From the NCBI GenBank assembly GCA_027490225.1, contig JAIXYK010000056.1, positions 1 through 42,151 on the forward strand: a DNA stretch of 42,151 bases. Direction: 5' to 3'. The position numbers and the translations under genes are program-made. Within the stretch, counting starts at the first letter, position 1; each line of letters starts with the position of its first letter. The notes under the pieces are model-generated. The model was not told where the DNA came from, did not search any database, and saw only the letters and a program-made list of their open reading frames with translations. This document shows positions 1 through 42,151 of this stretch, one piece after another. Origin of the DNA: Bacteroidota bacterium. Its GTDB lineage: Bacteria > Bacteroidota > Bacteroidia > M30B66.

Positions 1-846
1 TTGGGTGCTGGAAATAAAAATGATTTAATTGGTGATAATGGACTTAATAAAATAGAAATATTAAATCCGTTGAGCACAGAATTAAATACTTTGCGACAAA
101 GTCTCACATTTAATTTATGTGAAACAATTGCTTGGAATATAAATCGTCAACAAAATGATTTGCAAATATTCGAATGGGGGAAAACATATGGAAAAACTGG
201 AGAGAAATATATAGAAACCAATATTTTAGGAATTGCCAGCACAGGAAATACAAATCAGGAAAGCTGGCAATCAACTTACAAACCTTCTCATTTCTATCAA
301 ATTAAAGGAGTTGTTGACAGCATATTGCAATTAATTGGAATAAATCCATTAAATATTATTTGTGAAGAAGTCGAAAATAATTTATTTAATCAATGCATTC
401 AATTAAAAGTAAATAAAAAAGTAATTGGAATCATTGGTTTAACGAATTCTAAGGTTAATAAAATTACAGATATTAATAATTCAGTTTGGTTGGCTGAATT
501 AAATTGGGATATATTATTTGAAATATTCAAAAACTATCAAATGGTATACAAAGAAGTAAGTAAATTCCCTTCTATAAGAAGAGATTTAGCATTATTAATA
601 GATGCTAATATTTCATTTCAAGACATAGTAAAATCTGCAAGAAATTCTGAAAGAAAACACCTTCAACATATTAATTTATTTGACATTTACGAAGGAGAGA
701 AATTACCGAAAGGAAAAAAATCTTATGCTGTTTCATTTAATCTGATTGATGAAGAAAAAACTATGACAGATGCCCAAATAGAAAGTATTATGAACAAACT
801 AATTAATACACTAAATAAAGAATTAAATGCAGAATTACGTTCTTAA
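1..846 (+). CDS. pheT: Phenylalanyl-tRNA synthetase beta subunit, 3' part
   Basis: C-terminal 281 residues of the PheRS beta chain, which with PheS charges tRNA-Phe in the cytoplasm. The 5' end lies outside the window, so the first codon here is not a start. Residues 20-185 match the catalytic-like core of the beta chain (NPLSTELNTLRQSL, then FEWGKTY). The last ~95 residues form the ferredoxin-like anticodon-binding domain, with the typical KFPSIRRDLALLID entry and a FDIYEG strand. The full-length family has about 800 residues, so roughly two thirds is missing. The stop overlaps tail to tail by 4 nt with the convergent SGNH hydrolase gene. No frameshift is seen. Confidence 0.95.
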   Translation: MGAGNKNDLIGDNGLNKIEILNPLSTELNTLRQSLTFNLCETIAWNINRQQNDLQIFEWGKTYGKTGEKYIETNILGIASTGNTNQESWQSTYKPSHFYQIKGVVDSILQLIGINPLNIICEEVENNLFNQCIQLKVNKKVIGIIGLTNSKVNKITDINNSVWLAELNWDILFEIFKNYQMVYKEVSKFPSIRRDLALLIDANISFQDIVKSARNSERKHLQHINLFDIYEGEKLPKGKKSYAVSFNLIDEEKTMTDAQIESIMNKLINTLNKELNAELRS

Positions 847-2096
847 TTTAATTTTATAAATGGAATAAAATTATTTGAGTATTTATTTTCGAATTTAATA
901 AAATACATTCCACTATTTAATGTTGAACAATTAATTGAATTAGATAATAAAGGTTTGTTAAAAATTACTACTCTTCCCAAATAATCTAAAATAGAATATT
1001 GCATATCAATTAAATTCTCCGATTTAATACTTATTATTCCTTCAGTTGGGTTAGGATAAATTTCTATTACGTTTTTGAAAACCTTATTTAAACTTAAAGG
1101 GCTGATTAAAACTGTTTTTATTGTTGTATCAGAAAAACAACCATCACTCACAATTAATTGAACATTAAATTGACCTTCAATAATAGAATAATCGTGAGTT
1201 GGCAACATTTCATCACTTGAATTTCCATCTCCAAAATCCCAAAAGTATTGAGTAGCATTTTGTGAATTTTGTGAAAAGGAAACTAAAGTTCCGTTAGCAC
1301 TTGAATTAAAATCTGCAATTGGCCGAAATCTATCCACATTCCACACACTTAATGAATCAAAGAAAACACTGGCTGCCACCTCTTGAAGAAAAAGAGCATT
1401 GGCACCAGATAAACCGGCATTGTAAGTCAAACCAACCGGAGTTTTCTTAAACAAGGTTGTATAAAATACACATGCGGCTAAATAAGATCCTGCTACGCTC
1501 GGGTGAGAATTGTCTGAGGACCACAAATCAATCGTAGCATCAGTTTCCCAGGCTTTTTTCCATGCCATGCCGACCGGAGCTAATAAAGCTTCATTCTCAT
1601 CGGCCATCAACTTATAAGAAGAACGAAGTCTATCTGTCATACCAGAAAATGTACAAACAGGCGGATAATTTGCACAGTTACTTGCATCTCCAAATTTTCG
1701 GCCCCAGGTCATATAAAAAACAGTCTCCGCACAAGGACTTGCAGCATGAACCAAAGAATCTAACTTTCGGGCAAATGGAGTAGTTTGAGAAGCCACCTGT
1801 CCTGGTGAAAAAGAAGGTTCTTGACTTTGGGCTTGAAGTATAACATTATCCCAGTCTCCTAAAGCGATTTTCTGGAGAGTTGCTGCATTTGTTGAGTGCC
1901 CATTAAATGTCATTCCTCCTGGTGTATTAGAATCATAAACAAGTGTGTCTCCTGCACTTAATGCGAGATTATATGTAAGTAGGGGAAGATTGTTAACTGC
2001 AGTATAACTATTGCCAATCCACAACACTCTTTTAGTTTGTGAAAATGAATAGGAGTAAAAACAAAATAGGATAAGAAAGGTAAATACTGGTTTCAT
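843..2096 (-). CDS. Secreted SGNH/GDSL-like hydrolase with PKD domain and T9SS sorting signal
   Basis: A predicted exported esterase-like protein of 417 residues. Residues 1-20 form a signal peptide ending SFSQ. The SGNH fold is suggested by the block I motif IGNSYT (Ser about 30), Gly-rich block II (PGGM), LQAQSQ in place of the usual GxND, and block V DNSHP (Asp about 195, His about 198); this resembles the DUF4886-like branch. A PKD domain follows (FWDFGDG). The C-terminus (YPNPT ... GMYFIKF) is a type A sorting domain for the type IX secretion system, so the protein is likely on or outside the outer membrane. I chose the ATG at 2096 over an upstream TTG at 2108: it forms an ATGA overlap with the stop of the TPR gene, indicating translational coupling. 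The substrate is unknown. Confidence 0.85.
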   Translation of the reverse strand: MKPVFTFLILFCFYSYSFSQTKRVLWIGNSYTAVNNLPLLTYNLALSAGDTLVYDSNTPGGMTFNGHSTNAATLQKIALGDWDNVILQAQSQEPSFSPGQVASQTTPFARKLDSLVHAASPCAETVFYMTWGRKFGDASNCANYPPVCTFSGMTDRLRSSYKLMADENEALLAPVGMAWKKAWETDATIDLWSSDNSHPSVAGSYLAACVFYTTLFKKTPVGLTYNAGLSGANALFLQEVAASVFFDSLSVWNVDRFRPIADFNSSANGTLVSFSQNSQNATQYFWDFGDGNSSDEMLPTHDYSIIEGQFNVQLIVSDGCFSDTTIKTVLISPLSLNKVFKNVIEIYPNPTEGIISIKSENLIDMQYSILDYLGRVVIFNKPLLSNSINCSTLNSGMYFIKFENKYSNNFIPFIKLN

Positions 2097-3328
2097 CGTT
2101 GAAAACAAAAATCTTTAAGGGCTTTTAAAGCTGGTTCATAACCTCCATCGGAACTTGACTTAAAATCATCGCAGGCATAACCTTGTTTATTGGTCATAAT
2201 TTTAGCTATACCTCTATTATACAGCGCGATAGGGTAATTCTCTTTTAACTTAATCGCCATACTATAATCTTCTATGGCAGAAGTATAATCCCCAAAAAGC
2301 ATTCTTACATTCGCTCTATTGTTAAAAGCCTCTGCGTCATTTGGGTTTAAGGAAATTGATTTATTGTAGTCTTGAATTGCACCTTCATAATCTCCAAGCA
2401 GCTTCTTTGTAAGTCCTCTAAAAAACAATGCATCTGAGTAATCCTTATCTAAAACAATAGCCTTATCGTAATCCTTTATTGACTTTTCTAAATTACCCAA
2501 TTTTTTATGAGCCAATGCTCTATTAAAATAGGCTGTAGAGAAATTCTGATCTAAATCAATTGCCTTGTTAAAATCTAAAAGCGCTTCAGAAATATCACCA
2601 TTTAGTTTTTTGGCTACACCTCTATTAAAAAATGCCATGGCAAATTGAGGATTTAACTTTATTGCTTTATCAAACGCTGCTACCGCATCATCATACTTTA
2701 ACAATTCAATGTATTGTAATCCTAGGACTTCAAATGCAACCGAGTTATTTGCATTTAATTCAAAAGCCTTGTCTAAATCTTTTTTAGAGGCTTTCAGGTC
2801 TTTCAAATTGATATATGCTAAGGCCCGAAACACGTAAGCAAATGTGTCGTTAGGGTCTAAAAGAATCATTTTATTGTAATCTTCGATTGCTAATCCAAAA
2901 TCTCCAGTAGCCATGTGTGCATGGGCCAATTGATTATAAAGTTCTGGTTGAGTTGGGTCCGTTTCGATGGCTTTAGTAAAATCTTCCACAGCACCAGGGA
3001 AATCTTCTACTAACATTTTTAATTGTGCCCGAGTATCATATAAATTTGCAATTCCAGGTTTTAACTGATTTGCTTTGTTCTGATCATCTAGGGCTTCGGT
3101 ATATCTTGCTAATTTGGTTAATGCAAGACTTCTTTTGTAATAGGCTTCTGCAAAACTAGGATCAGTTGCAATAGCAGTTGAATATTCAAGAACCGCTTGA
3201 TTAAAGTTCCTTACTTTCATCTCATTGTCGCCGTTCAAAACAGATTGAAGGCCAGGCGTTAACTGTCTAATTTGAGAAAAACCAGAAAATTGAAGAGAAA
3301 AAAATATCAGTAAAATTAAATTTCTCAT
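2093..3328 (-). CDS. Exported TPR-repeat protein
   Basis: A 411-residue protein with an N-terminal signal peptide (hydrophobic stretch ending GFSQ at about residue 19) followed by about ten tetratricopeptide repeats from about residue 28 to 400. The repeats carry the usual A..Y..R/NRA...LG....A..DY..AI.L pattern. No enzymatic domain is visible. TPR arrays act as protein-binding scaffolds; the partner here is unknown. The gene lies 9 nt downstream of the response regulator gene and overlaps the SGNH hydrolase gene by 4 nt, so it is part of the same transcription unit, and the two exported proteins may act together in the envelope. That last point is inference. Confidence 0.85.
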   Translation of the reverse strand: MRNLILLIFFSLQFSGFSQIRQLTPGLQSVLNGDNEMKVRNFNQAVLEYSTAIATDPSFAEAYYKRSLALTKLARYTEALDDQNKANQLKPGIANLYDTRAQLKMLVEDFPGAVEDFTKAIETDPTQPELYNQLAHAHMATGDFGLAIEDYNKMILLDPNDTFAYVFRALAYINLKDLKASKKDLDKAFELNANNSVAFEVLGLQYIELLKYDDAVAAFDKAIKLNPQFAMAFFNRGVAKKLNGDISEALLDFNKAIDLDQNFSTAYFNRALAHKKLGNLEKSIKDYDKAIVLDKDYSDALFFRGLTKKLLGDYEGAIQDYNKSISLNPNDAEAFNNRANVRMLFGDYTSAIEDYSMAIKLKENYPIALYNRGIAKIMTNKQGYACDDFKSSSDGGYEPALKALKDFCFQR

Positions 3329-3337
3329 CTCTGTTTT

Positions 3338-4510
3338 TTAGTTATTTTTTTTATTCGGTAAAGCATAAAGTTCAACATCATTCTTGGAGATTTCTTTATC
3401 CGTAAGAATAATCAATCGCTCAATAACGTTTCTGAACTCTCTAATATTTCCCGACCAATTCATTTGTTGCAATAAATTTAGTGCTTCTTTTGAAATTTGC
3501 TTTAAAGGTATTCCATAATCATTACAAATCAATTCTAAAAAGTGCATTGCCAAAGCAGGAATATCATCTGAACGATCATTCAACGATGGCACATGAATAA
3601 GAATTACACTAAGTCTATGGTAAAGATCTTCTCTAAAATTACCCTTTTCTATTTCTAATTGAAGATTCTTATTTGTAGCTGCTATAATTCTAACATCAAC
3701 ACTTATCTCTTTTTCTCCACCTACCCTTGTTATTTTATTTTCTTGTAATGCCCTTAGAACTTTCGCTTGAGCCGAAAGACTCATATCACCTATTTCATCT
3801 AAAAATAAGGTTCCGCCATGAGCAAGTTCGAATTGTCCTTTTTTCTGTTTAATTGCAGATGTAAAGGCACCTTTTTCATGTCCAAACAATTCGCTTTCAA
3901 TTAATTCGGATGGTATTGCTGCACAATTAACTTCTATGAGAGGTGATTCATTTCTATTACTTTTAGAATGAATCCATCTGGCAACTAATTCTTTACCTGT
4001 TCCATTTGGTCCCATAACTAGCACTCTTGCATCTGTTGGTGCTACCCTTTCAATCATGTCTTTCACCTTTCTCATAGGAAGTGAATCACCAATCATATCC
4101 AGAGACTTTACTACTTTTTTTCTTAATGTTTTGGTTTCTTGAATTAAAGTAGATTTATCGAGGGCATTGCGCATTGTAATCATCAGTCTGTTTAGATCCA
4201 ATGGTTTTGCAATAAAGTCGTAAGCACCCTTTTTAATACAATCAACAGCTGTTTCAATTGTTCCATGTCCTGATATCATAACCATCGGACAATCCAACCC
4301 TAGAGACAGTACTTTTTCAAGTAGCTCGGTACCATCCATTTTCGGCATTTTAATGTCACTTAGAATAATATCAAAACCACCTTTCTGAATCTTTTCCCAA
4401 CCTTCAGCACCATCCACGGCTTCCTCAACAATATGATTTTCATACTCGAGAATTTCTTTCAATGTGCTTCTGATAGCACGTTCATCATCAACAATTAAAA
4501 TGCGAGCCAT
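3338..4510 (-). CDS. Sigma-54-type response regulator (receiver + AAA+) lacking a C-terminal HTH
   Basis: An NtrC-family regulator of 390 residues. Receiver domain 1-120 has acidic residues DD(8-9), phospho-acceptor Asp52 (LSDIKMP) and Lys102 (AKP). The AAA+ domain, about 135-375, has Walker A GPNGTGKE (167-174), Walker B TLFLDEIGD and the arginine region FREDLYHRL. The sigma-54 contact loop reads GAFTSA (214-219) rather than the canonical GAFTGA. The protein ends just after the AAA+ lid (NIREFRNVIERL), so the Fis-type helix-turn-helix usual in about 450-residue relatives is absent. It may therefore activate without specific DNA binding or through a partner. No cognate histidine kinase is adjacent. 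It lies 20 nt downstream of the Ppx/GppA gene. Confidence 0.9.
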   Translation of the reverse strand: MARILIVDDERAIRSTLKEILEYENHIVEEAVDGAEGWEKIQKGGFDIILSDIKMPKMDGTELLEKVLSLGLDCPMVMISGHGTIETAVDCIKKGAYDFIAKPLDLNRLMITMRNALDKSTLIQETKTLRKKVVKSLDMIGDSLPMRKVKDMIERVAPTDARVLVMGPNGTGKELVARWIHSKSNRNESPLIEVNCAAIPSELIESELFGHEKGAFTSAIKQKKGQFELAHGGTLFLDEIGDMSLSAQAKVLRALQENKITRVGGEKEISVDVRIIAATNKNLQLEIEKGNFREDLYHRLSVILIHVPSLNDRSDDIPALAMHFLELICNDYGIPLKQISKEALNLLQQMNWSGNIREFRNVIERLIILTDKEISKNDVELYALPNKKNN

Positions 4511-4530
4511 AACAAAGGGAAATTCAAAAA

Positions 4531-5475
4531 TTATTTAGTTTTATTTTGTGCGTTTTGCATGTAATCATAAAGAATCCCTTCTTTAAGTGAATAAGTAGAC
4601 AACCGCATCTCTTTTAATTTTATTTTTTTGAAAACATATTTAATCATAATTACTGCAACAACAATCATCTCAACCCGCATTGCAGCAAGCCCTCTCATCT
4701 TAAAACGTTTTTCAATTGTTGAATTTAAAAGAAGTTTATATATGACTTCAAAATTCTTCAAGTCAAAATGGTATTCTGTTTTAATAAGTGGATTTTCTTC
4801 TGTATTAAACTTATAATAAATCATTTCTGATAAAGAATCGAAACTGCCAGAAGAACCAACTAAAGTCTTAACACTATAAATCTCGCAAGCACCCCACAAA
4901 AGAGAAAGTTGTTCTTTGAGATATAGTTTTAACTTTTTAATTTCTTGTTTTGTAATTGGTTCTGAAGGGTTTATTACTTCTAAAAGTCTTGCAGCACCTA
5001 AATCAAAGCTATGTTTCCAATAAATCCTATTCGCATCTGCAATTATAAACTCAGTGCTACCGCCTCCTATGTCCATTATTAAAGCTTTTTCATTTCCAAT
5101 TTCCAAGGCTCTTCTAACTCCAAAATAAATAAGTTCAGCTTCTCTATCACCAGAAATAATTTCAATTTCAATTCCTGTTTCTGCCTTCACTTTTCTCACA
5201 AACTCCTTTCCATTCTTCGCGCTCCTAATGGCAGAAGTAGCAAAAGCTAATACTTCATCTACCTGAAAGCGGTCAATTTTTTCTTTATGAGTTTTCATCG
5301 CTTTAATTCCTCTTAAAAAAGGGGTATGAGCAATGATATCATTATTTATTCCGCCTTCGCCAAGTTTAACTGGTATTTTTTCTTTATCAATAATTACGAC
5401 TGAACCATCTTCTTGGATGCGCGCAATCATGAGTTTGAATGTATTTGTACCAATATCTATAATTGCAATTTTCAC
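4531..5475 (-). CDS. Ppx/GppA-family exopolyphosphatase or (p)ppGpp phosphohydrolase
   Basis: A 314-residue single-module phosphatase of the ASKHA fold. It shows phosphate-1 motif IDIGTNTFKL (6-15), a catalytic-type Glu in REAEL (about 112) and phosphate-2 motif DIGGGSTEF (135-143). Family members hydrolyse polyphosphate end phosphates and/or pppGpp. The length matches the short Ppx form rather than the 500-residue E. coli proteins, so polyP and pppGpp activities cannot be separated by sequence alone. The gene sits between the ABC permease gene (44-nt gap) and the response regulator gene (20-nt gap), probably co-transcribed with the latter. Confidence 0.88.
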   Translation of the reverse strand: MKIAIIDIGTNTFKLMIARIQEDGSVVIIDKEKIPVKLGEGGINNDIIAHTPFLRGIKAMKTHKEKIDRFQVDEVLAFATSAIRSAKNGKEFVRKVKAETGIEIEIISGDREAELIYFGVRRALEIGNEKALIMDIGGGSTEFIIADANRIYWKHSFDLGAARLLEVINPSEPITKQEIKKLKLYLKEQLSLLWGACEIYSVKTLVGSSGSFDSLSEMIYYKFNTEENPLIKTEYHFDLKNFEVIYKLLLNSTIEKRFKMRGLAAMRVEMIVVAVIMIKYVFKKIKLKEMRLSTYSLKEGILYDYMQNAQNKTK

Positions 5476-5519
5476 TTCAGTTTTTTGGAATTTAATTTTT
5501 CAATGTTAAGAAAATAAAG

Positions 5520-6851
5520 CTAATAACGAAGCCATTTTCCAAGATCTTTCCAAGTTATTCTCTTACCGTACATTAAAATACCTGTACGGTAAATTTTTGC
5601 TGCTATCCATGTTGTGAATACAAACCCCAAAACCAAGCAAACCATCGAAGCTATTAATTCTTCTACAGGGACTTTAAAAGGTAATCGAACCATCATTATA
5701 ATTGGAGATGTAAAAGGAATTATGGAAAGCCATTTGGCCATGGTTCCAGTTGGGTCGTTCAAAACTGTTTGGGCCATGACAAAAGAAAAAATCAAAGGGA
5801 TAGTTATTGGCAACATGAATTGTTGCGTATCAGACTCACTATCAACGGCTCCTCCTATCGCAGCGAAAAGTGCTCCATATAACAAGTAACCTCCAATAAA
5901 ATAAAATATAAAACAAGGAATCAATAAGCCCCAATTAATCTGATTTACTCTTTCTATTGCTTTTTGGGTGCTCATTATTTTATCTATATCATCTACAGAA
6001 GTGCCATCTGGTGATTTTTTCATAATCATTTCAATATTATCAGAGCTGAATTTCTGTTTGACAGAACCCAAAAAAGCGGTATAAATACCAGCGGTAAGCA
6101 ATATCCATAATAGAAATTGTGTAAGCCCTACGAAAGCAATCCCAATGATTTTACCCATCATCAATTGAAAAGGCTTTACTGATGAAACAATTACTTCTAC
6201 AATTCTATTGGTTTTCTCTTCTATTACTCCTCTCATAACCTGAGCACCAAAAAGGAAAATAAAAATATAAATGAGTATTCCACTAAATGCCCCTAAAGCA
6301 GTGCTAAGTTCTACATCTGCGCTAGCATTCTTATTTTTTACATCTGCTAATTCGATAACCGGAATTTGAACATCAATCGTTGATTCTGTTCTTTCAACAA
6401 TTGCTTGATCTACATTTTCAGCCTTAAGCATTTCTCGCTCTAGTTGTTTCTCTATCTGGTTTTGAATGTAGACTTTTACATTAAGAGAAACTTGACTGTA
6501 AGCGTAAATTTTAATATTTCTTTGTAAATGAACTAGATCTCCATCTTTAAAAGAAGGAATATGGACCATTGCATAAAAATCACTTTTCTCTAACTGTTTC
6601 TTAGCGGAATTAAAAGGTTGTTGAGAGTAAACAAACTTAATGTTGTTGCTGCTTTTTAGTTTATATTCTACAGTACCTGATTCGTCAATTATCTGAACAA
6701 TTCTAACGCTTTCATTTACACTTGCCAGCCATACAGGAACAATTCCTATTGCAGCCATAAGTATTGGACCTAAAAAAGTCATTATTATAAACGACCTCTT
6801 TCTAACCCGTGTAGAATACTCTCTTCTAATGATTAAGCCTATTTTACCCAT
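5520..6851 (-). CDS. ABC-2 type transporter permease (NatB-like)
   Basis: A 443-residue membrane protein. The N-terminus (IIRREYSTRVRKRSF) followed by a first transmembrane helix, a large periplasmic region (about 45-185), and a cluster of five or six hydrophobic helices from about 190 to 425 are the hallmarks of the NatB/ABC-2 family. It starts 2 nt after the stop of its ATPase partner, so the two form one exporter. The NatAB name comes from a sodium/drug exporter, but substrate cannot be assigned from sequence. FGAQVMRGVIEEKTNRIVEV is the conserved cytoplasmic coupling segment of this family. Confidence 0.88.
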   Translation of the reverse strand: MGKIGLIIRREYSTRVRKRSFIIMTFLGPILMAAIGIVPVWLASVNESVRIVQIIDESGTVEYKLKSSNNIKFVYSQQPFNSAKKQLEKSDFYAMVHIPSFKDGDLVHLQRNIKIYAYSQVSLNVKVYIQNQIEKQLEREMLKAENVDQAIVERTESTIDVQIPVIELADVKNKNASADVELSTALGAFSGILIYIFIFLFGAQVMRGVIEEKTNRIVEVIVSSVKPFQLMMGKIIGIAFVGLTQFLLWILLTAGIYTAFLGSVKQKFSSDNIEMIMKKSPDGTSVDDIDKIMSTQKAIERVNQINWGLLIPCFIFYFIGGYLLYGALFAAIGGAVDSESDTQQFMLPITIPLIFSFVMAQTVLNDPTGTMAKWLSIIPFTSPIIMMVRLPFKVPVEELIASMVCLVLGFVFTTWIAAKIYRTGILMYGKRITWKDLGKWLRY

Positions 6852-6853
6852 AA

Positions 6854-7774
6854 TTAATCTGCTTGTACAGTTTTAATAAATATATCACTCATAGTTGGGA
6901 CAATTTCATTGAAGCTAATGATTTGACAAGTTGGTAATACATTAGCTATAAGTGAATTTGGAGAGTTTTGACCCAAAATTTTTAATGTAACAGTGCAATG
7001 GTCGCCATCTTGTTTTTTATCTAATAATTCAGCGCCAGCCCAAATTGCATTTGTAAAATTTACCAAATTTCCAATAAACTCGATTCTAAAGGTATTAGTC
7101 TTATATTGTTTCCTTATTTCAGAAACAGTTCCATCAAGTATCTTCTTACTTTTATTAATAAGCGCAATTGAATCACATAAGTCTTCAACTGTTTCCATTC
7201 TATGGGTTGAGAAAATAATTGTTGCTCCTTTTTTTCTTATTTCTAAGATTTCATCTCTTATCAAGCTGGCGTTAACTGGATCGAAACCTGTAAAAGGCTC
7301 ATCTAAAATCAGCAGCTCAGGTTCATGTATTACTGTAACTACAAACTGAACTTTTTGTGCCATTCCTTTTGAAAGCTCTTCTACCTTTTTATTCCACCAA
7401 CCTTGGATTCCAAACTTCTCAAACCAAAATCTTAATCTTTTCTTCGCTTCAACTTTATCCAATCCTCTCAATTGTGCAAGATATAGGCATTGTTCGCCAA
7501 CTTGCATTTTTTTATAAAGACCTCGTTCTTCAGGCAAATAGCCTATTTTTTCAATATCTTTAGTAAGAAATTCTCTTCCATTGAAAAGTAAATTCCCTGT
7601 ATCTGGTAAGGTAATTTGATTAATAATTCTTATAAACGTTGTCTTTCCTGCTCCATTGGGACCTAACAAGCCGAAGATTGACCCTTTGGGTACTGAAATA
7701 TTAATGTTATCTAGCGCAACAAAATCTCCGTATTTTTTAGAAATCGATTGTGCTTCAAAAAGAGTATTAGACAT
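6854..7774 (-). CDS. ABC transporter ATP-binding protein (NatA-like)
   Basis: A nucleotide-binding subunit of 306 residues that powers the adjacent ABC-2 permease. It has Walker A GPNGAGKT (38-45), Q-loop region YLPEERGLY, signature LSKGMAQK, Walker B LLILDEPFTGFDP and the switch His in STHRME. The C-terminal ~85 residues are the extra domain common in NatA/DrrA-type ATPases. I chose the ATG at 7774 because the family begins at this point and because sequence further upstream is occupied by the dnaJ terminator hairpin; an in-frame start at 7816 would place that hairpin inside the coding sequence. Confidence 0.9.
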   Translation of the reverse strand: MSNTLFEAQSISKKYGDFVALDNINISVPKGSIFGLLGPNGAGKTTFIRIINQITLPDTGNLLFNGREFLTKDIEKIGYLPEERGLYKKMQVGEQCLYLAQLRGLDKVEAKKRLRFWFEKFGIQGWWNKKVEELSKGMAQKVQFVVTVIHEPELLILDEPFTGFDPVNASLIRDEILEIRKKGATIIFSTHRMETVEDLCDSIALINKSKKILDGTVSEIRKQYKTNTFRIEFIGNLVNFTNAIWAGAELLDKKQDGDHCTVTLKILGQNSPNSLIANVLPTCQIISFNEIVPTMSDIFIKTVQAD

Positions 7775-7782
7775 AATAAAAT

Positions 7783-7811
7783 AAAAAAGGTCAATCTTGT
7801 TTTGATTGACC
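7783..7811 (-). terminator. Rho-independent terminator of grpE-dnaJ
   Basis: Read on the minus strand, an 8-bp perfect stem (GGTCAATC / GATTGACC) with a 7-nt loop is followed by six T residues. It lies about 50 nt past the dnaJ stop and 9 nt before the ATG of the ABC ATPase. Confidence 0.85.
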
Positions 7812-7813
7812 GT

Positions 7814-7821
7814 CAAATATA
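7814..7821 (-). promoter_or_regulatory. Candidate -7 element for the ABC transporter operon
   Basis: The minus strand reads TATATTTG, an exact match to the Bacteroidota -7 consensus TAnnTTTG. No clear TTG -33 element is found at 19-21 nt. If used, transcription would start around 7806-7809, inside the dnaJ terminator stem, so the new transcript would lack one stem arm and escape termination. Confidence 0.35.
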
Positions 7822-7858
7822 AGCATGTGAAATGACTAAGAGAGAAAAAAAATCCTAT

Positions 7859-9016
7859 TTATTGGAAATATTCTTTCATCCTTTCGAAAAACGATTTCTC
7901 TTTTTTTCCGGGTTGAGGAGTAAAGTTTTGTGCCTCTTTAAATTTCTCTAAAATGCTTCGTTCTTCTGCACTTAATTGCTGGGGAGTCCAAACGTTAACA
8001 TCTACCATTAAATCACCTCTATCATAACTGTTAACTTCCGGAAGTCCCTTTCCTCTCAACCTGTATACTTTTCCACTTTGAGTTCCCGCATCTATTTTGA
8101 ATTTTGCCTTTCCTTCTAAGGTTGGAATTTCAATGGAAGTTCCTAAAGCAGCATCGGCAAAATTAATGTAGCAATTGTAATATAAATTATTTCCATCTCT
8201 TTTCAATTCTGCATGTTCCACTTCTTCAATTCCTACAATTAAATCACCTGCTATTCCTCCTCTTGGGGCCGCATTTCCTTTACCTGCGACATTTAATTGC
8301 ATGCCTTCTCCAACACCTGCAGGAATATTTAGTGTAATAACTTCTTCATCTCTAACAATTCCATCACCATGGCAATTTTTACACTTACTCGCAATGATTC
8401 TTCCTTCTCCTTCACACGTAGGACAAGTAGAAGCCGTTTGCATTTGTCCTAGGATAGTATTTGTTATTCTATTTACTCTACCAGCACCTTTACAAGTTCC
8501 ACAAGTACTAAAAGAAGAACCTTTATCTGCTCCTGTTCCTGTACATACTTTACAAGGTATAAACTTATTTACTTTAATTTTCTTTTCTACGCCTGTTGCA
8601 ATTTCCTCCAAAGTCAATTTCACCTTAATCCTTAGATTGGTGCCTTTATTTACTCTCCTTCCTTGCTGTTGCTGACCACCGAAACCAAATCCACCAAAAT
8701 TACCCTGTCCAAAAATATCTCCAAATTGACTAAAGATATCGTCCATATTCATTCCTCCACCACCAAACGGATTTCCTCCACCTGAAGCTCCTCCTACTCC
8801 TCTGTGCCCAAAACGGTCATACTGGGCTCTTTTGTTAGCATCACTTAGGACTTCGTAAGCCTCTGCGGCTTCTTTAAAATTCTCTTCAGCGGCTTTATCA
8901 CCTGGGTTTTTATCCGGGTGATATTTAATTGCCATTTTTCGGTACGCTTTTTTTAATTCCTGCTCATCAGCAGTTTTTGGTACGTCTAATATTTCGTAAA
9001 AATCTCTCTTTGCCAT
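7859..9016 (-). CDS. dnaJ: Chaperone DnaJ (Hsp40)
   Basis: The co-chaperone that delivers unfolded protein to DnaK and stimulates its ATPase; 385 residues, full length. The J domain has the HPD triad at 33-35. It is followed by a Gly/Phe-rich region (about 73-120), four zinc-binding CxxCxGxG repeats ([32 protein letters not shown]; about 150-215) and the C-terminal substrate-binding domain. It lies 10 nt downstream of grpE and ends before a strong terminator. dnaK is not in this window. Confidence 0.97.
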
Positions 9017-9026
9017 TCCTTATTAA

Positions 9027-9584
9027 TTAACTTCCAACTATAACTTTAGCAAATCTTATCACCTTTCCATTTAACTGGTAACCTCTTTCTAGTTCTTCCA
9101 TAACTTTCCCTTTGTCATCAGGAGACTCAACTGGAATGCTAGTAATAGCTTCATGCAATTCTGAATCGAAAACATTTCCTATGCTAGACATTTCTTCAAG
9201 ACCTCTATTCATTAAGGTATTTTTAAATTTATGGTGAATCAACTTTATCCCCTCTTTAATTGGCTCTACTTCTGTTGCATTCTCTGAAGCTTTTGCTGCT
9301 CTGTCAAAGTCATCTAAAACGGGCAGTAAAACTGAAAATATGTCAGCATTTGCTGTTTTTGCAAAGTCTATTCTTTCTCTTGCGCTTCGTTTTCTAAAAT
9401 TATCAAATTCTGAATACAATCTTAGATACCTGTCATTCAGCTCGTTATACTTTTCTTGCCAAGTTGAAGTTTCTGTAACTTTTTCAATTGTTTCTTCAGA
9501 AGTTTCATTAAAATCCTCAGATACTTGCTCCTCTGTATTTGTTACATCTTTCTCCGACGTAACTTTATTGTCATCTTGATTCAT
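9027..9584 (-). CDS. grpE: Nucleotide exchange factor GrpE
   Basis: The DnaK nucleotide exchange factor, 185 residues: an acidic, disordered N-terminus (about 1-50), a long helix (WQEKYNELNDRYLRLYSEF and on) and the C-terminal beta domain ending GYQLNGKVIRFAKVIV, as in the family. The reading frame stays open up to 9719, but that extension covers a terminator hairpin and a probable promoter, and the family length fits the ATG at 9584, so I chose that start. It is co-transcribed with dnaJ, forming a two-gene chaperone operon. Confidence 0.93.
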   Translation of the reverse strand: MNQDDNKVTSEKDVTNTEEQVSEDFNETSEETIEKVTETSTWQEKYNELNDRYLRLYSEFDNFRKRSARERIDFAKTANADIFSVLLPVLDDFDRAAKASENATEVEPIKEGIKLIHHKFKNTLMNRGLEEMSSIGNVFDSELHEAITSIPVESPDDKGKVMEELERGYQLNGKVIRFAKVIVGS

Positions 9585-9614
9585 GGATTTAAAAAAATTT
9601 AAAATGCGTTTGGG

Positions 9615-9654
9615 CATATATTTATTTGAGAGCCCGATGTCAACTAAGGTGCCA
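9615..9654 (-). promoter_or_regulatory. Candidate grpE promoter, with overlapping sigma-54-like and sigma-70-like matches
   Basis: On the minus strand, TGGCAC (9654-9649), then five bases, then TTGA (9643-9640) matches the -24/-12 sigma-54 consensus in spacing, with C to A in the final GC. The same bases supply TTGACA (9643-9638), followed after 17 nt by TATATG (9620-9615), a classical sigma-70 layout with about 25 nt to the grpE ATG. Neither matches the TAnnTTTG form used elsewhere in the window. Confidence 0.35.
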
Positions 9655-9682
9655 CTAAAAAAACAGAGACATAATGACATGT

Positions 9683-9716
9683 AAAAAGCCTTACTAAATT
9701 TAATTAGTAAGGCTTT
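9683..9716 (-). terminator. Rho-independent terminator of the TlpA-like gene
   Basis: A 13-bp perfect stem (AAAGCCTTACTAA and its complement; arms 9704-9716 and 9685-9697) with a 6-nt loop. On the minus strand its last paired T residues run on into a five-T tract. It lies 16 nt past the stop of the thioredoxin-like gene. Confidence 0.88.
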
Positions 9717-9731
9717 CAAATTAATAATTAA

Positions 9732-10289
9732 TTATTTTTTTACTAGTTTATCTAGTTCTGCTTCTAAAGCAGGTCCTCTAAGATTTTTGGCAACAATTAC
9801 ACCTTTAGCATTTAATAAATAACTAGCTGGAATACTGTTAATTCCATATGTAGCTGCAGCTTTAGAACTCCAGCCCAATAAATCACTTACATGATTATCC
9901 CAAACTAAACCATCTTTTTTTATTGCATTTACCCAAGCTTCCTTTTTAGTATCTAAAGAAACATTAAAAATTGTAAATCCTCCTTTTGCCCCTATAAATT
10001 TTAAATCCTTATATTTCTGATAAGCCTTAACAACGTTAGGATTTTCCATTCTACATGGACCACACCATGAAGCCCAAAAATCTAATAAAACAACTTTTCC
10101 ACGCAAAGAAGAAAGTTTAATCATTTTTCCTTCTGGATTAGCAAATGCTAAATCGGGAGCTAAATTTCCTACATTGAGTCCAATTGCTGGTTTAGGCTCA
10201 TGTGATTTATAATTCCCACTTGTTAAGACGGAACCACCGGCTATAAATGCAATCGCTGCAAGTAATAGCAATAAATTTGTTTTCTTCAT
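9732..10289 (-). CDS. TlpA/ResA-like thiol-disulfide oxidoreductase
   Basis: A 185-residue thioredoxin-fold protein with an N-terminal hydrophobic signal or anchor (about 5-22), so the domain faces the periplasm. The redox motif WCGPCR places cysteines at 76 and 79. The AhpC/TSA-Redoxin type arrangement (DLAFANPEGKMIKLSSLRGK, then LLDFWASWCGPC, later the cis-Pro segment INSIPASYLL) fits the TlpA/ResA family, which reduces disulfides in periplasmic proteins, including cytochrome c maturation substrates. It is monocistronic, between its own -7 elements and a strong terminator. Confidence 0.88.
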   Translation of the reverse strand: MKKTNLLLLLAAIAFIAGGSVLTSGNYKSHEPKPAIGLNVGNLAPDLAFANPEGKMIKLSSLRGKVVLLDFWASWCGPCRMENPNVVKAYQKYKDLKFIGAKGGFTIFNVSLDTKKEAWVNAIKKDGLVWDNHVSDLLGWSSKAAATYGINSIPASYLLNAKGVIVAKNLRGPALEAELDKLVKK

Positions 10290-10306
10290 TTTTTTTTGTT
10301 GAGGGC

Positions 10307-10323
10307 CAAAAATAGCAAAAATA
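10307..10323 (-). promoter_or_regulatory. Tandem -7 elements upstream of the TlpA-like gene
   Basis: The minus strand has two copies of TATTTTTG 9 nt apart (10323-10316 and 10314-10307), each an exact TAnnTTTG. They lie 18-34 nt before the ATG. A -33 element is not clear. Confidence 0.4.
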
Positions 10324-10335
10324 ATGCCTTCTTCA

Positions 10336-12183
10336 TTAATTCGGCGTATAGAAAGTTAGCTCCAAATTGTCAACCCAAACAGAACTTGAATTATTATTAT
10401 TAAGTGATAGCATAATTTTATCATTAACACTTTTCATCTCAGGAATTTTAAAGTAAAAACTGGCATTTTTCCATTGATTCGCTTTATGAATTTGGTGAAT
10501 AAGAAATTGTGATTCATAGTAGTAAACTTCATCTTCATGAGTCAATGACAAAATAAACTTTGAATCTTGATCTACATTTTCCAATAATAAATCTGCACTC
10601 AAAACTACCCAACCTAAAGTGTCTGTATTTTCTATAAGTTTATTTAAAGGAAATTCGAATACATGGGCTATTTCGCCTAAACGCTTATTTACGCAAGCAG
10701 ATTTCTTTCCACTCAATCTTACTTTACTATCTATAAATGGGACAATTGAACCATAATTCTCTTCGAAACCATTAAAATTACCACCAATCTTCTTTCCTTT
10801 TATCAAATCAGACTTTGGAGGTTCAGGTAAAGATGGAAACATATATATGAATTGAAATTCAGTTTGTAAAAACAATCTTTTGTATTTCTCAAAGTTCATA
10901 TTCTCGTAAGGTAAAATACTGGCAACACTCTGGTAAACCTGAATCTGATTTAAGAATATGCAAAAAAATGATATTGATGAAATCAAAATCTTCAAAAATA
11001 TATTAGTAATCCCTTCAATGAAAACAGCGAAAACCCATATAAATAGAGGATAAACCTCTACAAATGGTCTCATCCCAAAACTGCCACCATATGCCCAATA
11101 CCACCAAGAACTAATCACATATGTGAATATAACCAAAATTGAGAATAAAATGAAAAGTCTTGTTTTCCCATAATTCTTAGCAAAATAAAATAATCCTATA
11201 AAAGTGAGTAGCAGAATAGGTGTGTAAATAAACAAACCCTTCCTGAAACTAAATAAGACATTCCAAATTTCTGGAGATGCGAAATTAAAACCCTCATTTC
11301 CATATGAATCAACCCAAAATTTACCGCAAGCCTTGTAATAAAGCAAACTTTGAATTCCGATGATAGAGAAAAATATAAAAATCGAAAAGATTAAAACCAA
11401 TGGTTTTATCAATAGCTCTAAAAACTGGGATTTAAAGTCCTTGAGCTGAGGATAAACTACAAATATTGATAATAATAAAATGGCATTAACGGGTCTTATT
11501 ATGATGACCATTCCTGCAATAAAAGCTAATAGAAACCACCTAGATAATTTAGGATTCTTTGCCTGCAAATCTGAATTTCTTAGCCACCAACATAAGAACG
11601 AAAAAGAAAACACGTGCGACATGTAAGGTTGCTCCAAGGCGTAGTAAAACAGATTTGTACCAAGGAAAAACAGAAGAACTACTAAAGCAATATTTATCTC
11701 TTTGATTCCCTGGTTTCGAAGAAATAGAATAAGCATCCAAATGCCAAAAAGAAAATAAAAAAGTCCAGCAATAGCAACAGAGGCCTGATAAAAAAAGGAA
11801 TATCCATCCCGTTCATTTCCTGCTAAATTGGTAATTATGTCTGCTAAAACAAAAAAAGGAGCAATTGCTAAGGCTTCACCGCAATAATATTTATTTACCG
11901 CTTTATTATTTACTGGGTAACAAAAAGAACCTACTCCAAACCGAATAGCAACATAATCAAGGGTGTCAGTATAAAAATAATTGTAGTTAAGATCGTTATA
12001 AATAAAAAATGCAGGAAGGTAACTGTAATATCCAATTCCGTCGCTTACAATAACTTCTTTCCAACGATCTTTATTAAGTCTGTTTGTGGTTAAATAAATT
12101 AAACTTAAAACCAAACATATTACTAAAGAGTAAAAAGCAAAGGGCCTTTTTCCTTTTAAAATATTAGCAATAGCTGCGACCAC
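10336..12183 (-). CDS. Polytopic membrane protein, GT-C glycosyltransferase-like
   Basis: A 615-residue protein with about ten predicted transmembrane helices between residues 17 and 400, then a soluble ~200-residue C-terminal domain with a beta-sandwich look (FVWVDNLEL-type ending). The acidic/aromatic loop after the first helix (VSDGIGYYSYLPA) and overall layout resemble GT-C fold, lipid-linked-sugar-dependent glycosyltransferases of Bacteroidota, but I cannot assign a family or substrate. The start is a GTG at 12183 directly abutting the murA stop (TAA then GTG), with no internal ATG near the N-terminus, so translation is probably coupled to murA. Confidence 0.6.
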   Translation of the reverse strand: MVAAIANILKGKRPFAFYSLVICLVLSLIYLTTNRLNKDRWKEVIVSDGIGYYSYLPAFFIYNDLNYNYFYTDTLDYVAIRFGVGSFCYPVNNKAVNKYYCGEALAIAPFFVLADIITNLAGNERDGYSFFYQASVAIAGLFYFLFGIWMLILFLRNQGIKEINIALVVLLFFLGTNLFYYALEQPYMSHVFSFSFLCWWLRNSDLQAKNPKLSRWFLLAFIAGMVIIIRPVNAILLLSIFVVYPQLKDFKSQFLELLIKPLVLIFSIFIFFSIIGIQSLLYYKACGKFWVDSYGNEGFNFASPEIWNVLFSFRKGLFIYTPILLLTFIGLFYFAKNYGKTRLFILFSILVIFTYVISSWWYWAYGGSFGMRPFVEVYPLFIWVFAVFIEGITNIFLKILISSISFFCIFLNQIQVYQSVASILPYENMNFEKYKRLFLQTEFQFIYMFPSLPEPPKSDLIKGKKIGGNFNGFEENYGSIVPFIDSKVRLSGKKSACVNKRLGEIAHVFEFPLNKLIENTDTLGWVVLSADLLLENVDQDSKFILSLTHEDEVYYYESQFLIHQIHKANQWKNASFYFKIPEMKSVNDKIMLSLNNNNSSSVWVDNLELTFYTPN

Positions 12184-13488
12184 TTAGAATCTCTTAATAT
12201 CTGCTCCTAGATTTCTTAGCCTAGTATCAATATTTTGATAACCTCTATCAATTTGTTCAATATTATCAATTACACTCGTCCCTTCTGCAGAAAGAGCTGC
12301 AATTAATAAAGAAACCCCTGCTCTGATATCAGGAGATGTCATTCTAATGCCTTTCAATTTATATTTTCGGTTGAGTCCAATAATTGTAGCACGATGTGGG
12401 TCACAAAGAATAATTTGAGCTCCCATATCTATGAGTTTATCAACGAAAAATAAGCGACTTTCAAACATTTTTTGATGAATAAGTACACTTCCATTAGCTT
12501 GCGTTGCAACAACAAGGACTATACTTAATAAATCTGGAGTAAATCCAGGCCAAGGAGAGTCTGCAACTGTTAGAATAGAGCCATCAATGTACTTATTTAT
12601 GGTATAATTTTCTTGTTCTGGGATAACTATATCATCACCGTCTCTTTCTAATTCGATTCCTAATCTTCTAAAAACATCGGGAATCATTCCTAAATGATCA
12701 TATCCAGTATCTTTAATTCTAATGCTACTTTGAGTCATAGCCGCTAGTCCAATAAAAGATCCTATTTCTATCATGTCTGGCAACATTCTATGAGTACAAC
12801 CTCCAAGTTCTTTTACTCCTTCAATTGATAAAAGATTAGAACCTACACCAGTAATTTTAGCACCCATACTATTCAACATCTTACATAATTGTTGAATATA
12901 TGGCTCACAAGCAGCATTAAATATGGTTGTTATTCCTTTCGCCATTGAAGCTGCCATAAGTATGTTGGCTGTTCCAGTTACCGAAGCTTCATCCAAAAGC
13001 ATAAAAGCTCCTTTGAGTTCTTTTGCTTCAACTTTATAAAAACTTTCTACACTATCAAAATCGAACTTAGCTCCTAAATTTTGAAATCCAATAAAGTGGG
13101 TATCTAAACGTCTTCTTCCAATTTTATCTCCACCAGGTTTTGGAATGTATCCTCTTCCAAACCTTGCTAAAAGTGGTCCTACAATCATAACCGAACCTCT
13201 CAGTGCCGCACCTTTCTTTTTGAATTCCTCAGAAATCATAAAGTCAACATCAACATTGTCGGCTTGAAAAGACCATGATCCATTTCCAAGATTCTCGGTT
13301 TTCACTCCTAAGGCTCCTAAAAGCTCAATGAGTTTATTAACATCAACAATATCTGGAATGTTATGTATGGTAACTTTCTCGGCAGTGAGTAGTACTGCAC
13401 AAATTATTTGTAGTGCCTCGTTTTTAGCACCTTGTGGGATGATTTCACCGCTTAATCGGTTTCCTCCTTTGATTTCAAATCTGTTCAT
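12184..13488 (-). CDS. murA: UDP-N-acetylglucosamine 1-carboxyvinyltransferase
   Basis: The first committed step of peptidoglycan precursor synthesis: transfer of enolpyruvate from PEP to UDP-GlcNAc in the cytoplasm. It is 434 residues with the EPSP-synthase-like double domain, Lys22 in the GAKNEAL motif and the usual PDMIEIGSF segment. The catalytic-loop residue that is Cys115 in E. coli, the covalent target of fosfomycin, is Asp121 here (KPGGDKIGRR; codon GAT at 13128-13126). Asp variants of this enzyme are active and intrinsically fosfomycin-insensitive in other bacteria. It lies 5 nt after the DUF4290 gene and directly abuts the membrane protein gene. Confidence 0.97.
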   Translation of the reverse strand: MNRFEIKGGNRLSGEIIPQGAKNEALQIICAVLLTAEKVTIHNIPDIVDVNKLIELLGALGVKTENLGNGSWSFQADNVDVDFMISEEFKKKGAALRGSVMIVGPLLARFGRGYIPKPGGDKIGRRRLDTHFIGFQNLGAKFDFDSVESFYKVEAKELKGAFMLLDEASVTGTANILMAASMAKGITTIFNAACEPYIQQLCKMLNSMGAKITGVGSNLLSIEGVKELGGCTHRMLPDMIEIGSFIGLAAMTQSSIRIKDTGYDHLGMIPDVFRRLGIELERDGDDIVIPEQENYTINKYIDGSILTVADSPWPGFTPDLLSIVLVVATQANGSVLIHQKMFESRLFFVDKLIDMGAQIILCDPHRATIIGLNRKYKLKGIRMTSPDIRAGVSLLIAALSAEGTSVIDNIEQIDRGYQNIDTRLRNLGADIKRF

Positions 13489-13493
13489 GGCTT

Positions 13494-14144
13494 TCAGTAT
13501 GAATTACTGCTGCCGAATTTACGCTTGAACTGTTTTTGTTTTTGTTTGTTTTTATTAAACTTCTTACCCGGTTGTTGTGAATAATTTTGTGGTAACGCTA
13601 TTTCACTGCTTGCTGGAAGTTTATTTGCGGCTGAAAGCATCAATTTATTATCAGATAAACCGGCTAAATCTTTCAATATAACTTCATCATCAACAGAATC
13701 TCTGTTCCACGTGAGGTAAGATTTCTTTAAATGGTAAGCAATGGAAGCTGTGATTGCTTCTTTTATAGGTCCTTCTTCCTGATCTTTTGCTTTTTCAATT
13801 AATTTCTCAATTATTTTACCATAGTGTTTAAATTTTATATTGACTGAAGGATAATTAACTTTTTCTGGTTTTGATTCAAAACTTTCTTTAACAGGAATTG
13901 GATAGGGGGAATCAACATCTAATTTAAAATCAGACATTATAAATAAATGATCCCAAAGTTTGTGTTTGTAATCATTAATGTCTCTTAATTGCGGATTTAA
14001 CTGCCCCATTACAGAAATTATATAACGAACTGTTTTATTTCGAGTTTCTCTATCATCAATCAACATAGCTTGATCAACCATAGTTTGAATATTTCTGCCA
14101 TATTCAGTAATAATCAGCTGCTTTCGCTGAGAGTTGTACTTCAT
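13494..14144 (-). CDS. DUF4290 family protein
   Basis: A 216-residue cytoplasmic protein, recognisable by its N-terminus (YNSQRKQLIITEYGRN), MGQLNPQLRD and HKLWDHLFIMSDFKLDVD as DUF4290, a family of unknown function found in Bacteroidota next to murA. The last ~25 residues are a basic Lys/Gln-rich tail (FNKNKQKQKQFKRKFG), suggesting nucleic-acid contact; that is inference only. It sits between the helicase gene (40-nt gap) and murA (5-nt gap). Confidence 0.85.
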   Translation of the reverse strand: MKYNSQRKQLIITEYGRNIQTMVDQAMLIDDRETRNKTVRYIISVMGQLNPQLRDINDYKHKLWDHLFIMSDFKLDVDSPYPIPVKESFESKPEKVNYPSVNIKFKHYGKIIEKLIEKAKDQEEGPIKEAITASIAYHLKKSYLTWNRDSVDDEVILKDLAGLSDNKLMLSAANKLPASSEIALPQNYSQQPGKKFNKNKQKQKQFKRKFGSSNSY

Positions 14145-14184
14145 AAAATTAGATTAGGACTCAAATTAATCCTTTAAACAGTTA

Positions 14185-16536
14185 CTAACCTGTTATTTTG
14201 AGTTTCGCAAATTTAAGTAATATTTGTTTTTGTCCAACACCCTCAAATAAAATGGTAGCTTTTCTTTCGCCAATTCTACCTTCAACATTAATAACTTTCC
14301 CATTTCCAAATCTTTCATGTACTACTTGCATTCCTGACTGAATTGAGCTAACATCGTCAGGAATAAAAGCTGAATTCTGTTTGAACTCTCCTTTTGATGT
14401 TTCTGTTTTATTGATTGGAACAAATCCCTTTGGTGCACTTTTTTGTTTTATCTCATTATCTCCAATATTTCTTGGTTTAAAGAAATCTGTTTTCGCTTTC
14501 GGTTGAAAACTGTTGAACCCCTTTCTTTCATTTTCAAAATCAAAAAAACCTGAACTCGCAGGCTCTTGAGGCAAATCAACTAATCTTGAATCAATCTCCT
14601 CCAAAAATCTACTCGGTTCGGCGTGAGTTATATTCCCATAACGATATCGCATTGCTGCATAAGAAATTGTTAAAAATCTTTCTGCCCTTGTAATCGCTAC
14701 ATAAAATAATCGTCTTTCTTCTTCTAGTTCTACCCTAGAATTGAGGGAAAGCTGCGAAGGGAAAAGGTTTTCTTCCAAACCAACAAGCATCACAGATTTA
14801 AACTCTAGCCCTTTAGAAGCATGAATAGTCATTAAGGAAATCCTATTGGGGTCATCTTTTTCATCTTCATCTGCATCAGTTAAAAGAGCAATATCTCTCA
14901 TGTACACATCCAACGTTCTTTCCTGAACTTCATCTTCACTCTCTGGTTTAGTATCAACAAACTCTTGCATTCCATTCAACAAGGCCATAACATTTTCGTG
15001 TTTGCTAACTCCTTCGGGTGTTTTATCCAAACTTAGCTCTTTTAGTAAAGCCGAAGATTTTGCAATATGAATTCCTAAATCAAAAGCATTGGTTGAATGA
15101 AGTCCATGTCTAAAACTCTTAATCATCATTACAAAATCAGAAACTTTAGAAGCAGTTGCACCTGTAACTGGTTTATAAACATCGATGTCAACCAAAATCT
15201 CCCAAATGCTTTTATTATGTTGATCTGCAGCAACAATTATTTTATCTAAGGTTGTTTTTCCTATTCCTCGGGCTGGATAATTAATAATCCTTTTCAAAGC
15301 TTCTTCGTCATTTGGATTAATTGTAAGCCGGCAATACGCTAACAAATCCTTGATCTCTTTTCGCTTATAAAAAGACAATCCTCCATAAATTTTATAAGGT
15401 AATCCCCTTTTTCTTAATGCTTCTTCAAGGGCCCTACTTTGAGCGTTCGTTCTGTAAAGAATTGCAAAGTCCTTATTTGCAATCTGCTCATTCATTTTTA
15501 AATCAAAAATTCTGTTTGCAACCATCTGACCTTCTTCATTATCAGTTGATGCTCTTATTAATTTAATTTTATCGCCATCGAGATTATCTGTCCAAACAAT
15601 CTTTTTAAGTTGGTCTTTATTATTCTTTATAACACTATTTGCTGCTTCGACAATTGTTTTTGTTGACCTATAATTTTGCTCTAATTTAAAAATTTTCAAA
15701 TCAGGGTAATCTTTCTCAAAATTAAGAATGTTCTGAATGTTTGCCCCCCTAAAGGCATATATACTTTGCGCATCATCACCCACAACGCAAATATTTTGAA
15801 ACATTGCAGCTAACTTCTTCACTATTAAGTATTGACTAAAATTAGTATCTTGATACTCATCTACAAGTATATATTTAAATTTCTGCTGATACTTATAAAG
15901 TACTTCAGGGAATTGCCTCAAAAGTACATTCGTTTTAAAAAGCAAATCATCAAAATCCATAGCTGAAGCTTTGAAGCACCTTTTTTCATAGGCTTCATAA
16001 ACAAGTCCTATCTTGGGCTTAGCACTTTGACGATCTTCTTCTAAAATTTCTCTGTGGGTATTATATTCTGCTGCTGAGATAAGATTGTTTTTTGCAGATG
16101 AGATTCGATTTAACACCAATGATGGCTTGTAAATTTTATCATCAAGCTGCATTTCCGACAAAATTGATTTTATCAAGCTTTTTGAATCATCGCTATCATA
16201 TATGGTAAAATTTGATGGATACCCTATTTTAGTGGATTCCATACGAAGTATTCTTGCAAAAACAGAGTGAAATGTTCCCATCCAGAGATTCTGAGCCTCA
16301 CCGCTATTTACCAAAGAATGAATTCTTGCTTTCATTTCACGAGCGGCCTTATTCGTAAACGTGAGCGATAAAATATTAAAAGCATCTACTCCTTTACTTA
16401 GCAAATAGGCAATTCTAAAAGTAAGTACCCTTGTTTTACCAGATCCTGCTCCTGCAATAATCATAACGGGGCCATCAATGGTTTCTGCTGCTTGGCGTTG
16501 AATTGGATTTAACTGGTCTAAAAAATTTATTGGCAT
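14185..16536 (-). CDS. ATP-dependent DNA helicase, UvrD/PcrA type
   Basis: A superfamily 1A 3'-5' DNA helicase of 783 residues acting in repair and replication-fork maintenance. Motifs in order: Q-motif region LNPIQRQAA, Walker A GAGSGKT (29-35), Ia LTFTNKAA, II VDEYQDT (225-231), III GDDAQSIYAFRGA, IV NYRST, V TIHASKGLEF, VI FYVAITRA. The C-terminal ~45 residues (GMQVVHERFGNGKVINVEG) are the Tudor-like tail seen in PcrA, which binds RNA polymerase in Gram-positive bacteria. The length is standard. First gene of the DUF4290-murA cluster. Confidence 0.95.
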   Translation of the reverse strand: MPINFLDQLNPIQRQAAETIDGPVMIIAGAGSGKTRVLTFRIAYLLSKGVDAFNILSLTFTNKAAREMKARIHSLVNSGEAQNLWMGTFHSVFARILRMESTKIGYPSNFTIYDSDDSKSLIKSILSEMQLDDKIYKPSLVLNRISSAKNNLISAAEYNTHREILEEDRQSAKPKIGLVYEAYEKRCFKASAMDFDDLLFKTNVLLRQFPEVLYKYQQKFKYILVDEYQDTNFSQYLIVKKLAAMFQNICVVGDDAQSIYAFRGANIQNILNFEKDYPDLKIFKLEQNYRSTKTIVEAANSVIKNNKDQLKKIVWTDNLDGDKIKLIRASTDNEEGQMVANRIFDLKMNEQIANKDFAILYRTNAQSRALEEALRKRGLPYKIYGGLSFYKRKEIKDLLAYCRLTINPNDEEALKRIINYPARGIGKTTLDKIIVAADQHNKSIWEILVDIDVYKPVTGATASKVSDFVMMIKSFRHGLHSTNAFDLGIHIAKSSALLKELSLDKTPEGVSKHENVMALLNGMQEFVDTKPESEDEVQERTLDVYMRDIALLTDADEDEKDDPNRISLMTIHASKGLEFKSVMLVGLEENLFPSQLSLNSRVELEEERRLFYVAITRAERFLTISYAAMRYRYGNITHAEPSRFLEEIDSRLVDLPQEPASSGFFDFENERKGFNSFQPKAKTDFFKPRNIGDNEIKQKSAPKGFVPINKTETSKGEFKQNSAFIPDDVSSIQSGMQVVHERFGNGKVINVEGRIGERKATILFEGVGQKQILLKFAKLKITG

Positions 16537-16540
16537 CCGA

Positions 16541-16548
16541 CAAAAGTA
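16541..16548 (-). promoter_or_regulatory. -7 element for the helicase-murA operon
   Basis: The minus strand reads TACTTTTG, an exact TAnnTTTG, only 4 nt before the ATG. If it is used, the mRNA would be leaderless or nearly so. No -33 TTG lies at 19-21 nt. Confidence 0.4.
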
Positions 16549-16681
16549 TTCAATAGCGCATGAATAAATAAATCAATAAAAAAAAATTATTGAAAGCATA
16601 TGCTGCAAGTAAATTTATATGTGTTTTAAGTAATTCACAATTATGGATTTAAAATTATTAAAATATTTTTATCAGACCATG

Positions 16682-16711
16682 TTGTATAATAGAAACAAGT
16701 TACTATCTTTG
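16682..16711 (+). promoter_or_regulatory. Promoter of the rpsL ribosomal operon
   Basis: TTG (16682-16684), a 19-nt spacer and TATCTTTG (16704-16711) match the Bacteroidota consensus exactly. The bases that follow (CGCTCCC) are GC-rich in an AT-rich setting, as in discriminators of promoters under stringent control. The spacer contains AAACAAGTT, repeated at the same place in the rplP promoter. The leader to the rpsL ATG is about 65 nt and has no Shine-Dalgarno sequence. Confidence 0.85.
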
Positions 16712-16779
16712 CGCTCCCAAAAAAAGGGCGAAGACAGAATTAAGAGTATTTAACATCCATAAAATCAAAACAGTAAAGC

Positions 16780-17205
16780 ATGCCAACTATCCAGCAGCTT
16801 GTTCGTAAAGGCAGAACGCCTAACGCATCTAAAAGTAAAAGTCCAGCATTGGATTCATGCCCGCAAAGACGCGGCGTGTGCACACGTGTATACACTACTA
16901 CTCCAAAGAAACCAAATTCTGCAATGCGTAAAGTGGCGCGTGTTAGATTAACAAATGCAAAGGAGGTAAATGCATACATTCCTGGAGAAGGTCACAATTT
17001 ACAAGAACATAGTATTGTCTTAATCAGAGGAGGTCGTGTTAAAGATCTTCCAGGGGTTAGATACCACATTGTTCGCGGAGCATTGGATACTTCTGGTGTT
17101 GAAGGAAGAAATCAAAGACGTTCTAAATACGGAACAAAAAAACCTAAGCCAGGACAAGTTGCAGCTGCAGGTAAAGGAAAAAAACCAGCTGGAAAAAAGA
17201 AATAA
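16780..17205 (+). CDS. rpsL: 30S ribosomal protein S12
   Basis: An rRNA-binding decoding-centre protein, 141 residues. The conserved [13 protein letters not shown] loop (Lys43) and [11 protein letters not shown] loop (Lys88 region in E. coli) are wild type, so no streptomycin-resistance substitution is seen. The last ~18 residues are a Lys/Gly/Ala-rich tail longer than in E. coli (124 residues). First gene of the ribosomal cluster, behind the 16682 promoter, with rpsG 31 nt downstream. Confidence 0.98.
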
Positions 17206-17236
17206 ACATTAAAAAACAAGAATACCTTTCGAAATC

Positions 17237-17704
17237 ATGAGAAAGACCACGCCCAAAAGAATTGAACGTATACCGGATCCTAAATTTAACGATTCGCTAG
17301 TTACTCGTTTCGTAAATAACTTAATGTATGACGGTAAGAAAAATACTGCATACAAAATATTTTATGACGCTGTAGATATCGTTGCAAAAAGAACAGAAGA
17401 AAGCGGACATGAAGTTTGGAAACGTGCCCTTGATAATGTTAGTCCAACAGTTGAAGTTAAAAGCAGAAGAGTTGGAGGAGCTACATTTCAAATTCCTCAG
17501 GAAATTAGACCAGACAGAAGGACTGCATTGGGAATAAAATGGTTAATCATGTATTCTCGCAGAAGAAATGAAAAGTCAATGGCTCAAAAACTTGCTTCTG
17601 AAATAGTTGCAGCTTCAAAAGGTGAGGGTTCTGCTCACAAAAAGAAAGAAGATACTCACAGAATGGCTGAGGCGAATAAAGCATTCTCTCACTTTAGATT
17701 CTAA
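17237..17704 (+). CDS. rpsG: 30S ribosomal protein S7
   Basis: The primary assembly protein of the 30S head, 155 residues, close to the family norm. The N-terminal [16 protein letters not shown] and the conserved [15 protein letters not shown] and [17 protein letters not shown] segments identify it. In many bacteria S7 represses its own operon by binding the mRNA; the 31-nt rpsL-rpsG gap is too short for an E. coli-like site. It is followed by fusA after 18 nt. Confidence 0.98.
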
Positions 17705-17722
17705 TAATAAGAAAATAAAAAA

Positions 17723-19828
17723 ATGAGTCACGATCTAAAATATACGAGAAATATCGGTATTGCCGCTCACATTGATGCGGGTAAAACAACAACTACCGAA
17801 AGGATTTTATACTATACAGGTGTAAATCACAAAATTGGAGAAGTACATGATGGTGCAGCTACAATGGATTGGATGGTACAAGAACAAGAGCGTGGAATAA
17901 CAATTACTTCTGCTGCTACAACTTGTTTTTGGAACTACAGAGATAACAAATACAAATTAAATATTATTGACACTCCTGGTCACGTTGATTTTACTGTAGA
18001 AGTTAACAGATCGCTTCGCGTTTTGGATGGTTTAGTTTTCTTGTTTTCTGCTGTTGATGGTGTTGAACCTCAATCAGAAACAAATTGGAGACTAGCTAAC
18101 AATTACAATGTAACTCGTTTGGGTTTCGTTAATAAAATGGACCGTCAGGGAGCTGATTTTCTTGCAGTAGTAAAGCAAGTGAAAGAAGTTCTTGGAGGTA
18201 ATCCTATTCCTTTGCAGTTACCAATTGGTGCAGAAGAAACTTTCAGAGGTGTTGTTGATTTAATCAACTTCAGAGGAATTGAGTGGAATGAAGCTGATAA
18301 AGGAATGACTTTTAACGAAGTTCCTATTCCTGCTGATATGCTTGAAGAAGCTACGGAATGGAGAGGAAAACTTTTAGAAGCTATAGCTGAATTTGATGAT
18401 AGTCTGATGGAAAAATTTTTCGAAGACCCTGAATCAATTACTGAAAGAGAAATTTTAACAGCTTTAAGACAAGCATGTGTAACAAATAAAATTGTTCCTA
18501 TGGTTTGTGGTACAGCTTTTAAAAATAAAGGTGTTCAAACAATGCTAGATTTAGTAATGGAGTTAATGCCAAGTCCATTAGATAAAGAAAGCATCAAAGG
18601 TACAAATCCTGACACAGGAGAAGAAGTTTTACGTAAACCAGACCCTAAAGGTCCATTTACTGCACTAGCTTTTAAGATTGCAACAGATCCTTTCGTTGGT
18701 CGTTTGTGTTTCTTTCGTGCATACACTGGAAGATTGGATGCAGGTTCTTACGTATTGAATACAAGAAGCGGAAACAAAGAACGTATTTCTCGTATTTTCC
18801 AAATGCATGCAAATAAGCAAAATGCAATTGAGTACATCGAAGCAGGAGATATTGGAGCTGCTGTAGGATTTAAAGATATCAAAACAGGAGATACTCTTTG
18901 TGATGAAAAAAATCCAATTGTTTTAGAAGCAATGAATTTCCCTGATCCGGTTATTGGTGTTGCTATTGAGCCTAAAACTCAAGCTGACGTAGATAAATTA
19001 GGAATGGCGTTAAGCAAATTGGCAGAAGAGGATCCTACATTCAAAGTGAAAACTGATGAGGATTCAGGACAAACTATTATTTCTGGAATGGGTGAGCTTC
19101 ACTTAGAAATTATCCTAGACCGTTTAAAAAGAGAATTTAAAGTAGAATGTAATCAAGGAGCTCCTCAGGTTAACTATAAAGAAACAATTGTTGGAAGCAT
19201 CACACATAGAGAAGTTTATAAAAAGCAATCTGGTGGTCGCGGTAAATTTGCTGATATTGTAGTTACAATTTCACCTGCAGATGAAGGAAAAGAAGGATTA
19301 CAATTCGTAAATGAAGTTGTAGGAGGTAACATTCCTCGTGAATATATACCATCGGTGGAGAAAGGATTCAAAAGTGCCATGCAAAATGGTGTTCTAGCAG
19401 GATATGCAATGGATAGTTTGAAAGTTACACTTTCTGATGGTTCATATCACGCTGTTGACTCTGATTCACTTTCATTTGAAATTTGTGCTAGATCAGCTTT
19501 CCGTGAAGCATTGCCAAAAGCTAAACCTATTTTGTTAGAACCAATTATGAAAGTGGAGGTTCTTACACCTGAAGATTACATGGGAGATATTATTGGAGAT
19601 TTGAACAAACGAAGAGGTCAATTAGAAGGAATGGATAGCCGTGCTGGTGCACAAGTTATTAGAGCAAAAGTTCCTTTGAGTGAAATGTTTGGTTATGTTA
19701 CAACTTTAAGAACAATATCTTCAGGAAGAGCAACATCTACAATGGAACCATCGCATTATGCAGAAGCACCTAAAAATGTATCTGAGGAAGTAATCGCGAA
19801 AGCAAAAGGAAAAACAGCAAAAGCATAA
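17723..19828 (+). CDS. fusA: Elongation factor G
   Basis: The translocation GTPase of 701 residues. G1 [12 protein letters not shown] (about 15-26), G3 DTPGHVDF and G4 NKMDR mark the GTPase domain; domains II-V follow ([14 protein letters not shown] in [17 protein letters not shown] in V). Length and motifs fit canonical EF-G. It is followed 18 nt later by rpsJ. The tuf gene normally found between fusA and rpsJ in proteobacteria is absent, which merges the str and S10 operons. Confidence 0.98.
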
Positions 19829-19846
19829 ACGTTCTTTATTCATATC

Positions 19847-20152
19847 ATGAGCCAAAAAATCAGGATTAAATTAAAATCTTACGACTATAACTTAGTTGAT
19901 AAGTCGGCAGAAAAAATTGTGAAAACAGTTAAATCTACTGGAGCTGTTGTTAGTGGACCAATTCCATTACCAACAAACAAAAAAATCTACACTGTTTTAC
20001 GTTCACCGCACGTAAATAAGAAAGCTAGAGAGCAATTTCAGTTGTGTTCTTACAAAAGAATGCTCGATATCTACTCTACAACTTCAAAAACTGTAGATGC
20101 ATTAATGAAACTTGAACTTCCAAGTGGTGTTGAAGTAGAAATTAAAGTTTAG
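19847..20152 (+). CDS. rpsJ: 30S ribosomal protein S10
   Basis: A small subunit head protein, 101 residues. It also acts as NusE in antitermination complexes in other bacteria. The N-terminal [19 protein letters not shown] and the loop [20 protein letters not shown] identify it. This tip loop is the site of tetracycline-class resistance changes elsewhere; nothing odd is seen here. It follows fusA by 18 nt. Confidence 0.98.
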
Positions 20153-20190
20153 TTTCAAAAAACATAAAATTGAATTTTTAACAAAGTAAA

Positions 20191-20808
20191 ATGTCAGGTA
20201 TAATAGGAAAAAAAATCGGAATGACGAGCATCTACAGTGCCGCTGGTAAGAACATACCATGCACAATTATAGAAGCTGGTCCTTGTGTAGTAACACAAGT
20301 AAAAACCATCGAAAAAGATGGTTATAGCGCTGTTCAACTGGCGTTTGATGAAAAGAAAGACAAACATACTTCATCAGCAATGAAAGGGCACTTTGAGAAA
20401 GCTCAAACTACCCCAAAAAGGAAAATAGTTGAATTCAAGTTTTTCAGTGAAGAAAAAACACTTGGACAAACAGTAACAGTTGATTTATTCACTGAAGGCG
20501 AGTTTGTTGATGTTATTGGAACTTCAAAAGGAAAAGGTTTTCAAGGAGTTGTAAAACGCCACGGATTTAGTGGTGTTGGTATGGCTACTCACGGTCAGCA
20601 CAACAGATTGCGTGCGCCAGGTTCTCTAGGAGCTTCATCTTACCCATCACGTGTATTCAAAGGAATGCGCATGGCAGGAAGAACTGGAGGTTCCAGAGTG
20701 AAAATTCAGAATTTAGAAGTATTAAGAGTTTTACCAGAACAGAATCTAATAGTGATTCAAGGCGCAGTGCCGGGTCCTAAAGGTTCTTTTGTAATGATTG
20801 AAAAGTAA
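20191..20808 (+). CDS. rplC: 50S ribosomal protein L3
   Basis: An early 50S assembly protein reaching the peptidyl transferase centre, 205 residues. The N-terminal [13 protein letters not shown] and the loop [20 protein letters not shown] identify it. Where E. coli has GQNQ, including the Gln methylated by PrmB, this protein has GASS, so that modification is not expected here. The gap to rplD is 2 nt. Confidence 0.97.
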
Positions 20809-20810
20809 CC

Positions 20811-21443
20811 ATGGAACTAGCAATATTTAATTCCAACGGTCAAGAGACCGGACGTAAATTGAAACTAAACAGTGATATTTACGGCATAGAACCTAATGAT
20901 CATGCTATTTACTTAGATGTAAAGCAGATATTAGCAAATCGCAGACAAGGAACGCACAAATCTAAAGAAAGAGCAGAAATCAATCACTCTACCAGAAAGA
21001 TAAAACGTCAAAAAGGTACAGGTGGAGCTCGTGCAGGAAGTATCAAATCACCGTTATTTGTAGGTGGTGGTAGAATTTTCGGACCGAAACCTCGTGATTA
21101 CAGTTTTAGATTGAATAAAAAAGTTAAGCAATTAGCAAGAAAATCAGCTCTTTCCTACAAAGCTATTGAAAATGGAATTGTTGTAGTCGAAGGCTTTAAC
21201 TTTGAAAAACCATCTACTAAAGGATTCAATACAATCCTAGATAATCTTAAAATTTCAGGAACAAAAACATTAGTAATCATTCCAGAATTGAATGAAAATG
21301 TTTATCTATCTTCAAGAAATATACAGAAAAGTAAAGTAGTCGTAGCTGCAGAAATCAATACATACGACATCTTGAATGCAAAGAATATTGTTCTTTTTGA
21401 AAATTCTTTAAAAACTATTGAAAACCTCTTAACACAAAACTAA
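20811..21443 (+). CDS. rplD: 50S ribosomal protein L4
   Basis: A 50S exit-tunnel protein, 210 residues. The extended loop ([20 protein letters not shown]) that lines the tunnel and is the site of macrolide-resistance changes in other species is intact. In E. coli L4 represses the S10 operon through a leader hairpin and stimulates termination; I see no obvious equivalent before rpsJ. It starts 2 nt after rplC and ends 2 nt before rplW. Confidence 0.97.
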
Positions 21444-21445
21444 TT

Positions 21446-21736
21446 ATGAGTATCATCATCAACCCAATAATCACGGAAAAGATGAGCGGTATAACTGAGA
21501 AGTTAAATCGCTACGGTTTTGTTGTGCGTACTGAGGCAAATAAAATCCAAATTAAAAATGCCGTTGAAAAATTGTACGGAGTACGCGTTGAAAACGTAAG
21601 GACAATGAAATACATCGGTAAAGTTAAATCTCGTAACACGAAAAATGGAATCAATACTGGACTAGTAGGACGTTGCAAAAAAGCAGTCGTTGAATTAGCG
21701 AAAGGAGATACTATTGATCTTTACGGTAACGTATAA
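21446..21736 (+). CDS. rplW: 50S ribosomal protein L23
   Basis: A 96-residue protein at the tunnel exit, the docking site for trigger factor and SRP. The start [12 protein letters not shown] and the RRNA-contact segment [19 protein letters not shown] identify it. The extended loop [19 protein letters not shown] is of ordinary length. Tightly packed: 2 nt from rplD and 5 nt to rplB. Confidence 0.97.
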
Positions 21737-21741
21737 TTATC

Positions 21742-22566
21742 ATGGCACTAAGGAAATTTAACCCAATCACACCAGGTACTCGCTTCAAAGTAGCAGATAC
21801 CTATCAGGATGTTACTACACGTGAGCCTGAAAAAACGCTTCTTGTTAAACAAAAAAAATCAGGAGGTAGAAATCATAGTGGTAAGATGACCATGCGTTAT
21901 TTAGGCGGAGGTCATAAACAAAGATATCGTATTATCGATTTCAAAAGAGATAAGCAAGATGTTCCAGCAATCGTAAAAACTATTGAATATGATCCAAACA
22001 GATCAGCAAGAATAGCTTTACTTCAATATGCGGACGGTGAAAAAAGATATATTATTGCTCCTCAAGGACTAGAAGTTGGACACGAAATTAAGTCAGGTGC
22101 TCAAGCTGTAGTTGAACCAGGAAATGCTATGTTCTTAAAAGACATTCCATTAGGTACAACAATTCACCATATAGAGTTGAAGCCTGGACAAGGAGCTAAT
22201 TTAGTGCGCAGTGCGGGTGTTTCTGCCCAACTTCAAGCTAAAGATGGCAAGTATGTAATTGTAAGACTTCCTTCGGGAGAAACAAGAATGATTTTAGGCA
22301 CTTGTATGGCTGTTATCGGAAGTGTTTCAAACCCTGACCACAGACTAGTAGTTTCTGGTAAAGCTGGAAGAAGCAGATGGTTCGGTCGTAGACCAAGAAA
22401 TAGAGGTGTTTCAATGAACCCGGTAGATCACCCTATGGGTGGTGGTGAAGGGCGTGCTTCTGGAGGTCACCCTAGAAGTAGAAAAGGTATCCCTTCAAAA
22501 GGATATAAAACTCGTGCACCTAAGAACGCTAGTACAAAATACATCATAGAGCGTCGTAAAAAATAA
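21742..22566 (+). CDS. rplB: 50S ribosomal protein L2
   Basis: A 274-residue 23S rRNA-binding protein needed for subunit association and peptidyl transfer. The basic N-terminal segment ([20 protein letters not shown]) and the C-terminal [13 protein letters not shown] identify it. The His equivalent to E. coli His229 (VDHP) is retained; the second His of E. coli HPHGGG is Met. Full length with no anomalies. Confidence 0.98.
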
Positions 22567-22594
22567 TTTGTTCAACCCTGAGAAAATATAAAAA

Positions 22595-22876
22595 ATGAGC
22601 CGTTCACTAAAAAAAGGACCATTCATCGACTACAAATTGGAGAAAAAAGTTCTCCAAATGGCTGATTCGGGCAAAAAATCTGTAATCAAAACCTGGGCGA
22701 GACGCTCAATGATATCGCCAGATTTCGTTGGACAAACAATAGCTGTGCATAATGGGAATAAATTTATTCCTGTTTACGTAACTGAAAACATGGTAGGTCA
22801 CAAACTGGGAGAATTTTCTCCTACAAGAACCTTCCGCGGACATGCTGGAAACAGAAAAGACAAAGGAAAAAGATAA
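22595..22876 (+). CDS. rpsS: 30S ribosomal protein S19
   Basis: A 30S head protein contacting S13, 93 residues. It opens with the near-universal [11 protein letters not shown] and shows [13 protein letters not shown] and the [16 protein letters not shown] block. Gap of 28 nt from rplB and 27 nt to rplV. Confidence 0.98.
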
Positions 22877-22903
22877 TTTAACGTTCTTTATACAAAAAAT
22901 AAA

Positions 22904-23311
22904 ATGGGAGCCAGAAAAAAACTCCGTGCAGATGCAATGAAAGCTGAAAGAAAACAGATAGCATTTGCCAAATTAAACGATTGCCCTACATCTCCAAGAA
23001 AAATGAGATTAGTTGCAGACTTAGTAAGAGGTGTTGAAATAGATAAAGCATTATCTATCTTGAAATTTACTAACAAGGATGCTGCTGGCAGATTAGAAAA
23101 ACTTCTACTTTCAGCAATTGCCAATTGGCAAGCTAAAAATGATGGATTACGTCTTGAAGATAGCAATGTCTACATAAAAGAAATTTCTGTTGATGGCGGT
23201 AGAATGCTTAAAAGATTAAGACCTGCTCCTCAAGGAAGAGGTTACAGAGTTCGTAAGAGATCTAATCACGTTACTCTAATCTTAGATTCTAAACCAATAG
23301 TTATCAATTAA
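22904..23311 (+). CDS. rplV: 50S ribosomal protein L22
   Basis: A 135-residue protein whose beta-hairpin reaches the exit tunnel. [17 protein letters not shown] near residue 27-43 and the C-terminal hairpin [20 protein letters not shown] identify it. It is longer than E. coli L22 (110) because of a basic N-terminal extension ([18 protein letters not shown]). It is followed by rpsC after 18 nt. Confidence 0.97.
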
Positions 23312-23329
23312 TTCTGTCATAAAAAAAAC

Positions 23330-24073
23330 ATGGGACAAAAAGCAAATCCAATTGGTCTTCGTTTAGGCATCGTTAGAGGATGGGATTCTAACTGGTACGG
23401 AGGAAGAAATTTTACAGATAAACTTGTAGAAGATCACAAAATAAGAAAATACTTGAGTGCTCGCTTAACAAAAGCAGGTGTTTCAAAAATCATTATTGAA
23501 AGAACTTTAAAATTAGTTACTGTAACTATAAATACTGCCAGACCAGGAATTATTATTGGTAAAGGTGGTCAAGAAGTTGATAAACTTAAAGAAGAGCTTA
23601 AAAAACTAACTAAAAAGGAAGTTCAAATTAACATCTTCGAAATTAAAAGACCAGAATTAGACGCAAGATTAGTTGCAGATGGCATAGCTAGACAAATTGA
23701 AGGAAGAATCTCTTTTAGAAGGGCTTTAAAAACGGCAATTTCAACTACAATGCGCATGGGAGCAGAAGGAATAAAGTGCAAGGTTTCAGGTCGCTTAGGT
23801 GGTGCGGAAATGGCACGTACTGAAGGTTACAAAGATGGAAGAACACCTCTTCATACCTTGAGAGCTGATATTGATTACGCTTTATCAGAGGCACACACTA
23901 CATATGGTAGAATAGGAATCAAAGTTTGGATTTGTAAAGGTGAAATCTATGGCAAAAGAGATTTATCTCCAAATATTGGTATGCCTACACAAAAATCAAC
24001 AGGAGAAAGATCAAATCAACCTCCAAATGATCGCGATAGAGATCGTGGAAGAGGTAGAAAAAGAGGAAAATAA
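23330..24073 (+). CDS. rpsC: 30S ribosomal protein S3
   Basis: The mRNA-entry protein of the 30S, 247 residues. It has the N-terminal [13 protein letters not shown], a KH domain with loop [13 protein letters not shown] and the C-terminal domain [26 protein letters not shown] (helicase-like Arg residues kept). The last ~20 residues form an Arg/Asp/Gly tail ([14 protein letters not shown]) longer than in E. coli (233 residues). It is the last gene before a strong intrinsic terminator, which is unusual because rplP normally follows directly. Confidence 0.97.
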
Positions 24074-24079
24074 AAAAAT

Positions 24080-24106
24080 AGGGAGGCTTTAACTCCCTTT
24101 TTTTTT
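24080..24106 (+). terminator. Rho-independent terminator between rpsC and rplP
   Basis: GGGAG (24081-24085), a 7-nt loop and CTCCC (24093-24097), followed by nine T residues; an A/T pair extends the stem and an A tract before it could pair with the T tract, so it may also work on the other strand. It starts 7 nt after the rpsC stop. Confidence 0.88.
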
Positions 24107-24178
24107 GAGACGTACCAAGGTATACAGCCAAAATTAAATTAAAACAAGAAAAACGTTGAAATTTTTTTCATTCTCTTG

Positions 24179-24208
24179 TTGGAAATATAAAACAAGTTTA
24201 TATCTTTG
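24179..24208 (+). promoter_or_regulatory. Second ribosomal promoter, upstream of rplP
   Basis: TTG (24179-24181), a 19-nt spacer and TATCTTTG (24201-24208), then GC-rich CCGTCCCC. The -33, the -7, a 9-nt spacer block AAACAAGTT (24190-24198) and the position of a TCCC run all coincide with the rpsL promoter. The leader to the rplP ATG is about 70 nt. Confidence 0.85.
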
Positions 24209-24282
24209 CCGTCCCCAAAATAGCACTATTAAAAGTGTAGAATAAAGGAAAATCATTAATATAACACGATAATTCAAATACA

Positions 24283-24711
24283 ATGTTACAGCCGAAACGT
24301 ACCAAGTACAGGAAGCAGCACAAAATGAAAATGAAGGGCAACGCAACTCGTGGTCATGAGTTAGCATTTGGCTCTTTTGGAATAAAAGCAATGGAAGGTG
24401 TCTGGATGACTGCCCGTCAAATTGAAGCTGCACGTATTGCTGTAACGCGTTACATGAAACGTGAAGGTCAAATTTGGATTAGAATTTTTCCAGATAAGCC
24501 AATCACCAAAAAACCAGCTGAAGTAAGGATGGGTAAGGGTAAAGGAGCTCCAGAACTTTGGGTTGCTGTTGTAAAGCCTGGAACTATCATCTTTGAAGCC
24601 GAAGGAGTTACTATGGAAGTTGCAAAAGAAGCATTAAGATTAGCTGCACAAAAATTACCAGTTACTACGAAGTTTATTGTAAGAAGAGATTACGTAGAAG
24701 CAAACGCATAA
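24283..24711 (+). CDS. rplP: 50S ribosomal protein L16
   Basis: A protein of the 50S near the A site, 142 residues. The N-terminal [41 protein letters not shown] and the [17 protein letters not shown] block identify it. It is the first gene of the second ribosomal transcript, 209 nt after rpsC, whereas all other gaps in the cluster are under 40 nt. rpmC follows by 4 nt. Confidence 0.98.
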
Positions 24712-24715
24712 TAAA

Positions 24716-24916
24716 ATGAAACAAGAATCACTAAAAGAGCTTTCACTAAGCGAACTAAATGATAAATTAGTTGAACAACAACAACAATTATCTAAGCTTG
24801 TGTTCAATCATAATGTATCAAGCATTGAAAATCCAATGTTAATTCGTCACACACGCAGAGGTATTGCCAGGTTAAAAACTGAGTTATCAAATCGTAATAA
24901 TCTAGTTACTGCTTAA
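24716..24916 (+). CDS. rpmC: 50S ribosomal protein L29
   Basis: A small helical-hairpin protein at the tunnel exit, 66 residues. [20 protein letters not shown] in the first helix and [15 protein letters not shown] in the second fit the family. Gaps of 4 and 10 nt to its neighbours support co-translation. Confidence 0.95.
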
Positions 24917-24926
24917 ATATTGTAAA

Positions 24927-25190
24927 ATGGAAGCAATTGAAAGAAATCTTAGGAAAGAAAGAGTTGGCACTGTAAAAAGTAATAAAATGGATAAAACCAT
25001 TGTAATTACAGTAGAGCGCAAAGTTAAACATCCTAAATATGGTAAATTCGTAAAGAAAACAACCAAATTTACAGCTCATGATGAAAAAAATGAATGTGGA
25101 TTAGGCGATACTGTTAAAATAATGGAAACACGTCCCATCAGCAAAAATAAGCGTTGGAGATTAGTTGAAGTTGTAGAAAAAGCCAAATAA
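24927..25190 (+). CDS. rpsQ: 30S ribosomal protein S17
   Basis: A 16S rRNA-binding OB-fold protein, 87 residues. [19 protein letters not shown], the [18 protein letters not shown] segment and [20 protein letters not shown] identify it. It is followed by rplN after 17 nt. Confidence 0.97.
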
Positions 25191-25207
25191 TAATAAAAAA
25201 CTAATCA

Positions 25208-25576
25208 ATGTTACAACAAGAATCTAGGATGTTAGTTGCCGATAATAGCGGAGCAAAGGAAGTACTTTGTATTCGTGTTTTAGGTGGAACTAAGAAAAGA
25301 TATGCTTCAGTAGGCGATAAAGTAGTAGTTACTATTAAACATGCACTTCCTTCAGGAAATGCAAAAAAGGGAACTGTATCAAAAGCTGTAGTAGTAAGAA
25401 CAAAAAAAGAATTAAGAAGAGCAGATGGTTCGTACATTAGATTTGATGACAACGCTGTAGTTCTACTAAATAATAACGATGAATTAAGAGGAACTAGAAT
25501 ATTTGGTCCTGTTGCGCGAGAACTTCGCGAAAAACAATTCATGAAAATCGTTTCATTAGCACCAGAAGTGCTTTAA
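25208..25576 (+). CDS. rplN: 50S ribosomal protein L14
   Basis: A subunit-interface protein, 122 residues, matching the universal length. [19 protein letters not shown] at the start, the basic loop [19 protein letters not shown] and the end [23 protein letters not shown] identify it. This surface is where the silencing factor RsfS docks in other bacteria. The gap to rplX is 4 nt. Confidence 0.98.
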
Positions 25577-25580
25577 AAAA

Positions 25581-25904
25581 ATGAATATGAAACTGCACAT
25601 TAAAAAAGGAGATAACGTAATTGTTTTGGCTGGAGATTCCAAAGGTAAAACTGGAGAAATCAGAGAAATAAATACTAAAAAAATGCGCGCTATCGTAACA
25701 GGCGTAAATTTTATATCAAAACATGAGAAAGCGAGTTCCAAAAACCCGCAGGGAGGTATTGTTAAGCAAGAAGGCCCTATTCACATCTCAAATTTGATGA
25801 TTATTGATCCAAAATCTAAAAAACCTAGCAGAACAGGCAGAAAAGATGATGGTTCAGGTAAATTGGTTCGTTACGCTAAAAAATCCGGGGAGGTAATTAA
25901 ATAA
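25581..25904 (+). CDS. rplX: 50S ribosomal protein L24
   Basis: An assembly-initiator protein, 107 residues, with a KOW motif near the start ([20 protein letters not shown]). Two in-frame ATGs are possible, 25581 and 25587; the second (MKLHIKKGD) would give 105 residues and fits the family as well. The stop overlaps the rplE start by one base (TAATG). Confidence 0.95.
25887..25893 (+). promoter_or_regulatory. Shine-Dalgarno-like sequence before rplE
   Basis: GGGGAGG lies 10 nt before the rplE ATG, inside the last codons of rplX. It is the only strong Shine-Dalgarno match I noticed among the ribosomal genes in this window. It could be chance, since the bases encode Ser-Gly-Glu-Val. Confidence 0.35.
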
Positions 25905-26461
25905 TGAGCTACAATCCTAACTTAAAGGTTAAATACCAAACTGAAATCGTTGGTGCATTGCAAAACGAATTCAGTTACAAAAGCAAAATGCAGGTTCCAA
26001 AATTGGAAAAAATCTGTATTAACCAAGGAATTGGTGCTGCTGTTTCAGACAAAAAAATGATTGAATCAGCTATTGTCGAAATGACTACAATAGTTGGTCA
26101 AAAGGCAGTTGCAACAAAATCTAAGAAAGATATTTCAAATTTCAAACTCAGAAAAGGTGTTCCAATTGGTGTAAGAGTTACATTGAGAGGTGATAAAATG
26201 TATGAGTTTTTAGAAAGACTAATTAATGTTGCACTACCGCGTATCCGTGATTTTCGTGGAATTAACGACAAAGGCTTTGATGGAAATGGAAACTACACAC
26301 TAGGTGTTACTGAGCAGATAATTTTTCCTGAAATCAACATTGATAAAGTTTCAAAAATTATGGGTATGGATATTACTTTTGTAACAAACGCTCCTACCGA
26401 CAAAGAAGCATATTCTCTTTTGAAAGAATTTGGTTTACCTTTTAAAAACATGAAAAAATAA
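25904..26461 (+). CDS. rplE: 50S ribosomal protein L5
   Basis: The 5S rRNA-binding protein, 185 residues. The segments [35 protein letters not shown] and [21 protein letters not shown] identify it. It is coupled to rplX by a one-base stop/start overlap, with a purine-rich GGGGAGG upstream. rpsN follows by 6 nt. Confidence 0.98.
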
Positions 26462-26467
26462 AGCAAG

Positions 26468-26737
26468 ATGGCTAAAGAAAGCATGAAAGCTCGTGAAGTA
26501 AAACGAGCAAAATTAGTCGCCAAATTCGCAGTTAAAAGAGCAGCATTAAAGGCAGCAGGAGATTCAACTGGTTTACAAAAATTACCGAAAAATTCTTCGA
26601 AAATTAGACTTCGTAACCGTTGCAAATTAACTGGTAGACCAAGAGGATATATTCGTCAGTTTGGATTGTCAAGAATCACTTTTAGAGAGATGGCGCTTGA
26701 TGGGAAAATCCCAGGTATAACAAAAGCAAGCTGGTAA
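26468..26737 (+). CDS. rpsN: 30S ribosomal protein S14, zinc-free type
   Basis: A 30S head protein of 89 residues. [21 protein letters not shown] is the signature; only a single Cys remains and the CxxC pairs of the zinc-binding short form are absent, so this is the C-minus type, somewhat shorter than the 101-residue E. coli form. Gaps of 6 and 22 nt to its neighbours. Confidence 0.97.
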
Positions 26738-26759
26738 TAACAATATAATAAATAAAATC

Positions 26760-27164
26760 ATGACTGATCCAATAGCAGATTACTTGACGAGACTAAGAAA
26801 TGCAATTTCTGCAAATCACCGTATAGTAGAAATTTCTGCATCTAAAATCAAAAAGGAATTAACGAAAATTCTTTTTGAGAAAGGTTATATTTTAAGCTAC
26901 AAATTTGAAGATCCCAAAGAAGGTGATCCTCAAGGTTTGATCAAAATAGCTCTTAAATACAACCCGGTAAGTAAAATTTCAGCTATTAATGAGTTGACTA
27001 GAGTTTCTAAACCTGGTCTAAGAAAATATTCACATGCTGAAAACCTTCCTCGTGTTTTAAATGGTTTGGGTATCGCAATCGTTTCAACTTCCAAAGGAGT
27101 AATGACTGATAAAGAGGCAAGAAGAGAAAATGTTGGTGGCGAGATTCTTTGCTACATAAATTAA
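26760..27164 (+). CDS. rpsH: 30S ribosomal protein S8
   Basis: A 16S rRNA central-domain protein, 134 residues. [16 protein letters not shown] at the start, and the C-terminal [20 protein letters not shown] with GGEILCYIN, are canonical. In E. coli S8 represses the spc operon at rplE; the S8-binding hairpin was not found by eye here. rplF follows by 12 nt. Confidence 0.98.
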
Positions 27165-27176
27165 TTATTTGAAAAA

Positions 27177-27734
27177 ATGTCAAGAATAGGAAAATTACCA
27201 ATTGTACTCCCAGGATCTGTTACATTTACTGTAACACCAGAGAACGTTGTTCATGTTAAAGGTCCTTTAGGAGAACTTACTCAAACAGTTGACAATAGAA
27301 TACAGTTTGACCAAAGTGATAATACAGTTACTCTTGTTAGAACAGGAGAAGACAAAGACCAAAGATCAAAGCATGGTTTGTATAGATCATTGATTAATAA
27401 TATGATCAAAGGTGTTTCTGAAGGCTTTACAACTGAACAAGAATTGGTTGGTGTAGGTTACAGAGCGTCAAATACAGGACAACTATTGGAATTATCATTA
27501 GGTTATTCACACAATTTAGTTTTTGAAATACCGAATGAGATTAAAGTAGAAACTAAAACTGAAAGAGGAAAAAACCCTATTATTATCATGAAATCAATTG
27601 ATAAGCAATTGTTAGGAATGGTAGCAGCTAAGATTCGTTCTTTCAGAGTTCCTGAGCCTTACAAAGGTAAAGGTATTAAGTTTACAAATGAAGTTTTAAG
27701 AAGAAAAGCTGGAAAATCAGCAGGTAAAAAATAA
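27177..27734 (+). CDS. rplF: 50S ribosomal protein L6
   Basis: A protein near the factor-binding site of the 50S, 185 residues with two repeated domains. [11 protein letters not shown] at the start, the [12 protein letters not shown] segment and the C-terminal [22 protein letters not shown], typical of L6, identify it. The tail is Lys-rich. rplR follows by 14 nt. Confidence 0.98.
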
Positions 27735-27748
27735 GATATAAGGAAATC

Positions 27749-28105
27749 ATGCCTATCACAAAAGAATTTAGAAGAGCAAGAATTAAAAAACGCGTCCGCA
27801 AAGTTGTTACGGGTGATGCGTCGGCTCCAAGACTTAGTGTTTTTAGAAGTAATAGGGACATCTATGTTCAAATTATTGATGACAACCAAGGTCACACAAT
27901 AGTATCCGCATCTTCAGCAGAAGCAGGTATTGAATCCAAAAAAGTTAATAAAATTGAAAAAGCTATTCTTGTAGGTAAGTCAATTGCTGAGAAAGCGATT
28001 GCAGCTGGAATATCTCAAGTAAGATTTGATAGAAATGGTTACTTATATCACGGAAGAGTAAAGTCTTTAGCTGAAGGAGCGCGTGAAGGAGGACTTAAAT
28101 TTTAA
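27749..28105 (+). CDS. rplR: 50S ribosomal protein L18
   Basis: The 5S rRNA-binding protein, 118 residues. The Arg-rich N-terminus ([13 protein letters not shown]), [19 protein letters not shown] and the terminal REGGLKF identify it. rpsE follows by 6 nt. Confidence 0.98.
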
Positions 28106-28111
28106 CGAACT

Positions 28112-28630
28112 ATGTCAAACTCAAATATTAAAAGCGTTCGTTCAAGTGAAATTGAACTAAAAGACAAATTGGTTGCTGTAAATCGTGTAACCAAAGTAAC
28201 TAAAGGCGGTAGAGCTTTTACATTCTCAGCTATTGTAGTTGTTGGAAATGAAAAAGGTATTGTTGGTTACGGTCTTGGTAAAGCTAAAGAAGTTGCTGAT
28301 GCAATAAGCAAAGGAATTGATGATGCTAAAAAAACATTAATTAAAGTTCCAATTATTAATGGAACTGTTCCACACGAACAATTAGGCAAATTTGGAGGAG
28401 CATTGGTGTTCCTGAAGCCTGCTGCTCATGGAACAGGTGTAATTGCAGGTGGTGCAATGCGCGCTGTTTTAGAAAGTGTTGGTATTACTGATGTTTTGGC
28501 TAAATCAAAAGGTTCTTCAAACCCTCACAATGTGGTTAAAGCAACTATTGTAGCTTTAAGTCAATTAAGAGATCCAGCTTCTATTGCTTTGCAAAGAGGT
28601 ATTACAATGGAAAAAGTATTTAACGGTTAA
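28112..28630 (+). CDS. rpsE: 30S ribosomal protein S5
   Basis: A decoding-fidelity protein at the mRNA entry site, 172 residues. [19 protein letters not shown] is the loop where spectinomycin-resistance changes occur in other bacteria and it looks normal. [17 protein letters not shown] and the C-terminal [16 protein letters not shown] block complete the S5 pattern. Confidence 0.98.
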
Positions 28631-28641
28631 TTTTACAGATC

Positions 28642-28821
28642 ATGTCAAGAATCAGAGTAGTACAAATAAAAAGCGGAATTGATCGTCCTGAGCGTCAAAA
28701 AAGAACTTTAAAAGCGCTCGGTATTAGAAAAATGAACGTTCCAGTAGAACACGAAGCTACAGAGCAAATACTTGGAATGGTTAAGAAAATCGGACATTTA
28801 TTAACAGTTACACAACTGTAA
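28642..28821 (+). CDS. rpmD: 50S ribosomal protein L30
   Basis: A 59-residue protein too short for many gene callers. It begins ATG TCA AGA at 28642, 11 nt after rpsE, and reads SRIRVVQIKSGIDRPERQKR, then TLKALGIRKMN and MVKKIGHLLTVTQL, the standard L30 pattern. rplO follows by 18 nt. Position and sequence leave little doubt. Confidence 0.96.
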   Translation: MSRIRVVQIKSGIDRPERQKRTLKALGIRKMNVPVEHEATEQILGMVKKIGHLLTVTQL

Positions 28822-28839
28822 CATAAAATATAAATAATT

Positions 28840-29289
28840 ATGAATTTAAGTAATTTAAAACCAGCTGACGGAGCTACTAAAACTAGCAAAAGAGTTGGGC
28901 GAGGTCAAGGTTCTGGTAGAGGTGGTACTTCTGCTCGTGGTCACAAAGGGGCTAAATCAAGATCTGGTTATTCTAGTAAGGTAGGTTTTGAGGGTGGTCA
29001 AATGCCACTTCAAAGACGAGTTCCTAAATTCGGATTTAAAAATATTAATAGAATTGAATACAGGGGTATCAACTTAGATACAATACAAGAACTTTCTGAA
29101 AGAAAATCTTTAACAGTTATAGACTTCAATACCCTAATTGAAAATGGATTAGCTGGTAAAAACGATTTGATTAAAATATTAGGAAGAGGTGAATTGAAAT
29201 CAAAAATTAACATCACAGTTCATGCTTTCACTGAGACAGCAAAAAACGCTATAGTTAACGCAGGAGGAAACGCTACTATACTATCTTAA
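28840..29289 (+). CDS. rplO: 50S ribosomal protein L15
   Basis: A late 50S assembly protein, 149 residues. The N-terminal LSNLKPADGATKTSKRVGRG, the Gly/Arg/Ser-rich SGRGGTSARGHKGAKSRSG and the GFEGGQMPLQRRVPKFGF signature identify it. The stop overlaps the secY start by one base, so the two are probably co-translated. Confidence 0.98.
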   Translation: MNLSNLKPADGATKTSKRVGRGQGSGRGGTSARGHKGAKSRSGYSSKVGFEGGQMPLQRRVPKFGFKNINRIEYRGINLDTIQELSERKSLTVIDFNTLIENGLAGKNDLIKILGRGELKSKINITVHAFTETAKNAIVNAGGNATILS

Positions 29290-30638
29290 TGAAAAATTTA
29301 ATCACCACTATAAAGAATATATATAAAATAGAGGAACTTCGTACGAAGATCGGAAATACTTTATTGTTTCTTTTAATCTACAGATTTGGTTCTTTCATAG
29401 TTCTTCCTGGAGTAAATCCTGAAGCATTAGGTGAACTTAAGCAGCAAACATCGGAAGGTATTCTAAGCCTACTTAATATGTTTTCTGGTGGTGCCTTTTC
29501 TAATGCATCAATTTTTGCACTAGGGATTATGCCTTATATCTCAGCCTCTATTGTAATTCAATTGCTTACGATTGCTGTTCCTTATTTTCAAAAACTTCAA
29601 AAAGAAGGTGAAAGTGGTCGTAAAAAAATGAACCAATTTACTAGATTCTTAACTGTCGCAATTACTGCTGTTCAAGCACCTAGTTATTTGGCAAATTTAA
29701 ACTCTCAACTAGGGACAAATGCTCTAGATGTTACCTCAGGAGGTTTCTCTTGGATATTTTTATCATTGATTCTTGTTTCGGGGACAATGTTTGTTATGTG
29801 GTTAGGTGAGAGAATAACTGATAGAGGTATAGGGAATGGAATCTCTTTGATTATAATGGTGGGGATAATATCTGGATTGCCTTCAGCAATTCTTTCTGAA
29901 TTCGGTTCTCGTGTAGAGCAATCTGGAGGAGGTTTAGTAATGTTTTTACTCGAATTAGTTTTCTTGTTATTCGTTGTAGTTTTTGCAATTCTATTGGTTC
30001 AGGGAGTTAGACGAATTCCTGTACAAGTAGCAAAAAGAATACAAGGTAACCAGCAAGTTGGAGGTGTTAGACAATATATACCACTAAGAGTTAATACTGC
30101 TGGAGTAATGCCTATAATATTTGCTCAAGCTATAATGTTCATTCCAATTACTATAGTCGGTATTGCAAATATTGAGTCAATGCAAGGTTTTATGTCAGAA
30201 TTTTCAAACAATACTGGATTCTGGTATAATTTCACTTTCGCACTTCTAATTATTGTTTTTACTTATTTCTATACAGCCATAGCAGTAAATCCAAGAAATA
30301 TGGCTGAGGATATGAAAAGAAATGGCGGTTTCATTCCTGGTATTAAAACAGGTCAACCTACTGCAGATTATATTGATAGCATTATGTCTAGAATAACTTT
30401 ACCTGGTGCTTTTTTTCTCGCTTTGATTGCAATTTTGCCTTCTTTAGCAATGATACTAGGGGTAACTAATAAATTTGCTCAATTCTTCGGAGGAACATCT
30501 TTATTAATTTTGGTAGGAGTAGTTTTAGATACTTTACAACAAATTGAAAGTCATTTGTTAATGCGTCAATATGACGGTTTAATGAAAAGTGGCAGAATTA
30601 AAGGACGTGCTCAGGAGACAATGAGCATGGCTGGATAA
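29289..30638 (+). CDS. secY: Protein translocase subunit SecY
   Basis: The channel subunit of the Sec translocon in the inner membrane, 449 residues with ten predicted transmembrane helices. FRFGSFIVLPGVNP-like start, GIMPYISASIVIQLL, the cytoplasmic loop RRIPVQVAKR and the GKTQPTADYI-type GFIPGIKTGQPTADYI segment are typical. adk, which often follows secY, is absent; map comes 13 nt later. Confidence 0.98.
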   Translation: MKNLITTIKNIYKIEELRTKIGNTLLFLLIYRFGSFIVLPGVNPEALGELKQQTSEGILSLLNMFSGGAFSNASIFALGIMPYISASIVIQLLTIAVPYFQKLQKEGESGRKKMNQFTRFLTVAITAVQAPSYLANLNSQLGTNALDVTSGGFSWIFLSLILVSGTMFVMWLGERITDRGIGNGISLIIMVGIISGLPSAILSEFGSRVEQSGGGLVMFLLELVFLLFVVVFAILLVQGVRRIPVQVAKRIQGNQQVGGVRQYIPLRVNTAGVMPIIFAQAIMFIPITIVGIANIESMQGFMSEFSNNTGFWYNFTFALLIIVFTYFYTAIAVNPRNMAEDMKRNGGFIPGIKTGQPTADYIDSIMSRITLPGAFFLALIAILPSLAMILGVTNKFAQFFGGTSLLILVGVVLDTLQQIESHLLMRQYDGLMKSGRIKGRAQETMSMAG

Positions 30639-30651
30639 AATATATTCTTTA

Positions 30652-31443
30652 ATGATCTATTACAAGACCGTCGAAGAAATTGAATTAATAAGAAATAGTT
30701 CTTTACTTGTTGCATGCGCTTTGGCTGAAGTTGCAAAACTTATACAGCCTGGTGTTACTAGTCTTCAACTTGATAAAATAGCTGAGGAATATATTAGAGA
30801 TAATGGAGGAATCCCTGCGTTTAAAGGATTCAATGGATTTCCTAATTCTTTATGTATTTCTCCAAATGACCAAGTTGTTCATGGTATACCTAACGACAAA
30901 CCATACGAAGAAGGGGACATTATATCTGTAGATTGTGGTGTATTGAAAGATAAATTTTACGGAGATTCAGCCTATTCCTTTGCAATCGGAGAGATATCTG
31001 ATGAAAAAAAGAAATTGTTAAGTGTTACCAAAGCTAGTCTCTACAAAGGAATTGAAGCCGCAGTTGTTGGAAAACGTTTAAATGACATTGGATATGAAAT
31101 TCAAACTTTCTGCGAATCAAATGGTTTTTCTGTTGTGAGAGAATTAGTTGGACACGGAATTGGACGAAATCTTCATGAAGCTCCTGAAGTTGCTAACTTT
31201 GGAAAAAGAGGTTCGGGACCAAAAATCCAGGAAGGTTTAGTGATAGCTATTGAACCTATGATTAATATTGGTAAAAAAAATATTACTCATGGTAAAGATG
31301 GCTGGACAATAAAAACATCAGACGGAAAAGCTTCTGCTCATTTCGAACATACCATCGCAGTGCTAAAGGATAAAACTGAAATATTATCATCATTTGAAAT
31401 AATAGAATCAGTTTTAAAAGATCGAAATCTAATAATATTTTAA
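30652..31443 (+). CDS. map: Methionine aminopeptidase, type I
   Basis: Removes the initiator Met from nascent chains; 263 residues, cytoplasmic, ribosome-associated. The five metal ligands are all visible: Asp94 (SVDCG), Asp105 (YGDSA), His168 (VGHGIG), Glu201 (IEPM) and Glu232 (FEHT), plus His175. The N-terminal zinc-finger extension of eukaryotic forms is lacking. Conserved neighbourhood: secY before, infA after by 12 nt. Confidence 0.97.
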   Translation: MIYYKTVEEIELIRNSSLLVACALAEVAKLIQPGVTSLQLDKIAEEYIRDNGGIPAFKGFNGFPNSLCISPNDQVVHGIPNDKPYEEGDIISVDCGVLKDKFYGDSAYSFAIGEISDEKKKLLSVTKASLYKGIEAAVVGKRLNDIGYEIQTFCESNGFSVVRELVGHGIGRNLHEAPEVANFGKRGSGPKIQEGLVIAIEPMINIGKKNITHGKDGWTIKTSDGKASAHFEHTIAVLKDKTEILSSFEIIESVLKDRNLIIF

Positions 31444-31455
31444 ACAAAAAAATAA

Positions 31456-31674
31456 GTGTCAAAACAGTCGTCAATAGAACAAGATGGTACCATCGTAGAA
31501 GCATTATCAAACGCAATGTTTCGCGTTGAGCTCGAAAATGAGCACATCATTATTGCACATATTTCCGGCAAAATGCGCATGAATTATATTAAAATTTTAC
31601 CCGGTGACAAAGTAAAAGTGGAAATGTCTCCATATGATCTTACAAAAGGTCGTATTACTTATCGCTACAAATAA
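31456..31674 (+). CDS. infA: Translation initiation factor IF-1
   Basis: A 72-residue OB-fold protein that occupies the A site during initiation. [24 protein letters not shown] and the end [13 protein letters not shown] are canonical. The start codon is GTG at 31456 (no in-frame ATG fits), an uncommon start for this highly expressed gene in this cluster, where every other ribosomal gene uses ATG. rpmJ follows by 7 nt. Confidence 0.97.
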
Positions 31675-31681
31675 ACATAAA

Positions 31682-31798
31682 ATGAAAGTAAAAACTTCCA
31701 TCAAAAAACGAAGCGCGGAATGCAAAATTGTACGCCGCAAAGGGAGACTTTATGTAATAAACAAAAAGAATCCTAAATTTAAACAACGTCAAGGTTAA
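31682..31798 (+). CDS. rpmJ: 50S ribosomal protein L36, zinc-free form
   Basis: A 38-residue protein, too short for many gene callers. It reads [10 protein letters not shown], then [20 protein letters not shown] and PKFKQRQG. The overall pattern is L36, but of the four zinc ligands of the classical form (three Cys and one His) only one Cys (Cys14) is left, so this is a C-minus variant. It lies 7 nt after infA and 21 nt before rpsM, the usual position. Confidence 0.95.
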
Positions 31799-31819
31799 TC
31801 ATAATAAGCAATCATTCAT

Positions 31820-32197
31820 ATGGCTCGTATAGCAGGAATTGATCTTCCAAAAAATAAACGTGGTGAAATTGGTTTAACTTATATCTTCGGTATAGGTAGA
31901 TCCACTGCACAACAAATCTTAACTGAAGCTGAAATTCATTTTGATAAAAAGGTTTCAGAATGGAATGATGCCGAATTAGGTAAAATCCGTGAAATTATCA
32001 ACGAAAAAATTAAAGTTGAAGGTTCTTTGCGTTCAGAAATTCAATTAAACATCAAGAGATTGATGGATATTGGAGCATATCGCGGAATTCGTCACAGAGT
32101 TGGATTGCCTGTTAGAGGTCAAACCACTAAAAATAATGCACGTACTCGGAAAGGTAAAAAGAAAACAGTTGCTAACAAGAAGAAAGTAACCAAGTAA
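31820..32197 (+). CDS. rpsM: 30S ribosomal protein S13
   Basis: A 30S head protein bridging to the 50S, 125 residues. [25 protein letters not shown] at the start and the C-terminal [26 protein letters not shown] are canonical, followed by a Lys-rich tail. rpsK follows after 37 nt. Confidence 0.98.
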
Positions 32198-32234
32198 TCT
32201 AAGTATCCGAAATTAATCATCTGAATTAAATAAA

Positions 32235-32624
32235 ATGGCTAAAACAACTAAAGTAACAAAAAAACGAGTAGTTAAAGTTGATGCTGTGGGTCACGCCCAC
32301 ATTAATGCGACATTCAATAATATCATCGTTTCACTAACAAACGTAACCGGTCAGGTTATTAGCTGGTCATCAGCTGGTAAAATGGGTTTCAGAGGATCTA
32401 AAAAAAATACTCCTTATGCTGCTCAAATGGCATCAGGAGATTGCTCAAAAGTAGCATTTGATTTAGGTCTAAGAAAAGTTAAAGTTTTCGTTAAAGGTCC
32501 TGGAGGAGGAAGAGAATCTGCAATAAGAACCCTTCATAATGCAGGAATAGAAGTAACAGAAATTGTTGACGTAACTCCAGTTCCACACAATGGTTGTCGT
32601 CCTCCTAAACGTCGTCGTGTTTAA
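32235..32624 (+). CDS. rpsK: 30S ribosomal protein S11
   Basis: A 30S platform protein, 129 residues. [40 protein letters not shown] and the end [17 protein letters not shown] are near universal. rpsD follows after 23 nt. Confidence 0.98.
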
Positions 32625-32647
32625 TTCATTATTAAAAAAATAATCCA

Positions 32648-33253
32648 ATGGCAAGATATATTGGTCCAAAATCAAAAATAGCCCGTAAATTTCGTGAAGC
32701 GATTTACGGTCCCGATAAAGTTCTAACAAAGAAAAATTATCCTCCTGGTCAGCATGGTCAGTCTAAAAAAAGAGCTAAAACCTCTGAATATGCAATTCAG
32801 CTTTTAGAAAAACAAAAGGCTAAATACACATACGGAATTTTAGAAAAACAATTCGCTTTAATTTTCGATAGAGCATCACGCGCTAAAGGAATTACAGGTG
32901 AAATGCTTTTGAAGTTTATTGAAGCAAGACTTGACAATGTTGTTTACAGAATGGGTATTGCTCCAACTAGATCTGCTGCTCGTCAATTAGTTTCTCACAG
33001 ACATATCACAGTTAACGGAAATGTAGTTAATATCCCTTCATATACGCTAAAGTCTGGCGATAAAATTGCGATTCGTGAAAAATCAAAATCTCTTGAAGTA
33101 ATTACCATTTCTTTATCTGGTCATTCAAATAAATTTCCATGGATGGAGTTTAATCCGTCAACTTTAAATGGAACTTTCTTGCATTTACCTGAAAGGGAAC
33201 AAATTCCAGAAAACATTAAAGAGCAACTCATCGTCGAATTGTACTCTAAATAA
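32648..33253 (+). CDS. rpsD: 30S ribosomal protein S4, zinc-free type
   Basis: A 16S 5'-domain assembly protein, 201 residues. The start is [20 protein letters not shown] and the S4 RNA-binding domain contains [10 protein letters not shown] and [16 protein letters not shown]. The N-terminal zinc-binding Cys residues seen in some S4 proteins are absent. In E. coli S4 represses the alpha operon and acts in antitermination. rpoA follows by 36 nt. Confidence 0.97.
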
Positions 33254-33289
33254 TTTTTACAAACATTTTTTCAATTAATAAAAAAAATA

Positions 33290-34282
33290 ATGGCAATACT
33301 GGCTTTTCAAAAACCCGATAAGGTAATAATGATCTCCTCTACCGATCAACTTGGTCAGTTTGAGTTTAGACCGTTAGAACCAGGATATGGTATTACAGTT
33401 GGAAACGCACTTCGCAGAATCTTACTATCTTCTTTAGAGGGATTTGCTATAACTTCAATTAGAATTGAAGGTGTTGATCATGAATTCTCTACAATTAAAG
33501 GTGTAGTTGAAGATGTGACTGAAATGATTTTGAACTTTAAACAAGTTCGTTTTAAAAGACAAATTGAAGGAACTGATCACGAGAAAGTTTCAATAACAAT
33601 TAGTAATCAATCTCAATTAACAGCAGGTGATTTAGGTAGGTTTACTTCTGCATTTCAGGTATTAAATCATGACTTTGTTATTTGTAACATGGATCCTTCA
33701 GTTACTTTGAAGATAGAAATTACAATTGATAAGGGAAGAGGTTATGTTCCTGCAGAGGAAAATAAAAGTGCAAACCCTCAGCTTGGTGTAATAGCAATTG
33801 ATTCAATTTACACTCCTATTAGAAATGTAAAATATTCAATTGAAAATTATCGTGTTGAACAAAAAACAGATTACGAGAAATTATTGATAGAAATTGCTAC
33901 TGATGGTTCAATACATCCAAAAGATGCATTGAAAGAAGCTGCAAAAATATTGATACAGCATTTCATGCTTTTCTCTGACGAAAGAATTACAGAGAATATC
34001 GAAGAGAAGATTGCAACAGAAGAATTTGACGAAGATATTTTACACATGCGCCAGTTGCTTAAAACAAGATTAGTGGATATGGATCTGTCTGTGCGTGCTT
34101 TAAACTGCTTGAAAGCTGCTGATGTAGATACAATTGCTGACTTAGTTTCATTTAACAAAAATGATTTATTGAAATTCAGAAACTTCGGAAAAAAATCATT
34201 AACAGAATTGGAAGAATTAGTTGTTACTAAGCATCTTAACTTCGGAATGAACCTAGCTAAATACAAACTTGATAAAGACTAA
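33290..34282 (+). CDS. rpoA: RNA polymerase subunit alpha
   Basis: Assembles the polymerase core; 330 residues. The N-terminal dimerisation domain (about 1-235) contains [22 protein letters not shown]; after an acidic linker, the C-terminal domain (about 250-325) has [15 protein letters not shown], with the Arg equivalent to E. coli Arg265 that contacts UP elements, and [12 protein letters not shown]. Both domains are intact. rplQ follows by 33 nt. Confidence 0.98.
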
Positions 34283-34315
34283 AGCTGGAAATTCCAGTAT
34301 AATATAAATTGAATC

Positions 34316-34801
34316 ATGAGACACGGTAAAAAATTTAATCACCTTGGCCGCACAGCACCGCATAGAAAAGCAATGCTGGCAAATATGGCAAGTTCGTTGA
34401 TTATACATAAAAGAATTAGCACAACATTGGCTAAAGCGAAAGCTTTAAGAACATATGTTGAGCCTCTTCTAACTAAATCAAAAGACGACAGCACGCACAG
34501 TAGAAGAACTGTATTTGCATATTTAAAAGATAAAAATGCTGTTGCTGAATTGTTCAGAGATATTTCAGTTAAAATTGCTGACAGACCAGGAGGGTACACC
34601 AGAATAATTAAGTTACCAAATCGTTTAGGTGATAACGCTTCAATGGCATTTATTGAACTTGTAGATTTCAATGAAGTTTATTCTAATTCTACTCAAACTT
34701 CTAAAGCTCCTGAAAAGAAAACTAGAAGAAGCTCTGGAAAGAAAAAAACAACTACTTCAGAAACTACTAGTGCTGAATCTTTGAACGATTCGGTTGAATA
34801 A
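34316..34801 (+). CDS. rplQ: 50S ribosomal protein L17
   Basis: A tunnel-exit protein, 161 residues, with the start [21 protein letters not shown] and [23 protein letters not shown] Ser/Thr/Lys-rich tail of about 40 residues ([19 protein letters not shown]) makes it longer than E. coli L17 (127). Last gene of the ribosomal cluster, before a strong terminator. Confidence 0.97.
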
Positions 34802-34862
34802 TAAAAATAATGAAAGACTCAAATTTTATTTTAGAAAAATAGATATTTGATTGTGGATATTA

Positions 34863-34899
34863 AAAAGGATAGAGCCTATTGGTTTTATCCTTTTTTTTT
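34863..34899 (+). terminator. Rho-independent terminator after rplQ
   Basis: A 14-bp stem (arms 34863-34876 and 34881-34894, including two G-U pairs) with a TATT loop, followed by more T residues to 34899. It closes the ribosomal cluster about 60 nt after the rplQ stop. Confidence 0.88.
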
Positions 34900-34907
34900 A
34901 ACCTTTG
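34879..34907 (+). promoter_or_regulatory. Candidate carA promoter overlapping the rplQ terminator
   Basis: TTG (34879-34881), an 18-nt spacer and AACCTTTG (34900-34907; one mismatch from TAnnTTTG), then GCGC. The -33 lies in the terminator loop and stem, so the new transcript starts after the hairpin. The leader would be only about 7 nt. Confidence 0.5.
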
Positions 34908-34919
34908 CGCTAATAAATT

Positions 34920-36041
34920 ATGAATACTTTAGATAAAAAAGATGCCGTATTGATGCTTGCAGATGGAACCACTTTTAGAGGTAAATCTTATGGCGCTTCA
35001 ATAACTAAAACTGGTGAAATCTGCTTCAATACTGGTATGACTGGTTACCAAGAAATTTTTAGTGACCCTTCCTATTACAAGCAAATTGTAATTTGCACAC
35101 ATACTCACATTGGAAATTATGGAAAGTTAGATATTGAATCTGAAAGCCAAGGAATGAAAATTTCTGGGTTGGTTTGTAAAAATTTCTCCTTGTTCGCTTC
35201 AAGACAAAAATCAGAAGGAAGTATTAAAAATTGGTTCTTAGAAGAAAATGTACCAGTAATCTCAGATTTAGATACCAGAGCTATTGTAAGATATATCAGA
35301 AATAAAGGTGCAATGAATGCTATCATTTCTTCTGAGAACTTAACAGAAGAAGAATTAAAAATTAGACTTAATTCAGAACCTTCTATGGATGGGTTAGAGT
35401 TATCCTCTTATGTTTCTACCCCTTATTCATACACTGAAGGAAACGAAAACTCAAAATACAGAATTGCACTTCTTGATTTAGGAGTTAAGCAAAGCATTAT
35501 TAGAAATCTTATCAATCTTGGTTGTTTTGTAAAAATTTTCCCAGCTAAAACATCATTCCAAGAAATGCAAGAATTTAAACCTGATGGTTTTATGATCTCG
35601 AACGGACCAGGCGACCCTTCAGCTATGAACTATGCAATTGAAACAGTTAAACAAATCTTAATAAATAAAATCCCTCTTTTTGGTATTTGTCTTGGCCATC
35701 AAATATTAGCTAAAGCTTTAAATGCTGGTACTTATAAAATGTTTAACGGACATAGAGGAATTAATCACCCAATAAAAAATATAATAACCGGAAAATCAGA
35801 AATCACCTCTCAAAATCATGGTTTTTCTGTAATTAAAGAAGATGTTGAAAGTAACAACGATATCGAAATTACACATATCCACTTAAATGATCAAACTATT
35901 GCTGGAATCAGATTAAAATCTGGACTTGCATTTTCTGTTCAATATCATCCTGAAGCTTCTCCAGGTCCTCATGATTCAAATTATTTATTTCATGATTTCA
36001 TTAAAATGATTGCTGAAAATAAGTTAATAAATCAACTTTAA
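34920..36041 (+). CDS. carA: Carbamoyl-phosphate synthase small subunit
   Basis: The glutaminase subunit that feeds ammonia to CarB for carbamoyl phosphate, the precursor of arginine and pyrimidines; 373 residues. The N-terminal CarA-specific domain (GTTFRGKSYGA, FNTGMTGYQEI) is followed by a class I glutamine amidotransferase domain with nucleophile Cys257 (GICLGHQ) and His343/Glu345 (QYHPEASPGP). carB is not in the window. Start at 34920 is 13 nt after the -7 element. Confidence 0.97.
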   Translation: MNTLDKKDAVLMLADGTTFRGKSYGASITKTGEICFNTGMTGYQEIFSDPSYYKQIVICTHTHIGNYGKLDIESESQGMKISGLVCKNFSLFASRQKSEGSIKNWFLEENVPVISDLDTRAIVRYIRNKGAMNAIISSENLTEEELKIRLNSEPSMDGLELSSYVSTPYSYTEGNENSKYRIALLDLGVKQSIIRNLINLGCFVKIFPAKTSFQEMQEFKPDGFMISNGPGDPSAMNYAIETVKQILINKIPLFGICLGHQILAKALNAGTYKMFNGHRGINHPIKNIITGKSEITSQNHGFSVIKEDVESNNDIEITHIHLNDQTIAGIRLKSGLAFSVQYHPEASPGPHDSNYLFHDFIKMIAENKLINQL

Positions 36042-36103
36042 TTATTCTTATTTAAAGTCATATTAAATTGATTTTGAATAAACCATAAGTCTATACATCT
36101 ATT

Positions 36104-36132
36104 TTTTTTGATTAAATCGTTTTTTGATTAAA
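36104..36132. repeat. Short direct repeat upstream of eno
   Basis: The 13-mer TTTTTTGATTAAA occurs twice, starting at 36104 and 36120 (16-nt period). It lies in the AT-rich carA-eno gap; no function is evident. Confidence 0.4.
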
Positions 36133-36169
36133 AATTATCCTTTATAAAATGAAATTATCTGGGGTAAAG

Positions 36170-36199
36170 TTGGAAAGAATAAGATAAAAGTTAAATTTA
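36170..36199 (+). promoter_or_regulatory. eno promoter
   Basis: TTG (36170-36172), a 19-nt spacer and TAAATTTA (36192-36199), one mismatch from TAnnTTTG. It lies 25 nt before the eno ATG. Confidence 0.6.
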
Positions 36200-36221
36200 C
36201 ACTTTTAAAAAATATATTTAA

Positions 36222-37511
<1,290 letters not shown>

Positions 37512-38512
37512 TTTAATAATAAATTTTATGCTTTAGTTTTTGAATTAAATGCGTAATTATTATTTTTTGATACTCTTCTTTTATAATATAAAATGGATAT
37601 ATCCAAGTTTCATCGAATATTATGAATAAATTCTTCCCAATAACAATTCCTCTAATTTGTAAAAATGGAATTACAATTTATTCATAAACTTTAAAAGAGA
37701 TTTTTTAATTCCCCTTTAATATTTTTCATTTCTGATTTTTTTTGTTAGGTCCAATTCATAAAATATAACTCTAAATAAATCAATTTCTTGCTTCAATAGA
37801 ATTTTAAATTTTGATTACTCTTCTATCTTCTAATATTTAGAAAATTATTTCCTTATTTGTAATTCTTATTAGTGAATAATATATTTTGAACTTAATTTAA
37901 TAATAGTTCAATTTTGTAATTCTATCCAAAACAAACTAGCATGGTAAATTTATTCATCGATTTTATAAGCATTTCATAAATCATATAGAATGGATCTTGC
38001 AAATCACAATACATAATAATAGCAATATTATATATGAATTTCCTTATGATTTCAATGCCTATTCAACTTGACAATAGTTTCTAAAAAAGACAATTCAATT
38101 TTTTAATATCAATCTTAAAAATTCTAATAATTTCCTCCAAAAACCATTACCAAGACCACCGTTAACTGATATTTTTAATGGTCTAAATTAAATGAAGATT
38201 ATTAAAGTCCTTTTCGAATCATATTGCAAGGAATTTTTATTTACCTAGAATTTCTAAGTACTGTAATAACTATAGATACTTCTTTATCAATATAGAACTT
38301 TTGCCAAATCAATGGAAGAATTGTTCATTTTAATTCATTAATCCAACTTAATTACTTTTTGGCCACCGCTAGTAAGTTGCCATTTCTGCAAAATTCTACA
38401 AAAAAAGAAATATTTATTTTTAATTCTGTTTGATAAGTTTTTGCAACATTTATTACTGATAATATTTAAAAAGAAACAATACCCTTTTACAAAACAAAAA
38501 GTATTGAATTGA
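37512..38512. other. AT-rich gap between eno and gltA
   Basis: About 1 kb without an open reading frame of useful length on either strand and very rich in A+T. There is no tRNA, rRNA or repeat array and I see no clear eno terminator. The minus strand from about 38330 to 37530 holds what looks like a decayed glycosyltransferase gene (separate entry); 38340-38512 holds nothing I can recognise. Confidence 0.7.
37530..38330 (-). pseudogene. Probable decayed family 2 glycosyltransferase gene
   Basis: Minus-strand fragments in shifting frames match landmarks of dolichyl-phosphate-mannose/GtrB-type GT2 enzymes in the right order. KEVSIVITVLRN (from about 38285) resembles the opening VSIVIPVYNE; IIFI (about 38202) the strand before the DDGS motif; FFRNY (about 38082) the SRNFG motif; then an almost intact CDLQDP (about 38008-37990) in the reading MYCDLQDPFYMIYEML. 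YKRRVSKNN (about 37585) may be the R..G.SKY region. The distance from the opening motif to DLQDP is 274 nt, or 91 codons, which fits the family, and RNY to DLQDP is 77 nt (one base short of 26 codons). Stops and frame changes in between make it non-functional. Boundaries are approximate. Confidence 0.5.
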
Positions 38513-38538
38513 ATGAAGTTAAAAAGTGCTAAAAATTA

Positions 38539-38571
38539 TTGGGAAATGGAACAATTAAATCATTATACTTG
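38539..38571 (+). promoter_or_regulatory. Candidate gltA promoter
   Basis: TATACTTG (38564-38571) is one mismatch from TAnnTTTG and is followed by GCGGC. A TTG is at 38539-38541 (22-nt spacer, slightly long). It lies 31 nt before the ATG at 38603, which supports that start over 38513. Confidence 0.45.
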
Positions 38572-38602
38572 CGGCAATATTAAAAATTCAGCTCTACAAT
38601 CA

Positions 38603-39928
38603 ATGAGTTTATCACTTAAATCTCTTTTCTCTGAAAAGATAACTACTTACGCTGCAGAAACCAAACAATTGGTTGCAGATAATGCTAATTTAAAACTTGG
38701 AGAAATTACCTTATCTCAAGTTTTTGGAGGTATGAAAGGGATGGTTGGTATGATAACAGAAACCTCTAAATTAGATCCAGAAGAAGGAATTAGATTTAGA
38801 GGTTATAGTATTCCTGAATTAAAAAATTTGCTCCCAAAAGCAGAAAACGGAAATGAACCATTGCCAGAAGGAATATTCTTTTTGATGCTAACAGGAATTC
38901 TTCCTACGGAGGAAGATGTAAAGTTTCTTAGCGCAGAGTGGGAAAAAAGAAGTGTTGTACCTGACCATGTATTTAAAGTTATAGATGCTATGCCAGCACA
39001 TGCGCATCCAATGACTCAGTTAAGTGCCGCAGTTCTTGCACTTGAAACTGAATCAGAATTTGCTTCTAAATACGAGAAAGGTTTAAATAAAAAAGATTAT
39101 TGGGATCCAATGTTTGAAGATTCAATGAATCTAATAGCACGATTACCAAGAGTTGCATCCTACATTTATAGAAAATGTTATTTCAACAATAATCAAATAG
39201 AACCGCTTAAGGGTGCAGACTGGAGTTCAAATTTCGCTCACATGATGGGATTTGATAATCATGAGGTAAGTGAATTAATGCGTCTTTATTTAACAATACA
39301 TGCTGACCATGAAGGCGGCAATGTTTCTGCACACGCAACTCATTTAGTAGGTTCAGCATTAAGTGATGCCTATTTTTCTTTTTCCGCAGGACTGAATGGT
39401 CTTGCAGGACCATTGCATGGACTTGCAAACCAAGAAGTGATTCGTTGGATTCTTGACTTACAAAAGGAATTAGGAGGGGGAGCTCCATCTAAAGAGCAGA
39501 TAGTGCAGTTTGTGCACAAAACTCTTTCGGAAGGAAAAGTAATTCCGGGATACGGTCATGCCGTTCTTAGAAAGACAGACCCAAGATTTACAGCTCAAAT
39601 GGAGTTTGCAAAAAAATATATGCCTGATGATGATATTTGTTCTATAATCTGGAACATATATGATGTTGTGCCAGAAATTTTAAGTACAATTAAAAAGATT
39701 CAAAATCCATGGCCTAATGTTGATGCTCATTCTGGAGCTTTATTAATACATTATGGAATAAAACAATATGATTTCTTTACTGTTCTTTTTGGTGTTTCTA
39801 GATCATTAGGAGTTTTAGCACAATTAACAATATCAAGAGCAATGGGATTACCAATCGAAAGACCTGGTTCCATTACCTCAACTTGGATAAAAAATAAAGT
39901 TGCTAGTACTCAAATTTCAGAGAAATAA
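38603..39928 (+). CDS. gltA: Citrate synthase, mitochondrial/eukaryotic type
   Basis: Condenses oxaloacetate and acetyl-CoA to start the TCA cycle; 441 residues from the ATG at 38603. The frame is open from 38513, but the extra 30 residues are unlike the family and contain a promoter-like site. Catalytic residues His272 (GPLHGLANQE), His319 (GYGHAVLRKTDPR) and Asp374 (NVDAHSG) are present and fall at almost the same numbers as in pig-heart enzyme. The long blocks LDPEEGIRFRG, SDHEGGNVSAH-like ADHEGGNVSAH and LFGVSRSLGVLAQL resemble mitochondrial citrate synthase rather than the shorter, NADH-regulated E. coli form. It ends 5 nt before the convergent dedA-like gene. Confidence 0.95.
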   Translation: MSLSLKSLFSEKITTYAAETKQLVADNANLKLGEITLSQVFGGMKGMVGMITETSKLDPEEGIRFRGYSIPELKNLLPKAENGNEPLPEGIFFLMLTGILPTEEDVKFLSAEWEKRSVVPDHVFKVIDAMPAHAHPMTQLSAAVLALETESEFASKYEKGLNKKDYWDPMFEDSMNLIARLPRVASYIYRKCYFNNNQIEPLKGADWSSNFAHMMGFDNHEVSELMRLYLTIHADHEGGNVSAHATHLVGSALSDAYFSFSAGLNGLAGPLHGLANQEVIRWILDLQKELGGGAPSKEQIVQFVHKTLSEGKVIPGYGHAVLRKTDPRFTAQMEFAKKYMPDDDICSIIWNIYDVVPEILSTIKKIQNPWPNVDAHSGALLIHYGIKQYDFFTVLFGVSRSLGVLAQLTISRAMGLPIERPGSITSTWIKNKVASTQISEK

Positions 39929-39933
39929 TCCGA

Positions 39934-40587
39934 TCAATTTTTTTGTTTTCTGTATTTAAACTTCAAAAACTCAATTATCGGAGGAAGTATAGAAATAAGG
40001 ATGATTAAAAAAATAATTGTTTCGAAATTGTTTTTTACAATTTCCAAATTTCCGAAAATATAGCCAATCGTAGATACTCCAGCAACCCAAAGTATAGCTC
40101 CTAACACACAGTATTTGATATAACTCTTATAGTTCATACTGCCAGCACCTGCAACAAAAGGAGCAACAGTTCTAACAATTGGTATAAATCGGGCAATGAT
40201 GACCGTTCTTCCTCCCCATTTTTTATAGTATTCTTCTGTCTTTTCTAAATGAGACCTCTTTAAAAATAAAATTCTTTCTCTCGACCGAATTTGTTTTCCA
40301 AATACAGTTCCAACGAAATAATTCACATTATCGCCAAGCAAAGCTGCTGCAATTAGTAAAGGAATAACTATCAAAATATTAAGTCCTTCTGGGTTTGCGG
40401 CAGCCAAGGCTCCCGCTGCAAACAATAGGGAATCTCCAGGTAAAAGCGGCATTATGACTAGACCTGTTTCTACAAAAACAATTGTAAATAATATGATGTA
40501 AGTGAGTGTTCCATACTCTGTTATAAAAGTCTGCAAATGCTGATCAATGTGTAAAACAAAATCGAATAAATATTTTAATACCTCCAT
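39934..40587 (-). CDS. DedA family membrane protein
   Basis: A 217-residue integral membrane protein. Identifying motifs are ETGLVIMPLLPGDSLLF in the first half and the hallmark ARFIPIVRTVAPFVAGAGSM in the second; two halves each hold a re-entrant or membrane segment and there is a hydrophobic C-terminal helix with a basic end (KYRKQKN). DedA proteins are tied to lipid-carrier recycling (undecaprenyl phosphate) and membrane homeostasis. It lies 46 nt downstream of rdgB on the same strand but has its own -7 element. Confidence 0.93.
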   Translation of the reverse strand: MEVLKYLFDFVLHIDQHLQTFITEYGTLTYIILFTIVFVETGLVIMPLLPGDSLLFAAGALAAANPEGLNILIVIPLLIAAALLGDNVNYFVGTVFGKQIRSRERILFLKRSHLEKTEEYYKKWGGRTVIIARFIPIVRTVAPFVAGAGSMNYKSYIKYCVLGAILWVAGVSTIGYIFGNLEIVKNNFETIIFLIILISILPPIIEFLKFKYRKQKN

Positions 40588-40601
40588 TTTCTAATTTTTC
40601 G

Positions 40602-40609
40602 CAAATGTA
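40602..40609 (-). promoter_or_regulatory. -7 element upstream of the DedA family gene
   Basis: The minus strand reads TACATTTG (exact TAnnTTTG) 14 nt before the ATG, followed by CG. No TTG -33 lies at the expected distance. Confidence 0.4.
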
Positions 40610-40633
40610 ATCTAATATTATATGTTGCAGAAA

Positions 40634-41218
40634 CTATCTTAAAATGTTAACATCTAACCAGAAATTTAGCTTTTCTAAAGCAATTGCTCTATGGCTTATT
40701 TTTGTTTTTAATTCAAATGGCATTTCAGCAAATGTCTCTTTAAAACCAATTGGTCTAAAAATAGGATCATATCCAAATCCATCAATTCCATGGATAGAAT
40801 TTGTAATCGTTCCTTCTATAATTCCTTCAAAAACATGAATTTCACCTTTTAGGCAAAGTGCAAAAACAGTTTTAAACAATGCCTTACGGTTTTCACAACC
40901 AAGCATTTCGGATAAAACTTTATTGATATTGTCGCTATGACTTCTCTGGGGTCCAGCAAAATGTGCTGAATCAACTCCAGGTCTGTTATTTATTGCTTCA
41001 ATTTCAAGCCCAGAATCGTCGGCAAAACAATCAAAACCTGTTTCATCAAATAAAAACCTGGCTTTTTGAATCGCATTACCTAAAATAGTCCCGCTGGTTT
41101 CAGGGATTTCTTTAATAAAACCAATGTCCTTGAGCGATTTTAAACATACGCGTTTATCAATATAATTCTCTATTTCTCTAATTTTATGCAGATTGTTTGT
41201 GGCAAATACGATATTCAT
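40634..41218 (-). CDS. rdgB: Non-canonical purine NTP pyrophosphatase, RdgB/HAM1 family
   Basis: A nucleotide-pool sanitiser that hydrolyses dITP, XTP and related NTPs; 194 residues. Motifs: FATNNLHKIREI at the start, the acidic ADDSGLEIEAINNRPGVDSAHFAG, FGYDPIF and SHRAIALEKL. I chose the ATG at 41218 because the family begins MNIVFATNN; the open frame extends 8 codons upstream. It is divergent from gmd, with 61 nt between the start codons. Confidence 0.95.
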   Translation of the reverse strand: MNIVFATNNLHKIREIENYIDKRVCLKSLKDIGFIKEIPETSGTILGNAIQKARFLFDETGFDCFADDSGLEIEAINNRPGVDSAHFAGPQRSHSDNINKVLSEMLGCENRKALFKTVFALCLKGEIHVFEGIIEGTITNSIHGIDGFGYDPIFRPIGFKETFAEMPFELKTKISHRAIALEKLNFWLDVNILR

Positions 41219-41252
41219 AGTTGCAAAGTAAAAACTAAACAATTGAAATGAC

Positions 41253-41260
41253 TACTTTTG
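41253..41260 (+). promoter_or_regulatory. -7 element upstream of gmd
   Basis: TACTTTTG (exact TAnnTTTG) 19 nt before the TTG start of gmd. The rdgB-gmd divergent gap is only 61 nt, so both promoters must overlap. Confidence 0.4.
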
Positions 41261-41279
41261 CATAAAAAATTAAAGTAAA

Positions 41280-42151
41280 TTGAAAACAGCCCTCATTACA
41301 GGAGTAACCGGTCAAGATGGAGCATATTTGGCAGAATTCCTTCTCTTAAAAGGCTATATGGTTCATGGAGTTAAAAGAAGAAGCTCTTTGTTTAATACCG
41401 ATAGAATTGATCACTTATATGCTGACCCTCATATAGATAACGGTCGTTTCTTCCTTCATTTTGGAGATTTAACTGACTCTTCCAATCTTATAAGAATCAT
41501 TCAGGAAGTTCAACCTGATGAGATTTATAATTTAGGGGCTATGAGCCATGTAAAAGTTAGTTTTGATGAGCCAGAATATACAGCAAATGTTGATGGGTTA
41601 GGTACTTTGCGCATTCTTGAAGCTGTTAGATTATTGAATTTGACAAAAAAAACAAAAATATATCAAGCTTCAACTTCAGAATTATATGGATTAGTTCAAC
41701 AAGTACCACAGTCTGAATCTACTCCTTTTTATCCCAGGTCGCCTTATGCTGTTGCTAAACTTTATGGTTATTGGATAACTATAAATTATCGCGAGGCGTA
41801 TAATATGTTTGCTGTAAACGGTATTTTATTTAATCATGAAAGCCCTAGCAGAGGAGAAACATTTGTAACTCGAAAAATAACGCGTGGAGTTGCTCAAATA
41901 GCATTAGGTATGCAAGACAAAATCTATATGGGTAATATTGATGCTAAAAGAGATTGGGGACATGCTAAAGATTATGTAGAAGCTATGTGGAAAATGCTCC
42001 AATTAGAAACCCCCGAAGATTTTGTAATAGCTACAGGCGAAACTAGAACTGTAAGAGAATTCCTAATTCGCTCTTTCAATGAGGTAGGAATTGAAATCGA
42101 TTTTAAAGGGAGTGGCGTGGACGAAGTTGGATTTGTGAAAAACTGCAAAAA
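41280..42151 (+). CDS. gmd: GDP-mannose 4,6-dehydratase, 5' part
   Basis: An SDR-family enzyme that makes GDP-4-keto-6-deoxymannose, the precursor of GDP-fucose and other deoxysugars of surface polysaccharide. 290 codons are in the window and the 3' end is cut off (family about 360-370). Rossmann GxxGxxG at residues 8-14 (GVTGQDG), SSE-type active-site segment ASTSELYG (Thr132, Glu134), Tyr156-x3-Lys160 (SPYAVAK), [16 protein letters not shown] and [13 protein letters not shown] are all canonical. The start is TTG at 41280: an in-frame stop lies at 41271 and no ATG precedes the Rossmann motif. No frameshift is seen. Confidence 0.96.

Follow-up and report, generated by a model that had tools for sequence, protein, structure and literature searches.

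In Escherichia coli, the boundary between the S10 and the spc operons falls between rpsQ and rplN. In Bacteroides thetaiotaomicron, rpsC and rplP are, as we take it, both inside one long stretch of ribosomal transcript. Transcripts in this species extend to about 18 kb, with the ribosomal operons among the longest (PMC7366714). As to how the cluster comes apart, the series described by Brandis (PMC8046335) for the Gammaproteobacteria and the Bacilli has gene insertion between operons as its first step and separation as its second.

Here we describe a ribosomal supercluster of an uncultured member of the Bacteroidia that is interrupted at a different point, between rpsC and rplP. We are largely confident that this interruption is a transcription-unit boundary inherited within one Bacteroidia family, that the promoters on its two sides belong to one class, and that the two halves of the cluster later came apart in one member of the family (G004).

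The rpsC-rplP junction in the window

In the window, by which we mean the whole stretch of 42,151 nucleotides that was analysed, the supercluster extends from rpsL (16780) to rplQ (end 34801) and is followed by carA. The gene for S3, rpsC (23330..24073, forward strand; TIGR01009 300 bits, cut-off 114.5), would be the last gene of a first transcription unit, and the gene for L16, rplP (24283..24711, forward strand; TIGR01164 197.6 bits, cut-off 76.85), the first gene of a second one, extending to rplQ. The rpsC stop codon ends at 24073 and rplP starts at 24283, leaving a gap of 209 nt, while every other gap between rpsL and rplQ is under 40 nt, the same values as given by the first-pass annotation. 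Within this series, rpmJ is read at about 31682-31798. The rplQ product, L17 (34316-34801), is longer than usual, with a match, below cut-off, to the NCBIfam 'sunset domain variant' model.

About 7 nt 3' of the rpsC stop codon, a predicted intrinsic-type terminator is found (24080..24106, forward strand), AGGGAG-7 nt-CTCCCT followed by T8, in which a GC-rich stem of 6 bp with a 7-nt loop runs straight into the T run. As this stem is short, some leakage is possible, and polymerase coming from the rpsL promoter likely reads through to some extent. The TTG of a promoter of the Bacteroidota primary-sigma type begins 73 nt past the terminator (24179-24181) and is followed, after N19, by TATCTTTG at 24201-24208 (promoter 24179..24208, forward strand), thus combining a TAnnTTTG box with a TTG about 19 nt upstream, the motif at -33 being a short one. 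A scan of the window for sigma-70 promoters was also made and was discarded as uninformative in Bacteroidota. The stem, the T tract and the promoter elements had all been recognized in the first-pass annotation, and all are present. It had also placed a 5' end near 24214; the promoter box in Flavobacterium, at -12 to -5 (PMC9723704; PMC6847099), together with the family alignment of the conserved discriminator and start region CCGTCCCCAAAATAGC (24209..24224, forward strand), shifts the predicted +1 to 24213, five nt past the G of the box and about 70 nt before rplP. Neither element is significant alone, with 12 terminator-like sites in the window versus 11.1 expected from shuffles and 58 occurrences of TANNTTTG versus 65 expected, and their significance comes from their position and from their conservation across the family, not from counts in the window.

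One further observation concerns the spacer itself. The stretch at 24107-24133, GAGACGTACCAAG..TACAGCCAAAA, is similar to the start of rplP (24287-24316), with a shared 13-mer of at most one mismatch, a match seen in one of 1000 shuffles. It was not seen in the relatives and may be a degenerate duplicate of that start.

Conservation in the family and a shared promoter class

The comparison set was made up of rplP with the sequence upstream of it, taken from 60 related genomes (that of the window among them) and from 80 named loci, most of the genomes being draft assemblies. The window belongs to a family of uncultured Bacteroidia represented by ten genomes, a fully supported clade in a FastTree phylogeny of six ribosomal proteins. 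Two of the named loci, L032 and L033, match the family members G007 and G002. In nine of the ten, the genes on either side of the gap keep their order and orientation, and the gap measures 209, 213, 243, 244, 256, 257, 265, 276 or 278 nt. In all nine, a GC hairpin is followed directly by six or more T, and its sequence differs between genomes, the predicted terminator thus being preserved through sequence turnover. The promoter is present in all ten, reading TGTTG-N19-TATCTTTGCCGTCCCCAAAATA with few changes, and is near-identical although the surrounding spacers have diverged. Outside the family, in 47 genomes of the class and 78 named Bacteroidota loci with rpsC and rplP adjacent, the gap is only about 2-107 nt (relatives, about 2-100 nt; remaining named loci, 10-107 nt). 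The aberrant gaps initially returned for L050 and L142 are artefacts of the gap script, both genes being adjacent there; the separation in L133 is real. The comparison of this gap among related genomes had been proposed in the first-pass annotation as a check on its claim that the cluster is split into two transcription units at rpsC|rplP, and, with the junction wide in the family and tight in other Bacteroidia, it lends that claim good support. One unrelated irregularity was seen in the assembly G005, where a second rpsL, partial and diverged (L157, G005:C110:29409-29582), lies at the end of a contig, ahead of rpsG and fusA, in addition to a normal rpsL on C39; the contig is perhaps chimeric or contaminated.

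The promoter before rplP is not a solitary one. The motif TTG-N18-20-TANNTTTGC-N2-3-CCC has 22 matches in the genome of the window (G000) and none in the reversed control, and TTTGC-N2-3-CCC behind TTG-N18-20 is found mainly before translation genes. Sixteen of the 22 matches precede genes for ribosomal proteins (rplP, rpsL, rpmG, yceD of the rpmF unit, rplM, rpsF, rplU and rpsP) or tRNAs (Met, Glu, two Leu, Ser, Phe, Gly and Val, by aragorn), gene names other than those of tRNAs and profile-matched genes being read from translations. Two more matches are located where contig C41 ends and likely precede an rRNA operon lying outside the visible contig, and four precede other genes. Two examples of the motif are at 16682-16718 and 24179-24215. 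The former is the promoter of rpsL and the str-S10 unit, TTG-N19-TATCTTTGCGCTCCC (16682..16718, forward strand), which is of the same class as that of rplP and precedes rpsL in each of the ten genomes of the family. Both halves of the cluster are thus preceded by one promoter class, TGTTG-N19-TATCTTTGC..TCCC. In most of the other genomes of the class, too, the motif is more frequent than in its control. A class-wide promoter survey returned mostly unrelated genes, and its matches in G323 and G228 are not rplP. The suggestion of the first-pass annotation that the boundary would let the two halves be set separately finds no support here: since both promoters belong to a class concentrated on translation genes, it is more likely that a second full ribosome-class promoter keeps the halves in step.

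Separation of the two halves and rival explanations

The tenth family genome, G004, presents the two halves physically apart, the block from rpsL to rpsC on contig C5 and the block from rplP to rplQ on C114, with neither broken junction (after rpsC, before rplP) at a contig end. Downstream of its rpsC come a strong hairpin with a T run and then a convergent fumC; upstream of its rplP come an unrelated gene, coding for a secreted-protein C-terminal region, and then TGTTG-N19-TATCTTTGCCCTCCC. Other examples come from outside the family. In f39 (G047 and G086), rplP is apart from rpsC. In f10 (G287), rplP is downstream of pdxJ, likewise apart from rpsC, which is followed by a terminator. The separated rplP of G004, f39 and f10 has a TTTGC..CCC promoter in each case. 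In f63 (G205 and G320; L213 and L212), rpsC and rplP are adjacent, with a TACTTTTGC box in the gap, in which no obvious terminator was seen. If these families did not inherit a single break, the class appears to have seen three or more breaks at this junction.

These data suggest the following model. Polymerase starting at the rpsL promoter would end at the hairpin and T run after rpsC, and a new round would begin at the ribosome-class promoter before rplP and read through to rplQ, with initiation of the two halves most likely staying matched, as both promoters are of the same class. With the second half having its own promoter, adjacency would no longer be needed, and the halves could come apart as they are in G004. 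Most simply, the ancestor of the family would have gained the terminator and the promoter while rpsC and rplP were adjacent, G004 separating later; this order rests on parsimony, as the position of G004 as the first branch of the family is weakly supported (0.655 for the other nine). The alternative order, of separation followed by rejoining, is possible and needs more steps.

A different reading of the junction, which we consider rather unlikely, is that of a leaky boundary, where the hairpin ends only part of the transcripts, the promoter boosts the distal genes and a single long mRNA remains the main product. The conserved order and orientation of the flanking genes in nine of ten genomes and the mere six GC-rich pairs of the window's stem agree with it, but the terminator is kept in all relatives despite sequence turnover, the rplP promoter is a full ribosome-class one, and rplP in G004 is out of reach of any read-through from rpsC. 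That the junction is a product of chance, an expanded spacer in which the DNA is T-rich and a -7 box has turned up at random, would agree with motif counts in the window that do not exceed shuffles; it is, however, refuted by the conservation of both elements in ten genomes over diverged spacers, and with the promoter class enriched before translation genes we give it hardly any credence.

Somewhat more doubtful than the leaky boundary is a separately tunable second unit, in which a ribosomal protein encoded between rplP and rplQ would bind the rplP 5' leader (24213..24282, forward strand) and repress the unit. Independent tuning via such a leader is possible, the candidate structure being a 5' C-run predicted by folding to enclose a hairpin by pairing with a G-run further downstream. 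This architecture is found in all ten family leaders versus 3.3 expected from dinucleotide shuffling (P 2.5e-6 under independence), and in eight of eight versus 2.5 expected with two close relatives dropped, but it was defined post hoc, after the folds had been viewed, and the genomes are related. The mean folding z of the rplP leaders is about -2, while rpsL leaders do not fold above shuffles (mean z -0.4). Against this, the copy in the window folds weakly (-4.7 kcal/mol), no consensus emerges from RNAalifold run on the leader alignment, as the hairpin arms do not align, an Rfam search gives nothing at gathering score and only chance-level matches (E up to 5), and G086 of f39 does not share the architecture. 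The rplP leader may thus fold into a family-wide structure, a candidate at this stage. By comparison with these alternatives, we favor the inherited boundary with matched promoters. A broader proposal, that the Bacteroidia supercluster recurrently comes apart at rpsC|rplP, with a ribosome-class promoter gained before separation and the family leader acting as an undescribed regulatory RNA, is one we put forward only tentatively and consider improbable as a whole.

Comparison with known systems

Structured 5' leaders before ribosomal protein operons, the r-leaders, are already a known kind in Bacteroidota (PMC7247131); the text of that report does not mention L16 or rplP, and no Rfam family matches the leader described here. 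The promoters share elements and spacing with the primary-sigma promoters of Bacteroidota (TTG/TTTG at -33, TAnnTTTG at -7), and the translation-gene subset differs from these in adding C-N2-3-CCC behind the -7 box, an addition for which no description was found in the literature searched. TTTGC..CCC may provide a simple sequence mark for translation-gene promoters in Bacteroidota.

Overall, the break-up of a near-universal cluster can be followed here as a comparable series: joined, joined but with a predicted cut in transcription, and physically separate with the same promoter retained, the apparent transcription break in the relatives and the physical break in G004 being at the same junction, rpsC|rplP. 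As in E. coli with its S10 and spc operons, one gene series would be read as two units, but a boundary at rpsC|rplP places L16, L29 and S17 on the spc side. As in the Brandis series (PMC8046335), the same cluster loses its linkage stepwise, with full separation in some species; in contrast to that series, the first visible step here is a non-coding one, a putative terminator plus promoter within what is classically the S10 operon, and it is seen in the Bacteroidia.
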